A stretch of 64,000 nucleotides of DNA, taken from contig NZ_RJKN01000008.1 of assembly GCF_003751265.1 (NCBI RefSeq), positions 124,001 through 188,000 of the forward strand, given 5' to 3'. Positions 1 to 64,000 of this stretch are shown here, piece after piece (position 1 is the stretch's first letter; the number at the start of each line of letters is the position of its first letter). The notes beneath the pieces are model-generated. The model was given only the letters and a program-made list of their open reading frames with translations, searched no databases and was not told the origin of the DNA. Both the position numbers and the translations under genes were made by a program. This DNA is from Pseudokineococcus lusitanus (GTDB lineage Bacteria; Actinomycetota; Actinomycetes; Actinomycetales; Quadrisphaeraceae).

Positions 1-118
1 GCAGCGCGACGGCGTCGTCGACCCCGGGGTCGCAGTCGACCACCACGGGCACCGGCGACGCCGGGTCGGCCGGCACGAGGGCGGGCAGCGGGCGGGGACG
101 GTCGACGGGCGCGGTCAC
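1..118 (-). CDS. Inosine-uridine preferring nucleoside hydrolase, N-terminal fragment
   Basis: Only the first 39 codons lie in the window; the gene continues off the left edge. From a GTG at 118 the protein runs through a short Pro-rich leader into VVVDCDPGVDDAVAL, the DxDxGxDDA calcium- and ribose-binding signature of nucleoside hydrolases, which split the N-glycosidic bond of (deoxy)ribonucleosides in salvage. The first Asp of the classic motif is present, followed by Cys rather than the more usual Thr. The 20 or so residues ahead of the motif are longer than usual, so a later start is possible, although no ATG is available. Family call is firm from the motif; substrate cannot be told. Confidence 0.8.
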   Translation of the reverse strand, partial: MTAPVDRPRPLPALVPADPASPVPVVVDCDPGVDDAVAL

Positions 119-126
119 CGCCCCAC

Positions 127-265
127 CGTGCCGCACCCGTCGGCCCCGCGTCGTGCCCGGCTCCCGCGACGTGCGGCCGTGCCGCACGTCGCCGGCCGTC
201 CTCACCGCGACGTGTGGCCACGAGGCGTTCCACGAGGCCGCCCCCACCGCGAGGTGTGGCCATGA
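127..265. repeat. 41-bp-spaced palindrome array, GTGTGGCCA type (3 clear units)
   Basis: Three GGCC-centred units start at 175, 216 and 258, a spacing of 41 and 42 bp. The first is a perfect 12-bp stem with a 3-base loop (166-192, arms GCGACGTGCGGC and GCCGCACGTCGC); the others read ACGTGTGGCCACG and AGGTGTGGCCATG. A decayed copy may lie at 128-136. The array fills the gap between the stop of the DivIVA-type gene and the nucleoside hydrolase start. The same core recurs at 1200-1217 and 31349-31411. Confidence 0.75.
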
Positions 266-321
266 CGCGCGCGGGAGGGCGACGTCCGACGGCCCCCGGC
301 CGGACGGGTGGGCGGCCGGGC

Positions 322-1068
322 TCAGCCGGTGACGTCGGTGCCGGGCGCCACGTCGACGGGCGACGGGGCCTGCACCGAGCCGGCGAGACGCCCGAGGAGG
401 CGGTCCACGGCGACGACGTCGTACCCGCGCCGCAGGCTCGTCGTCGTGAAGTTCGCCGTGGCGACGTCGCGCGGCGTCAGCCCGTCACCGCCGGTGCCCG
501 GGCGGTCGAGGGCGTCCTTGACCCGCTCGAGGAAGGCGTCCACCTCGTCGATGTCGTAGCCGTCCCGGAAGCGGACGACCGGGAGGAAGGTGCTGCGCAG
601 GGCCGCCGACGCCGTACCGCTCTGGCCCGCGGGGCGCTCGTCGCGCTCGCCCTCCTCGTCGGCCGGGACGGGCTCGTCCCAGGCGGCCTCGCCGGCGGCG
701 GGCGGCTCGGTGCCCTCGTCGGCCCCCTCGTCGTCGTCCGCCTCGTCGTCGACCGGGTCGTCCAGCTCGAGCAGCCGGCCGCCCTCCTCGAGGACCGTCC
801 CGCGCACCGTCGTCGTCGGCGCGGCCTCCCAGGCGGCGAAGGGGTCGTTCCCGACCTCGGCCCGCAGCGCCGGCGCGGCGGCGCGCGCGGCCTCGGGGGA
901 CTCCCACACGGCGGTGCCGACGAGACGGCCGCCCTCGTCGTCGACGACGCCCGTCCACAGCAGCCCCGGTTGGCTCCGCGCCACCCGCCCCCACCGACGC
1001 ATGGACGCGACGAGGGCGGCCCGGTGCTCCGGACCGGGGGTGAAGACGGTGACCACCGCGTACGTCAT
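322..1068 (-). CDS. DivIVA-domain protein with N-terminal antibiotic-monooxygenase-like domain
   Basis: A 248-residue protein in three parts. Residues 1-92 have the alternating strand/helix pattern of the ferredoxin-like ABM (antibiotic biosynthesis monooxygenase) fold. Residues about 95-148 are a very acidic, Pro-rich linker. Residues 161-188 and 207-229 each carry a DivIVA signature: FRDGYDIDEVDAFLERV and LRRGYDVVAVDRLLGRL, matching the GYd..eVD.fL pattern of the membrane-curvature-binding N-terminus of DivIVA/Wag31. Long coiled coils of true Wag31 are missing, so this is a small DivIVA-domain protein, not the polar organiser. The ATG at 1068 is the natural start. The ABM assignment rests on overall pattern only; the DivIVA repeats are clear. 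Function unknown. Confidence 0.8.
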   Translation of the reverse strand: MTYAVVTVFTPGPEHRAALVASMRRWGRVARSQPGLLWTGVVDDEGGRLVGTAVWESPEAARAAAPALRAEVGNDPFAAWEAAPTTTVRGTVLEEGGRLLELDDPVDDEADDDEGADEGTEPPAAGEAAWDEPVPADEEGERDERPAGQSGTASAALRSTFLPVVRFRDGYDIDEVDAFLERVKDALDRPGTGGDGLTPRDVATANFTTTSLRRGYDVVAVDRLLGRLAGSVQAPSPVDVAPGTDVTG

Positions 1069-1199
1069 GGCGAGACCTCACCACGCCCGGGACCCCGCGC
1101 GCGTCACGGGTCCACCGGTGAGTCGCGGGTGCGCACGGACCGTCCCGGCGGTCGCCCACCGTGACGACGACGAGCGCCTCCGACCCCCACCTCCCCGCC

Positions 1200-1260
1200 C
1201 GACGTGGCCACACGTCGGGGTGGGGAGCGCGGCGGAGGCCCGATGAGGTCACACATCGGG
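1200..1260. repeat. 41-bp-spaced hairpin pair
   Basis: Two stem-loops have centres exactly 41 bp apart: CGACGTG-GCCA-CACGTCG at 1200-1217 and CCCGATG-aggtcaca-CATCGGG at 1239-1260, each followed by a GGGGTGGGG run. The second differs in sequence but keeps the dyad, which suggests compensated change. The pair lies between two divergent gene starts (1068 and 1291), an exception to the 3'-end placement of the other arrays. Confidence 0.7.
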
Positions 1261-1290
1261 GGGTGGGGCGGGGCTGGCAGGGTGGGCGCC

Positions 1291-1599
1291 ATGGTGCGCA
1301 TCCCCGAGCAGGGCGGGTCGGTCCTCGGCGGGGTGCTCGTCGTCCTCGCCGCCGGCTTCGCGGCGTCGGCGTGCCTGCTCACCGGCGTCCACCTCGACGA
1401 CACCGGCGAGGGGGCGGGGCTCCGGCTCGCCACCCGCGTCGCGTGGGTCCTCGCCGCGGCGGCGCTGACCTTCGTCGGGGCGCTGGGCTGGTGGCGGCTG
1501 CGGCGCGGCGCGCGGCTGCCGGCGGCGCTCGTCGGTGTCGCCTCGACGGCCGGGTGGACGCTCCTCGCGACGCTCGCGGGCCTCGAGCCCGTCCGCTGA
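1291..1599 (+). CDS. Small integral membrane protein
   Basis: A 102-residue protein from the ATG at 1291, preceded by a GGGTGGG ribosome-binding-like stretch. Three hydrophobic segments are visible at about residues 10-31, 48-67 and 78-97, with a short polar loop (HLDDTGEGAG) between the first two and an arginine-rich loop (RLRRGARL) between the last two. I do not recognise a family. The overlapping opposite-strand frame is arginine-rich junk typical of GC-rich shadow frames, so the plus strand is preferred. It stands alone: divergent from the DivIVA-type gene and convergent with the LacI gene that ends at 1633. Confidence 0.65.
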   Translation: MVRIPEQGGSVLGGVLVVLAAGFAASACLLTGVHLDDTGEGAGLRLATRVAWVLAAAALTFVGALGWWRLRRGARLPAALVGVASTAGWTLLATLAGLEPVR

Positions 1600-1632
1600 C
1601 CCGACCGGGGCGCACCACGCGGCGCCGTCGGC

Positions 1633-2715
1633 TCAGGCGCGCGGCGGCGCCGTGCTCTCGCGGACGACGAGGCGCGTGGCGAGCTGGACGTGCTGGGGCG
1701 TGACGACGTCGGCCGCCTCGCCGCCCGCGCCCTCGAGCGCGAGGCGTACCGCGTGGGAGGCCATGTCCACGAGCGGCTGCCGCACCGTCGTCAGCGGCGG
1801 GGACAGGTACTGGCAGAGCGCGACGTCGTCGAAGCCGACGACCGACAGGTCCTCCGGGACGGCGAGCCCCCGGGCCCGCGCCTCCTGGTAGACGCCGCTG
1901 GCCTGGGAGTCCGAGCCGGCGAAGATGGCCGTGGGCGGGTCGGCGAGGTCGAGCAGCGCGGCGGCCCCGCGGCGGCCGCCCTCGGGCGTGAAGTCGCCCC
2001 AGCGCACGAGGTCCTCGTCGACGGGCACGCCGGCCCGGCCGAGCGCGGCGCGGTAGCCGTCCACCCGCTCCTGGCTGCAGGCCAGCGACGGGTCGCCGCT
2101 GACGACGGCGACCCGGCGGTGCCCGAGCCCGAGGAGGTGCTCGGTGGCGCTGAGCCCGCCGTTCCAGTTGGTGGCGCCGACGGTCGGCAGGCCCGGGTCG
2201 CGCGTGCCCACGGGGTCGAGCAGCACGAGCGGCGTCCCGGTGCGGCGCAGCTCCTCGACGGCGTCGGGCCCCGGGTCGGAGATGACGAGGACGACGGCGG
2301 ACGACCGGCGGGCCCGCAGACGGCTCAGCCAGCGGCCCCCGCCGGCGCGGCGGCCGTGCGCCGCGGTGACGACGAGCCCGGCGCCGGAGGCGGCCGCGCC
2401 CTCCTCGGCCCCGGCCAGCACCTCGACGGCGTAGGGCGAGTCGAGGTCGGACAGGACGAGCTCGACGAGCAGGCTCCCCGGCCGCCGCGCGGGCGTCGTC
2501 CCCCGCCGGCGGTACCCCGCGGCGTCGAGCGCGGCGAGGACCCGGTCGCGCGTCTCCGGCGCCACGTCGCCGCGCTCGTTGAGCACCTTGGAGACGGTGG
2601 GGGAGGAGACGCCGGCCGCGCGGGCGACGTCGGCCAGCGTCACGCGCGGCCGCGCGGCGGGCACGCCCACGGGGGAGCGCACCGCACCGGCGGCGGCGTC
2701 GTCCGGGGCAGGCAT
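1633..2715 (-). CDS. LacI-family transcriptional regulator (operon-distal)
   Basis: A 360-residue LacI/GalR repressor. The helix-turn-helix and hinge helix lie at about residues 24-70 (TLADVARAAGVSSPTVSKVL), followed by a periplasmic-binding-protein-like effector domain ending in the usual DDVALCQYLSPPLTTVRQP motif. The first 22 residues are an Ala/Pro-rich tail. It is the last gene of the minus-strand xylan operon, 56 bp downstream of the GH3 gene, so it is probably co-transcribed with the transporter. A second LacI gene sits divergently at the head of the same operon; which of them binds the 8675 operator cannot be settled by sequence. Effector is probably a xylo-oligosaccharide or xylose (inference from context). 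Confidence 0.9.
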   Translation of the reverse strand: MPAPDDAAAGAVRSPVGVPAARPRVTLADVARAAGVSSPTVSKVLNERGDVAPETRDRVLAALDAAGYRRRGTTPARRPGSLLVELVLSDLDSPYAVEVLAGAEEGAAASGAGLVVTAAHGRRAGGGRWLSRLRARRSSAVVLVISDPGPDAVEELRRTGTPLVLLDPVGTRDPGLPTVGATNWNGGLSATEHLLGLGHRRVAVVSGDPSLACSQERVDGYRAALGRAGVPVDEDLVRWGDFTPEGGRRGAAALLDLADPPTAIFAGSDSQASGVYQEARARGLAVPEDLSVVGFDDVALCQYLSPPLTTVRQPLVDMASHAVRLALEGAGGEAADVVTPQHVQLATRLVVRESTAPPRA

Positions 2716-2771
2716 GCGGGCACCGTAGTCGTCACGACCAGCGCCTCCCGCACGCCGCGGCCCGGGCGTCC

Positions 2772-5108
2772 TCAGCCGCGGACGACGTCCACCCCGACGA
2801 CCCGGCGGTCGGCCGTCGTCGAGCGGTGGACGGGGCCCACGAGCTCGACGGCCAGTCCCTCGCCGAGGTCCTCGCAGGAGGCGCCGACGTGGAGGACGAC
2901 CTCGCCCGGCTCGACGACCCGCCGCAGCGACCGGTCGCTGAAGGCCAGGCGCGACGTCGGGACGTCGAGCACGACCTCGGCGCTCTCGCCCGCGGCGAGC
3001 TCGACCCGGGCGTACCCGAGCAGCGCGACGACGGGACGGGTCACGGAGGCGACGGGGTCGCTCGCGTAGACCTGCACGACGTCGGCGCCGGCGCGGTCAC
3101 CGGTGTTGGTGACGCGCACCGACACCCGCAGCGCGCCGTCGGTGGGGACCCGCGTCTCGGCGACGGCGAGGTCGCCCCGCTCGAAGGTCGTGTAGGAGAG
3201 CCCGAACCCGAAGGGCCGCACCGGCGCGGTGTCGATGTTGCTGACGGAGCTGGCGGCGCCGAGCCGCGGGTGCAGGTAGCTGTAGGGCTGGGCGCCGACC
3301 GAGCGCGGCAGCGACACGGGCAGCCGGCCGGACGGGTTGACCCGCCCGGACAGCACCCCCGCCACCGCGCCGGCGCCCTCCTGGCCCGGGAAGAACGCCT
3401 GCACGACGGCGGCGCAGCGCTCGAGCAGGTGCGCGACGGCGTACGGGCGGCCCGTCAGCAGCACCGCGACCACGGGGGTGCCCGTCGCGAGCAGCGCGTC
3501 GAGGAGCTCGTCCTGGACGCCCGGCAGGTCGAGCGAGTCGGCGTCGCAGCCCTCGCCGGACGTGCCGCGCCCGAAGAGGCCGGCGCGGTCGCCGACGACG
3601 GCGACGACGAGGTCGGCCCCGCGGGCCGCCTCGACGGCCGCGGCGATGCCGCTCGTGTCGGCGGTGTCGACGTCGCAGCCCCGCACGTGCGTGACGTCCG
3701 CACCGGTCAGCTCGCCGCGGACGGCGTCGAGCACCGAGGTGACGTCGAGGCCCAGCTCGACGTCCGGGTGCTGCGCGAGGACGTGGTTGGCGAAGCTGTA
3801 GCAGCCGAAGAGCGCCGAGGTGTCGTCGGCGTTGGGGCCCACGACGGCCACCCGGCGGGCGGCGTCGGGCGCGAGCGGCAGCGTGCCGTCGTTGGCGAGG
3901 AGGACGACGCCCTCCTCGGCGATCCGGCGGGCGAGGTCGCGGTGCGCCGGCGGGTCGAGGTCGATGCTGCCGACCGCCGCCGGGTCGAAGTCCGCGGCGG
4001 TGGCGTCGAGCAGGCCGAGCCGCTCCTTCTGGGCGAGCACCCGGCGCAGCGCCCGGTCGATGAGGGCCTCGTCGGTGCGCCCGTCGCGGACCCGGGCGGC
4101 CAGCGGCTCGAGGAAGGCGGTGCCGGTGGGCAGCTCGACGTCGATGCCGGCGAGCAGGGCCTGCGCGGCGGCGTCGCCCGCGTCGGCGGCGACGCCGTGG
4201 AGCGTCTGGAGGAAGGCGACGGAGAAGTAGTCGGCGACGACGGTGCCGTCGAAGCCCCACTCCTCGCGCAGCAGGTCGGTGAGCAGCGAGGCGTCGGCGG
4301 CGGCGGGCACGCCGTCCACCTCGGCGTAGCTGTTCATCACCGAGTCGACCCCGCCGTCGAGCACCGCCATGGCGAAGGGCGGCAGCAGGACGTCGGCGAC
4401 CTCGCGCGGGCCGGCGTGCACCGGCGCGAGGTTGCGGCCGGCGCGGCTCGCCGAGTAGCCGACGAAGTGCTTGAGCGTCGCGACGACGCCGGTGGACTGC
4501 AGCCCGCGGACGTACGCCGTGGCGACCGTCCCGACGACGTAGGGGTCCTCGGCGATGCACTCCTCGACCCGGCCCCAGCGGGCGTCGCGGACGACGTCGA
4601 GGACGGGCGCGAGGCCCTGGTGGACGCCGAGGGAGCGCATCGACGCGCCGATGGCCGCGCCCATCTCCTCCACCAGCTCCGGGTGGAAGGTCGCGCCCCA
4701 CGTCAGCGGCGCGGGGAAGGTCGTCGCCCTCCACGCGGCGAGCCCGGTGAGGCACTCCTCGTGGACGAGCGCGGGGACGGCCGGCCGGGTGCGCTCGAGA
4801 AGCCAGCGCTGCCGGGCCGCGAGGCGTCGGGCGCCCTCGGCCGGGTCGACGGGCGTCGTGCCGAAGGGACGGGTGAGCTGGCCGAGGCCGCGGGCGGCGA
4901 ACGACTCGAACTCGGCGTCCTCGGCCTGCATGGCGTCCTGCATCGGCGCAACGTCGCCGCCCTCGCCGTCGCCCCCGCGGCCCTCCCACAGGCCGACGAG
5001 CTGGGCCAGCTTCTCCTCGAGGGAGAGCGAGGCGAGGAGGCGCTCGACACGGTCGGAGGCGGGGGCCCCGGCCGCGGCGGGGGAGGCGGGGGCGACGTCG
5101 GTGCTCAT
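2772..5108 (-). CDS. GH3 beta-xylosidase/beta-glucosidase, cytoplasmic
   Basis: A 778-residue glycoside hydrolase family 3 enzyme of full length. The N-terminal (beta/alpha)8 domain carries KHFVGY (213-218) and the nucleophile motif TVVADYFSV with Asp293; the alpha/beta sandwich domain follows (about 390-620), then a fibronectin-III-like C-terminal domain (about 680-765). GH3 enzymes release beta-linked terminal sugars with retention. No signal peptide is present, so it should act on imported oligosaccharides. It lies directly downstream of the sugar permease genes (91-bp gap) in an operon facing two GH10 genes, which favours beta-xylosidase or a broad xylosidase/glucosidase. A GAGAGGA ribosome-binding site precedes the ATG. 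Family certain, substrate inferred. Confidence 0.93.
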   Translation of the reverse strand: MSTDVAPASPAAAGAPASDRVERLLASLSLEEKLAQLVGLWEGRGGDGEGGDVAPMQDAMQAEDAEFESFAARGLGQLTRPFGTTPVDPAEGARRLAARQRWLLERTRPAVPALVHEECLTGLAAWRATTFPAPLTWGATFHPELVEEMGAAIGASMRSLGVHQGLAPVLDVVRDARWGRVEECIAEDPYVVGTVATAYVRGLQSTGVVATLKHFVGYSASRAGRNLAPVHAGPREVADVLLPPFAMAVLDGGVDSVMNSYAEVDGVPAAADASLLTDLLREEWGFDGTVVADYFSVAFLQTLHGVAADAGDAAAQALLAGIDVELPTGTAFLEPLAARVRDGRTDEALIDRALRRVLAQKERLGLLDATAADFDPAAVGSIDLDPPAHRDLARRIAEEGVVLLANDGTLPLAPDAARRVAVVGPNADDTSALFGCYSFANHVLAQHPDVELGLDVTSVLDAVRGELTGADVTHVRGCDVDTADTSGIAAAVEAARGADLVVAVVGDRAGLFGRGTSGEGCDADSLDLPGVQDELLDALLATGTPVVAVLLTGRPYAVAHLLERCAAVVQAFFPGQEGAGAVAGVLSGRVNPSGRLPVSLPRSVGAQPYSYLHPRLGAASSVSNIDTAPVRPFGFGLSYTTFERGDLAVAETRVPTDGALRVSVRVTNTGDRAGADVVQVYASDPVASVTRPVVALLGYARVELAAGESAEVVLDVPTSRLAFSDRSLRRVVEPGEVVLHVGASCEDLGEGLAVELVGPVHRSTTADRRVVGVDVVRG

Positions 5109-5199
5109 GGGGTCCTCTCGGGGCGGGCGGGGGCGGGGCCCTGACCGGTGGGGCGCGCGGGGGGCGCGGTGGTGGTGGAGGTCGGTGCGCGGGAGGGCG

Positions 5200-6102
5200 T
5201 CAGCCCTTCACGGCGCCCTGCAGCCCGTTGACGATCCGCTTCTGCATGGCGAGGAAGAAGACCAGCGCGGGGATCATCGCGAGCGAGGTGAAGGCGAGGA
5301 CGCCGGCGGTGTCCTGCGCGTACTGCGTGGAGAAGCTGGCGACGCCGAGCGGGAGCGTCTGCGAGGCCGGGTCGTTGAGGACGAGCAGCGGCAGCAGGTA
5401 GGCGTTCCACGAGGCGACGAAGGCGAGGACGCCGACGGTCACGAGGCCCGGGCCGGACAGCGGCAGGAGCACCCGCCAGAAGAAGCCGATGCGGCTGGCG
5501 CCGTCGATCATCGCCGCCTCCTCGAGCTCCTTCGGCAGCGCCGCGAGGAACGGCCGCAGGATGACGACCGTCAGGGGCAGCGCGAACGCCGCCTGCGGCA
5601 GGGCCACGCCCCACACGCTGTTGACGAGGCCCAGGTCCCGCACGAGGAGGAAGAGCGGGATGATCGCGACGGTCAGCGGGAAGAGCAGCCCCATCGTGAA
5701 GACGAGGGCCACGGCCTCCCGGCCGCGGAAGCGGTAGCGCGCCAGCGGGTACGCCGCCATGACGCCGAGGACGCAGACGACGGCCGTCGTGATGAGGGCC
5801 ACCACGGCCGAGTTGGCCGCGTAGCGCCAGAACGACGCCGACGTCAGCACGTTCACGTAGTTGTCGAGGACCCACGGGTCCGGCAGGCCGGCGGGCGACG
5901 CCGCGAGCTGGGCGTTGCTGCGGAAGCCGCCGAGGTAGGCGTAGAGGACCGGCGCGACCGTGACGACCACGACGACGGCCGCGACGGCGTAGACGAGCGG
6001 CCCGCCCTTGCCGTAGCCGCCGCGCCGCCCGCGCCGGCCCTTCTCCGACCGCAGGACGGCGGGCTTCCCGGTGGGGACCGCGGTGGTGGTGGGGGCGCTC
6101 AT
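5200..6102 (-). CDS. Carbohydrate ABC transporter permease (MalG/CUT1 type)
   Basis: A 300-residue inner-membrane permease starting at the ATG at 6102, which overlaps the stop of the upstream permease by 4 bases (ATGA). Six membrane segments are evident, and the cytoplasmic EAA loop reads EEAAMIDGASRIGFFWRVLLPL near residue 200, the site that docks the ATPase. The basic N-terminal tail and a C-terminus ending in QKRIVNGLQGAVKG are typical of MalG-type CUT1 subunits. It pairs with the next gene upstream and with the binding lipoprotein. No ATPase gene is present in the operon, as is common where one MsmK-like ATPase serves several CUT1 importers. Confidence 0.93.
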   Translation of the reverse strand: MSAPTTTAVPTGKPAVLRSEKGRRGRRGGYGKGGPLVYAVAAVVVVVTVAPVLYAYLGGFRSNAQLAASPAGLPDPWVLDNYVNVLTSASFWRYAANSAVVALITTAVVCVLGVMAAYPLARYRFRGREAVALVFTMGLLFPLTVAIIPLFLLVRDLGLVNSVWGVALPQAAFALPLTVVILRPFLAALPKELEEAAMIDGASRIGFFWRVLLPLSGPGLVTVGVLAFVASWNAYLLPLLVLNDPASQTLPLGVASFSTQYAQDTAGVLAFTSLAMIPALVFFLAMQKRIVNGLQGAVKG

Positions 6103-7133
6103 CGGGCGACCTTCTTCTGCCGGCGGGGGCGGGGGGCGTCGTCGCGGTCCTTGGAGAGGACGAGGGTGTTGTAGAGGACCGCGAGGACGAGGGAGATGCC
6201 GAAGAGGAGCACCGCGACGGCGGACGCGTAGCCGTAGAGGCCGCGGTCGGTGCCCTGGTTGATGAGGTAGATGGCCATCGTCACCGTGGAGTTGGCGGGG
6301 CCGCCGCCGGTGAGGATCCACACCATGTCGAAGAGCTGCAGCGAGCCGATCATCGACAGGAAGCCCCAGGTCCGGATGGTCGGGCCCAGCAGCGGGATGG
6401 TGATGCGCCGCTGGACCTGCCACCACGAGGCGCCGTCGAGCTGCGCCGCCTCGTAGACGTCCTCGGGCACGCCCTGCAGGCCGGCGAGGAAGAGGATCAC
6501 GGCCAGGCCGAGGTACTTCCACGTCAGCACGGCCATGACCGTCCACAGCGCCACGTCGGGGTCGCCGAGCCACAGCTGCGTGACGCCGCCGAGGCCGACG
6601 GCCTCGAAGAGCTCGTCGACGAGGCCCCGCGGCTGCAGGAGCAGCACCCAGATGACGCCGGCGACGACCTCGGCGAGGACGTACGGCATGAAGATGACGA
6701 CCCGGAGGAACGAGCGGCCCCGGATCTCGCGGTTGAGCAGGAGCGCGACGAGCAGGCCGAGCGGCAGCTGCACGGCGATGGACACCGCGATGATGAGGAA
6801 GTTGTTGGACACCGCGTCCCGGAAGACGGGGTTGTCCAGCGCCGTCGCGTAGTTCTCCAGGCCGACGAAGTCGTCGAGCGGCCCGAGCCCGTTCCAGCGG
6901 TAGAGCGAGTAGCGGACGGCCTGCAGCACCGGCAGGGCGATGAAGACCGCCATGAGGGCGAGGGCGGGCGCGACGAAGAAGGCGATCTCCGCCCGCTTGC
7001 GCGCCGCCGGGGACAGGCCGCGCCTCGTCCCGCGCGGCCCTGACGGCCCGGACGACGCCGGCCGGGAGGGCGGGGCGTCGTCGGCGGGGCGGGGCGGTGC
7101 GGTGGTGCCGGTGGACGTCGGTCGTGCCGTCAC
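6099..7133 (-). CDS. Carbohydrate ABC transporter permease (MalF/CUT1 type)
   Basis: A 344-residue permease with a Pro/Ser/Thr-rich cytoplasmic leader of about 45 residues, then six membrane spans and the EAA loop VYEAAQLDGASWWQVQRRITIPLL. It forms a heterodimer with the 5200-6102 product and accepts sugar from the lipoprotein encoded just upstream. The stop overlaps the next ATG, indicating translational coupling. The GTG/ATG choice is not an issue: the ATG at 7133 follows the 108-bp gap that holds a strong hairpin (7178-7211). Family is clear; the xylo-oligosaccharide substrate is inferred from the GH3 and GH10 neighbours. Confidence 0.93.
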   Translation of the reverse strand: MTARPTSTGTTAPPRPADDAPPSRPASSGPSGPRGTRRGLSPAARKRAEIAFFVAPALALMAVFIALPVLQAVRYSLYRWNGLGPLDDFVGLENYATALDNPVFRDAVSNNFLIIAVSIAVQLPLGLLVALLLNREIRGRSFLRVVIFMPYVLAEVVAGVIWVLLLQPRGLVDELFEAVGLGGVTQLWLGDPDVALWTVMAVLTWKYLGLAVILFLAGLQGVPEDVYEAAQLDGASWWQVQRRITIPLLGPTIRTWGFLSMIGSLQLFDMVWILTGGGPANSTVTMAIYLINQGTDRGLYGYASAVAVLLFGISLVLAVLYNTLVLSKDRDDAPRPRRQKKVAR

Positions 7134-7177
7134 GTCACGAGCTCCTCGCCGGTGAGGTGGTGCGGGTCGGTGGGGTG

Positions 7178-7211
7178 CGGCGCGCGCCGGGCCGGGGCCC
7201 GGCGCGCGCCG
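7178..7211 (-). other. Strong intercistronic hairpin between binding-protein and permease genes
   Basis: Arms GGCGCGCGCCGGGCC (7179-7193) and GGCCCGGCGCGCGCC (7196-7210) are perfect complements, extended by one more pair at 7178/7211. There is no T-run. Placement after the binding-protein stop and before the permease start is where malE-malF type hairpins stabilise the upstream message or attenuate read-through, giving excess binding protein. Confidence 0.65.
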
Positions 7212-7241
7212 GTCGTGCGGGGGAGCCGGAGGTGCTGCGGC

Positions 7242-8564
7242 TCAGGCGGTGCCGGCCGCGGACTGCGTGGCGTCGACGACGTCCTGCGCCGAGCCCTGGC
7301 CCGCGAACATCAGCGCGATGGCGTCGTTCATGGCGCCGCCGACGTTCTCGCCGAAGGCCGTGTCGAAGTAGAGCTGGACGTACGGGGCCGAGTCGCGGAC
7401 CGCGATGAGGTCGGCGAGCGCCGGGTCCGAGACCGCACCGGTGGCGGCCGGGTTGGTCGGCAGGCCCATGTCGCGCTCGGCGAAGCCGGTCTGCACCTCG
7501 TCGCTCAGCAGGTAGTTGACGAAGTCGACGCAGACGGGCGGGGCGTCGGCCGCGCAGGCCCACGCGTCGCCGCCGCCGAGCGCCGCGTCCGGCGCGCCCT
7601 CGCCGCCCTCGACGGTCGGGAAGGCGAACCAGCCGGTCTTCTCGCCGAGGCCCTCGCCACCCTCGGTGAGCCCCTGCATGACGCCGGGCTCCCAGTGGCC
7701 GGCGAGCTCCATGGCCACCTGCTCGCTGGCGAGGAGGCCGGAGGCGCTGGCCGGGCCGACCTGCGCGGGCGTCGCGAGGAAGCCCTCGTTGAAGGGCTCG
7801 GTGCCGATGAAGGCCTCGAGGTCCTCGCCCGCCCGGACGAAGCACTCGTCGGAGAAGTCGAGGCTCGTCACCGCGTCGGTGAGGACGTCCTGGCCGCACT
7901 CGCGGACGGCGAGGTAGTACCAGTAGTGGGCCGCGGGCCAGGTGTCGCCGGCTCCGACGGAGATGGGCTGGATGCCCGCGTCCTTGAGCGCCTGGACGGC
8001 GGCGTCGAGCTCCTCCATCGTCGTGGGGGCCTCGGTGATGCCGGCCTGCTCGAAGAGCTCGGTGTTGTACCAGAACCCGACGACGCCGACCGAGAACGGC
8101 AGCGCGTAGGTGGCGCCGTCGACCTGCCAGCCGGCGACGGAGCCGCCGATCTTCTCGATGGTGTCGGCGGCGCCCTCGGACAGGTCCATGGTCAGGCCGG
8201 CCTCCACGTGGTCGGCCAGCTCGCCGCCGCCGCGCTCCATGTAGACGTCGGGCACGTCGCCGCTCTGGAAGGCCGCGTTGAGCCTCGTGAGCATGTCCTC
8301 GTGGGGCAGGGCGCTGATCTCGATCGTCGTGCCAGGGTTGGCCTCCTCGAACGCGGCGGCCACCTCCTCGTAGTACCCGGCGCCGGGGTCGGTGTTCGAG
8401 TTGTGCCACCACGTGAGGGTGTTCTCGTCACCGCCGGCGTTGCCGCCGTCGCTGCCGCCACCGCAGGCGGCGAGGGCCGCGGCGGTGGTGAGGGCGACGA
8501 CCGCGGAGGCCGCGCGACGGGCGTGCGTCCGCCGGGGGGTGCTCGTCAGGGCTGTGCGGGTCAT
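7242..8564 (-). CDS. Sugar ABC transporter substrate-binding lipoprotein
   Basis: A 440-residue extracellular solute-binding protein (CUT1 family). The start at 8564 is chosen over an in-frame start at 8675 because AGGAG lies 6-7 bases upstream and the signal peptide then begins properly: basic n-region, hydrophobic stretch, lipobox LAACGGG. The upstream start would also overrun the operator. The mature protein opens with NTLTWWHNSNTDPG, a typical first strand of binding proteins for oligosaccharides. It heads the operon with two permeases, GH3 and LacI, and is divergent from another LacI gene. Likely ligand is a xylo-oligosaccharide (inference). Confidence 0.93.
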   Translation of the reverse strand: MTRTALTSTPRRTHARRAASAVVALTTAAALAACGGGSDGGNAGGDENTLTWWHNSNTDPGAGYYEEVAAAFEEANPGTTIEISALPHEDMLTRLNAAFQSGDVPDVYMERGGGELADHVEAGLTMDLSEGAADTIEKIGGSVAGWQVDGATYALPFSVGVVGFWYNTELFEQAGITEAPTTMEELDAAVQALKDAGIQPISVGAGDTWPAAHYWYYLAVRECGQDVLTDAVTSLDFSDECFVRAGEDLEAFIGTEPFNEGFLATPAQVGPASASGLLASEQVAMELAGHWEPGVMQGLTEGGEGLGEKTGWFAFPTVEGGEGAPDAALGGGDAWACAADAPPVCVDFVNYLLSDEVQTGFAERDMGLPTNPAATGAVSDPALADLIAVRDSAPYVQLYFDTAFGENVGGAMNDAIALMFAGQGSAQDVVDATQSAAGTA

Positions 8565-8645
8565 GGGACTCCTCGTCAGGGTGCGTGCCGGCCGTGGGCG
8601 TCGTCGCCAGGTCCGCCCGTCGACGTCGACGGGGGCAGCGGTCCG

Positions 8646-8707
8646 AGGTTCACACGGGCCCGAGCGATGTGTCAAACGTTTTCTAAAACGTTCTCCACAC
8701 GTAGGGT
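8646..8707. promoter_or_regulatory. Divergent promoter region with LacI-type operator
   Basis: A perfect 18-bp dyad AACGTTTTCTAAAACGTT occupies 8675-8692; it can also be read as two AAACGTT boxes 11 bp apart. For the minus operon, TTGACA (8670-8675 on the reverse strand) and GAACCT (8646-8651) lie 18 bp apart, so the operator touches the -35 box. For the plus gene a TAGGGT -10 box (8702-8707) ends 6 bases before its GTG. Binding here would silence both arms. The region is strikingly AT-rich against its surroundings. Confidence 0.8.
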
Positions 8708-8713
8708 GCGGCC

Positions 8714-9784
8714 GTGGCTGACGCGTGGCAGCCGGCGACGACGCCGGCCCCGGGACTCGTGGCGGGACCGACCCGGGTGACGATCACCGACGTCGCGGCC
8801 CGGGCGGGCGTCTCGCCGGCCACGGTCTCCAAGGTGGTCAACGGCCGCTACGGGGTGGCGCCGCGCACCATCGCCCACGTCCGGCAGGTCGTCGCCGAGC
8901 TCGGCTACGAGACGAGCCTCGTCGCCAGCAGCCTGCGCAGCCGCCGCACCGGGGTGCTCGGCGTCCTCGTCGCCGAGTTCGAGCCGTACAGCACCGAGAT
9001 CCTCAAGGGCGCCTCGCGCGCCGTGGCGGGGACGGGGTACGAGCTGCTCGCCTACTCCGGCGGCACCCGGACCGACGGGGACGAGGGGTGGGAGCGCCGC
9101 TCGCTGTCCCGCCTCGGCGGCACGCTCGTCGACGGCGCCGTCCTCGTCACGCCGACGGTCGCGCTCGTCACCGGAGCGACGCCCGTCGTGGCCATCGACC
9201 CGCACGCCGGCCCGGCGGCGGTGCCCACCGTGGACGCCGACAGCCACCGCGGCGCGGTCCTCGCCACGGAGCACCTCCTGCGTCTCGGCCACCGCCGGGT
9301 CGCCTTCCTCGGCGGTCGCCCCGGGCTCGAGTCGAGCCGCCTGCGCGAGGAGGGCTTCGTCACGACGATGCGGGCCGCGGGCGTGCCCGTGGCCCCGGAG
9401 CTCCTGCGCGTCGGCGGGTACCGGCCCGGTCCCGCGGCCGAGGCGGCGCGCGCCGTCCTCGCCCTCGCCGACCGCCCCACGGCCGTCTTCGCCGCCAACG
9501 ACCTCTCCGCCATCGCCGTCGTCGAGGTCGCGCGCGAGCTGGGCCTCGCCGTGCCCGCCGACCTGTCGGTGGTGGGCTTCGACAACATCCCCGAGTCCGC
9601 CCTCGTCGACCCGCCGCTGACGACCGTCGAGCAGCCGCTGCAGGAGATGGGGGCGCGGGCGGTGCGCCGCCTCGTCGGTCTCGTCGACGGCGACGCCGCG
9701 GCCGGCGAGGGCGCCGCGTGGGGCGACCACCTGCGGCTGCCCACCGCCCTCGTCCCCCGCGCCTCGACGGCGCCCCCCGCCTGA
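8714..9784 (+). CDS. LacI-family transcriptional regulator (divergent, xylan locus)
   Basis: A 356-residue LacI/GalR regulator. The DNA-binding part is VTITDVAARAGVSPATVSKVVNGRYGVAPRTIAHV (about residues 22-56), followed by the sugar-binding-like domain with the closing motif FDNIPESALVDPPLTTVEQP. The GTG at 8714 follows a TAGGGT -10 box by 6 bases, so the message is probably leaderless. It is divergent from the transporter operon with the 8675 dyad between them, the standard arrangement for an autoregulated local repressor. The cytoplasmic GH10 gene follows after 78 bp on the same strand. Confidence 0.92.
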   Translation: MADAWQPATTPAPGLVAGPTRVTITDVAARAGVSPATVSKVVNGRYGVAPRTIAHVRQVVAELGYETSLVASSLRSRRTGVLGVLVAEFEPYSTEILKGASRAVAGTGYELLAYSGGTRTDGDEGWERRSLSRLGGTLVDGAVLVTPTVALVTGATPVVAIDPHAGPAAVPTVDADSHRGAVLATEHLLRLGHRRVAFLGGRPGLESSRLREEGFVTTMRAAGVPVAPELLRVGGYRPGPAAEAARAVLALADRPTAVFAANDLSAIAVVEVARELGLAVPADLSVVGFDNIPESALVDPPLTTVEQPLQEMGARAVRRLVGLVDGDAAAGEGAAWGDHLRLPTALVPRASTAPPA

Positions 9785-9862
9785 CCGGCCGTACCCCCGG
9801 CGCCCGAGCCCGCGGCGCCCCGGCACGACCGCGGCCCCGGCCGCGTCCCGCGAGAGGTCCCC

Positions 9863-11182
9863 ATGAGCCCGACCAGCCACGCCCTGCCCGCCGGTGCCCC
9901 GGTCGCCGCCCCCGCCGCCACGGAGCCCGCGCTGGCGCACCGGGTCTCCCGCGCCGTCGTCACCGTGCGCGGCGCCGACGGCGCCCCGCTCGCGGACGCC
10001 GACGTCGTCGTCGGGCAGGTCCGTCACGCCGTCGCCCTCGGCGGCATCGGCTTCGACGTCGTCGACCTGCTCGACGCCGACGCGCACGACCCCGACGGCC
10101 CGGGCGCCGGCGCGCCGCCGGAGGTGGGCCGGCGTCTCGCCGAGCTCTTCACGGAGGTCTTCGACACCGCGACGCTGCCCTTCTACTGGGGCGCGGTGGA
10201 GCCGGAGCGCGGGGCGCCGCGCCTGGAGCGGCTCGAGCGCGCGGCCCGCTGGTTCGCCGACCGGGGCGTGCGCCTCAAGGGCCACCCGCTCGTCTGGCAC
10301 ACCGTCACGGCGGACTGGCTGCGCGAGCTGCCGACCGACGAGGTCGAGCGCGTGGCGCTCGAGCGGGTGCGGCGCGACGTCACCCGGTTCGCCGGGCTCG
10401 TGGGCGCGTGGGACGTCGTCAACGAGGCGGTCATCGCCCCGGTGTTCGACAACGAGCCCACGCAGAACGGCATCACGCGGTGGTTCCTCGAGCGCGGGCG
10501 GATCCCGGTGATCCGTGCGGCCTTCGAGGCCGCCCGGGAGAGCGACCCGCGGGCCACGCTGCTGCTCAACGACTTCAACATGGGCACCGCCTTCGAGTGC
10601 CTCGTCGAGGGGGTGCTGGAGGCCGGCGTCCCCGTCGACGCCATCGGCCTGCAGAGCCACATGCACCAGGGCTACTGGGGCGAGGAGCGCACGACGGCGG
10701 TCCTCGACCGCTTCGCCCGCTACGGCCTGCCGCTGCACATGACCGAGACCACGCTGCTGTCGGGGGACCTCATGCCGGCGGAGGTCGTCGACCTCAACGA
10801 CTTCCGGCCGTCGGCGTGGCCGTCGACGCCGGAGGGCGAGGCCCGCCAGGCCGAGGAGGTCGTGCGGCACTACCGGACGCTCGTCGCGCACCCGGCGGTG
10901 CAGGGCGTGACGTACTGGGGGCTCGGGGACGCGGGCGCCTGGCTGGGCGCGCCGGTCGGCCTCGTGCGCGCCGACGGGACGCCGAAGCCCTCGTTCGCCG
11001 CGCTGCGCGACCTCGTGCGCGGCGAGTGGTGGGTGGCGCCGACGACGGTGCGCACGGACGCCGACGGGCACCTGGTCCTGCACGGCTTCCTGGGCGACCA
11101 CCGCGTGACGGCGGGCGACCGCGCCGCCGACCTCGTGCTCGACCGCGCCGGCGACGCCGTCGTCGACGTCGTCCTGCGCTGA
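9863..11182 (+). CDS. GH10 endo-1,4-beta-xylanase, cytoplasmic
   Basis: A 439-residue glycoside hydrolase family 10 protein. LKGHPLVWHT (138-147) is the substrate-binding signature, WDVVNEA carries the acid/base Glu188, and LHMTETTL carries the nucleophile Glu295 (more often ITELD in secreted xylanases). No signal peptide is seen, and the first 45 residues form a short extra region before the barrel. A C-terminal tail of about 60 residues looks like a small beta domain. Intracellular GH10 enzymes cut short imported xylo-oligosaccharides. A GAGAGG ribosome-binding site precedes the ATG. It is probably co-transcribed with the LacI gene upstream. Confidence 0.92.
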   Translation: MSPTSHALPAGAPVAAPAATEPALAHRVSRAVVTVRGADGAPLADADVVVGQVRHAVALGGIGFDVVDLLDADAHDPDGPGAGAPPEVGRRLAELFTEVFDTATLPFYWGAVEPERGAPRLERLERAARWFADRGVRLKGHPLVWHTVTADWLRELPTDEVERVALERVRRDVTRFAGLVGAWDVVNEAVIAPVFDNEPTQNGITRWFLERGRIPVIRAAFEAARESDPRATLLLNDFNMGTAFECLVEGVLEAGVPVDAIGLQSHMHQGYWGEERTTAVLDRFARYGLPLHMTETTLLSGDLMPAEVVDLNDFRPSAWPSTPEGEARQAEEVVRHYRTLVAHPAVQGVTYWGLGDAGAWLGAPVGLVRADGTPKPSFAALRDLVRGEWWVAPTTVRTDADGHLVLHGFLGDHRVTAGDRAADLVLDRAGDAVVDVVLR

Positions 11183-11187
11183 CCCCG

Positions 11188-11334
11188 GCATCTCGGCGCC
11201 CCTCTGCCGCGCGTGGGCCCTCCCCGCGGCAGAAGGGCGCCGACGTGCCGGCGCAGGGCGCCGGAGGCGGCACGAGGGCGCCGATGTGCCGGGTCCCGCG
11301 CGTCCCCGGCGGCAGGTGGGCGCCGAAGTGGGGC
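11188..11334. repeat. 41-42-bp-spaced palindrome array, GGGCGCCGA type (4 units)
   Basis: TCGGCGCCC at 11193-11201 and GGGCGCCGA at 11235, 11276 and 11318 lie 42, 41 and 42 bp apart. Each core is flanked by a GCGGCA box and a GTGCCGG box. The first two units form a hairpin with arms of 9 plus 8 bp. A GGGCCC dyad (11215-11220) lies midway between them. The array begins 6 bp after the stop of the cytoplasmic GH10 gene. Confidence 0.75.
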
Positions 11335-11380
11335 GTTCCCGGCCGTTGACGCCCGCCCGACCGCGTGCGACCGTTGCCGT

Positions 11381-11399
11381 GAAACATCCCGAAAGTTTC
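11381..11399 (+). promoter_or_regulatory. Xylanase-type operator upstream of secreted GH10
   Basis: GAAACATCCCGAAAGTTTC contains the dyad CGAAAGTTTC, which resembles the CGAAANTTTCG boxes described ahead of Streptomyces xylanase genes. It lies 40 bp before the GTG. It is not the same sequence as the 8675 operator, so a different repressor is likely. I see no clear -35/-10 pair around it. Confidence 0.5.
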
Positions 11400-11438
11400 T
11401 CGACGCGCGGCAAGGGTGCCGCGGGGAGGAGGCTCGTC

Positions 11439-13739
11439 GTGCGACGAGACATCCGACGGGGCGGCCGCTACGCCGCCCCGGCACTGGCGGCGGCGACCGC
11501 GCTGGCGATGGGCGTGCCGCTCGCGGCGTCCGCCGCCCCGGCGCCGGCCCCCACCCGGGCCGCGGCCGCGGTCCAGGCGGCGGCCGTGGACCTGACCTAC
11601 GACTTCGAGGACGGCACGCAGGGCTGGGGCGCGCGCGGCCCGGCGACGACGGCCGTCACCACCGAGGCGGCCCACGGCGGCGCCTCGAGCCTGCTCACCA
11701 CGGGCCGCACCGAGGGCTGGCACGGCGCCACGGTCGACGTGACCGGGGACCTCGCCGCGGGCGAGGCCGTCGAGGTCTCCGCCTGGGTCCGCCTGCCCGC
11801 GGGCAGCGCGCCCGCCTCGGTCAACCTCTCCGTGCAGCGCGACCTCGGGGGCAGCGCCTCCTACGAGGGCGTCGCCGGCGCGGCGGGGACGGTGACGGCC
11901 GACGCGTGGACCGAGCTCCGCGGCACCTACACGCTGCCCGTCGCCTCGGACCGGGTGCAGCTGTACGCCGAGGGCACGGCGGGCGCGTCCTTCCTCCTCG
12001 ACGACGTCACCGTGCGCACGACGAGCGTCCCGGGCATCCAGGACCTGCCCGGCCTGGCGGACGTGCTGGCCGAGGACGGGATCGAGCGGGTCGGCGTCGC
12101 CGTCGACCGCCGCGAGACGACCGGCCTGGCCTCGGAGCTCCTCACGCGCCACTACAGCGCCATCACGCCCGAGAACGACGGCAAGCCCGCCGAGATCCAG
12201 CCCGTCGAGGGGCAGTTCACCTTCGACGACCTCGACGCGCTGCTCGACTTCGCCGACGCGAACGACGTCGAGGTCTACGGCCACGTGCTCGTGTGGCACT
12301 CGCAGACGCCGGACTGGTTCTTCCTCGACGGCGACCGCCCCCTCACGAGCGCACCGGCGGACCAGGCGCTGCTGCGCAGCCGCATGGAGGCGCACATCAA
12401 GGCGATCGGCGAGCATGTCGCGGCGCGCTACCCCGACGGCGACAGCCCCATCTGGGGCATGGACGTCGTCAACGAGGTCATCGCGGACGGCGACAACGCC
12501 AACCCGCACGACATGCGCGACAGCCGGTGGTTCCAGGTCCTCGGCGAGACCTTCGTCGACGACGCCTTCCGCTACGCGGACCAGTACTTCCCCGGCACCG
12601 CGCTCTTCATCAACGACTACAACACCGAGATGCCGGCCAAGCGCGCCCGCTACGTCTCGCTCGTCGGGGCGCTGCAGGAGCGGGGCGTGCCGATCGACGG
12701 CGTCGGCCACCAGGCGCACGTCGACTTCGCGCGTCCGGTGCAGTGGCTGGCCGACTCGGTCGACGCCGTCGAGGCGCTCGACCCGGACCTCCAGCAGGTC
12801 GTCACCGAGCTCGACGTCAACTCCTCGCGGGAGAACCGCGGCGCGGACGTCGGCGGCGGCGGCGAGTACGTGCAGGTGACCGACGACCGCGAGGCCGCGG
12901 CCGCGGAGATCGGCTACTACTACCGCGACCTCTTCGACGTGCTGCGCGAGCGCAGCGACGTCATCTCCTCGGTGACGATGTGGGGCATCAACAACGGCCG
13001 CAGCTGGCTGCGGACGTGGCCGAGCGCCCGCCCGTGGGAGCAGCCGCTGCCCTTCGACGACGCGAACCAGGCGCTGCCCGCGTACTGGGGGATCGTCGAC
13101 CCGTCGCAGCTGCCCGAGCGGCCGGAGGACTTCCTGCCGCCGCGCTTCTCGGACCTGCCGACGGTGCAGGCGCGGGCCACGACGCCCGGGCCGGGCGGGG
13201 TCGCCGTCGACTACGTCGTGCCCGAGGTGCGGGACACGCAGGACGGCGTCGTGACGCCGACCTGCTCGCCCCGCGCGGGCAGCACCTTCGCCGTCGGCGA
13301 GACGCTCGTGCGGTGCGCCGCCACGGACTCGCGGGGCAACGTCGAGCGCGGCACCTTCACCGTCGAGGTCGCCCCGGCGACGCAGCTCGGCGTCACGCTG
13401 CGGGGCGCGAGCCCCGCGACGCCGCGGGTCGGCCGCACGGTGACGGCCACGGCCGTCCTCTCCGTCGACGGCCCGGGCGCCCTGCGCAGCCGGACGCTCG
13501 ACGTGGCGTGCGCGTCCGTCGAGGGCTCGCCGGGTCGCCTCGACCTGGCCGTCCAGCAGGCGGCGCTCGACCGCCTGGCGGTGCGCGACCTCCGCGCCGG
13601 CCGCGACGTCGTCGTGACGATGCGCGGGACGGCGACGACGGCGGGCGCGGCCGCCACCGACTGCACGGTCTCGGTCGAGGACGAGGCCGGCCTCGTCGTC
13701 AGCGACACGGTGCGCGTCGAGGTGGCAGTCCGTCCCTGA
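11439..13739 (+). CDS. Secreted modular GH10 endo-1,4-beta-xylanase
   Basis: A 766-residue extracellular xylanase. The GTG at 11439 is chosen because GGAGGAGG lies 7 bases upstream and it opens directly into an Arg-rich n-region, hydrophobic core and ASAAPA cleavage site. Domains: a CBM4/9/22-like carbohydrate-binding module (about 50-195), GH10 barrel (about 200-575) with ITPENDGK, VWHSQTPDW, acid/base Glu346 in MDVVNEV and nucleophile Glu457 in VVTELDV, then a hyalin-repeat (HYR)-like module (about 590-660, with a Cys pair) and a C-terminal beta module with another Cys pair. It would make xylo-oligosaccharides for the neighbouring importer. A strong terminator follows. Confidence 0.95.
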   Translation: MRRDIRRGGRYAAPALAAATALAMGVPLAASAAPAPAPTRAAAAVQAAAVDLTYDFEDGTQGWGARGPATTAVTTEAAHGGASSLLTTGRTEGWHGATVDVTGDLAAGEAVEVSAWVRLPAGSAPASVNLSVQRDLGGSASYEGVAGAAGTVTADAWTELRGTYTLPVASDRVQLYAEGTAGASFLLDDVTVRTTSVPGIQDLPGLADVLAEDGIERVGVAVDRRETTGLASELLTRHYSAITPENDGKPAEIQPVEGQFTFDDLDALLDFADANDVEVYGHVLVWHSQTPDWFFLDGDRPLTSAPADQALLRSRMEAHIKAIGEHVAARYPDGDSPIWGMDVVNEVIADGDNANPHDMRDSRWFQVLGETFVDDAFRYADQYFPGTALFINDYNTEMPAKRARYVSLVGALQERGVPIDGVGHQAHVDFARPVQWLADSVDAVEALDPDLQQVVTELDVNSSRENRGADVGGGGEYVQVTDDREAAAAEIGYYYRDLFDVLRERSDVISSVTMWGINNGRSWLRTWPSARPWEQPLPFDDANQALPAYWGIVDPSQLPERPEDFLPPRFSDLPTVQARATTPGPGGVAVDYVVPEVRDTQDGVVTPTCSPRAGSTFAVGETLVRCAATDSRGNVERGTFTVEVAPATQLGVTLRGASPATPRVGRTVTATAVLSVDGPGALRSRTLDVACASVEGSPGRLDLAVQQAALDRLAVRDLRAGRDVVVTMRGTATTAGAAATDCTVSVEDEAGLVVSDTVRVEVAVRP

Positions 13740-13754
13740 CGCCCACCAGCGCGT

Positions 13755-13788
13755 GAGGGGGCCGGGTCCGCGCAGACCCGGCCCCCTC
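13755..13788 (+). terminator. Intrinsic-type terminator after secreted xylanase
   Basis: Perfect 14-bp stem, arms GAGGGGGCCGGGTC and GACCCGGCCCCCTC, with a 6-base loop, 16 bp after the stop codon. No T-run, as usual in GC-rich actinobacteria. Confidence 0.8.
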
Positions 13789-13917
13789 GTGCGTCCCGGC
13801 GCCCGGGCACGCGTGACCGACCGGCCGCGACCCCTCCCGCCCGGGCCGGCGACCTGGCACCGTCGGCCCCGCCCGCACGGCCGCGGGCACGGGTCGTGGG
13901 CAGCACCGGGAGGCACC

Positions 13918-15105
13918 GTGGTCGGGTCGGCGGACGTCGTGGTCGTCGGGGGCGGGGTGGTCGGGGCGAGCGCGGCGTTCCGCTGCGCGCAGGCCGGGCT
14001 GGACGTCGTCCTCCTCGAGCGCGGGGAGCCGGCGGGGGGCTCGTCGGGCAAGCCGGTCGGCGGGGTCCGCGCGCAGTTCTCCGGCGCGACCAACGTCGCG
14101 CTGGCCGCCCGCAGCCTCGCCGCCTACCACCGCTTCACCGCGGAGATGGGGGCCGACGTCGGCCTGCGCCGGACCGGCTACCTCTTCGCCCTGCGCACGG
14201 CGGCCCACGTCGAGGCCTTCCGCCGTGCCGCCGTCGTCCAGCACGCCCACGGGGTCCCCAGCCGGCTGCTCGGGCCCGCCGAGGCCGCCCGGCGCGGGGT
14301 CGTCCTGCGGGCGGAGGCCCTCGAGGGGGCCGCCTGGTCGCCCGACGACGGCGTCGCGCGCCCCCGCGCCGTCGTCGCCGCCTACCTCGCCGCGGCCACC
14401 GCGCTGGGCGCGCGGGTGCGGCGGGGCTGCGCGCTCCTCGGGGCCGAGGCGATCCCGGGAGGCCGGGCCCGCCTGCGCACCACGGCGGGGGACGTCGAGA
14501 CGCCCGTCGTCGTCGTGGCCGCCGGCGCCTGGTCGGCCGGGGTGGGGCGGCTGCTCGGGGTCGACCTGCCCGTGCGCCCGGTGCGCCGCCAGATCGCCTT
14601 CGCCCCGCCCGCCGCCACGGCCGCCCTCGGGCTGCCGGTGCCCCCGGAGGCGCTGCCCTTCACCATCGACCAGACCTCGTGCGCGTACTGGCACGGCGAC
14701 GGCGAGGGCGGGCTCCTGCTGGGGTGGGCCGACCCCGACCAGGCCGAGGGGGAGGACGTCACCGTCGACGACGGCTGGCACGCCGGGCTCCGCGCGGCGC
14801 TGGCCGAGGTGGCCCCCGCCCTGGCCGGGCTCCCGCTCGGGCGCGGGTGGGCCGGCCTCTACGAGGTGACGCCGGACCGCGACGCGGCCCTCGGGCCGGT
14901 CCGCGGCGGCCTCGCCGACGACGGCGTCCGCGTGGTCGCCGCCACCGGCTTCTCCGGGCACGGCTTCCTCATGGCACCGGCCGTCGGGGAGGTGGTGCGC
15001 GACCTCGTGACCGGGCGGCCCCCGGTCGTCGACGTCGCCGGGCTGTCGCCGGACCGCTTCGGCGCCGCGGCGGCCGCCGTGCGGACCGAGGTGGCCATCG
15101 TCTGA
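13918..15105 (+). CDS. FAD-dependent oxidoreductase, DAO/sarcosine oxidase family
   Basis: A 395-residue flavoprotein starting at a GTG with GGGAGG just upstream. [16 protein letters not shown] (residues 6-21) is the GxGxxG dinucleotide-binding motif, followed by a Glu-ending strand (VVLLERG). PVGGVRAQFSGATNV matches the substrate/flavin region of D-amino-acid oxidase-like enzymes, and the C-terminal ATGFSGHGFLMAPAVGE is the classic flavin-contacting motif of sarcosine oxidase, dimethylglycine oxidase and related enzymes. These oxidise the C-N bond of a secondary or primary amine, giving H2O2 or passing electrons on. Substrate not predictable. It stands in a short plus-strand run with the HAD gene downstream. 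Confidence 0.88.
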   Translation: MVGSADVVVVGGGVVGASAAFRCAQAGLDVVLLERGEPAGGSSGKPVGGVRAQFSGATNVALAARSLAAYHRFTAEMGADVGLRRTGYLFALRTAAHVEAFRRAAVVQHAHGVPSRLLGPAEAARRGVVLRAEALEGAAWSPDDGVARPRAVVAAYLAAATALGARVRRGCALLGAEAIPGGRARLRTTAGDVETPVVVVAAGAWSAGVGRLLGVDLPVRPVRRQIAFAPPAATAALGLPVPPEALPFTIDQTSCAYWHGDGEGGLLLGWADPDQAEGEDVTVDDGWHAGLRAALAEVAPALAGLPLGRGWAGLYEVTPDRDAALGPVRGGLADDGVRVVAATGFSGHGFLMAPAVGEVVRDLVTGRPPVVDVAGLSPDRFGAAAAAVRTEVAIV

Positions 15106-15167
15106 CCGGCCGTCGTCCGCCCCGGCGACCGACCGCACGGGCCGGGCGCCCGCCTAGCCTGCGCCGC

Positions 15168-15815
15168 GTGACCACCCCCGCGGACGCGCCGCCCACCACC
15201 GTCGTCATGGACCTCGGGAACGTGCTCGTGCGGTGGGACCCGACCCGGGTGTGGAACACGCTCGACCCGGCCGACGTCGCGGCCTTCCTCGCCGCGGTCG
15301 ACTTCCGCGCGTGGAACCACGCCATGGACGCCGGCCTCACCGGCGCCGAGGCCGTCGCCCGCCTCGAGGCGACCGACCCCGCGCACGCGGCCGTGGGCCG
15401 CGCCTACGTCGACGGCTTCCTCGACACCCTCGTCGGCCCCGTGCCGGGCACCCGCGCCGTCGTCGAGGAGCTCGCCGCCGCGGGCGTCCGGCTCCTGGCC
15501 CTCACCAACTGGTCGGCCGAGCTCTTCGACCGGGCGGCCGACGTCCTCGAGGAGGTCGTCGGGCTCTCGACGTTCGAGGACGTCCTCGTCTCCGGCCGCG
15601 AGCGCCTGGCCAAGCCCGACCCGGCGGTCTTCCGGCTCCTCCTCGACCGCCACGGCCTCGACCCCGCGGCGACGGCCTTCGTCGACGACGCCCCCGCCAA
15701 CGTCGAGGCCGCCGCCGGTGTGGGCCTGCGGGCGGTGCTCTTCACGGACGCGGGCGCTCTGCGCCGGGAGCTCGGGCGGATGGGCCTGCCCGTCGCCCCG
15801 CCCGTCGGCCGCTAG
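15168..15815 (+). CDS. HAD-superfamily hydrolase (epoxide hydrolase N-terminal/YihX-like)
   Basis: A 215-residue haloacid dehalogenase-like phosphatase. Motif I reads VVMDLGNVLVRWD, with Asp and Asn in the DLGNVL form typical of the YihX / soluble epoxide hydrolase N-terminal subfamily; motif II is LLALTNWSAELF; motif III is the Lys in RLAKPDPAVF; motif IV is AFVDDAPANVEAA. All catalytic residues are present. Likely role is dephosphorylation of a small sugar phosphate. The GTG follows a TAGCCT box by 7 bases with no ribosome-binding site, so the message is probably leaderless. Its stop overlaps that of the convergent small gene by 4 bp. Confidence 0.88.
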   Translation: MTTPADAPPTTVVMDLGNVLVRWDPTRVWNTLDPADVAAFLAAVDFRAWNHAMDAGLTGAEAVARLEATDPAHAAVGRAYVDGFLDTLVGPVPGTRAVVEELAAAGVRLLALTNWSAELFDRAADVLEEVVGLSTFEDVLVSGRERLAKPDPAVFRLLLDRHGLDPAATAFVDDAPANVEAAAGVGLRAVLFTDAGALRRELGRMGLPVAPPVGR

Positions 15816-16024
15816 CCGCGCCGGGGCAGAGGGACCGGGCCGCGCGCCGGGCGGGCACGCCGGGCGTCACGCGCCCGGCGGCGTTCCCGCTCGAGCCGGC
15901 GCAGCCGCACCGGGCACCGGGCCGCGTGCACGTGCGCCAGCTCCGCCGGCGACATGTCCGGCCACCGGTCCTCGTACTCGAGCGCGCACGCGCACCCCGT
16001 CTGCCCGACCCCCGTGTAACCCAT
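15812..16024 (-). CDS. Small Cys-containing hypothetical protein
   Basis: A 70-residue protein from the ATG at 16024. The first half is well structured (MGYTGVGQTGCACALEYE, then DRWPDMSPAELAHVHAARC) with a CxC pair and a third Cys beside two His residues, which could bind a metal. The second half is a run of Arg-rich helix. Longer in-frame starts exist upstream but give low-complexity sequence. I do not know the family. The stop overlaps the end of the HAD gene (CTAG shared by both strands). Moderate confidence that it is translated. Confidence 0.5.
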   Translation of the reverse strand: MGYTGVGQTGCACALEYEDRWPDMSPAELAHVHAARCPVRLRRLERERRRARDARRARPARGPVPLPRRG

Positions 16025-16163
16025 GGTCGGTCGATCGGCGGATGCCGGTGCAGGAGCGAGCGTCCCGGGCGCCCGCCCAGCCGCCCGGCGCAACGTGCCT
16101 GCGCCGGGCGGGTGCCGCTGGGGGGCGGGAGCAATCCGCCGTGGAGGGCCGTCCGGGCGCACC

Positions 16164-16268
16164 GGCACGTGACGTGGACGTCGACCTCACGTCCTGGACG
16201 CCCCGGGAGGTGGAGGAGGCGTCGACGTCACGGCCGGAGGGCTCTCACCGGTGACGTAGACGTCGCCT
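16164..16268. repeat. Dispersed palindrome cluster, GTGACGTNGACGTCG type
   Basis: Three copies of a CGTGACGTNGACGTCG-like box: forward at about 16168, inverted at about 16217-16231 and forward at about 16250. GACGTC centres of the first and third are 82 bp apart, twice 41, with the inverted copy near the midpoint. The cluster lies just past the stop of the quinone oxidoreductase gene. The rest of the 16025-16288 gap shows no gene. Confidence 0.55.
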
Positions 16269-16288
16269 TCGCGCGCCCGGGCTTCCGC

Positions 16289-17224
16289 TCAGCCCTCGCT
16301 GACGCGGACCGCGACCTTGCCCCGCACGTGACCGCCGGCGGACAGGCGCATCGCGTCGACCGCGCGCTCCAGCGGGAACGTCTCCTGCACCTCGACGCGC
16401 AGCGCGCCCTCGTCGACGAGCGCGCCGAGCCGCTCGAGGCCGGCGCCGTCCGGGCGGACCCAGACGTGGTGGCCGCCGTGCTCGGTGACGCCGCCGTCGA
16501 CGATCGAGGCGAGCCGGCCGCCGTCGGCGAGGACGGCGAGGGACTGCTCCAGCACGCCGCCGACGTAGTCGACCGCCACCGTGACGCCGCCCGGCGCCAG
16601 GGCGCGCACGCGGTCCTCGAGCCCGTCGCCGTACGTGACGGGCTCCGCGCCGAGGCCGCGGAGGAAGTCGTGGTTGCGCTCGCTGGCCGTCGCGAGGACG
16701 CGGGCGCCGCGGGCCACGGCGATCTGCACCGCGAGGTGCCCGACGCCGCCGGAGGCGCCGTGGAGGAGGACGACGTCGTCGGGCCCGACCTCGGTGAGGT
16801 CGAGGGAGCGCAGCGCCGTGAGGCCGGCCAGCGGCAGGCTCCCCGCCTCGTCCCACGAGAGGCCGTGCGGCTTGCGGGCCAGGCTCGTGGCCGGGACGGC
16901 GACGAGCTCGCCGAAGGTCCCGCCGTGCAGCAGGTCCTTGCGGGCGTAGGACACGACCTCGTCGCCGGCCTGCCACTCGGGGGTGTCCATGCCGGTGCGG
17001 ACGACGACGCCCGCGACGTCCCAGCCCGGCACGACGGGGAAGACGGTGTCGAACACCGGGTCGAGGGCGCCGCTGACGAGCTTCCAGTCGACGGGGTTGA
17101 CCGAGGTCGACCGGACCGCCACGAGCGCGGTGCCCGGCGCCACCTTGGGCTCGGGGAGGTCGGACAGGTGGAGGCCGTCGAGGCTGCCGTCGGGGGCGTA
17201 GGTGTCGTAGCTGATCGCGCGCAT
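16289..17224 (-). CDS. NADP-dependent quinone oxidoreductase-like MDR protein
   Basis: A 311-residue medium-chain dehydrogenase/reductase of the zinc-free quinone-reductase branch. N-terminal GroES-like domain has VAVRSTSVNPVDWKLVSG and PGWDVAGVV; the nucleotide-binding motif is LLHGASGGVGHLAVQIA (about residues 155-171); the C-terminal segment VQETFPLERAVDAMRL and GHVRGKVAVRV closes the fold. The structural zinc Cys cluster of alcohol dehydrogenases is absent. Such proteins reduce quinones or enones with NADPH. The ATG at 17224 gives the canonical length. It is divergent from the manganese transporter; no functional link is evident. Confidence 0.88.
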   Translation of the reverse strand: MRAISYDTYAPDGSLDGLHLSDLPEPKVAPGTALVAVRSTSVNPVDWKLVSGALDPVFDTVFPVVPGWDVAGVVVRTGMDTPEWQAGDEVVSYARKDLLHGGTFGELVAVPATSLARKPHGLSWDEAGSLPLAGLTALRSLDLTEVGPDDVVLLHGASGGVGHLAVQIAVARGARVLATASERNHDFLRGLGAEPVTYGDGLEDRVRALAPGGVTVAVDYVGGVLEQSLAVLADGGRLASIVDGGVTEHGGHHVWVRPDGAGLERLGALVDEGALRVEVQETFPLERAVDAMRLSAGGHVRGKVAVRVSEG

Positions 17225-17289
17225 GCCCTGCCCAACGGCCCGTCGGCGGCACGGCTTCCCCCGGTCGGCCGCCGGCCGTCGCGGTTGAG

Positions 17290-17313
17290 AGTTCGGTGCA
17301 CCGAAACTAGCGT
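17290..17313 (+). promoter_or_regulatory. MntR-type operator overlapping leaderless promoter
   Basis: AGTTCGGTGCACCGAAACT (17290-17308) holds a perfect 14-bp dyad TTCGGTGCACCGAA. Its last base starts a TAGCGT -10 box (17308-17313), 6 bases before the ATG at 17320. A bound repressor would block the promoter. The DtxR/MntR-type gene at the end of the operon is the obvious candidate. A 17/19 match occurs at 45135-45153. Confidence 0.78.
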
Positions 17314-17319
17314 GCGGGC

Positions 17320-18279
17320 ATGGAGGGACCCGTCCGTCGCGGACGCCCAGGTGCACGCCCGGGAGCACGCCCAGGAGCACGCCCGGCGGCCGTCGCGGCC
17401 GCCGTCGCCGTGCTCGCCGCGGGCTGCACCGTCCCGGGCACGACGCCGGACGACGACCGCCCGGTCGTGCTGACCACCTTCACGGTCCTCGCCGACGTCA
17501 CCCGGGTCGTGGCGGGCGACCGCGTGCGCGTCGAGTCGCTGCTCGAGCCGGGCGCCGAGGTCCACGGCTACGAGCCGACCCCCGGGGACCTGCGCCGCGC
17601 GGGGGAGGCGGACCTCGTCCTCGACAACGGGCTGGGCCTGGAGGCCTGGTTCGAGCAGTTCCTCGAGGACGTCGACGCGCCCCGCGTCGTCCTGTCCGAC
17701 GGCGTGGCGACGGTCGACATCGCGGCGGACGCCGCGGCGGGACTGCCGAACCCGCACGCGTGGATGAGCCCCGTGGAGATGCGGGTCTACGTCGCCAACG
17801 CCGCCGAGGCCCTCACCGACCTCGACCCCGAGGGCGCGGCCACCTTCGCCGCGAACGCCGAGGCCTACGACGCCGAGCTGCGGCGCCTCCACGAGAGCAC
17901 GCTCGAGCAGCTGGCCGCCGTCCCGACCGCGCAGCGCGTCCTCGTGACGTGCGAGGGGGCCTTCTCCTACCTCGCCCGCGACGTCGGGCTCGAGGAGCAG
18001 TACCTCTGGCCGGTCAACGCCGAGCAGCAGGCGACGCCGCGCCGGGTGGCCGCCGTCACCGACCTCGTCGCCGACCGCGGTGTCCCGGCGGTCTTCTGCG
18101 AGTCGACCGTCTCGGACGAGGCCATGCAGCAGGTGGCCGCCGCCACCGGCGCCGCCTTCGGCGGGACGCTCTACGTCGACTCGCTCTCGGCGCCCGACGG
18201 GCCCGTCCCGACCTACCTCGAGCTCGTGCAGCACGACGTCGACCTCGTCGTCGCCGGGCTCACCGGGGACGCCGGGTGA
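17320..18279 (+). CDS. mntA: Manganese ABC transporter substrate-binding lipoprotein
   Basis: A 319-residue cluster A-I metal-binding protein. Lipobox VLAAGC places the acylated Cys at 36, after an odd leader with three GARP repeats. Metal ligands by alignment to PsaA/MntC: His82 (HGYEP), His146 (NPHAWMSP), Glu212 (CEGAFSYLA) and Asp287 (YVDSLS). Glu as third ligand, where zinc proteins have His, and the absence of a His-rich loop favour manganese (or iron) over zinc. Compare the zinc-type protein at 62697 with SHEAFGY. It overlaps the ATPase gene by 4 bp. Confidence 0.9.
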   Translation: MEGPVRRGRPGARPGARPGARPAAVAAAVAVLAAGCTVPGTTPDDDRPVVLTTFTVLADVTRVVAGDRVRVESLLEPGAEVHGYEPTPGDLRRAGEADLVLDNGLGLEAWFEQFLEDVDAPRVVLSDGVATVDIAADAAAGLPNPHAWMSPVEMRVYVANAAEALTDLDPEGAATFAANAEAYDAELRRLHESTLEQLAAVPTAQRVLVTCEGAFSYLARDVGLEEQYLWPVNAEQQATPRRVAAVTDLVADRGVPAVFCESTVSDEAMQQVAAATGAAFGGTLYVDSLSAPDGPVPTYLELVQHDVDLVVAGLTGDAG

Positions 18280-19022
18280 GCGCCCCGCCGGCCCTGGAGG
18301 TCCGGGGGCTCACCGTCCGCTACGGCGAGGTCAGCGCCCTCGAGGACGTCTCGCTCACCCTGGGGACCGGGCGCGTGTGCGGGCTCGTCGGCATGAACGG
18401 CTCGGGCAAGTCGACCCTCTTCAAGACGGTGATGGGGACGGTCCGCCCGCGCTCCGGGACCGTCGTCGTGGCCGGCGGCAGCCCCGCCGCCGCCCGGCGG
18501 AGGGGCCTCGTCGGCTACGTGCCGCAGTCCGAGGACGTCGACTGGACCTTCCCGCTGTCGGTGCGGGAGGTCGTCGAGACGGGCCGGTACGGGCACCTCG
18601 GCCCCACCCGCCGGCTGCGGGCGGCCGACCACGCCGCCGTCGCCGAGGCCCTCGACCGCGTCGGCCTCGCCGACCTCGCGCAGCGGCAGGTCGGCCGGCT
18701 CTCGGGCGGGCAGCGCAAGCGCGCCTTCCTGGCCCGCGCGGTGGCGCAGGGCGCGGCCACGCTGCTGCTCGACGAGCCCTTCGCCGGGGTCGACCGGACG
18801 TCCGAGGCCACCATCACCGAGCTGCTGCGGACGCTCGCGGCCGAGGGCGCGAGCGTCCTCGTCTCCACGCACGACCTCCAGGCGCTGCCCGACCTCGCCG
18901 ACGAGGCCGTCCTCCTCATGCGCCGGGTGCTCCTCCACGGCCCGAGCGCCGAGGTCCTGCGCCCCGAGAACCTCGCCCTCGCCTTCGGGCTCGACCCCCT
19001 CCGCCGGCAGGAGCGCCCGTGA
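18276..19022 (+). CDS. mntB: Manganese ABC transporter ATP-binding protein
   Basis: A 248-residue ABC ATPase: Walker A GMNGSGKST (about 39-47), Q-loop VPQSEDVDWTFP, signature LSGGQRKRAFLARA, Walker B TLLLDEPFAGVD, and the switch His in VSTHDL. The PQ.EDVDWTFP stretch is characteristic of ATPases of the Mn/Zn (MntB/ZnuC) family. The GTG start overlaps the stop of the binding-protein gene (GTGA), and its own stop overlaps the permease start, so all three are translationally coupled. It energises import of the metal delivered by the lipoprotein. Confidence 0.93.
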   Translation: MSAPPALEVRGLTVRYGEVSALEDVSLTLGTGRVCGLVGMNGSGKSTLFKTVMGTVRPRSGTVVVAGGSPAAARRRGLVGYVPQSEDVDWTFPLSVREVVETGRYGHLGPTRRLRAADHAAVAEALDRVGLADLAQRQVGRLSGGQRKRAFLARAVAQGAATLLLDEPFAGVDRTSEATITELLRTLAAEGASVLVSTHDLQALPDLADEAVLLMRRVLLHGPSAEVLRPENLALAFGLDPLRRQERP

Positions 19023-19918
19023 CCGTCCTCGACCTCCTCCTCGACCCGCTGACGTACGGCTTCATGGCCCGGGCGACGGCGACGGTCGTCGTCGCGGCGG
19101 CCGTCTGCGGCCTGCTGTCGTGCTGGCTCGTCCTCGTCGGGTGGTCGCTCATGGGCGACGCCGTCTCGCACTCGGTGCTGCCCGGCGTCGTGCTGGCCTA
19201 CGCCGTCGGCGCCCCGTTCGCGGTGGGGGCCAGCGTGTTCGGGCTGCTCTGCGTGGTCCTCGTCGGGCTCGTGCGCGACGGCGGCCGGGGCCGGGTCAAG
19301 GAGGACGCCGCCATCGGCGTCGTCTTCACGACCCTCTTCGCCCTGGGGCTCGTCCTCGTCTCCGTGACGCCGAGCCAGGTCGACCTCGGGCACATCGTCT
19401 TCGGCAACGTCCTCGGCATCGGGACGGCCGAGCTGGCGCAGGTGCTCGTCATCGGCGCGCTCGTGGCGCTGGTCCTGCTCGTCAAGCGGCGCGACCTCAC
19501 CCTCTACGCCTTCGACCCCGTGCACGCGCACGCCATCGGGCTCAGCCCCCGGCTCCTCGGCGCGCTCCTGCTCGGGCTGCTCGCGCTGACGGCCGTCGTG
19601 GCGCTGCAGGCGGTCGGCGTCGTGCTCGTCGTCGCCATGCTCATCATCCCCGGGGTGACGGCGGCGCTCCTCACGGACCGGTTCGTCCGGCGGCTGGTCC
19701 TCGCCCCGTCGGTGGCCGTCGTCTGCTCGCTGGTCGGCGTCTACACGAGCTACTACACCGACACCTCGACCGCCGGCGCCGTCGTCCTCGCGCAGGGGCT
19801 GGCCTTCGGGGTCGTGCTCGTCGTCACCCGGCTGCGGGTCGCGCGGCAGGCCGGCCCGGGCCGGACGCGCCGGTCCGACCGCGCCGCGAACGACGACGTC
19901 GCGGCGCCGGCCGCCTGA
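19019..19918 (+). CDS. mntC: Manganese ABC transporter permease
   Basis: A 299-residue ABC-3 family metal permease, with eight or nine hydrophobic segments. LVGWSLMGDAVSHSVLPGVVLAY is the family hallmark, with the DAVSHSVLPG motif, and FDPVHAHAIGLSP precedes the ATPase-docking helix. The C-terminal 30 residues are a polar cytoplasmic tail. Start GTG at 19019 overlaps the preceding stop. The stop lies 3 bp from the end of the convergent regulator gene. Manganese is inferred from the binding-protein ligands and the adjacent MntR-type regulator. Confidence 0.93.
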   Translation: MTVLDLLLDPLTYGFMARATATVVVAAAVCGLLSCWLVLVGWSLMGDAVSHSVLPGVVLAYAVGAPFAVGASVFGLLCVVLVGLVRDGGRGRVKEDAAIGVVFTTLFALGLVLVSVTPSQVDLGHIVFGNVLGIGTAELAQVLVIGALVALVLLVKRRDLTLYAFDPVHAHAIGLSPRLLGALLLGLLALTAVVALQAVGVVLVVAMLIIPGVTAALLTDRFVRRLVLAPSVAVVCSLVGVYTSYYTDTSTAGAVVLAQGLAFGVVLVVTRLRVARQAGPGRTRRSDRAANDDVAAPAA

Positions 19919-19921
19919 CCG

Positions 19922-20617
19922 TCAGGCCGGCTGCACCCACACGGCACGGGCGGCGGCGGGGTCCAGCGCGAGCGCCGGACCCCCGGGACCGCCCAGGAGC
20001 ACCCGCACCTCGTCGCCCGGCCCGTCCTCCGGGACGTGGACGACGGCACCGGGCACGAGGCCGCGCGCCGCGAAGTCGCGGAGCCGGGCGGGGTCGTCGT
20101 CGGACACGCGCACGACGGTGACGTCGCCGCCCGCCGCGGCGTCGGCGAGGGCGACGGCCGCGGGCGGGTCGAGGGCGCCCGACGCCGAGGGGATCGGGTC
20201 GCCGTGGGGGTCGCGCGCGGGGCGGCCGAGCACCTCGTGCAGGCGCTCGACGAGACGGTCGGAGACGGCGTGCTCCAGCACGTCGGCCTCCTCGTGGACC
20301 TCGTCCCAGCCGTAGCCGAGCATCTCCACGAGGAACGTCTCGATGACCCGGTGCCGTCGGACCATGCTGACGGCCACGGTGCGGCCCGCCTCGGTGAGGC
20401 GGATGGCGCCGTACGGCGCGTGGTCGAGCAGGCCCCGCTCGGTGAGCTTGCGCACCCCGTCGGAGACGGTGGACACCCGCAGGCCGAGCCGGTCCGCGAG
20501 CAGCCCCGCGGTCACGGGCTCGCTCGACCACTCGCCGAGGCCCCACACCACCTTGAGGTAGTTCTCGGCGCTCGGGGTGAGGTCGGAGGCCGCGGGCACG
20601 CCGACAGGATGACGCAC
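19922..20617 (-). CDS. mntR: DtxR/MntR-family metal-dependent regulator
   Basis: A 231-residue repressor: winged-helix domain (about 12-75, LTPSAENYLKVVWGLGEWSSEPVTAGLLADRLGL), iron-dependent-repressor dimerisation and metal-binding domain (76-140, with HRVIETFLVEMLGYGWDEVHEEADVLEHAVS), and a C-terminal FeoA/SH3-like domain (about 155-229). Residues EVHEEADVLEH carry the usual Glu and His metal ligands. The start used is the GTG at 20617; a GTG six codons later would also suit. Convergent with the transporter with a 3-bp gap, and the best candidate to bind the 17290 box. Mn specificity is inferred from context. Confidence 0.88.
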   Translation of the reverse strand: MRHPVGVPAASDLTPSAENYLKVVWGLGEWSSEPVTAGLLADRLGLRVSTVSDGVRKLTERGLLDHAPYGAIRLTEAGRTVAVSMVRRHRVIETFLVEMLGYGWDEVHEEADVLEHAVSDRLVERLHEVLGRPARDPHGDPIPSASGALDPPAAVALADAAAGGDVTVVRVSDDDPARLRDFAARGLVPGAVVHVPEDGPGDEVRVLLGGPGGPALALDPAAARAVWVQPA

Positions 20618-20647
20618 CCGCCGACGGGCGCGGCGCCGCCCGCTGGC

Positions 20648-21415
20648 TCAGCCGCCGAGGCTGCCGCTGGCGGTGAGCTCCTCGGCGACGTCGACGAGGC
20701 GGCGGTTCGTCGTCTGCGAGACCCGGGTCAGCAGGACGAAGGCCTGGTCGGCGGTCACCTTGTGCCGCTCCATGAGGATGCCCTTGGCCTGCCCGACGAC
20801 GTCGCGGGTGGCGAGGGCCCGGGCCGTCCCCTGCATCTGCAGGGAGTCGGCGACGGCGACCGCGACGTGGCTGGCCAGCAGCCGGCCCACCTGGGCGGCG
20901 TCCTCGTCGAAGGCGCCGGGGCGGCCGGCGCAGAGGTTGAGCGCGCCGAGGTTGTCGCCCTCGACGAAGAGCTGGAGGGCGAGGACCGAGCGGAGCCCCA
21001 CCTCGCGGGCACGGGCCGCGAGAGCCGGCCAGCGGTCGTCGGCGGCGAGGTCGTCGACGACGAGGACCTCGCGGTCGAAGACGGCGTCGAGGCACGGGCC
21101 CTCGCCGGTCTCCTCCTGCAGTCGGTCGAGCAGGTGCGCCAGCCGGCCCGTCTCGGCCTGCGAGCTCACGCGCCGCCGGGCACGGACCAGGCTGATCGAC
21201 CCCTCCTCGGCGCCCGGGACGAGGTCGACGGCGGCCCGGACGGCGCGCTCGACGCGCCCCGGCGTCTCGGCCGTGGCCTGGAGCTCGCGGGCGAGCCGCG
21301 CCAGGCGGGCGGCCAGGTCCGGTCCCGCCTCCACGGCGGCCTCCGTCCCGGTCCCGCTCTCGCCGACGTCGTCGTGGAGGCTCTGCAGGTGCTCGTGCCC
21401 CGGTCCCGCGGTCAC
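20648..21415 (-). CDS. GAF-ANTAR domain RNA-binding regulator
   Basis: A 255-residue protein with a GAF sensor domain (about 55-185; GEGPCLDAVFDREVLVVDDLAADDRWPALA) and a C-terminal ANTAR domain (about 190-245; LATRDVVGQAKGILMERHKVTADQAFVLLTRVSQ). ANTAR domains bind twin hexaloop RNA hairpins and antiterminate. The helix pattern, with Ala/Gly-Lys-Gly-Ile-Leu-Met, is well kept. The start GTG overlaps the stop of the next GAF-ANTAR gene upstream (GTGA), so the two are translated together and might pair. No histidine-kinase partner is present, so the GAF domain itself should be the sensor; ligand unknown. Confidence 0.9.
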   Translation of the reverse strand: MTAGPGHEHLQSLHDDVGESGTGTEAAVEAGPDLAARLARLARELQATAETPGRVERAVRAAVDLVPGAEEGSISLVRARRRVSSQAETGRLAHLLDRLQEETGEGPCLDAVFDREVLVVDDLAADDRWPALAARAREVGLRSVLALQLFVEGDNLGALNLCAGRPGAFDEDAAQVGRLLASHVAVAVADSLQMQGTARALATRDVVGQAKGILMERHKVTADQAFVLLTRVSQTTNRRLVDVAEELTASGSLGG

Positions 21416-22218
21416 CCGGGGCCGACCGCGGCGTCGTCGGTGCCCGTCGTGGTCCGGCCGGACGCCTGCTGCGCCCGCGCCACGATCCCGGCGGCGACGT
21501 CGTGCACCTTGGTGTTGGTGCGCTGGCTGGCCCGGCTGAGGTGCTGCCAGGCGGCGTCGGGGTCCACGCCCTCCTCGAGCATGACGACGCCCTTGGCCTG
21601 CTCGATGACGGCGCGCGAGCGCATGGCCTCGCCGAGCTGCTCCGCCAGCGTCACGGCCGCGCTGTACCGCGCGACGTCGGCGACGGCGGGGGCCAGCCGG
21701 TCGGCGAGCTCCCGGGCGGTCGTGAGGGCGTGGCCCACGAGCTCCTGCCCCGTGGAGCAGTAGAGCGAGAGGACGCCGACGACGGTCTCGCCGTCGCGCA
21801 GGGGGAAGGAGGCGGCGGCACGCACGCCGTGGCGGCCCGCCACCCGGACGAAGGAGGGGAAGGCGGCCACCTCGGCCGTCACGTCGACGACGACGCCCTC
21901 GCCTGAGGCGACCACGGCGAGGGTGGGGCCGAAGCCGGCCTCGTACTGGCGCTCGTCGAGGAGCGCGGCGACCGGCGCGGAGAAGGCCGCCGACACGACC
22001 TTCCGGCGGTCGACGAGGGCGACGGAGACGCCCTCGACGCCGGGCAGCGTCTCGGCGACGAGGTCGACGACGTGCTGCAGGTACTGGCCGACGGGCTGGT
22101 CGAGGCGGAGCCGGTCGACGGTCCGCAGGGCGGCGGCCACGGCGGGCGGGAAGGAGACGGCCTCGAGGGGCGCGTCGAGGGCGGCGGCGACGGAGCCGTC
22201 GAGGACAGGGTCGTGCAT
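21412..22218 (-). CDS. GAF-ANTAR domain RNA-binding regulator
   Basis: A 268-residue relative of the downstream protein: GAF domain (about 45-180; ALVDRRKVVSAAFSAPVAALLDERQYEAGFGPTLAVVASGE) and ANTAR domain (about 195-250; SRAVIEQAKGVVMLEEGVDPDAAWQHLSRASQRTN). The ATG at 22218 is chosen over an earlier in-frame start at 22272 because the upstream extension is Arg/Pro filler. Its ribosome-binding region lies in a perfect 12-bp palindrome GAGAGCGCTCTC (22221-22232) only 2 bases from the ATG, which could mask translation. First gene of the two-gene unit; the 22219-22444 upstream gap shows no other gene. Confidence 0.88.
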   Translation of the reverse strand: MHDPVLDGSVAAALDAPLEAVSFPPAVAAALRTVDRLRLDQPVGQYLQHVVDLVAETLPGVEGVSVALVDRRKVVSAAFSAPVAALLDERQYEAGFGPTLAVVASGEGVVVDVTAEVAAFPSFVRVAGRHGVRAAASFPLRDGETVVGVLSLYCSTGQELVGHALTTARELADRLAPAVADVARYSAAVTLAEQLGEAMRSRAVIEQAKGVVMLEEGVDPDAAWQHLSRASQRTNTKVHDVAAGIVARAQQASGRTTTGTDDAAVGPG

Positions 22219-22444
22219 GCGAGAGCGCTCTCTCTGCCGGACCACCGCGGGGCGCGGGGTAGGACGGGCCACGGGACGCCCGTACGCGGACCCCCGTGGA
22301 CCAGTGAGAGCTGTGTCCTCAACTCGAAGCCGCTGCGAGCAGGCGTCGACGAACGACGTCGGCCGCGACGGCCACCGGTCCCACCACCGTAGTGGTGCGC
22401 GGTCGCCCCGGGCACCCGGTGACGGGCCGACCGGTGCGGCGTCG

Positions 22445-22753
22445 TCAGGCGGTGCGGTCCTCCCACGCGACGACGACGCCCTCGCGCTGCGCGAAGCGCT
22501 CGAGGTGGCCGCCGAGGACGTCCTTGACGACGGCGAGGACCTCGGCGTCGGGCGCGTGGGCCAGGAGGACGAGCCGGGCCGCCTCGGCCCGGACGACGCC
22601 CCGGCCGGCGCCGATGGTCAGCTCCTCGCCCTCCGCGGTGCTCTCGACGGGCGCCTTGCGGGACAGGTGCGTGACGAGCTGCTTCGCCCAGCGCTCGGGG
22701 CGGTCGATCTCGACGTCGGCGCGCGAGGTCAGGACGGCGGGAGGGGTGTCCAC
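22445..22753 (-). CDS. DUF2218 domain protein
   Basis: A 102-residue protein that matches the DUF2218 pattern along its length: ADVEIDRPERWAKQLVTHLSRK at the start, a central ARLVLLAHAPDAEVLAVVKDVLGGH and the closing HLERFAQREGVVVAWE. These small cytoplasmic proteins have no established function. The ATG at 22753 gives the family's usual length. Flanked by the divergent GNAT gene upstream; no operon partner. Confidence 0.85.
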   Translation of the reverse strand: MDTPPAVLTSRADVEIDRPERWAKQLVTHLSRKAPVESTAEGEELTIGAGRGVVRAEAARLVLLAHAPDAEVLAVVKDVLGGHLERFAQREGVVVAWEDRTA

Positions 22754-22832
22754 GGGACCCAGGGTGCCCCGTCGGGGTGGCCGGACGCACGTGCGTGGGG
22801 CCGTCGGCCGCGCCGGGTGCCAGGCTGCGCGC

Positions 22833-23348
22833 GTGCTGCTGCGCCCCCGACGCGACGAGGACCTGCCGGCGGTGGTGGAGGTGCTGCGCGCCGTCCACGC
22901 CGCGGACGACTACCCCTCCCGCTGGCCCGACGACCCGGCCGGCTGGATGAGCCTCCCGGGCCTGCACGGGGCATGGGTCGCGGTCGCGCCGACGGACGGG
23001 GCCGTCGTCGGGCACGTCGCCCTCGTGGCGCCCGCCCGCCTGCCCGAGGGGCCGCCCGCCGGTGGTCCCGGCACGGCCGAGGTCGTGCGCCTCCTCGTCG
23101 CCCCCGACCGACGCCGGTCCGGGGTGGGCTCGCTGCTGCTGGCCGAGGCCGTCGCGGCGGCGCGGGCGGACGGCCTCGACGTCGACCTGCAGGTCGTCGC
23201 GGGCAGCGGGGCGGTCGACGTCTACGCGCGTCTCGGGTGGGTCGAGACCCGCCGGCACGCGGCTTCGTGGGTGGGGGCGGACGGCGTCCCCCCGCAGGTC
23301 GTGCGCATGGCGCCGCCCGGCCGTGCGGCGGCGGAGGCCGCCCGGTGA
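22833..23348 (+). CDS. GNAT-family N-acetyltransferase
   Basis: A 171-residue acetyl-CoA-dependent acyltransferase. VLLRPRRDEDLPAVVEVLRAVHA begins the fold, VVRLLVAPDRRRSGVGSLLLAEAV is motif A with the RRSGVGS acetyl-CoA pyrophosphate loop (RxxGxG), and VDVYARLGWVETRRHA is motif B. The acceptor cannot be predicted. The GTG at 22833 lies 6 bases after a CAGGCT -10 box, so it is probably leaderless. The stop overlaps the next start (GTGA), linking it to a membrane transporter-like gene. Confidence 0.88.
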   Translation: MLLRPRRDEDLPAVVEVLRAVHAADDYPSRWPDDPAGWMSLPGLHGAWVAVAPTDGAVVGHVALVAPARLPEGPPAGGPGTAEVVRLLVAPDRRRSGVGSLLLAEAVAAARADGLDVDLQVVAGSGAVDVYARLGWVETRRHAASWVGADGVPPQVVRMAPPGRAAAEAAR

Positions 23349-24175
23349 CCGTCCTCGCCTTCGCGGTCGCGGTGGCGGCGATGCTCGCCAACACCGCCGC
23401 GACCCTCCTCGAGGCCCGGGGCAGCCGGCGCGCCCGGCCCGGGCAGCCGGTCTGGCGCCAGCCCAGCTACGTCGTCGGTCTCCTGCTCGACGGGCTCGGC
23501 TGGGTGCTCGCCGTCGTCGCGCTGCGGACGCTGCCGGTCTTCGCCGTCCAGTCCGTCCTCACCTCGTCGGTGGCGCTGACGACGGTCCTGCACCGCGGCG
23601 GCGTCCGGCGGCTCGGACGGGGCGAGGCCGCGGGCGTGGTGGGCGTCGTGCTCGGGCTCGTGCTCGTCGCCGGCAGTGCGGCCACGGACCGCCCGGACAG
23701 CCTGCCCGCCGCCGCGACGCCCGTGCTCGTGGGCGCCGCCGTGCTCCTCGCGGTCGTCGCGCGCCCCGTCGCCCGGTGCGGCCGGCCGCTCGTCGTCGCG
23801 GCCGTGGCCGGCATCGCCTACGGCGGCGCGGCGCTGTGCGTGCGGGCGCTCCACATCACCGACGACCTCGTCGCCGACCTGCGCCTGCTCGAGCACCCGC
23901 TGACGTGGTCCCTCGTCGTGCTCGGCGTCGTCGGCGTCGTCCTCGTGGCGGCGGCGCTGCGCGACGGGTCGCCCGGCACGGTGACCGCGGTGCTGTCCGT
24001 GACCGAGGTGCTCGTCCCGGGCGGCGCCGGCCTGCTGCTCCTGGGCGACGCCGTCCGGCCCGGCTGGGAGCCGGCGCTCGCCGTCGGGGTGCTCCTGCTC
24101 GTCGGCTCGGTGCTGCTGCTGGCGCGGCAGGGGGAGCAGGTGCGGCGGCCGTCGGCCCGGCGTGAGGCGGTCTGA
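23345..24175 (+). CDS. DMT-superfamily (EamA-like) membrane protein
   Basis: A 276-residue integral membrane protein with nine or ten hydrophobic segments in two repeats, resembling the actinobacterial EamA/multidrug-resistance-efflux branch of the drug/metabolite transporter superfamily. Landmarks are LPVFAVQSVLTSSVALTTVL in the first half and GTVTAVLSVTEVLVPGGAGLLLLGD in the second, the conserved helix near the repeat end. Substrate unknown. GTG start overlaps the GNAT stop, so the two are co-translated. A nested-palindrome terminator follows. Confidence 0.8.
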   Translation: MTVLAFAVAVAAMLANTAATLLEARGSRRARPGQPVWRQPSYVVGLLLDGLGWVLAVVALRTLPVFAVQSVLTSSVALTTVLHRGGVRRLGRGEAAGVVGVVLGLVLVAGSAATDRPDSLPAAATPVLVGAAVLLAVVARPVARCGRPLVVAAVAGIAYGGAALCVRALHITDDLVADLRLLEHPLTWSLVVLGVVGVVLVAAALRDGSPGTVTAVLSVTEVLVPGGAGLLLLGDAVRPGWEPALAVGVLLLVGSVLLLARQGEQVRRPSARREAV

Positions 24176-24181
24176 CGCACG

Positions 24182-24217
24182 GACGGGCCCGCCACCCCGC
24201 GGGGTGACGGGCCCGTC
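24182..24217. terminator. Bidirectional terminator between convergent genes
   Basis: Arms GACGGGCCCG and CGGGCCCGTC enclose a perfect 14-bp inner palindrome CACCCCGCGGGGTG, separated by one mismatched pair. It fills the 57-bp gap between convergent genes ending at 24175 and 24233. Confidence 0.82.
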
Positions 24218-24232
24218 GTCGCGGACGCTGCG

Positions 24233-25594
24233 TCAGCCGACGTCGACGCCCGCGCTGCGCAGGACGCGCGCGTCCTCGTCGGCCTGCTCGGCGCTGCCGA
24301 TGCTCGGGCCGCGCGGCGGGATGGCGTCGTACTCGGCCGGGTCGAGGTCGGCGACGCGGCCGGTGGCGACCGACGTCATGAGCCCGTCGAGACCGACGTA
24401 CGTGGCCCGCGTGAGCATGGCCCGGTACTGCTGGCCGAGGCTCTGCGTCTGGCCGCGGATCTCGAAGAGCACCGCGCCGCTGCCGTTGAGCTGGAACGAG
24501 CCGAGGCCCGTGCCCGGCAGGTCGAGGCCCTGCGGGTACAGCGTGACGTTGCCGAGGACGGGCCGGCGCTCGGCCGCCTTCTGCAGCGCCTGGTTCACGG
24601 CGACGTTGAGCTGCTTGGAGTACTCGAGGTCGTAGCCCTCGGCGTACTCGGCGTACTCGGGCTTCGTCGACGGGTCGGCGACGAACTGGCCCGAGATCGA
24701 CAGCGTGACGAACTGCTCGGGGTCGTCCGGCATGACGTAGCAGGCGCCCTGGTGGTGCAGGTCGACGTACGTGTCCACCTCGCCGAACTCCGCCTGCAGG
24801 CCGCGGTAGACGTCGCGCACCGTCGAGGCCTCCGGCGTGACGTACCAGCCGGCCTCCTCGGAGCTGCCCGGGAAGTCCTCGGGCTGCGGGACGTACGACA
24901 GGTCGGGGTTGTAGTCCCGGTTGGTGTCGAAGCCCGGGGCGCTGCCGTAGTCGTCACCCGTGCGCGGGGTGTCGTAGTAGTTCCACGACGGCTCGGCGCC
25001 GCGCAGCTGCGGGTGGCGCGCCTGCACCTCGGCCCACGTCTGGTCGTTGCCGCGGCGGTCGAGCTCGGCGCCGTCGGGGTTCATCTTGGGGATGGCGACG
25101 AGGGTCAGCTCGTCCCGCCAGCGCTGCGCCTTCGGCGTCGTGCTCGTGCCCATCCACTCGACGAGGTCGACGAGCGCGTCCGTGCCGACCTTCTCGTTGC
25201 CGTGGATCTCGCTCGTCATGAGGACGACCTTCTCGCCGGTGCCGACGCGGGCCGACCAGATCTCGCGGCCGCGGTTGCTGCGGCCGACCTGCTCGACGTC
25301 GACGGCGCCCCCGCTCACCTCCTCGATCCGGTCGAGCTCGACGGCGAGCTCGCGGTGGTCGGTGAACTCGTTGATGGGCAGCTTGCGCGGGGTGTCGCTG
25401 CAGGTGGGGGCCGCGGCGGCGAAGGCGGCGTCGGACGGCTGCGCCGCGGCGAGCGACGACGACCACGCGGGCGGGGCGTCGGCCGACGCGGACGGCGGGG
25501 CGGCCGAGCCCGGGAGGGTCGTGACGGCGAGGAGGGCGGCGGTGCCGAGGCCGACGGCGACGGTGGACCGGGTGGTACGGGCGCGGAGGCGCAC
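24233..25594 (-). CDS. Secreted M14-family zinc carboxypeptidase
   Basis: A 453-residue extracellular metallopeptidase. The GTG at 25594 has GGAG 7 bases upstream and opens into a signal peptide (RARTTRSTVAVGLGTAALLAVTTLPGSAA). Zinc ligands are His131 and Glu134 in SEIHGNEKVG and His280 in YVDLHHQG; the catalytic base is Glu379 in VLFEIRGQ. MNPDGAELDRRGND and FDTNRDYNPD carry the substrate-binding Asn-Arg region. M14 enzymes trim C-terminal residues of peptides or peptidoglycan-derived peptides. A consensus promoter (25679-25708) and a hairpin that hides the ribosome-binding site (25598-25639) precede it. Confidence 0.92.
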   Translation of the reverse strand: MRLRARTTRSTVAVGLGTAALLAVTTLPGSAAPPSASADAPPAWSSSLAAAQPSDAAFAAAAPTCSDTPRKLPINEFTDHRELAVELDRIEEVSGGAVDVEQVGRSNRGREIWSARVGTGEKVVLMTSEIHGNEKVGTDALVDLVEWMGTSTTPKAQRWRDELTLVAIPKMNPDGAELDRRGNDQTWAEVQARHPQLRGAEPSWNYYDTPRTGDDYGSAPGFDTNRDYNPDLSYVPQPEDFPGSSEEAGWYVTPEASTVRDVYRGLQAEFGEVDTYVDLHHQGACYVMPDDPEQFVTLSISGQFVADPSTKPEYAEYAEGYDLEYSKQLNVAVNQALQKAAERRPVLGNVTLYPQGLDLPGTGLGSFQLNGSGAVLFEIRGQTQSLGQQYRAMLTRATYVGLDGLMTSVATGRVADLDPAEYDAIPPRGPSIGSAEQADEDARVLRSAGVDVG

Positions 25595-25597
25595 GGG

Positions 25598-25639
25598 TGC
25601 TCCAGGGGTGGCGTGAAGGGGAGGCGAGGGCTGGAGCAG
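25598..25639 (-). promoter_or_regulatory. 5' UTR hairpin that sequesters the ribosome-binding site
   Basis: In the mRNA, TGCTCCAG (25632-25639) is complementary to CTGGAGCA (25598-25605), which contains the GGAG ribosome-binding site of the M14 gene. Eight Watson-Crick pairs, 26-base loop. It could act as an on/off switch for translation. Confidence 0.5.
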
Positions 25640-25678
25640 CTGCGAAGGGGGCGGGTGGCCCCCGGACCGGGTGGGTGA

Positions 25679-25708
25679 TGTGTACCGATGGTCCGGTTTC
25701 GGTGTCAA
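25679..25708 (-). promoter_or_regulatory. Housekeeping-type promoter of the M14 carboxypeptidase gene
   Basis: TTGACA (25703-25708 reverse strand) and TACACA (25679-25684) are 18 bp apart, in the right direction for the gene starting at 25594, leaving a leader of about 80 bases. Confidence 0.55.
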
Positions 25709-25768
25709 CGGCATCTGACAGGTCGAGACCAGAAGTCGGCCGACGGCGACGTCCCGCGCCCGGCCCGG

Positions 25769-25820
25769 GGAGCGTGTGCGCCCAGGACGCGGTGCACCGC
25801 GACCTGGGCGCACACGCTCC
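25769..25820. terminator. Near-perfect 52-bp palindrome, terminator
   Basis: Arms GAGCGTGTGCGCCCAGG (25770-25786) and CCTGGGCGCACACGCTC (25803-25819) pair perfectly, with one further pair outside. The 16-base centre itself holds the perfect palindrome CGCGGTGCACCGCG, so only one A-A mismatch interrupts the whole. It ends 12 bp beyond the stop of the 25833 gene. Confidence 0.8.
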
Positions 25821-25832
25821 GGGGCCGGCCTC

Positions 25833-27038
25833 TCAGCGGCGGCGCGCCCGCTGCCTCAGGAGCACGCGCGCCCGCAGCGCGACGACGACGAGGGCGAGCA
25901 GCCCCACGACCGTGAGGGCGCCGGTGACGGCGGCGGGGAGGCCGTCGTCCTCCGCGGCCGCGGCGTCGTCCCCGCCGAGGGTCTGGCGGACCTCCTCGGC
26001 GACGACCTGCTCCGGCGTCGTCGTGGGCGCCGGCGCCGTCGTCGGCTCCGGCGCCTCGGGCGCGGCGAGGACCTGCTCGGCGACGAGGGCGGCCACGTCC
26101 TGGATGTAGGGGTCGGCCGCCGCCGTGGGGGAGCGGCCGTCCTCCGTCTCGGTGAGGACGACGAGCGCCGTCTCGCGGCCCGGGTCGAGCAGGTAGCCGC
26201 CGGCGTGGCTCACGCGCGAGGTGTCGCCCGTCTTCGTCGCCGTCTGGACGTCGTCCTCGACCTCCTCGGCGATCTTCGTGTCGAGCTCCTGCTGACGCAT
26301 CCACCCGAGCAGGCGCCCGCGCGAGGCGGGCGCCAGGACGTCGTCGTCGTGGACGGCGCGGAGCAGCTCGAGCGTGCTGGCCGCGTCGAGGTCGTTGCTC
26401 TCGTCCTTGGGCCCGTCGGAGAAGAAGAGACGGCCCATGTGGGTCGGCTCGAGGCCGAGGTCCTCGACGAGGCGGTCGACCTCCTCGAGCCCCACCTCCT
26501 CGGCAAGGACGTTGCTCGCCGTGTTGTCGCTGACGGTGATGGCGAGCCCGCAGAGCTCGCCGATCGTCGCCTCGTACGGCGAGGAGTACCCGGCGAGGAC
26601 GCCGGTGCCGGGCACGTCGTCGGAGTTCGTCACCTCGACCGTGTCGTCGAGGGCGAGGTCGCCGCGGTCGACGGCGCGCAGCACCGCGACGACGAGCGCC
26701 ACCTTGATGAGGCTCGCGGAGGAGTAGGACTCGGTGGAGCCGAGCACGACCGGGCCGTCGGTGAGCGTCGCGCCGCCGAGCGACTGCACGCCGACGGAGA
26801 GGCGGACGTCGTCGTCGGCCGCCTCGTCGACGACCTCCTGCAGCGCGGCCACGTCGAGCCGGCCGGCGCCGGGGACCGGCGTCGGCGCGGGCGCGGAGGT
26901 CGCCGTGCTCGTCGGCCCGTCCGTCGGGGCCGTCGTCGACGCGGCGGCCGGTCCGACCGGCCCGAGGAGCAGCGGGGCGACGACGGCGGCGGCGGCGAGG
27001 GCGGCGGGCAGGGCGGGGAGCGGACGCACGCGGCGCAT
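25833..27038 (-). CDS. Membrane-anchored serine hydrolase, class A beta-lactamase/PBP fold
   Basis: A 401-residue exported protein: signal peptide (1-33), Thr/Pro-rich linker, catalytic domain about 60-315, second Thr/Pro linker, then one membrane helix (about 370-392) and a basic tail. Catalytic motifs are intact: Ser109-x-x-Lys112 (SASLIK), Ser170-Asp-Asn (VSDN) and Lys269-Thr-Gly (TKTGDTS). The ExxLN motif that deacylates penicillins in class A enzymes is not recognisable, so D-alanyl-D-alanine peptidase or another cell-wall role is at least as likely as beta-lactamase. The C-terminal anchor with an outer-facing catalytic domain is notable. Confidence 0.85.
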   Translation of the reverse strand: MRRVRPLPALPAALAAAAVVAPLLLGPVGPAAASTTAPTDGPTSTATSAPAPTPVPGAGRLDVAALQEVVDEAADDDVRLSVGVQSLGGATLTDGPVVLGSTESYSSASLIKVALVVAVLRAVDRGDLALDDTVEVTNSDDVPGTGVLAGYSSPYEATIGELCGLAITVSDNTASNVLAEEVGLEEVDRLVEDLGLEPTHMGRLFFSDGPKDESNDLDAASTLELLRAVHDDDVLAPASRGRLLGWMRQQELDTKIAEEVEDDVQTATKTGDTSRVSHAGGYLLDPGRETALVVLTETEDGRSPTAAADPYIQDVAALVAEQVLAAPEAPEPTTAPAPTTTPEQVVAEEVRQTLGGDDAAAAEDDGLPAAVTGALTVVGLLALVVVALRARVLLRQRARRR

Positions 27039-27119
27039 CCTGCCCCGTCCGCGGCGCCGGGTGGCGCCGCCCCGGCCGGTGTGCTGCGACGTGCCGCCGG
27101 GCGGCGCGGAACCCCGGGG

Positions 27120-28175
27120 TCAGCGGCCGACCGGCACCCGCCCGTGCTCGCGCAGCAGCGCGAGGAGGCGGTGGCCGTCGGGCGCCGCGACGACGGGCAC
27201 GTCGCCCTCGGCGTCGACGGTGGCCCGCGCCCCGCGCTCGACCTGGCGGATCGCGACGGCGGCGACGGCGCCGGGGTGGTCCCGGGCGAAGGCCCGGTAG
27301 ACCGCGGGGTCGTGCTCGCCGTCGTCGCCGACGAGCACCCAGCGCACGTCGGGCAGCTCCCGCGCCAGCCGCTCGAGGGCCTTCCGCTTGTGCGCCTGCC
27401 CGTCGCGGAACCACCGCTCCGGCGTGACGCCCCAGTCCGTCATGAGGAGCGGCCCGGCGGGGAAGCCCCGGCGGGCCAGGAACCGGACCACCGGGCCGCC
27501 CAGCTTCCACGACCCGTTGGACAGGTAGACGACGGGGACGTCGCCGGCCGTGCCGGCCAGCGCGCGCAGCAGGGCGGCGACCCCGGGCACGGGGTGCCGG
27601 CTCGCGCTCGAGCCCGAGACGGTGCGCCAGGCGGCGAGCAGCGGCTGCCGCAGCCCGGTGATCCAGACGGTGTCGTCGACGTCGCACACGACGCCGGTCC
27701 GTGCGCCCGCCGGCACGGCGTGGACGACGCCGCGGGCGGGCGAGCGGCCCGGCAGCCGCAGCTCCACGGGCAGGCGGCGCGGCGCGTCGGGCGGCAGGTC
27801 GAGGGGGACGACCTCGTCGAGCAGCCCCGAGGCGTCGGTGCGGACGGTCGTGCCGCCGTCGGGCGCCCCCGGGAGGTCGACGGCGACCGGGGCGTCCGGC
27901 AGGTCGACGGTGAGGAAGCGCCGCCAGCCCGGCAGCCCCACCCGCTGGACGGGGCCGCGGCCCGGGGGTGCGGCCTTGACGCGGCCGAGGACGCGAGCCG
28001 CCGTCCGCCCGTCCGCCGCGGGCACGGCGTAGCCGGGGTGGACGAGCGCGGCGGGCCGCCAGCCGACGCGGAGCGCCACCGCGGCGACGGCGTCGCGCAG
28101 GGCCGTCTGCGCGCGGTAGGCGGCGGCGACGCCGCGGGGGGCGTCCTGCGGGGTCAGCCGGTCGAGGTCCCTCAT
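27120..28175 (-). CDS. App1-family (DUF2183) phosphatase
   Basis: A 351-residue protein with the App1 phosphatidate-phosphatase catalytic half at the C-terminus: CDVDDTVWIT (164-173, HAD motif I DxDxT), VVYLSNGSWKL (motif II), HKRKALERLARELP (motif III Lys) and LVGDDGEHDPAVYRAFA (motif IV). The N-terminal 155 residues form a beta-rich domain typical of bacterial App1-like proteins. No signal peptide. Substrate might be a phospholipid phosphate (family inference). ATG at 28175 follows a CAGCCT box by 8 bases, suggesting a leaderless message divergent from the EEP gene. Confidence 0.88.
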   Translation of the reverse strand: MRDLDRLTPQDAPRGVAAAYRAQTALRDAVAAVALRVGWRPAALVHPGYAVPAADGRTAARVLGRVKAAPPGRGPVQRVGLPGWRRFLTVDLPDAPVAVDLPGAPDGGTTVRTDASGLLDEVVPLDLPPDAPRRLPVELRLPGRSPARGVVHAVPAGARTGVVCDVDDTVWITGLRQPLLAAWRTVSGSSASRHPVPGVAALLRALAGTAGDVPVVYLSNGSWKLGGPVVRFLARRGFPAGPLLMTDWGVTPERWFRDGQAHKRKALERLARELPDVRWVLVGDDGEHDPAVYRAFARDHPGAVAAVAIRQVERGARATVDAEGDVPVVAAPDGHRLLALLREHGRVPVGR

Positions 28176-28262
28176 CGCGGGCCAGGCTGCCGCACCGGCC
28201 CGCCGCCCGCCCGTCACGCCCCCGTGGCCCGCCGGTCACCGGGAGCCGCCGACCCTGCGCCC

Positions 28263-29081
28263 ATGACCTCCTCCGCACCCCGCCCGCCGGTCCGTCGTCG
28301 TGCCGTGACGGCGGTCCTCGCCGCCGCGGCCCTCCTCGCGGGGGGCGCCCCGGCGGCGTCGGCGGCGACGACGCCGGAGCCCCGCCGCTCGGCCTCGATG
28401 CTCACGATGAACCTCTGCCTCTCCGGCGTCGCCGGCTGCTTCGGCCGCACGCAGTACCCCGCCGTCGTCGCCGAGGCGGTGGCGCGCGTCGAGGAGCACG
28501 CGCCGGACGCCGTCACGCTCACCGAGGCCTGCAGCGGCGACGCCGAGGACGTGGCCGCGGCGACGGGCTACGACCTCGCCTTCTCCGTCGTCGTCTACGG
28601 CGGGGCGCCGCTGCCGTGCCGCTCGCCGGAGGGCCGCGGGGTCTTCGGGCTCGCCGTCCTGACGCGCGAGGCGCAGGTGCGCGTCGAGGAGGCGCCCTAC
28701 GCGGCGCAGTCCGGGGCCGAGGAGCGGCGCTGGGCCTGCGCGACGACGGTCGACGACCTCACCGCGTGCGTCACCCACCTCTCCACGGCGGGGACGCCCG
28801 CGGCGCGCGCCGCGAACGAGGCGCAGTGCGGCGAGCTGGCCGACGTCGTCGCCGCGCAGGGAACCCGCCGCGCCGTCCTCGTGGCGGGCGACGTCAACCG
28901 GCTCGCGCCCTGCACGCCGCCGGGCACGTGGGCCCGCACGGACGCCGCCGCGGCCCAGGCGCCGGGCATCCAGCACGTCTACGGGACACGGGCCGCGCTC
29001 GCCGCCGGCCCGGCCGTCGTCCTGCCGATGACGTACACCGACCACGACGGGCTGCTCGTCGGGGCGCGCCGCCGGGGCTGA
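28263..29081 (+). CDS. Secreted endonuclease/exonuclease/phosphatase-family protein
   Basis: A 272-residue exported EEP enzyme: signal peptide ending ASAA (about 34), then SMLTMNLCLSG (metal-contacting Asn), DAVTLTEAC (catalytic Glu), GVFGLAVLTR, CVTHLST (His), VLVAGDVNRL (GDxN) and the terminal MTYTDHDGLLV with the Asp-His-Asp triad. All elements for a metal-dependent phosphodiesterase, DNase or phosphatase are there. Several Cys pairs suggest disulfides outside the cell. The ATG lies 6 bases after GACCCT, so probably leaderless. Which phosphodiester it attacks is unknown. Confidence 0.85.
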   Translation: MTSSAPRPPVRRRAVTAVLAAAALLAGGAPAASAATTPEPRRSASMLTMNLCLSGVAGCFGRTQYPAVVAEAVARVEEHAPDAVTLTEACSGDAEDVAAATGYDLAFSVVVYGGAPLPCRSPEGRGVFGLAVLTREAQVRVEEAPYAAQSGAEERRWACATTVDDLTACVTHLSTAGTPAARAANEAQCGELADVVAAQGTRRAVLVAGDVNRLAPCTPPGTWARTDAAAAQAPGIQHVYGTRAALAAGPAVVLPMTYTDHDGLLVGARRRG

Positions 29082-29096
29082 CCCGGCGGTCCGCGG

Positions 29097-30146
29097 TCAG
29101 CGGCTGCTGCCGACCAGGTCGCCGACCGGGCCGCCGACCGAGGCCGTGGCGCGGGCGGCACGGCGGACGGCCTTCGTCGCGTACATGCGCTGGTCGGCGG
29201 CGCAGAGGACGTCGGAGGCGTCGTCGCCCGGGCCGGCCGCGACGGCGCCGACGGACAGCCCCAGGACGAGCCCCTCGACGTCGTCGACGAGGGGGTCCGC
29301 CGCCGTCGCGAGCCGGGCGGCGAGGCCGTCGAGCTCCTCGGGGGGCAGCTGCTCGCAGAGGACGACGAACTCGTCGCCCCCGAGGCGCGCGACGGTGTCG
29401 CCGGAGCGCACGAGGGCCTGCAGCCGCCGCGCGACCGTGCGCAGGACCTCGTCGCCGGTCTCGTGGCCGAGGGTGTCGTTGACCGCCTTGAAGCCGTCGA
29501 GGTCGCAGAAGAAGAGGGCGGGCCCGGCGCTCGCGCCCGGCCGCGCGAGCGCCCGGTCGAGGCGGTCGAGGAGGACGCGCCGGTTCACGAGCCCGGTGAG
29601 GGTGTCGTAGGTGGCGTGGTGGTCGACCTCGGCGAGGACCTCGAGCAGGCGTCGCCGCTGGGCGCGGAGGACGAGCAGCTGCTCGACCTGGCCGGCGAGG
29701 TCGTGGAGCGCGGCCAGCTGGTCGTCGGTGAGACGGCGCGCGACCTGGTCGAGCGCGCAGACGGTCCCGACGGCGAGGCCGTCCGGGTCGTGCACGGGCA
29801 CGCCCACGTACATGCGCACCGTGTCCTCGCGGCCGTCGACGAGCGGTCCGTCGGCGAGCCGGGCGTCGTCCCGGGCGTCGGGCGTGTGGATCGTCAGGTC
29901 CTCGGCGACGACGTGCGCGCACGGCGTGTCGTCGCGGTCCATGCTCACCGGGCCGTCCGCGCCGGCGACGACGTCGAGCCGGTGCTCGCCGACGACGGTG
30001 ACGTAGGCGGTGGGCGCGCCGGTGATGAAGCGCGCGAGCCGCGTCACGGCCTCGAGGTCGGCGGCGGGCGCCTCCTCGAGCAGGCCGAGGCGGTCCAGCG
30101 CGGCCACGCGGGCGTCGTCGTCGAGCGGGCGGGCGGGACGGGTCAC
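29097..30146 (-). CDS. Diguanylate cyclase with N-terminal GAF domain
   Basis: A 349-residue cytoplasmic protein. GAF domain at about 22-160 (SMDRDDTPCAHVVAEDLTIHTPDARDD, the form found in many light/redox or small-molecule GAFs). GGDEF domain at about 172-335, with TLTGLVNRR, FCDLDGFKAVNDTLGHETGDEVL and the active-site RLGGDEFVVL (256-260). Arg247-Ser-Gly-Asp250, five residues before GGDEF, is an intact RxxD inhibitory site. It should make cyclic di-GMP with product inhibition. No EAL domain. No effector gene for c-di-GMP is nearby. Confidence 0.93.
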   Translation of the reverse strand: MTRPARPLDDDARVAALDRLGLLEEAPAADLEAVTRLARFITGAPTAYVTVVGEHRLDVVAGADGPVSMDRDDTPCAHVVAEDLTIHTPDARDDARLADGPLVDGREDTVRMYVGVPVHDPDGLAVGTVCALDQVARRLTDDQLAALHDLAGQVEQLLVLRAQRRRLLEVLAEVDHHATYDTLTGLVNRRVLLDRLDRALARPGASAGPALFFCDLDGFKAVNDTLGHETGDEVLRTVARRLQALVRSGDTVARLGGDEFVVLCEQLPPEELDGLAARLATAADPLVDDVEGLVLGLSVGAVAAGPGDDASDVLCAADQRMYATKAVRRAARATASVGGPVGDLVGSSR

Positions 30147-30343
30147 GGCTCTCCTCCCGCGGGCGGGGTCGGCAGGGCCCGCCCCGCGCGCTGCTGCACG
30201 GGACGGGCGGTGGCGGGGGCGCCGCCGGTCCGTGCATCGGCAGCGCCGCGGCGGCGCCTGAGCGCGGGGGGAGCGGGCCGCCGCGCCGAGGTCATCCGTC
30301 CGGCGTACCCGGGGCGGCGGCGTCGCGGGGCAGGATCGCGGGC

Positions 30344-31333
30344 GTGCACACCGACCTGAGCGAGCCGCAGCTGTGGGAGCACCGCAGCACGCTGGCCGAC
30401 CCCGACGGCGTCGACGAGTTCTGGGCGCGGACCCTCGCCGAGGCCCGCGCCGTCGGCGGGCCGCTGCGCGCCGAGCCGGTGACGACCGACCTGCGGACGC
30501 TCGAGGTCCACGACGTGACCTTCCCCGGCTTCGGGGGCGAGCCGGTCCGGGCGTGGCTGCGGCGACCCGTCGCCGCGCTGCGCGGGGACGCCCCGCTGCC
30601 TGTCGTCGTCGAGTACGTCGGCTACGGCGGCGGCCGCGGCGAGCCCGAGGAGCGGCTCCTGTGGGCGTCGGCCGGCTTCGCGCACCTGCTCGTGGACACC
30701 CGCGGCCAGGGCTCCGGCTGGAGCCGCGGTGACACCCCCGACAGCGGGCCCGCCGGGCCGCAGGTGCCGGGCGTCATGACGCGCGGCGTCACGTCGCCCG
30801 AGACGTCGTACTACCGGCGCTTCCTCACCGACGCCGCCCGCGCCGTCGACGCCGCCCGGGCGCTGCCGTCCGTCGGCGTCGACGTCGACCCGTCGCGCGT
30901 CGCCGTGATGGGGACCAGCCAGGGCGGGGCGGCGGCGCTCGCGGCGGGGGCGCTCGTGCCCGACGTCGCGGCCGTCGTCGCGCAGGTGCCCTTCCTCTGC
31001 GACGTCCCGCGGGCGCTCGCGATCACCGACGCGGACCCCTTCCACGAGGTCACGCGGTACCTGGCCCGCCACCGCTCCCACGTCGACGCGGTGCTGCGCA
31101 CGCTGGCCCACGTGGACGGCGTCGTCATGGCCCGCCGCGGCCGCGCGCCGGCCCGCTTCTCGGCGGCGCTCATGGACGCGATCTGCCCGCCCTCGACCGT
31201 CTTCGGCGCCTTCCACGCCTACGCGGGGCCGAAGGAGATCGTCGTGTGGCCCTACAACGGCCACGAGGGCGGCGAGACGGAGGACGAGCGCGGGGCGCTC
31301 GCCTTCCTGCGCCACCACCTGCGCCACCCCTGA
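30344..31333 (+). CDS. CE7 acetyl xylan esterase / cephalosporin-C deacetylase
   Basis: A 329-residue alpha/beta hydrolase of carbohydrate esterase family 7. VDTRGQGSGWSRGDTPD (117-133) is the family's RGQG oxyanion region, VMGTSQGGAAAL has the nucleophile Ser192, ALMDAICPPSTVFGAF holds the catalytic Asp and YNGHEGGETE the catalytic His. These enzymes, usually hexameric and cytosolic, remove acetyl groups from short xylo-oligosaccharides. That fits the intracellular xylan route encoded at 1633-13739, about 20 kb away. The GTG lies 7 bases after CAGGAT, suggesting a leaderless message. Confidence 0.93.
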   Translation: MHTDLSEPQLWEHRSTLADPDGVDEFWARTLAEARAVGGPLRAEPVTTDLRTLEVHDVTFPGFGGEPVRAWLRRPVAALRGDAPLPVVVEYVGYGGGRGEPEERLLWASAGFAHLLVDTRGQGSGWSRGDTPDSGPAGPQVPGVMTRGVTSPETSYYRRFLTDAARAVDAARALPSVGVDVDPSRVAVMGTSQGGAAALAAGALVPDVAAVVAQVPFLCDVPRALAITDADPFHEVTRYLARHRSHVDAVLRTLAHVDGVVMARRGRAPARFSAALMDAICPPSTVFGAFHAYAGPKEIVVWPYNGHEGGETEDERGALAFLRHHLRHP

Positions 31334-31348
31334 CGCCCCGTCCCCTCT

Positions 31349-31411
31349 CGCACGTGTGGCCATGTGGCGCCCTCCGGAGGTCCGGGGGCGCCCACATGGC
31401 CGCACGTCGCG
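31349..31411. repeat. Inverted pair of GTGTGGCCATGTGG palindromes, 40 bp apart
   Basis: GCACGTGTGGCCATGTGG (from 31350) and its inverted copy CCACATGGCCGCACGTCGC (from 31392) have GGCC centres 40 bp apart. Together they fold into a hairpin of about 20 bp between the convergent ends of the esterase and FMN reductase genes, with CCTCCGGAGG in the middle. Same core as the arrays at 127-265 and 1200-1217. Confidence 0.72.
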
Positions 31412-31424
31412 GTGGGGGGCGGGG

Positions 31425-32039
31425 TCAGCGGCCCCCGGCGAGCAGCGCCGCGAAGTCGGGCGCCGCGTCGTAGGGGTCGACCGTCCGGCGCGGGGCCCGC
31501 GCCGCCACGAGGTCGGCCAGCTCGGCGCCCGCGCGGTCGGCCCGCGCCGCCAGCGGGTCCCCGCCGCCGCCGGCCCAGTCCTCCGGCGCCGCGAAGACGC
31601 CGGTCGGCACGACGAGCGCGCCGAGGTGGGAGAACAGCGGGCGCAGGGCGTGGTCGACGACGAGCGAGTGCCGCTGCGTCCCCGCCGTGGCGCCGAGGAG
31701 CACCGGCACCCCGCGCAGCGAGTCCCGGTCGACGACGTCGACGAAGGTCTTGAAGAGGCCGCTGTACGACGCCGCGAAGACCGGCGAGACGGCGACGAGC
31801 GCGTCGGCGCCCTGCACCGTCTCGAGCGCCCGGCGCAGGGCGGGCGTCGTCGCGCCGGCGACGAGGTGGTCGGCGAGGTCACGGGCGACGTCCCGGACCT
31901 CGACCACCTCGACCGTCGTCGAGAGGCCCCGGGCCTCGAGGAGCCGCGCGGCCGCGGCCGACAGCCGGTCCGCCAGCAGGCGGGTCGACGACGGCTGCCC
32001 CAGCCCGGCCGACAGGACCGCGAGGGTGCGCGTCGCCAT
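31425..32039 (-). CDS. NADPH-dependent FMN reductase (CE1759-type)
   Basis: A 204-residue flavodoxin-like reductase. LAVLSAGLGQPSSTRLLADRL is the phosphate-binding loop for FMN, and AVSPVFAASYSGLFKTFVDVVDRDSLRGVPVLLGATAGTQRHSL matches the NAD(P)H:FMN reductase core. It reads directly on from the luciferase-like monooxygenase gene, with the TGATG overlap placing its ATG on that gene's stop. Such duos, known as CE1758/CE1759 pairs after Corynebacterium efficiens, supply reduced FMN to the monooxygenase. Array repeats follow its stop. Confidence 0.9.
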   Translation of the reverse strand: MATRTLAVLSAGLGQPSSTRLLADRLSAAAARLLEARGLSTTVEVVEVRDVARDLADHLVAGATTPALRRALETVQGADALVAVSPVFAASYSGLFKTFVDVVDRDSLRGVPVLLGATAGTQRHSLVVDHALRPLFSHLGALVVPTGVFAAPEDWAGGGGDPLAARADRAGAELADLVAARAPRRTVDPYDAAPDFAALLAGGR

Positions 32040-33166
32040 CAGGCCACCGCCCCGGCGGTCGCGTCGGTCGTCGTGCTCGCGCCGGCCGCGCGGGCCCGCG
32101 CCGCCGCCACCCGGCTCGCGTGGGTCGGCGCCTCCGGCACGTGCGCCGGCCGCATCGCGTCGAGCTCCCGGCGCAGCGTCGGCAGGACCTCGGAGCCGAG
32201 CAGCTCCATCTGCTCCAGCACGACCGGCAGGGGCAGCCCCGCGTGGTCGATGAGGAACAGCTGGCGCTGGTAGTCGCCGAAGTGCTCGCGGAAGGTCAGC
32301 GTCTTGTCGATGACCTCCTGCGGGCTGCCCACGGTGAGCGGGGTGCCCTCGGTGAACTCCTCGAGCGACGGCCCGTGGCCGTAGACGGGGGCGTTGTCGA
32401 AGTACGGCCGGAACTCGCGGACGGCGTCCTGGCTGTTCTTGCGGACGAACACCTGCCCGCCGAGACCGACGACCGCCTGGTCCGCGCTCCCGTGGCCGTA
32501 GTGCTCGTAGCGGCGCCGGTAGAAGTCGACCAGCCGGACGAAGTGCTCCTTCGGCCAGAAGATGTGGTTCGCGAAGAAGCCGTCGCCGTAGTACGCCGCC
32601 TGCTCCGCGATCTCGGGGCTGCGGATGGAGCCGTGCCACACGAAGGGCGGGACGTCGTCGAGCGGGCGCGGCGTCGAGGTGAAGGACTGCAGGGGCGTCC
32701 GGAAGCGGCCCTCCCAGTCGACCGTGTGCTCGGTCCACAGCCGGCGCAGCAGCGCGTAGTTCTCCACGGCCAGCGCGATGCCGTCGCGGATGTCCTTGCC
32801 GAACCAGGGGTAGACCGGGCCGGTGTTCCCGCGGCCCATCATGAGGTCCACCCGGCCCTCGGCGAGGTGCTGCAGCATCGCGTAGTCCTCGGCGATCTTC
32901 ACCGGGTCGTTCGTCGTGATGAGCGTCGTCGACGTCGAGAGCAGCAGCCGCTCCGTCTGCGCCGCGACGAACCCGAGCATCGTCGTCGGCGAGCTGGGCA
33001 CGAAGGGCTCGTTGTGGTGCTCCCCCGTCGCGAAGACGTCGAAGCCCACCTCCTCGGCCTTCTTCGCGATGGCGACCATGGCCGTGATGCGCTCGTGCTC
33101 CGTGGGCGTGCGCCCCGTCGTCGGGTCGGCCGTGACGTCGCCGACCGTGAAGACCCCGAACTGCAT
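32039..33166 (-). CDS. Luciferase-like FMN-dependent monooxygenase (CE1758-type)
   Basis: A 375-residue bacterial-luciferase-family enzyme. MQFGVFTVGDV begins the barrel; FDVFATGEHHNEPFVPSSPTTMLGFVAAQTERLLL and HLAEGRVDLMMGRGNTGPVYPWFG are the flavin-binding hallmarks. The ATG at 33166 has GGGAGG 6 bases upstream. Coupled to its FMN reductase, it should use FMNH2 and O2 to oxidise an unknown organic substrate; family members desulfonate or hydroxylate small compounds. A short AACGTT-centred dyad lies 20 bp upstream of its start. Confidence 0.92.
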   Translation of the reverse strand: MQFGVFTVGDVTADPTTGRTPTEHERITAMVAIAKKAEEVGFDVFATGEHHNEPFVPSSPTTMLGFVAAQTERLLLSTSTTLITTNDPVKIAEDYAMLQHLAEGRVDLMMGRGNTGPVYPWFGKDIRDGIALAVENYALLRRLWTEHTVDWEGRFRTPLQSFTSTPRPLDDVPPFVWHGSIRSPEIAEQAAYYGDGFFANHIFWPKEHFVRLVDFYRRRYEHYGHGSADQAVVGLGGQVFVRKNSQDAVREFRPYFDNAPVYGHGPSLEEFTEGTPLTVGSPQEVIDKTLTFREHFGDYQRQLFLIDHAGLPLPVVLEQMELLGSEVLPTLRRELDAMRPAHVPEAPTHASRVAAARARAAGASTTTDATAGAVA

Positions 33167-33185
33167 GGTCGCCTCCCGGCTAGAT

Positions 33186-33200
33186 GTTCCAACGTTCAAC
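33186..33200 (-). promoter_or_regulatory. Candidate operator upstream of monooxygenase/reductase pair
   Basis: GTTCCAACGTTCAAC is an imperfect dyad around AACGTT, in the AT-richer 33180-33225 stretch 20 bp before the ATG. Could be bound by a MarR- or TetR-type regulator; no regulator gene adjoins. Confidence 0.4.
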
Positions 33201-33343
33201 TGTCGGTGGGCACAACGGTACGACCCGCCCGCGTGTTCCCCGCCCCCCGGGAGCCACGCACCACTCGTCCGGGCGGCGAGGACGTGACACACCCGACACG
33301 CACGAGCAACCCGCCCGACTCGCGGCACCGCTTGGGTCCGGCC

Positions 33344-33682
33344 ATGACCACCCCCGTCCCCGAGCCGGTCGCCGTGGGCGACGCCGAGCTCGACACCCTC
33401 ATCCGCACGCGGCTGGCGCTCGTCGGCGTCGACCTGACCCAGCTGCCCACCGAGCCCGACCCCGCGACGGGCTCGCCGACGCAGGCGCAGGCGTACGCCT
33501 CGCTGCGCACCTTCCTCGCCGGGCCGCTCGTCGACGGCGTCCGGCAGGGCGGCGCCCTCCAGGCCCTCGCGCGCTGGACGCCGCCCGCCCCCTCGCCGGA
33601 GCTGGCCCAGCAGGAGGCGGCGCCCTCCCTCTACCCGTCGATCACGGCGGCGTGGACCGAGCAGTGGCCGGTGCGGCGATGA
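33344..33682 (+). CDS. Hypothetical protein coupled to amidase
   Basis: A 112-residue protein of unknown family: PEPVAVGDAELDTLIRTRLALVGVDLTQLPTEPDPATGSPTQAQAYASLRTFLAG, ending in SLYPSITAAWTEQWPVRR. No signal peptide, membrane segment or metal motif. The stop overlaps the ATG of the Tat-exported amidase by 4 bases, so the two are translated together. That tight coupling suggests a chaperone, escort or subunit role for the amidase (inference only). The ATG at 33344 is the only good start. Confidence 0.7.
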   Translation: MTTPVPEPVAVGDAELDTLIRTRLALVGVDLTQLPTEPDPATGSPTQAQAYASLRTFLAGPLVDGVRQGGALQALARWTPPAPSPELAQQEAAPSLYPSITAAWTEQWPVRR

Positions 33683-35373
33683 GCGCCGGGGCGGGGCGCG
33701 GCGACCACCTCACCTCCGTGCCGCCGGAGGAGGTCGGCGACGTCCCCGGGACGACGCCGGCCGAGGAGCAGCGCCGCGGGCTGGCGCGACGCAGCTTCCT
33801 GGCCCGGTCGGCCGCCGTGGCGGCGATGAGCGCCGGGGCCGCGGCGGTGGCCGCCCAGCCCGCGGCGGCGGCCCCGGCGTCCGGCCTGCGGGTCCCGCGC
33901 GGCGCGGCCCCGACCGCCGTCGAGGACCCGACGACGCTGACGCTCGTCGAGGCGGCGCTGGCGATGGCCGCCGGGACGCTGTCCGCCGTCGAGCTCGTGC
34001 AGGCGCACCTCGAGCGCGTCGAGCGCCTCGAGGGCACCTACCGCGCCCACAACGCGCTCCTCGTCGAGGAGGCGCTCGTCGCGGCCCGCCGGGCGGACCG
34101 GCGGCGGCGCTCGAACCCCTACGGCGGGCTGCCGATCACCCTGAAGGACAACCTCTTCACCGCGGGCGTGCCCACGACGGCCAACTCGACGATCTTCGCC
34201 GACTTCGTCCCGCCGTACGACAGCACCGTCGGCGCCCGCCTCGTGGCGGCGGGCGGCGTCGTCGTCGGCAAGGGGCAGATGGGCCCGCTGGCGACGACGC
34301 GCGCCACGACCCCGGCCGGCGTCGTGACGACCGTCAACGCGTGGACGCCCGCGGACCCGTCGGTGAGCCCGGGCGGCTCGTCGAGCGGCCCCGCCACGGC
34401 CGTCGCCGGGCGGCTCGCGCTCGCGTCGCTCGGCACGCAGACGGGCGGGAGCATCACGGCCCCGGCGAATGCCCAGGGCCTCACGGGCCTCAAGCCGACG
34501 ATGGGGCGGACGTCGATCCGCGGCATCATCCCGTTGTCCTTCACGCGCGACCACGTCGGCCCGCTGGCCAAGGACGCGCTCGACGCCGCCGTGGTGCTCC
34601 AGGCCATGGCGGGGCCGGACGACGGCGACGCCCGGACGCTCGGGCTGCCGGCCGTGCCCGACCTCGTGCGCGCCGCGACGCCGGTCACCTCGGGGCGACG
34701 GGCCGCGCTGCGGCGGCGGACGCGCGTCGGCGTGCCCCCGGACTTCCTCGCCGTCACGGGCGACGAGCTCGCCGCCCGGCAGGCGCTGCTGACGACGCTG
34801 CGGGGCGTCCGCGGGCTCACGCTCGTCGACGTCACGTACCCGGAGGACTGGGACCTGCAGTCCGGCACCTTCAACGTCGTCCGGCTGCCCGAGCGGACGG
34901 AGCCCTTCCGCCCGTGGCTCCAGCAGGACCTCACGCTCTTCGGCGTCTCGGTGCTCAGCTGGCTGCAGGGCCTCCTGATGTCCGGCGACGAGTGGGTCAC
35001 CGGGCAGCGCGCCAAGCACCACTTCCTCGCGGAGGTGCTCGGCGACCTGCTGGGCCGGCAGTGCGACGTCGTGCTCCAGACGAGCCCCGTGCCGTTCGAC
35101 GTCGTCGGCCTGCCGGAGATCGCCTTCCCCATCGGCCTCGGCAGCCCGCGCCCGGACGGCACGACGCTGCCGCTGGGCACGATCCTCGGCGGTGCGCCGT
35201 ACGAGGAGGACCGCCTGCTCGAGGTCGTGGCCGCCTACCAGTCGGTGACCGACTGGCACCGGCGGCGGCCCGCGGACCCGGTGGTGCCCGCGGCGGGGGC
35301 GCGCTCGCTCACGGCGACCGCCGCGCCCGAGGTGCGTCTCGACGCCATCGCGGCGGCGGAGCAGACGCAGTAG
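33679..35373 (+). CDS. Tat-exported amidase signature enzyme
   Basis: A 564-residue amidase. A twin-arginine signal, RRSFLARSAAVAAMSAGAAA (38-57), follows an unusually long leader. The Ser-cisSer-Lys triad is present: Lys156 (LPITLKDNLF), a Ser of PGGSSSGPA (231-239) and Ser258 in GTQTGGSITAPA. Many exported amidases of this type occur in actinobacteria; the substrate could be an aryl or peptide amide and is not predictable. Its ATG overlaps the stop of a small unknown gene. Folded export by Tat would suit a co-folding partner. Confidence 0.9.
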   Translation: MSAGAGRGDHLTSVPPEEVGDVPGTTPAEEQRRGLARRSFLARSAAVAAMSAGAAAVAAQPAAAAPASGLRVPRGAAPTAVEDPTTLTLVEAALAMAAGTLSAVELVQAHLERVERLEGTYRAHNALLVEEALVAARRADRRRRSNPYGGLPITLKDNLFTAGVPTTANSTIFADFVPPYDSTVGARLVAAGGVVVGKGQMGPLATTRATTPAGVVTTVNAWTPADPSVSPGGSSSGPATAVAGRLALASLGTQTGGSITAPANAQGLTGLKPTMGRTSIRGIIPLSFTRDHVGPLAKDALDAAVVLQAMAGPDDGDARTLGLPAVPDLVRAATPVTSGRRAALRRRTRVGVPPDFLAVTGDELAARQALLTTLRGVRGLTLVDVTYPEDWDLQSGTFNVVRLPERTEPFRPWLQQDLTLFGVSVLSWLQGLLMSGDEWVTGQRAKHHFLAEVLGDLLGRQCDVVLQTSPVPFDVVGLPEIAFPIGLGSPRPDGTTLPLGTILGGAPYEEDRLLEVVAAYQSVTDWHRRRPADPVVPAAGARSLTATAAPEVRLDAIAAAEQTQ

Positions 35374-35415
35374 CCGGCCGCCCGGTCGTCGCCCGCCGGC
35401 AGCGGCCGGTCCGCC

Positions 35416-35880
35416 TCACCCGGCGGGCGGCGGTCGGAGGGCGGAGACGAGGCGGGGCCCCGGCTCGACGACGTGGGGGACCGCCCGCAGGTGCTCCGCG
35501 CCGACGACGACGCCGGCGGCCGCGGCCAGGTCGGCCAGCTCCTCGTAGGCGGCGAGGTCCTCGGGGCCCGGGTGCTCGAGGTCGACCTCCGGGAGCGCCG
35601 TGGGGAGGGCCGTGGCGAGGACGTCCTCCTCCCGCAGGTGCTCCCAGACGTCGAGCGGAGCGGCAGCGCCGCCGACGGAGCGCAGGCCTATCGTCCAGCC
35701 CCGGTCGTCGCGCAGCAGCACCCGGCTCCCGCCGGCGAGCCCGACCTCCAGCCGCAGCCCGAAGGACGCGTCGGGCCGGCGGCGGCCCTCACGACGCCGT
35801 CGCCACGTCGCGTCGTCCACCTCGACGGTGACGACGAGACGGACGACGTCGCCCGTCGGGACCGGTACCGCGTCCGGCAC
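35416..35880 (-). CDS. Hypothetical protein
   Basis: A 154-residue protein from a GTG at 35880. The first half is rich in beta strands (VVRLVVTVEVDDATWRRRREGRRRPDASFGLRLEVGLAGG), the second half acidic and helical (PEDLAAYEELADLAAAAGVVVGAEHL). No recognisable family or motif. It follows the aldo/keto reductase gene by 4 bp, so it is probably co-transcribed and co-translated. Its coding frame, without stops, is well supported by the third-position GC pattern of the neighbours. Confidence 0.6.
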   Translation of the reverse strand: MPDAVPVPTGDVVRLVVTVEVDDATWRRRREGRRRPDASFGLRLEVGLAGGSRVLLRDDRGWTIGLRSVGGAAAPLDVWEHLREEDVLATALPTALPEVDLEHPGPEDLAAYEELADLAAAAGVVVGAEHLRAVPHVVEPGPRLVSALRPPPAG

Positions 35881-35884
35881 GGCG

Positions 35885-36829
35885 TCAGCCCGGCAGCACC
35901 TGGTCGAGCGCGGCGCGGTCCTCGGGCGTCATCGACCACGCACCGGCGGCGGCGTTGGCCGCGACCTGCTCCGGGCGCGTCGCGCCCGCGATGACGGACG
36001 ACACCTCGGGACGGGCGAGCAGCGCCGCGAACGCCACGTCGAGCGACGAGCGGCCGCGGTCGGCGGCGAAGCCGGCGACGGCCTCGGCCACGTCGTACGC
36101 CTCGTCGGTCAGCCACGACGGACCGGCGTCACCGGCCAGGCGCGAGCCCTCGGGAGCCTGCTCGCCGCGGCGGTACTTGCCCGTCAGCAGGCCGCTGGCG
36201 AGGGGGAAGTACGGGAGGAAGCCGACGCCGTGGGCCGCGCAGGCCGGCAGGAGCTCCGCCTCCGCGCCGCGGCGCAGCAGGGAGTACTCCGACTGCTCGG
36301 AGACGAAGGGCGTGAGGTGCTCGGTCCGCGCCACCCAGGCGGCGTCCGCCACCTGCCAGGCCGGGAGGTTCGACGTGCCGAGGTAGCGCACCTTCCCCTC
36401 GACGACGAGCTCGTGCATCGCCGTCAGCGTCTCCTCGAGCGGGGTGACGCCGTCGGGGCGGTGGTACTGCAGGAGGTCGACGTGGTCGGTGCGCAGCCGG
36501 CGCAGCGACCCCTCGACCGCCCGGCGCAGGTACCGCCGCGAGCCGCGGGCGCCGAAGTCGTCGCCGTAGGCCCCCTGCATGTCCATGCCGAACTTCGTCG
36601 CGAGGACGACCTCGTCCCGCCGGCCCTCCAGCGCGACGCCGAGGGCCTCCTCGGAGGCGCCCCGCCCGCCGTAGATGTCGGCCGTGTCGAAGAAGGTGAT
36701 GCCGTGCTCGAGGCACGCGTCGACCACCGCCGTCGTCGCGGCCTGGTCGAGCCGGCCGCCGAAGTTGTTGCAGCCGAGCCCGACCGCCGACACGCGCAGC
36801 CCGCTGCGCCCGAGGTTCCGCATCTCCAC
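35885..36829 (-). CDS. Aldo/keto reductase
   Basis: A 314-residue NADPH-dependent (beta/alpha)8 reductase. Catalytic residues: Asp and Tyr in FFDTADIYGG (46-55), Lys in VLATKFGMD and His in DLLQYHRPDG. SEQSEYSLLRR and IAGATRPEQVAANAAA are typical of the AKR11/12-like 'general stress protein 69' branch. It reduces aldehydes or ketones of unknown identity. Start is either the GTG at 36829 or the ATG two codons later (36823); both open MRNLGRSGLRVS. A short unknown gene follows after 4 bp. Confidence 0.9.
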   Translation of the reverse strand: MEMRNLGRSGLRVSAVGLGCNNFGGRLDQAATTAVVDACLEHGITFFDTADIYGGRGASEEALGVALEGRRDEVVLATKFGMDMQGAYGDDFGARGSRRYLRRAVEGSLRRLRTDHVDLLQYHRPDGVTPLEETLTAMHELVVEGKVRYLGTSNLPAWQVADAAWVARTEHLTPFVSEQSEYSLLRRGAEAELLPACAAHGVGFLPYFPLASGLLTGKYRRGEQAPEGSRLAGDAGPSWLTDEAYDVAEAVAGFAADRGRSSLDVAFAALLARPEVSSVIAGATRPEQVAANAAAGAWSMTPEDRAALDQVLPG

Positions 36830-36918
36830 GTCCCGACGGTAGGTCGGCGTGCGCGGGCCCGCCCGGCGGCGGGAGCCGCCGTGCCCGGGCCGCGCGGGGG
36901 CGGCCCGGGCGGTCGGCG

Positions 36919-37461
36919 TCAGCCGCAGACCGCGTCGCGCTCGAGCTCGACCCGGACCTCGCCCTCGGCCAGGCCCGACTCGCGCTGCGCGGCGGCGCCG
37001 ACGGCCCAGTCGGCCTCGGCCACGTCGTCCTCGGGCCCGGCGACGCCGCAGTCGACGGAGAGGTCGTAGACGGCCTCCTCGGTGTACGTGCCCTGCAGGT
37101 CGGCGACGAGCGCGCGGACCTGGTCCTCGGTGAGGACCTCCTGGACGTCGACGTCGAGGTCCACGTCGAGGACGCCGTCGTCCTCGTCGCGCTCCTCGCG
37201 GGCCACCGTGTACGCGGGGAGGTCGCCGGCGCCCGCGACGGGGGCCTCGGTGCTCGGGACCGGCGGGGCGGAGGTCGTGGGCGCCGAGGAGGAGGGCGCG
37301 GACGACGAGGGCGCGGCGGACGACGGCGCGGCCGACGAGGCGGGCGGCGCGGCGGTGACGGGGCCGCCGACGTCGGGCGTCGCGTCGTCCCCGCCGCAGG
37401 CGGCGAGGGCGAGGACCAGGGGGGCGGAGGCGACGAGGGCGAGGACGCGGCGGCTGCTCAT
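36919..37461 (-). CDS. Putative lipoprotein with Ser/Pro/Ala linker
   Basis: A 180-residue exported lipoprotein. Lipobox LALAACGGDD places the acylated Cys at 22. Residues 35-75 are an Ala/Ser/Pro-rich spacer containing repeated APSSSAPSSSAP units, followed by a compact acidic C-terminal domain (about 85-180) with two Cys (LSVDCGVAG and DAVCG) that may form a disulfide. Family unknown. The start ATG lies 52 bp from an array of 11-bp CTCAC repeats, which suggests control by a response regulator. Confidence 0.75.
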   Translation of the reverse strand: MSSRRVLALVASAPLVLALAACGGDDATPDVGGPVTAAPPASSAAPSSAAPSSSAPSSSAPTTSAPPVPSTEAPVAGAGDLPAYTVAREERDEDDGVLDVDLDVDVQEVLTEDQVRALVADLQGTYTEEAVYDLSVDCGVAGPEDDVAEADWAVGAAAQRESGLAEGEVRVELERDAVCG

Positions 37462-37512
37462 GGGCCGACCGTGGCAGCCGGACGGAGCGGGGGCGAGCGG
37501 GGGAGCGGGTCT

Positions 37513-37556
37513 CTCACGGCTCCCTCATCCGCGTCTCACGCGGCTCTCACGTCCCG
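37513..37556. promoter_or_regulatory. Four 11-bp direct repeats, CTCAC type, response-regulator-like site
   Basis: CTCAC, CTCAT, CTCAC and CTCAC start at 37513, 37524, 37535 and 37546, exactly one helical turn apart. This is the geometry of OmpR/PhoP-family binding sites in actinobacteria (Streptomyces PhoP boxes have 11-bp repeats). It lies between the divergent lipoprotein and DUF4397 genes, closer to the lipoprotein start. Confidence 0.6.
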
Positions 37557-37688
37557 GCGACGACGCACGCGTGACCTGGTTCAGAACTGGTGCATCCGGC
37601 ACGGGGGGTGGCGCGGAAGAGGGGGTGCACGTGACCTCCACCCGAGCCCGACGGCGTAGGCGCCGTCGCCGCACCCGCAGGAGCAGCC

Positions 37689-38519
37689 ATGAGCCACACC
37701 CCCTCCGCCCGTCGTCGCACCACCCGCGCCCTCGCCGCCGTCGCGGCCGGCGCCCTCGTCCTCGCGCCCGCCGTCCCGGCGTTCGCGAGCTCCGGCACCG
37801 CCACGGTGTCCGTGCTCCACGCCGTCCCGGACACGCCGGTCGACGTCTACGCCAACGGGGACGAGCTGATCCCCGACTTCCGGCCGGGCACGCTCACCGA
37901 CCCGCTCGAGCTCCCCGCGGGGGAGTACGACCTCGCCGTCTACCCGGCGGGCGCCGACATCTCGACCACGGAGCCGGTCATCAGCGCCGACGACGTGTCC
38001 GTCCCGGCCGGCGCGAACGTGTCCGTCGCGGCGCACCTCGACGCGGCCGGCAGCCCCGTGCTGACGCCCTTCGTCAACGACACCTCGGCGGTCGACGCCG
38101 GGGACGGCCGCCTCACGGTCCGCCACACGGCCGCCGCGCCGGCGGTGGACGTGCTCGCCGACGGCACGGCCGTCGTCGAGGACCTGGAGAACCCCGACGA
38201 GGCGTCCCTCGAGACGGCCGCCGGCACGGTCAGCGCCGCGGTGAACCTCGCCGGCACCGACACGACGGCCATCGGGCCGACGGACCTGACGATCGCCGAG
38301 GGCGCCTCGACCGTCGTCTACGCGTGGGGCTCCGCCGAGGCGGGGAACCTGCAGCTGGCGGTCCAGACGATCGACGACCTCGGCTCCGACCCGTCCGGCG
38401 TGCCGTCGGGCCTCGGGGACGACACGAGCGGCTTCCCGCTGCCGCTCGCCCTCGTGGTCGGCGCCGCCGCCGGCGGCGCGGTGCTCCTCACCGTGCGTCG
38501 CACGCGTCAGCGGGCCTGA
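37689..38519 (+). CDS. DUF4397 cell-surface protein
   Basis: A 276-residue exported protein with signal peptide (1-33, ending AFAS), two tandem DUF4397 modules (about 36-125: VSVLHAVPDTPVDVYANGD; about 130-235: LTVRHTAAAPAVDVLADG), a Gly/Ser/Pro stalk and a C-terminal hydrophobic helix with basic tail (VVGAAAGGAVLLTVRRTRQRA). The end looks like a sortase-sorting signal, but no LPxTG precedes the helix; SGFPLPLALV stands there. GGAG precedes the ATG. A class F sortase gene follows, so it may be a sortase substrate with a non-standard motif. Function probably cell-surface adhesion or wall structure. Confidence 0.88.
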   Translation: MSHTPSARRRTTRALAAVAAGALVLAPAVPAFASSGTATVSVLHAVPDTPVDVYANGDELIPDFRPGTLTDPLELPAGEYDLAVYPAGADISTTEPVISADDVSVPAGANVSVAAHLDAAGSPVLTPFVNDTSAVDAGDGRLTVRHTAAAPAVDVLADGTAVVEDLENPDEASLETAAGTVSAAVNLAGTDTTAIGPTDLTIAEGASTVVYAWGSAEAGNLQLAVQTIDDLGSDPSGVPSGLGDDTSGFPLPLALVVGAAAGGAVLLTVRRTRQRA

Positions 38520-38525
38520 GCCCGG

Positions 38526-38562
38526 CCCCTCCCGGCGGCAGGCCCTGCCCCGCCGGGAGGGG
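38526..38562 (+). terminator. Terminator after DUF4397 gene
   Basis: Thirteen-bp perfect stem, CCCCTCCCGGCGG with CCGCCGGGAGGGG, and an 11-base loop, 6 bp after the stop codon. It separates the DUF4397 gene from the sortase gene. Confidence 0.75.
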
Positions 38563-38647
38563 ACGGCAGGACCGCGGCCGCCCACGGCGCGGCCGGGTCG
38601 GGAGCGGTCGGACGGCGGGCCGGTCGAGGACGGGAGAGGGTGCGGCG

Positions 38648-39418
38648 GTGCGGGTGCGGGCAGGACGACGGCGGGCGACCGGCGGGGGCGGGGACCGTCG
38701 CCGCGGGCGCGTGCCCGCGGCCGCCGTCGTGCTGGGTCTCGTGGCCGTCGGCACACCGCTGGCCTGGGCGGCGGCCACGGGGCCCGAGGACGTCGCCGCG
38801 GTCGGCGCGCCGCTCGTGACGGCGCCGCCCGCGGAGGCTCTCCCCGCGCCCCCTGCGTCGGCGTCGTCCCCGCCGCCCGCCGCGCCCGCCCCGGTGGCCT
38901 CCTCCCCGGCCACCCCCACCGCCGTCGCGCGGGACGCCTCGCCCGCCGCGGCGGCCGAGCGGCAGCGCCGCGGCCCCGCGCCCGTCGAGGTCCGCGTGCC
39001 CGCGCTGGGCGTCGTCGCCCCCGTCGACGCGCTCGGCGTCGACGCGGACGGCGCCATGGCCCTCCCCGAGGACGTGGCCCGCACCTCCTGGTACCGGTAC
39101 GGGGCCGTCCCCGGCTCCGGCCGCGGCACGAGCGTCGTCGCCGGGCACGTGTCCGCCGCCGACGGCTCGCCGGGGGCCCTCGCGGACCTCCCGGCGCTCG
39201 GGGTCGACGACGTCGTCGAGGTGGTCCGGGCGGACGGCTCGGTCCTCGCCTACCGCGTCGTCACCCGCACCGCGGTCGAGAAGCCCGCCCTGCCCGTCGC
39301 CGAGCTGTTCGCCGACGACGGCCCCGAGCGCCTCGTGCTCGTCACGTGCGGCGGGCCCTACCTGCGCGACGTCGGGGCCCACCGGGACAACGTCGTCGTC
39401 GTCGCGGAGCCGGCGTGA
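38648..39418 (+). CDS. Class F sortase
   Basis: A 256-residue membrane-anchored transpeptidase. The GTG at 38648 has GAGAGGG upstream. N-terminal signal/anchor (about 22-43), long Ala/Pro/Ser linker to 105, catalytic domain 112-256 with His167 (VVAGHVSA), Cys234 (LVTCGGPY) and Arg246 (GAHRDNVVVVAEP). The triad and short length are those of class F sortases, which attach proteins to peptidoglycan in actinobacteria. Standing between the DUF4397 gene and the ECF sigma pair, it probably anchors or processes the DUF4397 protein. Confidence 0.92.
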   Translation: MRVRAGRRRATGGGGDRRRGRVPAAAVVLGLVAVGTPLAWAAATGPEDVAAVGAPLVTAPPAEALPAPPASASSPPPAAPAPVASSPATPTAVARDASPAAAAERQRRGPAPVEVRVPALGVVAPVDALGVDADGAMALPEDVARTSWYRYGAVPGSGRGTSVVAGHVSAADGSPGALADLPALGVDDVVEVVRADGSVLAYRVVTRTAVEKPALPVAELFADDGPERLVLVTCGGPYLRDVGAHRDNVVVVAEPA

Positions 39419-39586
39419 GCGCGCGCCGCCCGTCCCTCCCCGGCCTCCCCGGCGACCGCCGGCCGACGGAGGAGGCGACCCCTGGCTACCGTCGCCCCCG
39501 TGGTCGTCGATGACGAGGACGGCGGAGGGCACCCCCGCCCCGCCCTCGGCACGTCCGCGCCCGTGGACGACGGCGAGGGGTCGCGC

Positions 39587-40183
39587 ATGACCGACGCCGG
39601 GGCGGACGCGGAGCGTCTCGCGCTCGACGTCCGCCTGGCCGAGGCCTTCGCCACCGGGACCGACGACGGGCTCCGCGGCGCCTTCGACCGCTGGTCGCCG
39701 CTCGTCCACGGCCTCGCGCTGCGGGCCCTGCGGGACGCCGGCGAGGCCGAGGACGTCACGCAGCAGGTGTTCGTGGCCGCCTGGCGCGGCCGGGCCCGCT
39801 ACCGCCCGGAGGACGGGCCGCTGGGCGCCTGGCTCGTGGGCATCACGCGCCACAAGATCGCCGACGCCCGCGCCGCCGCCGTGCGGCGCGGGCAGCGGAC
39901 CGTCCTCGTCGGTCCCGACGACGTCGCGGGCCTGGCCGATCCGGCCCGTCCCGCGGGCACCCCGGACGACGAGGTCGACCGGCTCGTGGACCGAATCCTC
40001 GTCGCCGAGCACCTCCGGGCGCTCGACCAGCCGGCGCGCGAGATCGTGCGGCTCGCCTTCTTCGAGGGCCTGACGCACGTCCAGGTGGCCGAGCGGCTCC
40101 GAATGCCGCTGGGCACGGTGAAGAGCCACGTCCGCCGCTCGCTGCGGCGGCTGCGCGACGCGATGGGCGGTGAGGGGCGATGA
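39587..40183 (+). CDS. ECF RNA polymerase sigma factor (SigK-like)
   Basis: A 198-residue extracytoplasmic-function sigma factor when started at the ATG at 39587, which has GAGGGG 6 bases upstream. Region 2 spans about 25-90 (DRWSPLVHGLALRALRDAGEAEDVTQQVFVAAWRGRARY), region 4 about 130-190 (LDQPAREIVRLAFFEGLTHVQVAERLRMPLGTVKSHVRRSLRRLR). A GTG at 39500, 7 bases after a TACCGT box, is an alternative leaderless start adding 29 residues. The stop overlaps the anti-sigma start (ATGA), the hallmark of a sigma/anti-sigma pair. The adjacent sortase and DUF4397 genes may be its targets. Confidence 0.93.
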   Translation: MTDAGADAERLALDVRLAEAFATGTDDGLRGAFDRWSPLVHGLALRALRDAGEAEDVTQQVFVAAWRGRARYRPEDGPLGAWLVGITRHKIADARAAAVRRGQRTVLVGPDDVAGLADPARPAGTPDDEVDRLVDRILVAEHLRALDQPAREIVRLAFFEGLTHVQVAERLRMPLGTVKSHVRRSLRRLRDAMGGEGR

Positions 40184-40953
40184 GCGAGCAGGACGACGCC
40201 GGACGCACCCCCGGCGCGCACGCGACCGACGACGAGCTCGCCGGGCTCGCCCTCGGCGAGCCGGCGGACGCCCGGCTCGAGCAGCACCTCGCCGGCTGCG
40301 CCCGGTGCCGGGCGGTGCTGGTGGCCGACCGCCGCGCCGTCGACGCCGGCCGCGCGGGCGAGCCCGCGGACCTCCTCCGCCGCCCGCCGGACCGCGTGCT
40401 CGACGCCGTCCTCGCCGAGGTGGCCCGGGACCGTCCCGTGCCGGCCCCCGGTCCCGCGCCCGCGGTGCCGGTCCAGCGCCGGGTCCGCCGACCCGTCGGC
40501 CGGGCCCTCGCGACGGCGGGCGCCGCCGTCGCGCTGCTGGCCGTCGGCGTCCTCGCCGGCCTGGGCCTCGGTGGCCTCGGCGGCACGGGGGGCGGGGCGG
40601 TCGGCGACGTGCTCGCGACGGCGGAGCTGCGGACGCTCGCCGACGACGCCCCCGGCGGGACGGCCGTGCTCCGCGAGGTCGACGGCGTGCCGGTCGTCGA
40701 CGTCGACCTCGGCGACCGTGCCGACGACCCTGCGGACGGTGCGGGACCCGGTGCGTACGAGGAGGTCTGGCTCCTCGACCCCGACGGCGGCCTCGTCTCC
40801 CTCGGCGTGCTGGCCGGGGGGCGCGGCACCTTCACCGCCCCGCCCGCGGCGCTCGACGTGGACGGCGTGCAGGTCGACGTGTCGCGCGAGCCGCTCGACG
40901 GGAGCCCCGCCCACTCGGGGGACAGCCTCGTCCGGGGCGCCCTCCTGCGCTGA
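40180..40953 (+). CDS. rskA: RskA-type anti-sigma factor
   Basis: A 257-residue membrane anti-sigma factor. The cytoplasmic zinc-binding motif is HLAGCARC (His-x3-Cys-x2-Cys, about 46-53); one membrane helix lies at about 110-131; the extracytoplasmic half has the RskA C-terminal fold (TAVLREVDGVPVVDVDLGD, EEVWLLDPDGGLVSLGVLAGGRGTFTAPPAAL). RskA proteins hold an ECF19-type sigma (SigK in Mycobacterium) until regulated proteolysis frees it. The translational overlap with the sigma gene supports a 1:1 pair. Confidence 0.92.
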   Translation: MSEQDDAGRTPGAHATDDELAGLALGEPADARLEQHLAGCARCRAVLVADRRAVDAGRAGEPADLLRRPPDRVLDAVLAEVARDRPVPAPGPAPAVPVQRRVRRPVGRALATAGAAVALLAVGVLAGLGLGGLGGTGGGAVGDVLATAELRTLADDAPGGTAVLREVDGVPVVDVDLGDRADDPADGAGPGAYEEVWLLDPDGGLVSLGVLAGGRGTFTAPPAALDVDGVQVDVSREPLDGSPAHSGDSLVRGALLR

Positions 40954-41189
40954 GGTGCCGGCTCGCCCATAGTTGGCGGTAGGCGCTGTGCGACAACCGC
41001 TGTCGCCGCCCGGCTCGGCGCGCCGCCTCCCCGACGTCGCCCGCCCGTCACCGCCACGTTGACGAGGTGGGGTACAACGGCAGGGCGAGGGCGCCGCACC
41101 GGGCGGCGACCGAGAGCCGGACGGCGGAGGCCGAGCGACGGCGACGTACAGGACGTGAGCGCCGAGGGCGCAGAGGCGGAGGTGACCTG

Positions 41190-41897
41190 ATGGGTGCTGC
41201 GGACGACCGGTCGGTCAACGTGGTGATCCTCGCGGCAGGGATGGGGACCCGGCTCGGCCGCCCCCACCCGAAGCCGCTGACCACCCTGCGGGACGGGCGC
41301 ACGATCCTGCGCCAGCAGCTCGACCACATCAGCGGGGCCTTCGCGGACGACGCGCGGGTCTCCATCGTCGTCGGGTTCAAGAAGCGCCGGCTCCTCGAGG
41401 CCGCGGCGTCCGAGGCGAGCTTCGTCTTCAACGAGGAGTTCTCGCGGACGAACACCTCGAAGAGCCTCCTGCGCGCGCTGCGGATGGCGGCGCCGGGCGG
41501 GGTGCTGTGGATGAACGGCGACGTCGTCTTCTCGCCGGGCCTGCTGGACACGCTCGTCCCGCACATGGCCGAGGGCTCCTTCGTGGCGGTCAACACCGCC
41601 CGCGTGGCGGAGGAGGAGGTCAAGTACCTCCTCGACGACTCGGGCCACATCAGCGCCCTGTCGAAGCAGGTCGTCGGCGGGCTCGGCGAGGCCGTGGGCA
41701 TCAACTACGTCAGCGCCGGCGACCGCGAGGTCCTCGTGCGCCACCTGGCCGCCGCCGGGGACCAGGACTACTTCGAGAAGGGCATCGAGGACGCCATCGC
41801 CCTCGAGGGCATGCGCGTGCGGGCCGTCGACATCTCGGCCTTCGGCGTCGTCGAGGTCGACTTCGCCGACGACCTGGAGCGCGCCAACGCCATCTGA
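41190..41897 (+). CDS. NTP transferase, LicC-like phosphocholine cytidylyltransferase
   Basis: A 235-residue nucleotidyltransferase. VVILAAGMGTRLGRPHPKPLTTLRDG (about 11-36) is the NTP-binding signature with the essential Arg and Lys. FNEEFSRTNTSKSLLRAL and the metal Asp in VLWMNGDVVFSPG follow; YVSAGDREVL and VVEVDFADDLERAN close the fold. The length and the FxxxxxTNTxxSLLRAL stretch resemble LicC-type phosphocholine cytidylyltransferases, but another small-molecule nucleotidyltransferase is possible. GGAGG precedes the ATG. It stands alone; the 40954-41189 region upstream holds no gene and no clear consensus promoter. Confidence 0.82.
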   Translation: MGAADDRSVNVVILAAGMGTRLGRPHPKPLTTLRDGRTILRQQLDHISGAFADDARVSIVVGFKKRRLLEAAASEASFVFNEEFSRTNTSKSLLRALRMAAPGGVLWMNGDVVFSPGLLDTLVPHMAEGSFVAVNTARVAEEEVKYLLDDSGHISALSKQVVGGLGEAVGINYVSAGDREVLVRHLAAAGDQDYFEKGIEDAIALEGMRVRAVDISAFGVVEVDFADDLERANAI

Positions 41898-42127
41898 GCG
41901 ACCGGGTGCCGGCCGACGGGCCGCGCGACGCAGGGCGTCGTGCGGCACGTCGTCGTTTCGGGTGGCGATGTGACCCGGGCGTGACCATCGTGGTGCCACC
42001 GGACGCCGAGACCGCGCGTCCCTGCCCCGCCGTCACGGCGGGCAACCCCCCGGCGAGACGCGGCGCCCGCCGCGCACCGGGTGGTCACGCGCAGCGACCG
42101 CTGCTCACCCATGACGAGGAGCACACC

Positions 42128-43162
42128 GTGCCCACGATCACCGCTGACCAGATCTCGGCCCTCTACGACGCCACCGTCGTCTCCAGCACCGACGGCAAGA
42201 TCGGCTCCGTCGGCAACGTCTACCTGGACGACGACACGCAGGCCCCCAGCTGGGTCACCGTCAAGACGGGCCTCTTCGGCACGTCGGAGTCCTTCGTGCC
42301 CCTCGCGGACGCCACGCTCGAGGGCGACGAGATCCGCGTCTCCTACAGCAAGGACCAGGTCAAGGACGCCCCGCGCCTCGACACCGACGCCGAGCTCTCC
42401 CCCGAGGAGGAGGAGCGCCTGTACTCGCACTACGGCGTCGGCGGCGCCTCGGGCGTCCAGGGCGGCAGCGACGGCGGCGGCCTCCTGACCTCCGGCCACA
42501 CGGCCCAGACGACGACGACGGCCGGCAGCGCCGGCTCGGGCACCGGCGAGTCCGTCGGGTCCACCGGCGACTTCTCCGGCACCGGCGGCTACTCCTCCGG
42601 CGAGAACGGCGGCGGCGTGGGCACGGGCACCGGCACGACGGGCGCCGCGACCGGTGGCACCGCTGCCGGCGTCGGCACCGCGGCCGCCGCGGGCACGTCC
42701 GGGACGACCGGCGAGGCCGGCACCGCGGGCACGGGCCACGACACGAGCGGCCCGAACACCGACGACGCCATGACCCGCTCCGAGGAGCACGCCTCCTTCG
42801 GCACCCAGACCCGCGAGTCGGGCCGGGCGCGCCTGCGCAAGCACGTCGTCACCGAGCGCGTCACGCAGGACGTCCCCGTGAGCCACGAGGAGGTCGTCGT
42901 CGAGCGCGAGCCGATCACCGACGCCAACCGCGGCGACGCCTACTCCGGCGGTGACCTCACCGAGGAGGAGCACGAGGTGACGCTGCACGAGGAGCGCCCC
43001 GTCGTCGAGAAGGACGTCGAGGCCGTCGAGCGCGTCCGCCTCGGCACCGAGACCGTCACCGACACCGAGCGCGTGTCCACGGACGTCCGCCGCGAGGAGA
43101 TCGAGGTCGACGGCGACACCACCACGGGCACGACCGGCACGACCGGCACCGACCGGCGCTGA
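42128..43162 (+). CDS. PRC-barrel and DUF2382 domain stress protein
   Basis: A 344-residue protein. PRC-barrel domain at 1-85 (ISALYDATVVSSTDGKIGSVGNVYLDDDT), then a 110-residue low-complexity Gly/Thr/Ser linker, then DUF2382 (about 225-335), built of RVTQDVPVSHEEVVVEREPI-like amphipathic repeats (YsnF/AvaK type), and a TGTTGTTGT tail. Such proteins are general-stress or desiccation-linked in actinobacteria. GAGGAG precedes the GTG at 42128. The first of three consecutive small stress-type genes. No signal peptide, so cytoplasmic. Confidence 0.9.
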   Translation: MPTITADQISALYDATVVSSTDGKIGSVGNVYLDDDTQAPSWVTVKTGLFGTSESFVPLADATLEGDEIRVSYSKDQVKDAPRLDTDAELSPEEEERLYSHYGVGGASGVQGGSDGGGLLTSGHTAQTTTTAGSAGSGTGESVGSTGDFSGTGGYSSGENGGGVGTGTGTTGAATGGTAAGVGTAAAAGTSGTTGEAGTAGTGHDTSGPNTDDAMTRSEEHASFGTQTRESGRARLRKHVVTERVTQDVPVSHEEVVVEREPITDANRGDAYSGGDLTEEEHEVTLHEERPVVEKDVEAVERVRLGTETVTDTERVSTDVRREEIEVDGDTTTGTTGTTGTDRR

Positions 43163-43167
43163 GCACC

Positions 43168-43563
43168 GTGCAGGACGCGTCCCGCCCCTCGGAGGCCGTG
43201 GTCACGGTCTCCGAGGAGCGGGCCGTCTCCCGGCTCGTCCGGGTCCCCGTCGAGCGCGTGCGGGTCCGGACGCGCGTCGTCACCGAGGTCGTCCGCGTGG
43301 ACGTCGAGGTGCGGCGCCAGGAGCTCGTCGTCGAGCGCGTCCCCGTGGACGAGGACGAGGCGCGCGCGGCCGCGACGACGGACCTCGGCGAGCCCGAGGA
43401 GGTCGTCGTCGTCCTCCACGAGGAGGTCCCCGTCGTCACGACGGAGACCCGCCCGGTGGAGCGCGTCACCGTCCGCGCCCGCCGGGTCGAGAGCACGACG
43501 CCCGTCACCGTCGACCTCTCCCGCGAGGTCGTCGAGGTCGAGCAGGACGCCGGCCGCGGCTGA
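43168..43563 (+). CDS. DUF2382 (YsnF/AvaK) domain protein
   Basis: A 131-residue protein consisting almost only of DUF2382-type repeats: VVTVSEERAVSRLVRVPVERVRVRTRVV, VRRQELVVERVPVDE, VVVVLHEEVPVVTTETRPVERV. It starts at a GTG 5 bp after the stop of the larger PRC/DUF2382 gene, so the two are one transcript. Amphipathic strand repeats with alternating acid/base residues suggest self-association or hetero-association with the first protein's DUF2382 part (inference). Confidence 0.85.
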   Translation: MQDASRPSEAVVTVSEERAVSRLVRVPVERVRVRTRVVTEVVRVDVEVRRQELVVERVPVDEDEARAAATTDLGEPEEVVVVLHEEVPVVTTETRPVERVTVRARRVESTTPVTVDLSREVVEVEQDAGRG

Positions 43564-43615
43564 CGCCGCGCCCGCCACCACCCACCCGCACCGCGGAAGC
43601 AGCAGGAGGCACATC

Positions 43616-43813
43616 GTGCAGATCCCCAAGCAGCAGGTCATCGACCTCATCAAGAGCAAGGTCGGCGGCGAGAAGGCCGGTCAGGCCGACTCCGAGCTGC
43701 CGGACCAGGTGGACACCGACCAGCACGCCGGGCTCCTCCAGAAGTTCGGCGTCGACCGGCAGGAGCTCCTCGGCGGCGGGGGCGGCGGCCTCGCCGGCAA
43801 GCTCGGCCTCTGA
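43616..43813 (+). CDS. Small conserved-looking hypothetical protein
   Basis: A 65-residue acidic/lysine-rich protein: QIPKQQVIDLIKSKVGGEKAGQADSELPDQVDTDQHAGLLQKFGVDRQELLGG, then a Gly-rich end. Two amphipathic helices and a turn are predicted from the pattern; no cysteines or membrane span. AGGAGG precedes the GTG at 43616 with ideal spacing. Last of the three-gene stress cluster, ahead of a very strong terminator. Function unknown; small proteins with this IPKxQV...LPDQVD layout are common in actinobacteria (from memory). Confidence 0.85.
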   Translation: MQIPKQQVIDLIKSKVGGEKAGQADSELPDQVDTDQHAGLLQKFGVDRQELLGGGGGGLAGKLGL

Positions 43814-43824
43814 CGCACCCGCTC

Positions 43825-43867
43825 CACGACGACGGCCCCGGCGCGCTGCGCCGGGGCCGTCGTCGTG
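43825..43867. terminator. Twenty-bp perfect hairpin terminator
   Basis: Arms CACGACGACGGCCCCGGCGC and GCGCCGGGGCCGTCGTCGTG pair fully around a GCT loop, 12 bp after the stop at 43813 and before the convergent gene ending at 43895. Confidence 0.88.
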
Positions 43868-43894
43868 CTCCGAGGGCCGTGGGCGAGCGCGCGG

Positions 43895-44347
43895 TCAGCG
43901 TGCGACGGCGCCGGTGCCCAGCGCCGCGGTGACGTCGGCGGCGAGCGCCGCGGCGGACCGCTCGGACGGGTCGAGGAGGACGTCGGCCCGCGCCACCGGC
44001 CACCAGGTCCGCCCGTCCCCCGTCTCGTCCCCGGACGCCGGGGGCAGGATCGCCACGAGGACGGCGTCGAGGCCGGCGCGGAGCAGGGCCGCCTCGACGA
44101 CGGCCCACGCCCGCTCGTCGGCGAGGGGGCAGGCGACGACGAGGCGCTCGCTGCGCCAGGCCATGAGCTCGGCGGCGGCGGTGGCCGTCAGCGCCCGCCA
44201 GCCGGGGGACGCCTCGAGGTCGTCCGCGCCGTCGAGGGCGGTGGCGAGCGGACCGACGTCGACCAGCCGTGCCCCGGGCAGCAGGTCCCACAGCTCGTCG
44301 GCGACGTCCTCGGCGAGCTGCGCCGCTCCGGTGAGCCACAGCACCAC
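43895..44347 (-). CDS. Hypothetical protein with kinase-like opening lacking a P-loop
   Basis: A 150-residue protein. The GTG at 44347 lies 6 bases after a TACCCT -10 box, so the message is probably leaderless; longer in-frame starts are Arg/Pro filler. The opening VVLWLTGAAQLAEDVADELWDLLPGARLVDVGPLATALDG resembles the first strand and helix of adenylylsulfate kinase-like P-loop proteins, but the Gly-Lys-Ser/Thr is absent. The middle has LMAWRSERLVVACPLADERAWAVVEAALLRAGLDAVLVAIL, again kinase-like. It could be a degenerate or structural relative. Function unknown. Confidence 0.68.
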   Translation of the reverse strand: MVLWLTGAAQLAEDVADELWDLLPGARLVDVGPLATALDGADDLEASPGWRALTATAAAELMAWRSERLVVACPLADERAWAVVEAALLRAGLDAVLVAILPPASGDETGDGRTWWPVARADVLLDPSERSAAALAADVTAALGTGAVAR

Positions 44348-44445
44348 AGGCCGAGGGTAGGGACGGGCGGGCGGTCCCGCCCGTCCACGCGGGGTCCCGG
44401 CACGGAGCCCGTCGAGGCGCCCGCGCACGTGGCCCCCGCCTGTCC

Positions 44446-44755
44446 CGCGTCGCTGCCGACGTCGGCGGAAGGGGGCCCGGTCTCCCCACTTCGCTGCCGA
44501 AGTCGTTGGGCGGGGGCCTTGCTTCCCGACTTCGCTGCCGAAGTCGTTGGGCGGGGGCCCTGCGTCACGACTTCGCTGCCGAAGTCGGTGAGAGGGGGCC
44601 CTGCGTCACGACTTCACTGCCGACGTCGGCGGGAGGGGGCTCGGTCTCCCCACTTCGCTGCCGAAGTCGTTGGGCGGGGCCTTGCGATACGACTTCGCTG
44701 CCGAAGTCGGTGAGAGGGGGCCCTGCGTCACGACTTCGCTGCCGAAGTCGGCACT
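44446..44755. repeat. Eight-unit 41-bp tandem array of GACTTCG/CGAAGTC hairpins
   Basis: The core GACTTCGCTGCCGAAGTC, a 7-bp stem with a CTGC loop, recurs with CTGC at 44453, 44494, 44535, 44576, 44617, 44658, 44698 and 44739: spacing 41 bp, once 40. Intervening 22 bp are also conserved (GTTGGGCGGGGGCCCTGCGTC in various forms), with a GGGCCC dyad near the midpoint. Unit 5 has CACTGCCGACGTC, a decayed dyad. The array fills most of the 44348-44859 gap; 44756-44859 shows nothing further. Confidence 0.9.
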
Positions 44756-44859
44756 ACGGGCGACCTCGCCAGCGAGCGGGCCGGGCGACGGTCAGGTGTC
44801 GACGCCGTCAGCGACCTCGACGAGGACCGCCGAGGCGCACGCGTGGACAGAGGGGCTCC

Positions 44860-45096
44860 TCAGCGGAGCCGGCGGGCCGGCGGGGCCGGCCGCTGCCACC
44901 ACGCGAGGGCGCGCGGTGCGGTGGCCCGGGCGACGCCCAGGGCCAGGAGGGCGACGACGACGAGCGCGGCGGCGGCCACGGAGGGCCCGCTCGCGGCGAC
45001 GACGAGGGCGGCGACGGCGGCGAGCACCATCGTCGCGGCGGCGGTCGTGACCGGTGCCAGGGCGGCACCGCGGCGGTTGCGCTGCTCGAGGTACAT
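44860..45096 (-). CDS. Small two-helix membrane protein, candidate metal-regulated
   Basis: A 78-residue protein: MYLEQRNRRGAALAPVTTAAATMVLAAVAALVVAASG, then a second hydrophobic segment PSVAAAALVVVALLALGVARA and a basic tail (RALAWWQRPAPPARRLR). Two membrane helices joined by a very short turn. No known family. The ATG is preceded by a weak GGAGG (11 bases upstream). Its interest is the sequence AGTTCGGTGCACAGAAACC, 38 bp upstream in the right direction, which matches the putative MntR operator of the manganese transporter at 17 of 19 positions. Confidence 0.62.
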   Translation of the reverse strand: MYLEQRNRRGAALAPVTTAAATMVLAAVAALVVAASGPSVAAAALVVVALLALGVARATAPRALAWWQRPAPPARRLR

Positions 45097-45134
45097 GCCG
45101 GCCTCCGTCTCGCGTCCACGACCCACCCGCGGGG

Positions 45135-45153
45135 GGTTTCTGTGCACCGAACT
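45135..45153 (-). promoter_or_regulatory. Second MntR-type box
   Basis: On the reverse strand AGTTCGGTGCACAGAAACC differs from the 17290 box only at positions 13 and 19. It lies 38 bp upstream of the small membrane protein gene and 198 bp ahead of araD on the other strand. Confidence 0.6.
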
Positions 45154-45225
45154 CTCCGGCACGGACGGGCCCCTGGCAAGACGAGCGGGGGAGCCGAGCG
45201 GGGACGTGGTGGACCTCACTCCACC

Positions 45226-45238
45226 GTGAGCGTTAACA
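45226..45238 (+). promoter_or_regulatory. LacI-family operator ahead of araD-araA
   Basis: GTGAGCGTTAACA (reverse TGTTAACGCTCAC) fits the LacI-family consensus TGTTARCGYTAACA well. It lies 113 bp upstream of araD and is a likely AraR-type site. No regulator gene is adjacent. Confidence 0.55.
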
Positions 45239-45350
45239 TGCCTGCGCGCGGCACGACGAGGACGTCGGGTGCCGTCGGCAGGAGCTCCGGGCGGTCGAGC
45301 CGGGGGCAGGACGGACGACGACGGCCGCGGGGCCGGGACGGGAGCGGCGC

Positions 45351-46148
45351 GTGAGCACCGACCAGCACGAGGACGGGCGGGCGGTGCCGGCGACGGACCG
45401 CGACCTGCCCGAGGAGGTCCGCCGCGAGGTGGCCCGCCTGCGGGACCAGCTCGTCGTCCTGCACGCGGAGCTCGTGCGCAACGGGCTCGTCGTCTGGACG
45501 GGCGGCAACGTGTCCGCGCGGGTGCTGGGCGCCGACCTCTTCCTCATCAAGCCGTCGGGGCTGTCCTACGACGACCTCGACGCGGCGTCGATGGTGCTGT
45601 GCACGCTCGACGGCGAGGCCGTCGACCCGGCCCAGCAGCCGTCGTCCGACACGGGCTCGCACGCCTACGTCTACCGCCACATGCCCGAGGTGGCCGGCCA
45701 GGTGCACACGCACTCGACCTACGCGTGCGCGTGGGCCGCCCGCGCGGAGGAGATCCCCTGCGTGCTCACCGCGATGGCGGACGAGTTCGGCGGCCCGATC
45801 CCGCTCGGGCCCTTCGCGCTCATCGGCGGCGAGGACATCGGCCGCGGCGTCGTCGAGACGCTCACCGGCCACCGCTCCAAGGCCGTCATCATGCAGAACC
45901 ACGGCGTCTTCACGATCGGCAAGGACGCGAAGGCAGCCGTCAAGGCCGCCGTCATGTGCGAGGACGTGGCCCGTTCCGTCCACATCGCCCGCCAGCTGGG
46001 GGAGACCGTCCCGATCCCCCAGGACGCGGTCGACAGCCTCTACGACCGCTACCAGAACGTCTACGGCCAGCGCCCCGCTGCGCCGTCCGCCCCGGGGGCC
46101 GGCGCCGACGCCGGCGCCGGCACCACCGCCGAGGAGGCATCCCGATGA
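45351..46148 (+). CDS. araD: L-ribulose-5-phosphate 4-epimerase
   Basis: A 265-residue class II aldolase-fold epimerase that converts L-ribulose-5-phosphate to D-xylulose-5-phosphate. [13 protein letters not shown] and [10 protein letters not shown] bind the phosphate; [11 protein letters not shown] (His-x-His) and the later [11 protein letters not shown] His make the zinc site; [13 protein letters not shown] is a typical C-terminal motif of AraD-type members. The last 25 residues are a Pro/Ala/Gly tail. GTG start at 45351. The stop overlaps araA (ATGA). araB (ribulokinase) is not in the window. Confidence 0.92.
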
Positions 46149-47653
46149 GGTCCGCGCTCGAGACCCGCGAGGTCTGGTTCGTCACCGGCAGCCAGGGGCT
46201 GTACGGCCCCGAGACGCTGGAGCAGGTGGCCGAGCAGTCGCGCCGCGTCGCCGACGAGCTGGGGGCGTCCTCCGACGTGCCCGTGCGCGTCGTGTGGAAG
46301 CCGGTCCTCACGAGCTCCGACGCCATCCTCCGCCTCGCCCGAGAGGCCTCGGCCGACGACGCCTGCATCGGCCTCGTCGCGTGGATGCACACCTTCTCGC
46401 CGGCGCGCATGTGGATCGCGGGGCTCAACGTCCTCGACGTGCCGCTGCTGCACCTGCACACCCAGGCCGACGCCGCCCTGCCCTGGGCGAGCCTCGACAT
46501 GGACTTCATGAACCTCAACCAGGCCGCGCACGGCGACCGCGAGTTCGGGTACATCCAGTCGCGCCTCGGCGTCCCCCGCACCACCGTCGTCGGCCACGTC
46601 TCCGACCCGTCCGTGACGGCACGCGTGGGCGCGTGGGTCCGGGCCGCCGTCGGCCGGGCCGAGCTCCGGTCGCTGCACCTCGCCCGCTTCGGCGACACCA
46701 TGCGCGACGTCGCCGTCACCGAGGGCGACAAGGTGGACGCGCAGTCCCGCCTCGGCGTCACGGTCAACGCCTACGGCGTCAACGCGCTCGTCGGCGCCGT
46801 CGCCGAGGCCACGGACGCGCAGGTGGACGCGCTGGCGGACGAGTACGAGCAGACCTACGTCGTCGCGCCGGAGCTGCGCCGCGGCGCCGAGCGGCACGAC
46901 TCGCTGCGCGAGGCCGCCCGCATCGAGGTCGGCCTGCGGACCTACCTCGAGGACGGCGGCTTCCGCGCCTTCACGACGAACTTCGAGGACCTCGGCGGTC
47001 TCCGCCAGCTGCCCGGCATCGCCGTCCAGCGGCTCATGGCCGAGGGCTACGGCTTCGCCGGCGAGGGCGACTGGAAGACCTCGACCCTCCTGCGCACCCT
47101 CAAGGCGATGGCCGAGGGGCTGCCCGGCGGCACCTCCTTCATGGAGGACTACACCTACGAGCTCCGCCCGGGGAAGCAGAAGATCCTCGGCGCGCACATG
47201 CTCGAGGTCTGCCCCTCGATCGCCGCGGCCACGCCGTCGTGCGAGGTCCACCCGCTCGGCATCGGTGACCGCGAGGACCCCGTGCGGCTCGTCTTCGACG
47301 CCGTCCCCGGCCCCGCGGTCATCCTCGGCATGAGCGACATGGGCGACCGGTTCCGCCTCACGCTCAACGAGGTCGAGGTCGTCGAGCCCGACGAGCCGCT
47401 GCCGAACCTGCCCGTCGCCCGGGCCGTGTGGGAGCCGAAGCCGGACCTGCGGACCTCCGCCGAGTCGTGGCTGCACGCGGGCGCCCCCCACCACACGGTG
47501 CTGTCCTCGGCGCTGGGGACGGACGCCGTCGCCGACCTCGCCGAGGCCCTCGGCGTCGAGCTCGCCGTCATCGACGGGCAGACGACGGCCCGCCGCTTCC
47601 GCGACGAGCTGCGCTGGAACGCCGCCTACCACCGGCTGGCCATGGGCTTTTGA
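46145..47653 (+). CDS. araA: L-arabinose isomerase
   Basis: A 502-residue enzyme matching the full length of AraA, which interconverts L-arabinose and L-ribulose with Mn(II). [24 protein letters not shown] is the N-terminal signature; [32 protein letters not shown] and [37 protein letters not shown] are conserved substrate and metal regions; MEDYTYEL and [10 protein letters not shown] carry further ligands (Glu, His). Coupled to araD by a 4-bp overlap. It handles arabinose freed by the GH51 enzyme encoded at 50108. Its manganese need is a plausible link to the manganese importer in the same window. Confidence 0.96.
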
Positions 47654-47666
47654 GCCCGAGGCCGTC

Positions 47667-47701
47667 GACGCCCCGTCCACCGCTGCGGTGGGCGGGGCGT
47701 C
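47667..47701 (+). terminator. Terminator after araA
   Basis: Fifteen-pair stem GACGCCCCGTCCACC/GGTGGGCGGGGCGTC, with one T-G wobble and a GCTGC loop, 14 bp after the araA stop. Confidence 0.82.
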
Positions 47702-47789
47702 GTGCCGACCGCGCCCTCTCGCCGCGCGCGAGCGGCCTCCTCTGCCTACCGTTTACGGCGTACCAGTTGGTGACGACCGAGGAGGCAGC

Positions 47790-47975
47790 ATGTCGGCAGG
47801 CGACAAGATCAAGAACGTGGTCCAGCAGACCGTCGGCAAGGCGGAGGAGCTCGTCGGCAAGAAGACGGACGACGCCGAGCTGACCGCGCAGGGCCAGAAG
47901 GACCAGAGCATGGGCGCGGCCCGTCAGCAGACGGAGAAGGCCAAGGACGCCACCAAGGACGTCACCGGCCACTGA
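47790..47975 (+). CDS. CsbD-family stress protein
   Basis: A 61-residue hydrophilic protein: SAGDKIKNVVQQTVGKAEELVGKKTDDAELTAQGQKDQSMGAARQQTEKAKDATKDV, the CsbD pattern with GKAEELVGK and Gln/Lys-rich helix. In Bacillus CsbD belongs to the general stress regulon; the biochemical role is unknown. GGAGG with good spacing precedes the ATG at 47790. A TACCGT -10-like box lies about 40 bp upstream. A 17-bp terminator follows. Confidence 0.92.
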   Translation: MSAGDKIKNVVQQTVGKAEELVGKKTDDAELTAQGQKDQSMGAARQQTEKAKDATKDVTGH

Positions 47976-47990
47976 GCCCCCGCACCACCT

Positions 47991-48027
47991 CCGAGAGCCG
48001 GCGCCCCCACGGGGCGCCGGCTCTCGG
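47991..48027 (+). terminator. Seventeen-bp perfect hairpin terminator after csbD-like gene
   Basis: CCGAGAGCCGGCGCCCC and GGGGCGCCGGCTCTCGG pair perfectly around CAC, 15 bp after the stop. Confidence 0.88.
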
Positions 48028-48041
48028 CGTCCCGGGAGTCT

Positions 48042-48079
48042 GCGCGTCGATGTGACGGTCCGCCGTCAGATCGACGCGC
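48042..48079. repeat. Large hairpin of unknown role
   Basis: GCGCGTCGAT (48042-48051) pairs with ATCGACGCGC (48070-48079), continuing inward with TGACGG/CCGTCA around TCCG: 16 of 17 pairs. It comes 14 bp after a full terminator, so a second terminator is not needed. A perfect palindrome CCACGTCGCGACGTGG follows at 48100-48115. The rest of the 47976-48239 gap shows no gene. Confidence 0.6.
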
Positions 48080-48239
48080 GCACCTCCTCGGCGCGCGAGC
48101 CACGTCGCGACGTGGAGCGGGTGCTCGGCGCAGCCGTCGCCGGGGCGCCACCCCAGGCCCGTCCCACCGGGCGCGACCCGCCACGGGCGGTGAGACTGGC
48201 GCCTGCCCGTGACCGTCGTCCCCACCTGAGGAGGCCCCC

Positions 48240-48995
48240 GTGCGCCGCACGCTCGCCGTCGCCGCCTGCCTGCCCCTGCTCGTCCTCACCGCCTGCGCCG
48301 GAGCGCCGGACGTCTCGCCCGCCGAGGCCGACGAGATCGCCGCGAGCGAGGGCAGCGCCGAGGACAGCGCCGCCGAGGACGGCACGAGCGGGGACACCGA
48401 GGGCTCGGCCGACGACGAGACGTCGCCCGAGGGCGCCGGGGAGGGGGCCGGCTCCGCCGGCTCCACCGAGGAGCAGACCGACGCCGACCTCGAGGTCATG
48501 CTCATGAGCCCCGGCGGCACCCAGGTCGGCACCGTCGAGATGACGGAGATGCAGGGGTCCGGCGGGTCCGAGGACCGTCACCTCGAGATCCACGTCACCG
48601 TCGAGAACCAGGAGCCCGGTTTCAAGGGCTTCCACGTCCACGAGACGGGGCTGTGCGAGCCCGACAGCGCGTCGCCCACCGACCCGACGACGACCGGCGC
48701 CTTCCTCTCCGCGGGCGGCCACCTCGCCGCCGAGGGCGAGGACCACGGCGCCCACACCGGGGACCTGCCGTCCCTCCTCGTCGGCGAGGACGGCACGGGC
48801 AGCCTCACCGTCATGACGGACGCCTTCACGCTGGCCGACCTACAGGACGCCGACGGCAGCGCCGTCATGGTCCACGAGGGGCCGGACAACTTCGCGAACA
48901 TCCCCGAGCGCTACGCGCCCGACGGCCCCGACGACGAGACGCTCCGCACGGGCGACTCGGGCGGCCGCGCGGCCTGCGCCGTCGTCGAGGGCTGA
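48240..48995 (+). CDS. sodC: Cu/Zn superoxide dismutase, lipoprotein
   Basis: A 251-residue exported lipoprotein (lipobox VLTACAG, Cys19) with an acidic, disordered spacer to about residue 80, then the SodC fold. FKGFHVHETGLC carries the two first copper His ligands and the disulfide Cys; SAGGHLAAEGEDHGAHTGDLPSLLV carries the bridging His, zinc His residues and Asp; SAVMVHEGPDNFANIPERY the fourth copper His; GGRAACAVV the active-site Arg and partner Cys. It detoxifies superoxide outside the membrane. GAGGAGG lies ahead of the GTG at 48240. Confidence 0.95.
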   Translation: MRRTLAVAACLPLLVLTACAGAPDVSPAEADEIAASEGSAEDSAAEDGTSGDTEGSADDETSPEGAGEGAGSAGSTEEQTDADLEVMLMSPGGTQVGTVEMTEMQGSGGSEDRHLEIHVTVENQEPGFKGFHVHETGLCEPDSASPTDPTTTGAFLSAGGHLAAEGEDHGAHTGDLPSLLVGEDGTGSLTVMTDAFTLADLQDADGSAVMVHEGPDNFANIPERYAPDGPDDETLRTGDSGGRAACAVVEG

Positions 48996-49005
48996 CCGAC
49001 GCCGT

Positions 49006-49037
49006 CGACGGCCCGGCCCCGCGGGGTCAGGCCGTCG
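49006..49037. terminator. Bidirectional terminator between convergent sodC and LacI genes
   Basis: Arms CGACGGCC and GGCCGTCG enclose CCCCGCGGGG; the structure covers the stop codon of the LacI gene at 49027. Confidence 0.72.
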
Positions 49038-50049
49038 GCGCGGCCGCGGTGCTGCGGCGCACGACGACGTCCGGCGCCACGACCCGGTGCTCGACGGGGG
49101 AGGCCGCGTCGGCGAGGCGGGCCAGGAGCATCTCCACCGCCACCTCGCCGACCCGGGCGAAGTGCTGGCGCACCGTCGTCAGCGGCGGCTGGAGGTACGC
49201 GGCCTCGGGGACGTCGTCGAACCCGGTGACCGACAGCCGCCCCGGGACGTCGACGTCGTGCTCGCGCAGGGCCAGCAGGAGCCCCAGCGCGGAGTGGTCG
49301 TTCGGCGCGACGACGGCGGTGGCCGTCCGGTCCGCGAGGAGCTCGAGGCCCGCGCGGTAGCCCTCCGCGGGCGACCAGCCGCCCGCGAGCACGGGCGCGG
49401 GCTCGAGCCCCGCGGCCTCCATCTCGTCCTCGTACCCGGCCGCGCGCCCCTCCGACTCCCACCAGCCGGCGGCCCCGCCCACGTGGCGGACCTCGGTGTG
49501 GCCGAGGTCCAGCAGGTGCCGCACGAGGGCGCGCGCGCCGCCGCGGTGGTCGACGTGGACGGTGGGGACGCCGTCGACGGGCGCGCCGGACGCGCAGACG
49601 ACGGGGAGGCCGACGGGCAGGTGCTCGGCGAGGTCGGGCAGCTCGTGCAGCGGGGCGGTGACGACGACGCCGTCGACCCCGCGGTCGGAGACCTGCGCGA
49701 GGCGCTCGAGGACCTCCTCGCGCCCGGTGCCGTCGGCCGAGGCGATCATCGTCGCGTAGCCGGCGCCGTGGGCCGCCCGCTCGACGGCGGCGAGCATGCT
49801 CGAGGGCCCGTGCAGCGGGGCGCTGGAGGCGACGACGCCGAGGGTCAGCGTCTGCCGGGTCACGAGCGCGCGGGCGGCGCGGTTGCGCCGGTACCCCAGC
49901 TCGGCGATGGCCGCCTCGACCCGCTCGCGGGTCTCGGGGCGGACGCTGTGGTGGCCGTTGAGCACCCGCGACACCGTCTGGTGCGAGACGCCGGCGCGAC
50001 GCGCGACGTCGGTCATGACCGGCGCGCGGGCCGGGACGGGGGTGCTCAC
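49027..50049 (-). CDS. LacI-family transcriptional regulator (distal, arabinoside operon)
   Basis: A 340-residue LacI/GalR repressor with HTH and hinge at about 11-58 (MTDVARRAGVSHQTVSRVLNGHHSVRPETRERVEAAI) and an effector domain ending FDDVPEAAYLQPPLTTVRQHF. GTG start at 50049. It is the last gene of the operon that runs from the binding protein at 54951; a 14-bp hairpin (50066-50100) separates it from the GH51 gene and may lower its expression. Same position as the LacI gene in the xylan operon (1633). Effector probably arabinose or an arabino-oligosaccharide (inference). Confidence 0.92.
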   Translation of the reverse strand: MSTPVPARAPVMTDVARRAGVSHQTVSRVLNGHHSVRPETRERVEAAIAELGYRRNRAARALVTRQTLTLGVVASSAPLHGPSSMLAAVERAAHGAGYATMIASADGTGREEVLERLAQVSDRGVDGVVVTAPLHELPDLAEHLPVGLPVVCASGAPVDGVPTVHVDHRGGARALVRHLLDLGHTEVRHVGGAAGWWESEGRAAGYEDEMEAAGLEPAPVLAGGWSPAEGYRAGLELLADRTATAVVAPNDHSALGLLLALREHDVDVPGRLSVTGFDDVPEAAYLQPPLTTVRQHFARVGEVAVEMLLARLADAASPVEHRVVAPDVVVRRSTAAAPTA

Positions 50050-50065
50050 GGGTCGGATGGTGCCA

Positions 50066-50100
50066 GCCGCCGCAGGGGGCGCGCGTCCCCCTGCGGCGGC
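50066..50100 (-). terminator. Hairpin between GH51 and LacI genes
   Basis: Fourteen-bp perfect stem GCCGCCGCAGGGGG/CCCCCTGCGGCGGC with a 7-base loop, 7 bp after the GH51 stop. Terminator or attenuator ahead of the regulator gene. Confidence 0.75.
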
Positions 50101-50107
50101 CGGGTGC

Positions 50108-51673
50108 TCAGGCGCCGGCGGCGGCCAGCTGGACGACGGCCCAGGACAGCGGCGGCAGCGTGAGCCGCGCCGTGCCGTCGGCCACCTCGACGCCCTCGAG
50201 CGGGCGCATCCCGACGGCGTCGGGCGCCTCCGCGGTGTTCGTCGTGTACCGGTCCTGGCCGGGGCCGGCCGCGAGGACGAGCGCCTCGGCGACGCGCAGG
50301 TCGCCGAAGGCGCGCAGCGGCACCTCGACGGTGGCGGCCTCGTGCTCGTCGCGGTTGGCGAGGAAGAGGCTGAGGACGCCCTCGCCGGCGGACGACGACG
50401 CGCGCGCCGCCGGGTCCCACGTCGCGGCGGCGTCGACGAGGTCGACGTCGTCGAAGCGGGCCGTGGAGATCCGGTCGCCGCGGGTGCGGACGTCGAGGAT
50501 GTCGCCGGTCGCGCGGTGGCGGACCTGCTCGAAGGGGTGGGCGATGGTCTGCTTCCAGGCCGGCCCGCCCTCCTCGCTGCGCAGCAGCCCGATGACGTTG
50601 ACGAGCTGCGCCTGCGCGCCGACGGCCACCCGGTCCCCGTGCCGCAGCAGCGAGTTGAGCAGCGTGCCGACGACGACGGCGTCCGTCACCGAGTACTCGT
50701 CCTCGATGACGCGGGGCGCGACGTCCCACGCCGTCAGCGACCTCGCGCGGTCGCTGGCGTTCCAGCGCGTCTGGTACCAGACGTTCCACTCGTCGAAGCT
50801 GATGCCGATGTGCTTCTTGTGGCGGCCGCGGGCGCGGACGGCGTCCGCCGTGGCGACGACCTCCTCGACGAAGGCGTCCATGTCCTTCGCCGAGGCGAGG
50901 AAGTCGGCGAAGGTCTGGTCGCCGGTGTCGCTCTCCTCGTAGTACGCGTGGGCGGAGATGTAGTCGACGTCGTCGTAGGTCTCCTCGAGGACGACGCGCT
51001 CCCACTCGCCGAAGGTCGACATCCCGCGGCCCGAGCTGCCGCAGGCGACGAGCTCGACGGACGGGTCGACGGTGCGCATCGCGCGGGCGGTCTCGGCGGC
51101 CAGGCGGGCGTACTCGTGCGCCGTCTTGTGGCCCGTCTGCCAGGGGCCGTCCATCTCGTTCCCGAGGCACCACAGCGTGATGCCGTACGGGTCCTGACGG
51201 CCGTGGCTGCGGCGCAGGTCCGAGAGCCGGGTGCCGGAGGGGTGGTTCGCGTACTCGAGGAGGTCGCAGGCCTCCTGCATCCCCCGGGTGCCGAGGTTGA
51301 CGGCCATCATCACCTCGGTGCCGACGCGCTCGGCCCACGTGGCGAACTCGTCGAGGCCGAACTGGTTCGTCTCGATCGTCCGCCACGCCCGGTCGAGCCG
51401 GCGGGGCCGCTGGTCGCGCGGGCCGACGCCGTCCTCCCAGTCGTAGCCCGAGACGAAGTTGCCGCCCGGGTAGCGGACGACGGTCGGGCCGACCTGCTTC
51501 GTGAGCTCGAGGACGTCGCCCCGCAGGCCGTCCCCGTCGGCCGTGGGGTGGTCCGGCTCGAAGATGCCGGTGTAGACGCAGCGGCCCATGTGCTCGACGA
51601 ACGAGCCGAAGAGCCGGTGCGGGACGGGGCCGACGACGAAGTCGGGGTCGAGGGTCAGGCGTGCGTGGGGCAC
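50108..51673 (-). CDS. abfA: GH51 alpha-L-arabinofuranosidase, cytoplasmic
   Basis: A 521-residue glycoside hydrolase family 51 enzyme. Acid/base Glu173 in LWCLGNEMDGPW and nucleophile Glu295 in ISFDEWNVWY are intact; HRLFGSFVEHMGRCVYTGIFEP and VRYPGGNFVSGYDWEDGVGP are further family signatures. It releases terminal arabinofuranose from arabinoxylan or arabinan fragments. No signal peptide, so it works on imported oligosaccharides. The GTG at 51673 (AAGGA 8 bases upstream) gives the usual VPHARLTLDPDF opening; an ATG 14 codons earlier is possible. Follows the two permease genes. Confidence 0.94.
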   Translation of the reverse strand: MPHARLTLDPDFVVGPVPHRLFGSFVEHMGRCVYTGIFEPDHPTADGDGLRGDVLELTKQVGPTVVRYPGGNFVSGYDWEDGVGPRDQRPRRLDRAWRTIETNQFGLDEFATWAERVGTEVMMAVNLGTRGMQEACDLLEYANHPSGTRLSDLRRSHGRQDPYGITLWCLGNEMDGPWQTGHKTAHEYARLAAETARAMRTVDPSVELVACGSSGRGMSTFGEWERVVLEETYDDVDYISAHAYYEESDTGDQTFADFLASAKDMDAFVEEVVATADAVRARGRHKKHIGISFDEWNVWYQTRWNASDRARSLTAWDVAPRVIEDEYSVTDAVVVGTLLNSLLRHGDRVAVGAQAQLVNVIGLLRSEEGGPAWKQTIAHPFEQVRHRATGDILDVRTRGDRISTARFDDVDLVDAAATWDPAARASSSAGEGVLSLFLANRDEHEAATVEVPLRAFGDLRVAEALVLAAGPGQDRYTTNTAEAPDAVGMRPLEGVEVADGTARLTLPPLSWAVVQLAAAGA

Positions 51674-51719
51674 GGGAGTCCTTCCGGTGGGGTGCGGGTC
51701 GGGCGGGGAGGGCAAGGGC

Positions 51720-52637
51720 TCACGTGCCGCCGAGGCCGGTCGTCGCGACGCCGCGGACGATCTGCCGCTGGAACAGCATGAAGATGACGATGAGGGGCAG
51801 CCCGGCGAGGAGCGCGGAGGCCATGACCTGCGCGTACCGGACGCCGAAGCTCGACTGGACCTGCACGAGCCCGACGGGCAGCGTCATGAGGTCCGGGTCG
51901 CTGATGATGATGAACGGCCAGAGGAAGTTGTTCCAGGCGCCGATGAACACGAAGATCCCGACGGCCGCGACGATCGAGCGCGACAGCGGCATGACGACCT
52001 GCCAGAAGATCCGGAAGGTGCCGGCGCCGTCCACCCGCGCGGCCTCCTCGAGCTCGCGGGGGATGCCGTCGAAGAACTTCTTGAGGATGAAGACCATGGC
52101 GGGCACCACGAGCTGCGGGAGGATGATCCCCGCGTAGGTGTCGGCCAGGCCCATGGCGAGGACCTGCTGGTACAGCGGCACGAGCAGGATCTGCGGCGGC
52201 ACCATGATGCCCGCCACGACGAGGCCGAACAGGAGCCCGCGGCCCCGGAAGCTCGTGCGCGAGAAGCCGTACGCCGCCGTCGTCGACAGCGCGAGCGTCA
52301 GCGCGGTGACGACGAGCGTGACGACGGTGCTGTTGACGAACCACGTGATCAGGTTGTCGTTCGAGAGCACCGAGCGGTAGGCGTCGAGGGTGAAGCCGGC
52401 CTCGGGCACCAGCTCGAGCGGCACGGTCGTCGTGTCGGCCTCGTACTTGAGGGACGTGACGAGGGCCCAGAACAGCGGCGCGAGCCACGCGACGGCGAGG
52501 ACGGCCAGCGCCGTCGCGATCGCGCTGCGCGTCAGCAGCGACGCCTGCTGGGCGCGGGAGACGCCCTCGCGGCTCTTCCGCAGCGGGCGGGGGGCGTCGG
52601 GGCGCGCGACGTCCACGCCGGTGCTGGTGGCGGCCAT
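51720..52637 (-). CDS. Carbohydrate ABC transporter permease (MalG type), arabinoside system
   Basis: A 305-residue CUT1 permease with six membrane spans. The EAA loop is LEEAARVDGAGTFRIFWQVVMPLSRS; WNNFLWPFIIISDPDLMTLPVGL is typical of MalG-type subunits. Its ATG shares one base with the stop of the upstream permease (TGATG). It works with that permease and the Tat-type binding lipoprotein. No ATPase gene in the operon, as in the xylan system. Confidence 0.93.
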   Translation of the reverse strand: MAATSTGVDVARPDAPRPLRKSREGVSRAQQASLLTRSAIATALAVLAVAWLAPLFWALVTSLKYEADTTTVPLELVPEAGFTLDAYRSVLSNDNLITWFVNSTVVTLVVTALTLALSTTAAYGFSRTSFRGRGLLFGLVVAGIMVPPQILLVPLYQQVLAMGLADTYAGIILPQLVVPAMVFILKKFFDGIPRELEEAARVDGAGTFRIFWQVVMPLSRSIVAAVGIFVFIGAWNNFLWPFIIISDPDLMTLPVGLVQVQSSFGVRYAQVMASALLAGLPLIVIFMLFQRQIVRGVATTGLGGT

Positions 52638-53605
52638 CAGGCACTCCTCCTGCGGCTGATGCCGGCCTGGACCAGCGAGACGACGATGATGATGAGGAAG
52701 AAGACGTAGGAGATGGCAGCGGCGTAGCCGAGGCGGTAGTTCACGAAGCCGGTGTCGTAGACGTACTGCAGGACCGGCGCCGCGACGCCGCCCGGGCCGC
52801 CGGAGCCGCCGTAGAGGATGTACGCCTGGTCGAAGAGCTTGAGCGACGCGAGCACCTGCAGCGTCAGCACGAGCCCGGTCGTCACCTTGAGCAGCGGCAG
52901 CGTGATGGAGACGAGCCGCCGCCACCCGGCGGCGCCGTCGATGGCGGCCGCCTCGTAGACGGTCTGCGGGATCGCCTGCAGCGCCGCGAGGTACAGCAGG
53001 AAGTTGAAGCCGACGGTCCACCAGACCGTGAGGACGACCACCGACCAGAGGCCGACCGCGGGGTCGGACAGCCAGCCGACGTCGGGCAGCCCCACGAGGC
53101 CGAGCGCGCCGTTGACGAGACCGAAGTCGCCCTGGAACAGCCACTGCCAGATGAGGACGACGGTGGCGACCGGCAGCAGGAAGGGCGCGAAGTAGGCGAA
53201 GCGCCAGAACCACTGCCCCCGCGTGCCGGTGTGCACGAGCAGCGCCATCCCCAGCGAGATGAGCACGAGCGGCACCGTGGACAGCAGCGTGAAGAGCAGC
53301 GTGATGCCGAGCGTCCGCCAGACCTCGCCGTCGCCGAGCAGCCGCGCGTAGTTGTCGAGCCCGACGAACTGCGCGCCGCCGCTGATGAGGCTCGTGTCGA
53401 AGAAGCTCATGCCGAGGCCGTAGACGATCGGCCAGAGCGTGAAGAGGGCGTAGACGACGAGGAAGGGCAGGACGAACCAGAAGCCGCCGCGGCTCGTCGT
53501 CAGCGAGGGGCCGCGCCGGCGCCGGACGCCGCCGGGGGCGTCGCCGTCGAGGACCGCCCCGGGGGCGGGCACGGTGGTCTGGGCCGCGCTGCCGACGGCG
53601 CTCAC
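52637..53605 (-). CDS. Carbohydrate ABC transporter permease (MalF type), arabinoside system
   Basis: A 322-residue CUT1 permease with a basic cytoplasmic leader (about 35 residues, VRRRRGPSLTTSRGG) and six membrane spans. The EAA loop reads VYEAAAIDGAAGWRRLVSITLPLL. The GTG at 53605 overlaps the stop of the binding-protein gene by 4 bases, and its stop overlaps the next permease start, so the three are coupled; unlike the xylan operon there is no intercistronic hairpin here. Confidence 0.93.
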   Translation of the reverse strand: MSAVGSAAQTTVPAPGAVLDGDAPGGVRRRRGPSLTTSRGGFWFVLPFLVVYALFTLWPIVYGLGMSFFDTSLISGGAQFVGLDNYARLLGDGEVWRTLGITLLFTLLSTVPLVLISLGMALLVHTGTRGQWFWRFAYFAPFLLPVATVVLIWQWLFQGDFGLVNGALGLVGLPDVGWLSDPAVGLWSVVVLTVWWTVGFNFLLYLAALQAIPQTVYEAAAIDGAAGWRRLVSITLPLLKVTTGLVLTLQVLASLKLFDQAYILYGGSGGPGGVAAPVLQYVYDTGFVNYRLGYAAAISYVFFLIIIVVSLVQAGISRRRSA

Positions 53606-54951
53606 CGCGCGCTCCGGACGGGGCTGCCGAGCGAGAGCTGCTCGTCGACCCAGCCGATGAGGTCGTCCGCCCCCTGCTCGGGGGTGAGGGCGCCGGACCC
53701 GACGCCCTGCAGCGACTGGCCGGCGCGCGACATGAAGGTCGAGCCCGACCCCGCGAAGTAGGCGGAGGGGTCGAACTCGGCGACCTCGGCGGCACCGCGG
53801 TAGTTCGACTGCGGCTCGAGCGCCAGGTACTCGGGGCTCTCCGCGACGGCGGAGAGGGCGGGGATGTGCCCGCCCTCGGCCCACAGGAGGCTGTTCTTCA
53901 GCATGGACGCCGCCATGTCGTAGGCGGCCGCGCGGACCTCGGGGTCCGTGGCGGCCTGGGTGGGCAGGACGAGGCTGTGGCTGTCGGCGCGGACGTACGG
54001 GGTGTCCCCGAAGAGCGCCGGGAACTGCGTCATGGAGAACGGGATGCCCGCGTTCTGCGCCGTGATGACCTCCCACGGCCCGATGAGGAGGAAGCCGGCC
54101 TGCTCGCCGGCGAAGGCGGCCGGCGCGCCCGGCCCGTCCTGGGTGCGGGAGGCGATGGTCCCGTCGCACATCGTCTGCACGAAGGCCATGGCCTCGACGA
54201 CGGCGTCGCGGTCGACCTCGGCGGGGCCGCCGTCGGGCAGCTCCATCTCGCCGCCGAGCTGGCGGAAGAGCGACCAGAAGAGCATGAAGCTCGCGAGGGC
54301 GTCGCCGGTGCCGTAGGCGACGCCGTTGACGCCGGTCACCTCGGCCGCGCGCCGCCCGGCGTCGAGGAACGCCTCGGCCGAGTCGAGCGGGGCGAGGGAC
54401 CCGTCGGGGGCGAGGAGGCCCGCCTCCTCGCAGACGCGGGTGTTGTAGAAGAGCACGAGCGGGTGCGTGTCGAGCGGGAGCGCCTTGATCTGGCCGTCCA
54501 CCGTGACGCGCTCGACGACGGGCGTCGGGAACTGGTCCATCGTGATGCCGCGGGCCGCGAGCTCGTCGGTGTCCCACGGGTCCACGAGCTCCTGGCCGAA
54601 GGTGGCCAGGCGCGAGGCGTGGAGGCTGGCGAGGTCGGGCGCGCGGCCGCCCTCGCAGGCCATCGCGAGCTTCGTGTAGTACGGCGATCCCCACAGCAGC
54701 GTCGTGTCCGTGACGTCGACGCCGGGCGCCTCGTCCCGGTAGCTGTTGATGAGGTCGACCATGCGCTCGCCGTCGCCGCCGGTGAAGAAGTTCCAGAAGG
54801 CGAGCGGGGTGGTGCCGCTGCTGCCGACGGCGCCGCACCCGGCGAGCGAGGCGGCGCCGAGGCCGCCCGCGCCGAGGGCCGCGCCGCGCAGCAGGGAGCG
54901 GCGGCTGAGGGAGGGGCCCGCGGGGACGCGGGCCGGGCGTGCTCTCGTCAT
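53602..54951 (-). CDS. Sugar-binding lipoprotein with twin-arginine signal
   Basis: A 449-residue CUT1 binding protein. LSRRSLLRGAALGAGGLGAASLAGCG is a Tat signal merged with a lipobox (Cys39), so it is exported folded and then lipidated. Mature part opens TTPLAFWNFFTGGDGERMVDLINSYRDEAPGVDV, typical for oligosaccharide binders. The ATG at 54951 is chosen because the longer in-frame start would cross the operator. It heads the operon with two permeases, GH51 and LacI, and is divergent from another LacI gene. Ligand probably an arabino-oligosaccharide. Confidence 0.92.
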   Translation of the reverse strand: MTRARPARVPAGPSLSRRSLLRGAALGAGGLGAASLAGCGAVGSSGTTPLAFWNFFTGGDGERMVDLINSYRDEAPGVDVTDTTLLWGSPYYTKLAMACEGGRAPDLASLHASRLATFGQELVDPWDTDELAARGITMDQFPTPVVERVTVDGQIKALPLDTHPLVLFYNTRVCEEAGLLAPDGSLAPLDSAEAFLDAGRRAAEVTGVNGVAYGTGDALASFMLFWSLFRQLGGEMELPDGGPAEVDRDAVVEAMAFVQTMCDGTIASRTQDGPGAPAAFAGEQAGFLLIGPWEVITAQNAGIPFSMTQFPALFGDTPYVRADSHSLVLPTQAATDPEVRAAAYDMAASMLKNSLLWAEGGHIPALSAVAESPEYLALEPQSNYRGAAEVAEFDPSAYFAGSGSTFMSRAGQSLQGVGSGALTPEQGADDLIGWVDEQLSLGSPVRSAR

Positions 54952-54966
54952 GCTCGGCTCCTTTGC

Positions 54967-54984
54967 CTTTACAACGATGTAGAG
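54967..54984. promoter_or_regulatory. LacI-type operator between divergent arabinoside arms
   Basis: CTTTACAACGATGTAGAG is an 18-bp dyad with central CG and three mismatched positions (15 of 18 symmetric), 16 bp ahead of the binding-protein start. A TTGACA lies at 55008-55013 on the operon strand; the matching -10 box is not clear. Confidence 0.72.
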
Positions 54985-55081
54985 AGTGCCACCCGGGCCC
55001 CGGCTCGTGTCAAGGGCCGACGGGCGACCGACTGCCGGGCGGGCGAGCACGGCGGCGCGGGCGTCGGGCATGCTGCGGCGC

Positions 55082-56110
55082 GTGGCAGCGCGGCGACCGA
55101 CGACGGTGCGCGACGTCGCGCTCGCGGCCGGCGTCTCCCCGAAGACCGTGTCGAACGTCGTCAACGGCTACGCGCACGTGCGGCCCGAGACCCGCGACCG
55201 CGTGCTCGAGCACGTGCGGGCGCTCGGCTACCGGCCGTCGGCGGCGGGGCGGCAGCTCCGGCAGGGGCGCACCGGCATGGTCGCGCTCGCGGTCCCCGGG
55301 ATCGACATGCCCTACTTCGCGGACCTGTCCGCGCTCGTCGTCCGGGCGGCCCGGGAGCACGGGCTCACCGTCGCCGTCGAGCAGACCGAGGGGGACGTCG
55401 AGCGGGAGCGCGAGGTGGCCGCGGGCCTGCCCACGCGCTTCGCGGACGGCCTCATCTTCTCGCCCCTGGAGATGTCGGCCGACGAGCTCGTCGCCCTCCC
55501 GCACACGCCGATGGTGCTGCTCGGCGAGCACGCGCACGGCGTGCCGGTGGACCGCGTCTCCATCGACTCCGTCGCCGTCTCGCGGACGGCCACCGAGCAC
55601 CTGCTCGCCGTCGGGCGCCGCCGGGTGGCCGTGGTCGGGCTCAAGCACACGCTGCACGACACCGCGTCCCAGCGCCTGGAGGGGTGGGCGGCGGCGCTCG
55701 CCGCGGCGGGCCTCGACGCCGTGGCGGCCGACCCCGCCCTCCGCCGGGCGGTGCACGACTGGACGCGGGAGGACGGCGCGCAGGCGGGCCGGGCGCTCGC
55801 CCGCGACCGCCGCGCCGGGCTGGACGTCGACGCCGTCTTCGCCCTCAACGACGCGCTCGCCCTCGGCGTGCTGCGCGGCCTGCAGTCCGAGGGCGTGCGC
55901 GTGCCGGAGGACGTCGCGGTCGTCGGGGTCGACGACGTCGCGGAGAGCGCCTTCTCCTCGCCGGGCCTCTCCACCGTGGCCATCGACCGCGGCGTCGTCG
56001 CGCGGGAGGCGGTGCGCCTGCTCGTCACCCGCCTCGCGGACCCGGAGCTGCCGCCGCGCGCGGTCGCCGCGCCGTCCCGGCTGGTGGCGCGGGGCAGCAC
56101 CGGCGCCTGA
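55082..56110 (+). CDS. LacI-family transcriptional regulator (divergent, arabinoside locus)
   Basis: A 342-residue LacI/GalR regulator: HTH RRPTTVRDVALAAGVSPKTVSNVVNGYAHVRPET (about 4-38) and a sugar-binding domain with closing VDDVAESAFSSPGLSTVAIDR. The GTG at 55082 is preferred because CATGCT, a -10-like box, ends 7 bases before it; the in-frame ATG at 55070 would lie inside that box. Divergent from the transporter operon across the 54967 dyad, so it probably represses that operon and itself. Parallel to the 8714 regulator in the xylan locus. Confidence 0.9.
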   Translation: MAARRPTTVRDVALAAGVSPKTVSNVVNGYAHVRPETRDRVLEHVRALGYRPSAAGRQLRQGRTGMVALAVPGIDMPYFADLSALVVRAAREHGLTVAVEQTEGDVEREREVAAGLPTRFADGLIFSPLEMSADELVALPHTPMVLLGEHAHGVPVDRVSIDSVAVSRTATEHLLAVGRRRVAVVGLKHTLHDTASQRLEGWAAALAAAGLDAVAADPALRRAVHDWTREDGAQAGRALARDRRAGLDVDAVFALNDALALGVLRGLQSEGVRVPEDVAVVGVDDVAESAFSSPGLSTVAIDRGVVAREAVRLLVTRLADPELPPRAVAAPSRLVARGSTGA

Positions 56111-56118
56111 CGCGCGGC

Positions 56119-56652
56119 TCAGCCGGCCGCGGCGCCGAGCCCGAGCGGGTCGCTGCCCGGCCGGTGCTCGAAGACGAGCGAGGTCTCGGTGTGCTGCACG
56201 AGCGGGTGGCTCGACAACGAGGTGAGCACGAGCTCGCGCAGGGCGTCGGAGCCCGGCGAGACGAGGTGCACGAGGTAGTCGTCGCGCCCCGCGAGGAAGA
56301 AGACGTCGAGGACGCCGGGCAGGGCCGCGAGCCCCTCGACGAAGGCCTGCATGTCGGCGGTGTCGTGGGTGCCGAGGCGCACCGACACGAGGGCGCGCAG
56401 CCCGAGCCCGACGCGGCCCGGGTCGACCTCGGCGCGGGCGCCCGTGATGACGCCGCGCTCGCGCAGCGCCGCCGTGCGCGCCAGGGCGGTGGACGGCGCG
56501 ACGCCCACGGCGCGCGCGACGGCGTTGTTGGGCGTGCGGGCGTCGGCGAGGAGCAGGCGCACCACCTCGGCGTCGACGTCGTCGAGGTGGTCCCGAACCG
56601 CGTTCGCGACGGGCTCCCGACGACGGGGTCGGGCCGAACGTCCTGCGGTCAT
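56119..56652 (-). CDS. Lrp/AsnC-family regulator, AldR-like
   Basis: A 177-residue feast/famine regulator: winged HTH at about 24-75 ([47 protein letters not shown]) and RAM ligand-binding domain at about 88-165 ([38 protein letters not shown]). The ATG at 56652 gives normal length plus a short basic leader. It is divergent from alanine dehydrogenase with a 108-bp gap, the arrangement of aldR-ald in mycobacteria, where AldR senses amino acids and controls ald. Confidence 0.9.
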
Positions 56653-56760
56653 CGGGCCTCTTCCGGCGATGTCGGTCGGCTCAGCGCCGCCTGCCCGAAC
56701 ATGCTGCCACGATGGGGAGGTGCGTCGGCGCCCCGCCGGTGCCGAGGCGAGGAGTGCGTC

Positions 56761-57873
56761 GTGCGCGTCGGAGTGCCCCGAGAGGTCAAGAACCGCGAGC
56801 TGCGGGTGGCGCTGACGCCGAGCGGCGCGCACGAGCTCGTCGGCCGCGGTCACGAGGTGCTGGTGCAGGCCGGGGCCGGCGTCGGGTCCTCGATCCCCGA
56901 CGACGCCTACGCGGCCGCCGGTGCCCGGGTCGTCGCCACCGCCGAGGAGGCGTGGTCGGCCGAGCTCGTCCTCAAGGTCAAGGAGCCGGTCGAGGCCGAG
57001 CACGGCTTCCTCCGCGAGGACCTGCTCCTCTTCACCTACCTCCACCTGGCCGCCGACCGGCCGCTGACGGACGCCCTGCTCGCCGCCGGGACCACCGCCG
57101 TCGCCTACGAGACGGTGCAGCTGCCGGACCGGTCGCTGCCGCTGCTCGCGCCGATGAGCGAGGTCGCCGGGCGGCTGGCGCCGCAGGTCGGCGCCCACAC
57201 GCTCATGAGCAGCCAGGGCGGGCGGGGGGTCCTCATGGGCGGGGTGCCGGGGGTCCGCCCGGCGTCGGTCGTCGTCGTCGGGGGCGGGGTCTCGGGCGCC
57301 GCGGCCACGCGCGTCGCCGTGGGCATGGGCGCGGACGTCACGCTGCTCGACCGCGACATCGCCAAGCTCCGCCACCTCGACGAGCACTACGCCGGGCGGC
57401 TGCGGACGGTCATGTCGAACTCCTTCGAGCTCGAGCGCGCGGTCGTCGAGGCGGACCTCGTCATCGGTGCCGTCCTCGTGCCGGGGGCACGGGCGCCCAA
57501 GCTCGTCGGCGACGACCTCGTGGCGCGGATGCGGCCGGGCAGCGTGCTCGTCGACATCGCCGTCGACCAGGGCGGCTGCTTCGAGAGCACCCGCCCGACG
57601 ACGCACGACGACCCGACCTTCGCCGTCCACGGCTCGGTCTTCTACTGCGTGGCCAACATGCCCGGCGCGGTGCCGCACACCTCGACCTACGCGCTGACCA
57701 ACGTCACGCTGCCGTACGCGGTGGCGCTGGCCGGCTCCGGCTGGCGCGAGGCCCTGCGGCGCGACGCGTCGCTGGCCGCCGGCCTGTCGACGGCGGGCGG
57801 GGCGCTCGCGAGCCCGGGCGTCGCGACGGCGCACGGCCTCCCGCTGACGCCGGTGGAGCAGCTGCTCGGCTGA
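56761..57873 (+). CDS. ald: Alanine dehydrogenase
   Basis: A 370-residue NAD-dependent enzyme, full length. [50 protein letters not shown] is the N-terminal signature with the substrate Arg and Lys; VKEPVEAEH and [12 protein letters not shown] carry the conserved Lys/Glu and catalytic His; [31 protein letters not shown] is the NAD-binding fold; [22 protein letters not shown] is the catalytic Asp loop. It interconverts L-alanine and pyruvate plus ammonia. AGGAG precedes the GTG at 56761. Divergent Lrp-type regulator probably controls it. Confidence 0.96.
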
Positions 57874-57883
57874 GCGCGACGGC

Positions 57884-58354
57884 TCAGGCGACCGGGCGCC
57901 CCGCGGCGTCGAGCACGGGGAGCGGGCGGGTCGCCGTCCACGCGGCGTCGCCGCCGGCGGGGGCCGGGACGACGTCGACCGCCCCGGTGCTCAGCTGCTC
58001 GGCCGCGGTGTCCCAGTCGTCGGCCCAGCGCGGTGCGGCGGGGGCGGCGTCGACGGGCGCGGCCGGGGTGCGGTCGACCGCGGTCGTGCGGGCGGCGGCT
58101 CGCGCGCGGCGGGCGCCGGCGACGCCGAGGACGACCCAGACGGCGTTGACGCCGACCGACGGCCACGCCTCGACGACGACGCCGCTGGCGATCATGAGGA
58201 CGGCCCCGACGCTGCTCGTGGCGACGGCGGGGACGGACGTGGGAGAGAGCCGGCCGCTGCTGACGAGCCCGTAGGCGACGAGCCCGAGCAGGCCGCCGAG
58301 GTAGCCGGAGAGGGACAGGGCGAGGAGGAGGTGCGGTGCCACGTGCCGGGTCAT
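57884..58354 (-). CDS. CBU_0592-like membrane protein
   Basis: A 156-residue protein with three or four membrane helices in the first 85 residues ([69 protein letters not shown]). [15 protein letters not shown] and [13 protein letters not shown] resemble the small CBU_0592-type domain. The remaining 70 residues are an Ala/Pro/Thr-rich cytoplasmic tail. ATG at 58354. Function unknown. It ends 11 bp from the convergent ald gene. Confidence 0.75.
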
Positions 58355-58395
58355 CGGCACGTCCGGCCCGTCTCTGCACCGCCCGGTCTCCTGCA

Positions 58396-58450
58396 CCTCG
58401 GCGCCCTCCCGACCCGCCACGCCGGACGTGGGGTCGAGAGGGCGCCGGAG
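58396..58450. repeat. Inverted GGCGCC pair, 41 bp apart
   Basis: TCGGCGCCCTCCCGACCC (58398-58415) and its inverted copy GGGTCGAGAGGGCGCCGG place GGCGCC at 58400 and 58441, exactly 41 bp. The arms pair at 17 of 18 positions, making a hairpin just after the MFS gene stop. Confidence 0.72.
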
Positions 58451-58464
58451 CGCGGGCGGGGCGG

Positions 58465-59847
58465 TCAGGAGGTGCGGGCGAGGGGGTGGGCGGGCTCCGG
58501 GAGCTCCTCCTCGAGGGCCCGGCCGCGCATCTCCGGGAGCAGCGCGCAGCCGGCCGCGGCGACGAGGAAGAAGAGGGCGAAGAGCCCGAAGACCGTCCAC
58601 GAGACGCCCGTGACCTGCTGCACCACGGGCACCGACAGCGGGGCGAGGATCGAGGCGATGCGGCCGAAGCCCGCCGCCGCGCCGGCGCCCGTCGAGCGGA
58701 CCGACGTCGCGTAGACCTCGGGGGTCACGGCGTACAGGGCGCCCCAGGCGCCGAGGTTGAAGAAGGACAGCAGCATGCCCGCGGCGAGGATCGTCGCCGG
58801 CGAGCCCGCGAGGCCGAAGAGGCCCGCGGCCACGGCGGAGCCGACGAGGAAGGTCGCGAGGGTGGGGCGGCGTCCCCAGCGCTCGACGAGCACGGCCGCG
58901 ACGAAGTAGCCCGGCAGCTGCGCCAGCGTGATGACGAGGACGTAGCCGAAGGACTGGGTCAGCGTGAAGCCACGCTGCACGAGCAGCGTGGGCAGCCAGA
59001 TGAAGGCGCCGTAGTAGGAGAAGTTGACGCCGAACCACACGAGCCACAGGCCCGCGGTGCGACGGCGCAGGGCCGCCGACCACAGCGCCCGCGCCCGCGC
59101 GGCGGGCTCGGCGACGGCGGGCGGCGAGGGCTGCGCGGGTGCCGGGACGCCGGCGGACGCCTCGTACTCGCGGACGGCGGCCTCCGCCTCGGCGGTCCGG
59201 CCGCGGCGCTCGAGGAAGCGCACCGACTCGGGCAGCGCGCGCCGCACGACGACGGCGTAGACCGCCGGCACCGCGCCGATGGCCAGGGCCCAGCGCCAGC
59301 CGTCGTCGTCCGCGCGGACGACGAAGAAGCCGAGCAGCGCCGCCGCCGTCCACCCCACGGCCCAGAAGGCCTCGAGCGCGACGACGACGCGGCCGCGCAG
59401 CCGCCGCGGGGCGTACTCGCTGACGAGCGTCGACGCGACGGGCAGCTCGGCGCCGAGGCCGAGCCCGATGACGAAGCGCAGCGCGAGGAGCATGACGAGG
59501 CCCGTGGACAGCGCCGCGGCGCCCGTCGCCAGCCCGTAGACGAGGAGCGTGAGGGCGAAGACCTGGCGCCGGCCGTAGCGGTCCGCCAGGAGGCCGCCGA
59601 GCGTGGCGCCCAGCGCCATGCCGAGGAAGCCGATCGAGGCGACGAGCGAGAGCTCGCCCGTCGAGAGCTGCCACTGGGCGGCCAGGGCGGCCATGACGAA
59701 GGAGATGAGCCCGACGTCCATGGCGTCCAGGGCCCAGCCGACGCCGGAGCCCACGAGGAGGCGGCCGTGACGACGGGTGAAGGGGAGGCGGTCGAGCCGC
59801 TCGGTGCGCGACAGCGGGGCGGCGTCGCCCGGCGCGGGGTTGGTCAC
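58465..59847 (-). CDS. Major facilitator superfamily transporter
   Basis: A 460-residue MFS permease with 12 membrane helices. GWALDAMDVGLISFVMAAL (TM1 with its Asp), the loop-2 motif GGLLADRYGRRQVFALTLLVYG and the loop-8 repeat VERWGRRPTLATFLVG are clear. TM4-5 has GLGLGAELPVASTLVSEYAPRRLRGR, the sugar-porter/AAHS-like motif. The branch includes sugar, nicotinate and aromatic acid carriers; the substrate here is not predictable. GTG at 59847, no other start is better. It stands alone between an inverted repeat pair and the DUF2071 gene. Confidence 0.9.
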   Translation of the reverse strand: MTNPAPGDAAPLSRTERLDRLPFTRRHGRLLVGSGVGWALDAMDVGLISFVMAALAAQWQLSTGELSLVASIGFLGMALGATLGGLLADRYGRRQVFALTLLVYGLATGAAALSTGLVMLLALRFVIGLGLGAELPVASTLVSEYAPRRLRGRVVVALEAFWAVGWTAAALLGFFVVRADDDGWRWALAIGAVPAVYAVVVRRALPESVRFLERRGRTAEAEAAVREYEASAGVPAPAQPSPPAVAEPAARARALWSAALRRRTAGLWLVWFGVNFSYYGAFIWLPTLLVQRGFTLTQSFGYVLVITLAQLPGYFVAAVLVERWGRRPTLATFLVGSAVAAGLFGLAGSPATILAAGMLLSFFNLGAWGALYAVTPEVYATSVRSTGAGAAAGFGRIASILAPLSVPVVQQVTGVSWTVFGLFALFFLVAAAGCALLPEMRGRALEEELPEPAHPLARTS

Positions 59848-59923
59848 GTCCGCGGAGTGTGGCACCCCGGTCCCGCTCCCGGGTAGGGCTTCTCGCGGCT
59901 CGGGCACCGCGGCCCGCGTCGGG

Positions 59924-60739
59924 TCAGCGCCGCGGCGTCGTCGCCCGGCCGGGCAGGCCGAAGCGCACGGGCACGCCCGGCGTCGCGAGGACGGAGTCGG
60001 GCGGGCGCCGGGCGAGGTCGCCGAAGCCGGCCGCCCCGAGCAGGCCGTCGTCGAGCCGGGTGACCTCGGCACGGTGCAGCGGCCAGGTCGGGTGCTCGTT
60101 GGGCACGTACCAGGTGCGGCCGAGGTGGGCCGTGTGGAGGCCCCACCGGGCCGTGAGGAAGTCGGCCAGCGGGGCGTCCGGCGCGTCCGGGCGGAGGGGG
60201 TCGCCGAGCCGCACGGCGACGTCGCTCGTCACGGCGCCGCCCGGGGGCTGCGGCCAGCGCGTGCGGGCCGACCACGACAGCTCGCCCCGGCCGCCCGTGA
60301 CCCGTGCGTCGCCGCGCATCCGGGCCCAGCGGTAGGGGAGCCCGAAGGACGCCCGGGCGCCGACGACGACGCCGAGCCGGCTGGCGTCCAGGCTGCAGAA
60401 GACGACGCCGCGCCGCCCGGTCGCGTCGACCGAGTACAGCCGGACGTTGGTCTCCCAGAAGGTGCCGAGCCACGGGACGCGCGGACCACGGCCGACCCCC
60501 GCGCCGACCATCCGGAACGGCACGAGGGCCACGTAGGTCCGCGGGGCGCCGTCGGCGACGTGCGGGACGGCGAGGACGTCCGGTCGTGCGCCCGGCGGCA
60601 TCCAGGCCTCGACCCGCTCGGGCGGGACGGCCCAGTGGAGGAAGGCCAGGTCGACCCAGCGCTGCCCCATGAGCACCGGCCCCCGCAGCGGGGGCGGCGC
60701 CGGGCTGACGGGCTCGACCGCGGCGGGCTCTCGGGTCAC
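59924..60739 (-). CDS. DUF2071 (YqjF-like) protein
   Basis: A 271-residue protein of the DUF2071 family: GQRWVDLAFLHWAVPPERVEAWMPPGARPDV at the start, TYVALVPFRMVGAGVGRGPRVPWLGTFWETNVRLYSVDATGRRGVVFCSLDASRLGVVVGAR in the middle and RTWYVPNEHPTWPLHRAEV near the end match the family's acetoacetate-decarboxylase-like beta fold. No assigned function. The GTG at 60739 follows a TAGCGT -10 box by 7 bases, so a leaderless message is likely. Confidence 0.87.
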   Translation of the reverse strand: MTREPAAVEPVSPAPPPLRGPVLMGQRWVDLAFLHWAVPPERVEAWMPPGARPDVLAVPHVADGAPRTYVALVPFRMVGAGVGRGPRVPWLGTFWETNVRLYSVDATGRRGVVFCSLDASRLGVVVGARASFGLPYRWARMRGDARVTGGRGELSWSARTRWPQPPGGAVTSDVAVRLGDPLRPDAPDAPLADFLTARWGLHTAHLGRTWYVPNEHPTWPLHRAEVTRLDDGLLGAAGFGDLARRPPDSVLATPGVPVRFGLPGRATTPRR

Positions 60740-60773
60740 GCCCCCGACGCTAGGCGCCGGAGGTCGCCGGCGC

Positions 60774-61184
60774 TCAGAGGGCCGGCGTCGCCGCCCGCGT
60801 CGTCGCGACGACCCGGGCGACGAGGTCCTGCGGCAGGTCCGGCTGCCCGGACGCGACCCACGCCTCGACGAGCCCGACGTCGGCGGCGGACAGGCCCCCG
60901 AGCCACACGAGGTCGGCGGGGTGGCCGCCGCAGCAGGCCCGCGGCGAGATGCCCACCTGGGCCCCGGAGGCCGCCGGCGGAAGGGCGTCGAGGCGGACGA
61001 GGACCCCGCCGGGGGTGCCGCGGACGACGCGGCCGAGCCGGTGGAGGACGCCCACCTCGTCGGGGGCCACGAGGACCCAGCGCAGCGGCACGTCGGCGAG
61101 GGAGGCGGTGCCGCGCAGAGGGTCCCGCACGGGGACGGGGGCGTCGGGGCCGGTGGCCGGGAGAGGGGGCGCGGCGTCGTCCAT
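60774..61184 (-). CDS. Hypothetical protein sharing a Zur-type box with aztD
   Basis: A 136-residue protein: Pro/Ala-rich first 25 residues, then PLRWVLVAPDEVGVLHRLGRVVRGTPGGVLVRLDALPPAASG, a GISPRACCGGHPADLVWLGGLS segment and a helical end. The CCGGHP cluster could bind zinc. I know no family. The ATG at 61184 lies 7 bases after a TACGTT -10 box, with the Zur-type dyad immediately beyond, so it is probably controlled by zinc together with the divergent aztD-aztC. A TTG three codons upstream is less likely. Confidence 0.65.
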   Translation of the reverse strand: MDDAAPPLPATGPDAPVPVRDPLRGTASLADVPLRWVLVAPDEVGVLHRLGRVVRGTPGGVLVRLDALPPAASGAQVGISPRACCGGHPADLVWLGGLSAADVGLVEAWVASGQPDLPQDLVARVVATTRAATPAL

Positions 61185-61191
61185 GGCGCTC

Positions 61192-61228
61192 AACGTACTT
61201 GATAACCGTTCCCATCGTCACGTACGGT
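61192..61228. promoter_or_regulatory. Bidirectional promoter with Zur-type operator
   Basis: TGATAACCGTTCCCA (61200-61214) is a 7-1-7 dyad (TGRKAAC-N-GTTMYCA) like actinobacterial Zur boxes. On the left, TACGTT (61192-61197, reverse strand) is a -10 box 7 bases before the 61184 ATG; on the right, TACGGT (61223-61228) is 8 bases before the aztD ATG. One bound Zur dimer pair would block both promoters. Confidence 0.72.
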
Positions 61229-61236
61229 CCGCCGCC

Positions 61237-62700
61237 ATGAGCACCTCCGCCACCGCCCTCCCGACCGCTCCCGCCCGCACCGCGGCACGGCGCCGCCGTT
61301 CGTGGTCCGCCGCCGCCCTGCTCGGCGCCCCGCTGCTCGCGCTCGCCGCCTGCGGCGACGGCGGCAGCAGCACCGCCTCCTCGTCGGCCGCACCCTCGAC
61401 GCCCGCCGCCGAGCCGACGTCCGACGTCGCCGAGGTGGCGACGGCGACGCCGCGCCTCGTCGTCACGCTCGAGGGCGGCGACCTCGCCGTCCTCGACGCG
61501 ACGACGCTCGAGCCCGTCGCCGACGTCGAGATGGACGGCTACCTGCGCATCAACGACGCCGGCGACGGCCGCCACGTCCTCGTGTCGACCACGGGCGGCT
61601 TCCGCGTCCTGGACGCCGGCACGTGGGGCGAGCCGCACGGCGACCACAGCCACTACTACACGTCCGACCCCGTGCTCACCGACGTCGTCCACCCGGCCGA
61701 GACCCCGGCCCACGTGGTCACCCACGCCGGCCGGACGGCGCTCTTCGACGACGGCACCGGCGGTGCCGTCGTCGTCGACTCCGCCGACGTCGCCGAGGCG
61801 GACCCGCAGGCGCGGACGGTCGAGAGCGGTGCGGCCCACCACGGCGTCGCCGTCGAGATGGCGGACGGGCGGCTGGTCCACACCGTCGGCACCGAGGAGG
61901 AGCGGTCGACCGTCGTCCTCCTCGACGCCGAGGGCACGGAGCTGGCGCGCACCGACGAGTGCCCGGGCATGCACGGCGAGGCCACCGCGGCCGACGAGGC
62001 GGCCGTCGTCGGCTGCGAGGACGGCATCGTCGTCGTCCGCGGTGACACCCTGACGAAGATCGCGGCGCCGGACGCCTACGGCCGCATCGGCAACCAGGCC
62101 GGCAGCGAGGAGTCGGCGGTCGTCCTCGGCGACTACAAGCGCGACGAGGGCCGAGACTCCGCCACCGAGGGCCCCGAGCGCACGCAGACGGTCTCGTTGA
62201 CGGACACCGCCGCCGGGACCCTGACGCTCGTCGACCTCCCCGCCTCGTACACGTTCCGCTCGCTCGGCCGGGGCGAGGACGGCGAGGCGCTGGTGCTCGG
62301 CACGGACGGCGCGCTCCACGTCCTCGACCCGGCCGCGGCGTCGATCACCCGCTCGGTGCCCGTCGTCGAGGCGTGGGAGGAGCCGGACGACTGGCAGGAG
62401 CCGCGCCCGGCGCTGCGCGTGCACGAGGGCACCGCCTACGTCACCGAGCCCGCCACGCGCGAGGTGCACGCGGTCGACGTCGTCTCCGGCGAGGTCTTCG
62501 CCACGGCGTCGCTCGACGGCGTCCCCGACGAGGTCGTCGTCGTCTCCGGCGCGACGCCGGCCGTCCCGGACGGCGGGGCCCCCGTCGAGGGCGAGGAGCA
62601 CGCCGAGGGCGAGCACGACCACGCCGAGGGTGACCACGACCACGCCGAGGGCGAGGCGCACGACCACGAGGACGGCGACGCCGTCGCCGGCCGGCGGTGA
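61237..62700 (+). CDS. aztD: Zinc metallochaperone AztD, lipoprotein
   Basis: A 487-residue exported protein: signal with lipobox LALAACGD (Cys39), Ser/Pro/Ala spacer, then an all-beta propeller (about 70-440) of repeated VLDATTLEP / VLDAGTWGEP / LHVLDPA blades. HGDHSHYYTSDPV and AAHHGVAVEM, ECPGMHGEA are His/Cys-rich metal-contact sites, and the C-terminal 40 residues are His/Glu/Asp-rich (about 12 His). It matches AztD of the AztABCD zinc system (Paracoccus denitrificans), which hands zinc to AztC. It overlaps aztC by 4 bp and is preceded by a Zur-type box. Confidence 0.9.
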   Translation: MSTSATALPTAPARTAARRRRSWSAAALLGAPLLALAACGDGGSSTASSSAAPSTPAAEPTSDVAEVATATPRLVVTLEGGDLAVLDATTLEPVADVEMDGYLRINDAGDGRHVLVSTTGGFRVLDAGTWGEPHGDHSHYYTSDPVLTDVVHPAETPAHVVTHAGRTALFDDGTGGAVVVDSADVAEADPQARTVESGAAHHGVAVEMADGRLVHTVGTEEERSTVVLLDAEGTELARTDECPGMHGEATAADEAAVVGCEDGIVVVRGDTLTKIAAPDAYGRIGNQAGSEESAVVLGDYKRDEGRDSATEGPERTQTVSLTDTAAGTLTLVDLPASYTFRSLGRGEDGEALVLGTDGALHVLDPAAASITRSVPVVEAWEEPDDWQEPRPALRVHEGTAYVTEPATREVHAVDVVSGEVFATASLDGVPDEVVVVSGATPAVPDGGAPVEGEEHAEGEHDHAEGDHDHAEGEAHDHEDGDAVAGRR

Positions 62701-63599
62701 GCTGCTGCGCGGACCGCACGTGCCGGGCCCTCGCCGTGGCCGCGACGACCGCCCTCGTGGCGGTCGCCGCGGCCGGGTGCGGGGCGGGTGACGCCGGGGG
62801 AGGGTCCGCGGACGACGGGCGCGTCACCGTGCTCGCCACCCCGGCGCCGCTGCTCGACCTCGTGCAGCGTGTCGGCGGCGGACGCGTGGACGCGGCGGCG
62901 GTGGGAGGTCTGGGCGGAGACGCCCACGCCGTCGAGCTGACGCCGCCGCAGGTGGCCGGGCTCACCGACGCGGACCTCGTCGTCCACGTCGGGGGCCTGT
63001 CGAACTCGGTCGACGCGGCGGTCGCGCTGCGCGACGGGGCACCGGTCGTCGACGCGCTCGCCGTCGACGACGGCGCGGTCGGGTCCGAGGACCCGCACGT
63101 GTGGCTCGACCCGCTGCTCATGGCCGACGTCGCGGCCGACGTCGCCGACGCGCTCGCCACGGTCGACCCCGACGGCGCCGACGCGTACACCGCTGCGGCG
63201 GAGGACGTCCGGGAGGAGATGGCGGTGCTCGAGGCGGAGGCGTCCGCGGCGCTGGCGCCGTGCCGGGGGGCGACGCTCGTCGTCTCGCACGAGGCGTTCG
63301 GCTACCTCGCCGGGCGTCACGGCCTGGAGCAGGTCGGCATCACGGGGGTCGACCCGCACGTCGAGCCGACGCCCGCGCGCCTGCGGGCCGTCACCGAGGT
63401 CGTGCGGGCGGCCGGCGCCCGGACGATCTTCTTCGACGAGGTCGCCAGCCCCGACGTCGCCACGGCCCTCGCCGAGGACCTCGGGGTCGCCGTCGCCGCC
63501 CTCGACCCGCTCGAGGTCGCCGTGGAGCCGGACTACGCCACGGCGATGCGCGCCAACCTCGCCGCGCTGCGGGACGGCCTCGTCTGCGACGCGGCGTAG
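62697..63599 (+). CDS. aztC: Zinc ABC transporter substrate-binding lipoprotein AztC
   Basis: A 300-residue cluster A-I binding protein with lipobox AAAGCGAG (Cys28). Zinc ligands by family alignment: His77 (DAHAVELTP), His134 (EDPHVWLDP), His198 (VSHEAFGYLA) and Asp270 (AALDPLE). Three His plus Asp is the zinc pattern, unlike the Glu-containing manganese protein at 17320. The usual long His-rich loop is absent, as in AztC proteins that depend on AztD for loading. GTG start overlaps the aztD stop. The aztA/aztB ATPase and permease genes do not follow within the next 400 bp. Confidence 0.92.
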   Translation: MSCCADRTCRALAVAATTALVAVAAAGCGAGDAGGGSADDGRVTVLATPAPLLDLVQRVGGGRVDAAAVGGLGGDAHAVELTPPQVAGLTDADLVVHVGGLSNSVDAAVALRDGAPVVDALAVDDGAVGSEDPHVWLDPLLMADVAADVADALATVDPDGADAYTAAAEDVREEMAVLEAEASAALAPCRGATLVVSHEAFGYLAGRHGLEQVGITGVDPHVEPTPARLRAVTEVVRAAGARTIFFDEVASPDVATALAEDLGVAVAALDPLEVAVEPDYATAMRANLAALRDGLVCDAA

Positions 63600-63612
63600 A
63601 GCCGCCCCGACG

Positions 63613-63834
63613 ACGAACGGGCGCCTGTTCGCGCGGTGCAAGGCCCGTGGGCGGCGAACAGGCGCCTGTTCGCGCTCTGCAAGGGGTCCTCTCTGCGAAC
63701 GGGCGCCTGTTCCGGCTCTGCGAGGGGCCCTGTCTGCGAACGGGCGCCCGTTCCGCTTCTGCGGGGGCCCTGTCTGCGAACAGGCGCCTGTTCGCGCCGT
63801 GGGAGGAGCATGGGCGGTGAACCGGCGCCTGCCC
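63613..63834. repeat. Six-unit 41-bp tandem array of GCGAACAGGCGCCTGTTCGC palindromes
   Basis: The 20-bp perfect palindrome GCGAACAGGCGCCTGTTCGC and close variants have GGCGCC at 63620, 63661, 63702, 63743, 63783 and 63824 (41, 41, 41, 40, 41 bp). Spacers of about 21 bp are also related (CTCTGCRAGGGGYCCTSTCT), with GGGCCC near the midpoint in units 3-4. Variants such as GGGCGCCCG keep the central symmetry; GAACCGGCGCCTGCC at the right end is decayed. The array follows the aztC stop by 14 bp. Confidence 0.9.
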
Positions 63835-63912
63835 GGTAGCTCGGGGCGGTCATCGGGGCGTCTGCCCGCGCGACGCTGAGGAGGGTGTTGGGCTCGTCGT
63901 CGCGGCGATGTG

Positions 63913-63941
63913 TGACCTCGATCACCTGTTCGAGTGATACT
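63913..63941 (+). promoter_or_regulatory. Candidate promoter near window end
   Basis: TGACCT (63913-63918) and GATACT (63936-63941), 17 bp apart, in a clearly AT-richer stretch. An ATCAC/GTGAT inverted repeat overlaps the spacer. The gene it would serve begins near or beyond 64000; no start can be fixed in 63942-64000. Confidence 0.4.
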
Positions 63942-64000
63942 GATCGCCGCAGGTCAGAGGCTTGTGGACGACGCCCAAGGCGGGGTCCGTTGTCGGTGGT

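Follow-up and report, generated by a model that had tools for sequence, protein, structure and literature searches.

Short-palindrome arrays of varying sequence and common 41-bp spacing near gene ends in a bacterial genus

Introduction

Between two minus-strand genes of the window, the 64,000-nucleotide stretch of DNA analysed here (GC 75-78%; host genome 3.84 Mb in 19 contigs), a short inverted repeat recurs eight times at intervals of about 41 bp. Is this array an isolated repeat amplified by replication slippage, a string of RNA hairpins, or a set of sites that acts at the level of DNA? An earlier note on the sequence had raised all of these readings and had proposed that the array belongs to a family defined by its period. 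We compared the array with others in this genome and in three congeners (G001, G002 and G003) for spacing, placement, orientation and conservation.

Results

Structure and setting of the array

The dyads of the array at 44446-44755 have the form CGACTTCG-CTGC-CGAAGTCG, a class that we named F1. Orientation A reads GCTGCC and orientation B its reverse complement, GGCAGC; all eight dyads are in orientation A. Successive centres lie 41, 41, 41, 41, 41, 40 and 41 bp apart. The features of the locus are as follows.

44446..44755, no strand: eight-dyad F1 array, 41-bp period (TRF score 380 at period 41 and 443 at period 123)
44445..44464, no strand: F1 dyad 1, terminal and deviating, CGTCG..CGACGTCG form, orientation A
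44486..44505, no strand: F1 dyad 2, CACTTCG arm, orientation A
44527..44546, no strand: F1 dyad 3, perfect CGACTTCG/CGAAGTCG stem, orientation A
44568..44587, no strand: F1 dyad 4, perfect stem, orientation A
44609..44628, no strand: F1 dyad 5, deviating arms (CTTCA / CGACGTC), orientation A
44650..44669, no strand: F1 dyad 6, CACTTCG arm, orientation A
44690..44709, no strand: F1 dyad 7, 40 bp past dyad 6, orientation A
44731..44750, no strand: F1 dyad 8, 41 bp past dyad 7, orientation A
44473..44478, 44555-44560, 44596-44601 and 44718-44723, no strand: spacer GGGCCC, half a period from the dyads
43895..44347, minus strand: flanking gene, 150 aa, no Pfam match, called start 97 bp from the array
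44860..45096, minus strand: flanking small gene, 78 aa, no Pfam match, 3' end 109 bp from the array

All eight CTGC loops lie where the earlier note had placed them (44453, 44494, 44535, 44576, 44617, 44658, 44698 and 44739). The GACTTCG/CGAAGTC stem that it ascribed to every unit is present in four; the units at 44453 (GCGTCG..CGACGTC), 44617 (GACTTCA..CGACGTC), 44494 and 44658 (both CACTTCG) depart from it. Similarly, the GGGCCC it described half a period from the dyads is exact in four of the seven spacers. By our gene calls, which come from a codon-score script of our own and not from annotation, the array is intergenic, with minus-strand genes (43895-44347 and 44860-45096) on both sides. 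Elsewhere in the window, a single near-perfect palindrome (GCGCGTCGATGTGACGG / CCGTCAGATCGACGCGC) occupies 48043-48083, in the intergenic space preceding a Cu/Zn superoxide dismutase gene, and this stretch has short BLAST matches at several other places in the same genome.

Dyad classes and their distribution

The F1 core, ACKTCGGCAGCGAMGT, had 116 matches with at most one mismatch in the 3.84-Mb genome (46 forward and 70 reverse), while the reversed pattern, searched as a control, had 1 forward and 0 reverse. The near-copies fall mostly in about 25 short arrays, with few solitary copies, and their spacers carry little information across arrays, being mostly unrelated from one array to another. 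Three further arrays were recognized in the window.

63614..63835, no strand: F2 array (GAACAGGCGCCTGTTC) of 41-bp period, some 14 bp downstream of the stop codon of a ZnuA-like gene
11188..11335, no strand: weak third array, CGGCA..GGGCGCCGA..GTGCCG units, 65% self-identity at lag 41
16155..16277, no strand: weak fourth array, F3-like units (GGTGACGTGGACGTC..TCACG), 64% self-identity at lag 41

Two of these had been named as sister arrays in the earlier note; the one at 63613 is clear (TRF score 213) and the one at 11188 is weak. The F2 class, to which the array at 63613 belongs, forms about 15 arrays in this genome, in addition to those of F1. F4 (GGCACATCGGC..GCCGACACAGTGC), also with a 41-bp period, is represented by two arrays on contig C1 and one more match on C5. 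F3 (TGAAGGAGGCGTCACCTTCG) forms many arrays in G002 and G001, and F5 (GGCGACATGGCCACACGTCGCC) is abundant in both, occurs in a weaker form in this genome and was not found in G003. That species, in which F3 and F5 are rare or absent, carries other classes with a 41-42 bp period.

Each dyad site is about 20-22 bp long and quasi-palindromic, and in three classes it is polar. Since at least five classes, F1 to F5, share a 41-42 bp period across four genomes of the genus, the proposed family defined by period holds. A search of this genome and its congeners for dyad arrays of 40-42 bp, which the earlier note had suggested as a check, found them genome-wide here and, in other classes, in three congeners. 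The array at 44446-44755 is a member of a large set of short-palindrome arrays and not an isolated slipped repeat.

Searched for in 12 other members of the genus and family, the exact F1 dyad was absent; among 46 further genomes of the order, 2 had one copy each. A scan of an 84,980-species collection, from which records near the genome of the window were possibly excluded, found no two neighbouring F1 dyads. Such lineage-specific families, like the abundance of F3 and F5 in G001 and G002 and their near absence from G003, would suit selfish or neutral REP-like repeats, in which a head-to-head A-B pair is the founding mobile unit (REPIN-like), runs grow by tandem duplication, 3' ends tolerate insertion and the cell gains no function. 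We regard this, the strongest rival to the reading favoured below, as doubtful but a serious possibility.

A common spacing of 41 bp

The 101 arrays listed, which represent four classes, give 322 neighbour distances, of which 305 fall within 40-42 bp and 222 are exactly 41, units more than 60 bp apart not being joined; F5 units favour 42 bp. Because these arrays were gathered by BLAST with array queries, the sample is not unbiased; each query contributed 30 loci at most, and the listing for the relatives is incomplete. Overlapping or duplicate loci (e.g. L019, L023, L025, L027, L029, L347 and L351) were removed before counting.

In self-similar non-coding stretches from 464 kb of this genome, 41 was the commonest lag (8 of 24). 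Across samples of four congeneric genomes, lags of 40-42 or their multiples accounted for 24 of 50 such stretches, some of which look coding-like (e.g. G002 L100 at 19130); by genome, the counts were 12/24 here (464 kb), 3/5 in G001 (79 kb), 6/17 in G002 (140 kb) and 3/4 in G003 (120 kb). When 280 kb was sampled from each of two further genera in the family, none of the 5 and 25 self-similar stretches had such a lag, the lags of 121-122 in G006 being twice the 61-bp period of one long array. The additional genomes surveyed beyond G004 and G006 gave six stretches, one of them a weak lag-42 stretch (G024, L141).

Repeats of other kinds were also observed. On contig C1 of this genome, a 31-bp tandem repeat (GCCCGGACCGGCCGCGCACCGACCGGGGAAC; L129, 13466-13590) lies downstream of a gene, 31 bp being about three helical turns, and a non-coding 14-bp tandem repeat (CGGCTCACACCYGA) occupies L111 (1051-1170). 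In G002, L101 (C1, 13036-13508) holds tandem partial copies of a tRNA-like 3' part with a period of about 85 bp, followed by a weak array of 41-bp lag. The long 61-bp-period array of G006, which belongs to another genus of the family (L135, C1, about 12571-15160), has constant CCATGCACGTGGGGGTGATCC repeats and looks CRISPR-like. By our reading, a few TGACCGAGGTCA-type palindromes lie about 52 bp apart in G004, also of another genus (L132, C1, 16785-17090), and they are possibly a five-turn counterpart, the sole such stretch in 280 kb.

Orientation-flip junctions keep register, with 35 of 41 distances at 40-42 bp. In array L006 an F1 run is followed, exactly 41 bp on, by an F2-type dyad, and in L015 F1 is followed by a 37-bp step to two F2-type dyads 41 bp apart. 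Midway between dyads, the arrays tend weakly toward GGGgcCCC, most clearly in F1 and F3.

The spacers bear on whether the arrays are ordinary, functionless tandem repeats born of replication slippage. Slippage would fit the 42 of 160 neighbouring spacer pairs that are at least 85% identical. However, of the 36 neighbouring pairs that are less than 50% identical, 21 still have both intervals at exactly 41, and a few dyad classes with one period recur across the 101 arrays listed, in four genomes; slippage as the whole explanation appears very improbable. Constant spacing is no proof of selection on the period, because tandem duplication would pass spacing on too, and the constant period could be partly inherited in this way. 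A period of 41-42 bp common to different dyads is not what a purely selfish origin would predict.

Placement near gene 3' ends

Of the 101 arrays, 88 have a called gene on either side, 12 adjoin the edge of the stretch examined and 1 falls within a called gene. Among the 88, 51 lie in tandem, 28 in convergent and 9 in divergent gaps (79/88 tandem or convergent). The background, drawn solely from 464 kb of this genome (the G001 assembly has 580 contigs), comprised 146 array-free gaps of at least 100 bp: 82 tandem, 8 convergent and 56 divergent. Relative to these, arrays are depleted in divergent gaps (Fisher p about 2e-6) and enriched in convergent ones (p about 1e-7).

Of the 51 arrays in tandem gaps, 44 lie closer to the upstream gene's 3' end than to the next start, the median distances being 28 and 96 bp. 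The array at 44446-44755 is one of seven tandem exceptions: the upstream 3' end is 109 bp away, and the next called start is nearer, at 97 bp. This non-random placement speaks against slippage; it would also be expected of neutral repeats tolerated only at 3' ends.

Polarity and orientation

Because F1, F3 and F5 dyads hold conserved asymmetric positions (the centre in F1; pairs 1, 3 and 9 in F3), each unit of these classes has a direction. Such positions fit sequence recognition better than a hairpin. Across these three asymmetric classes, orientation was scored in 80 arrays, of which 42 were tandem, 21 convergent, 11 divergent and 6 other. Neighbouring units had the same orientation in 219 cases and changed it in 41, of which 39 were A-to-B and 2 B-to-A. 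A net A-to-B switch was found in 37 arrays (14 F1, 4 F3 and 19 F5) and a net B-to-A switch in none; three of the 37 have a sister-species partner already in the count, which leaves the picture unchanged. Slippage would not be expected to produce this polarity, whereas a founding pair of fixed orientation, as selfish repeats would have, would leave an A-to-B order (37 vs 0) and explain it simply.

A simple polar transcription roadblock predicted sense-oriented arrays in tandem gaps and mixed arrays in convergent ones. This candidate is unsupported, because arrays showed no consistent orientation relative to transcription (22 B-rich and 16 A-rich when read in the sense direction, p = 0.42) and mixed-orientation arrays were equally common in convergent (10/21) and tandem (19/42) gaps. 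A strand bias of F3 alone, with 9 pure B arrays against 1 pure A in the sense direction, was not upheld across classes.

RNA hairpins and terminators

In a genome whose GC content is too high for U-tract terminators, tandem RNA hairpins could end transcription intrinsically or stabilise mRNA 3' ends. The usual location of the arrays at 3' ends suits this reading, and bacterial terminators made of hairpin clusters near stop codons have been reported, including in a high-GC mycobacterium (PMC8355165). Our arrays resemble those clusters in placing several hairpin-capable dyads by stop codons but differ in their common sequence, fixed period and weak stem covariation; the term 'period' is absent from that paper. 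Conventional hairpins with a stem of at least 10 tended to be missing from array gaps (7/56 vs 39/178 other 3'-end gaps, p = 0.18), which points in the same direction; as a trend only, it did not lead us to retain the idea that arrays replace ordinary terminators. RNA of the array at 44446-44755 folds better than shuffled sequences (z -5.7), as expected of any dyad array, and had no Rfam match with E up to 1 (window 43500-46000).

Stem pair 5 of F1 covaries clearly (23 units G-C vs 64 T-A, 15 T-C and few others) and pair 7 of F3 weakly (p = 0.019). At the remaining stem pairs of F1, F2 and F3, changes are mostly one-sided, and F3 dyads hold conserved internal mismatches. Since strong covariation, the compensatory signal that the earlier note had thought worth looking for, is limited to one base pair, an RNA-hairpin function is disfavoured. 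The G-U-competent orientation, on our reading of the consensus forms, comes first in F5 and last in F3, so RNA folding does not explain the orientation order, and a terminator would have no need of a 41-bp ruler. The suggested structured-RNA array is thus not borne out by the mostly uncompensated stem changes or by the inconsistent place of the wobble-competent orientation, and we set structured RNA or terminators aside as the leading reading, judging them improbable.

Conservation and replacement between species

G001 and G002 are close relatives: of eight common same-class arrays, seven have best flank matches 94-99% identical and one 90%. Several of their arrays differ by whole units (e.g. 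2 vs 6 and 2 vs 5), a change that either slippage or selfish repeats could produce. The earlier proposal of amplification by slippage stands to this extent; slippage alone gives no account of the common period, the placement or the one-way orientation. When two sister-species pairs of orthologous arrays with comparable numbers of units are aligned, 161 of 173 dyad positions and 88 of 113 spacer positions agree, with flanks at 91-94% and gap columns numbering 3 in dyads and 5 in spacers. Greater conservation of dyads than of spacers at orthologous units is not predicted for a purely selfish origin. Terminal units carry more mismatches than internal ones in F1 (2.38 vs 1.34), F2 (3.10 vs 2.13) and F3 (2.64 vs 1.52), the difference in F5 (2.02 vs 1.47) not being significant.

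Five orthologous gaps hold arrays of different class in this species and its relatives.

L002 (F1) here; L281 and L278 (F3) in relatives
L009 (F1) here; L285 and L277 (F3) in relatives
L014 (F1) here; L283 and L292 (F3) in relatives
L089 (F2) here; L273 (F3) in relatives
L078 (F2) here; L323 and L346 (F5) in relatives

The number of common loci expected by chance is 0.93 (P = 0.003 for at least 5), a rough estimate that takes 36 loci in relatives, 41 arrays in this genome and some 1,580 3'-end gaps as its input. The cross-species pairs L021-L335 and L022-L322 were left out, their adjacency being too loose. Arrays of different class at the same gap are likewise not predicted by a purely selfish reading.

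At the regions corresponding to the array at 44446-44755 and to two others on contig C1, a lag scan, which short or diverged arrays could escape, detected no periodic array in the relatives. The relatives' gap at 44446-44755 is 2.1-3.6 kb, compared with about 1 kb here, and at the third tested contig C1 locus synteny to the relatives is broken or partial. That this array was not detected in three congeners agrees in part with what the earlier note had named as marks of a mere slipped repeat, absence from close relatives among them, and would suit slippage; five other loci keep an array across species.

Comparison with REP, BIME, REPIN and CRISPR elements

REPs lie between unidirectional and convergent genes, some genomes have several types, and CGTC-type REPs apparently lack a transposase (PMC3733652). 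BIMEs combine regular spacing with alternating orientation, and BIME-2 binds gyrase (PMC2817692). The arrays described here resemble REP/BIME elements as short, imperfect palindromes in more than 100 copies, mostly extragenic, polar and regularly clustered, with lineage-specific classes and sites near the 3' ends of tandem and convergent genes. They differ in having one 41-42 bp ruler common to different classes, with a weak half-period GGGCCC tendency, and in forming single-orientation runs, mostly with one one-way switch, where BIMEs alternate.

For any class and side, between 0 and 5 units carry GTAG or CTAC at the end, the highest count being that of F5 (5/158, about 2 expected). CGTC near the right end was more frequent than the roughly 14% expected in F3 (38/135) and F2 (21/67) and was not enriched in F1 (27/209) or F5 (14/158). 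A Y1 (RAYT-type) transposase, PF01797, was found in none of the four genus genomes (95-98% complete), with controls positive in 5 of 14; we rejected RAYT-driven REPs on this result, which also counts against the selfish reading. Because the GTAG tag, the Y1 transposase and alternating orientation are all missing, we do not assign the arrays to BIMEs. In size, number and place they correspond to REP/BIME elements, and the best reading of this analysis is that they may work like BIMEs.

Pseudomonas fluorescens SBW25 has REPINs and tandem REP arrays that likewise show an inverted pair of fixed polarity, and some of its tandem arrays are evenly spaced. REPIN distances in P. fluorescens are most often 71 and 110 bp, and a number of clusters adjoin RAYT genes (PMC3116915); here, the distance is 41-42 bp, no RAYT was found and spacers are mostly unrelated between arrays. 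Like CGTC-tagged REPs, the arrays have a 3'-end location and no known dedicated transposase, but CGTC falls inside many of the dyads (113/135 F3 and 86/158 F5 units), with no clear unpaired end tag. Repeats of about 20 bp and spacers of about 20 bp and constant length recall CRISPR arrays, from which ours differ in being many, dispersed and short, with both orientations inside one array and spacers often alike. No description of 41-bp arrays of this kind was found in the literature searched, subscription papers being mostly outside reach, and the word Actinobacteria is absent from the main text of PMC3733652 and of PMC2817692.

Discussion

The palindrome sequence varies by array and by species while the spacing of about 41 bp stays constant, which points to a common, still unproven role in marking gene ends. 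A role at the level of DNA, with sites read from one face, may fit these observations best. We tentatively favour the reading that the arrays are genus-specific, REP/BIME-like elements of gene ends that would form a protein-bound DNA boundary between transcription units.

How might such a boundary work? Quasi-palindromic sites 41-42 bp apart would be separated by about four helical turns, and at this spacing all sites present one DNA face. A putative two-fold-symmetric DNA-binding protein could fill them cooperatively, with a different binder, or a different specificity, for each dyad class. Once loaded, an array near a gene 3' end would act as the boundary, either stopping read-through or absorbing transcription-driven supercoiling between neighbouring units. 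Of this picture, binding, cooperativity and boundary function are what we infer. The nine of 88 arrays in divergent gaps are evidence against a boundary.

A more specific form of the boundary reading seems unlikely, if conceivable. In it, the dyads would be polar dimer sites on a four-turn ruler, bound by fast-diversifying dyad-binding proteins that build convergent A-to-B boundary filaments; the recognition sequence would be swapped wholesale, with locus, period and polarity kept within the genus.

Many bacteria are known to carry REP-like elements, with several proposed functions; the arrays described here would be a REP-like system without RAYT in an apparent actinobacterium. We draw this affiliation from the GC content and from an arabinose-isomerase scan with at least 594 hits, in which the 80 kept, at 62-74% identity, were nearly all labelled Actinomycetota, one being a Proteobacteria MAG. 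Several dyad classes of one genus follow one spacing rule, and the polar classes one orientation rule. The constrained part of the system (ruler, polarity and place at gene ends) is separable from the replaceable part, the sequence, and this split makes its function testable.
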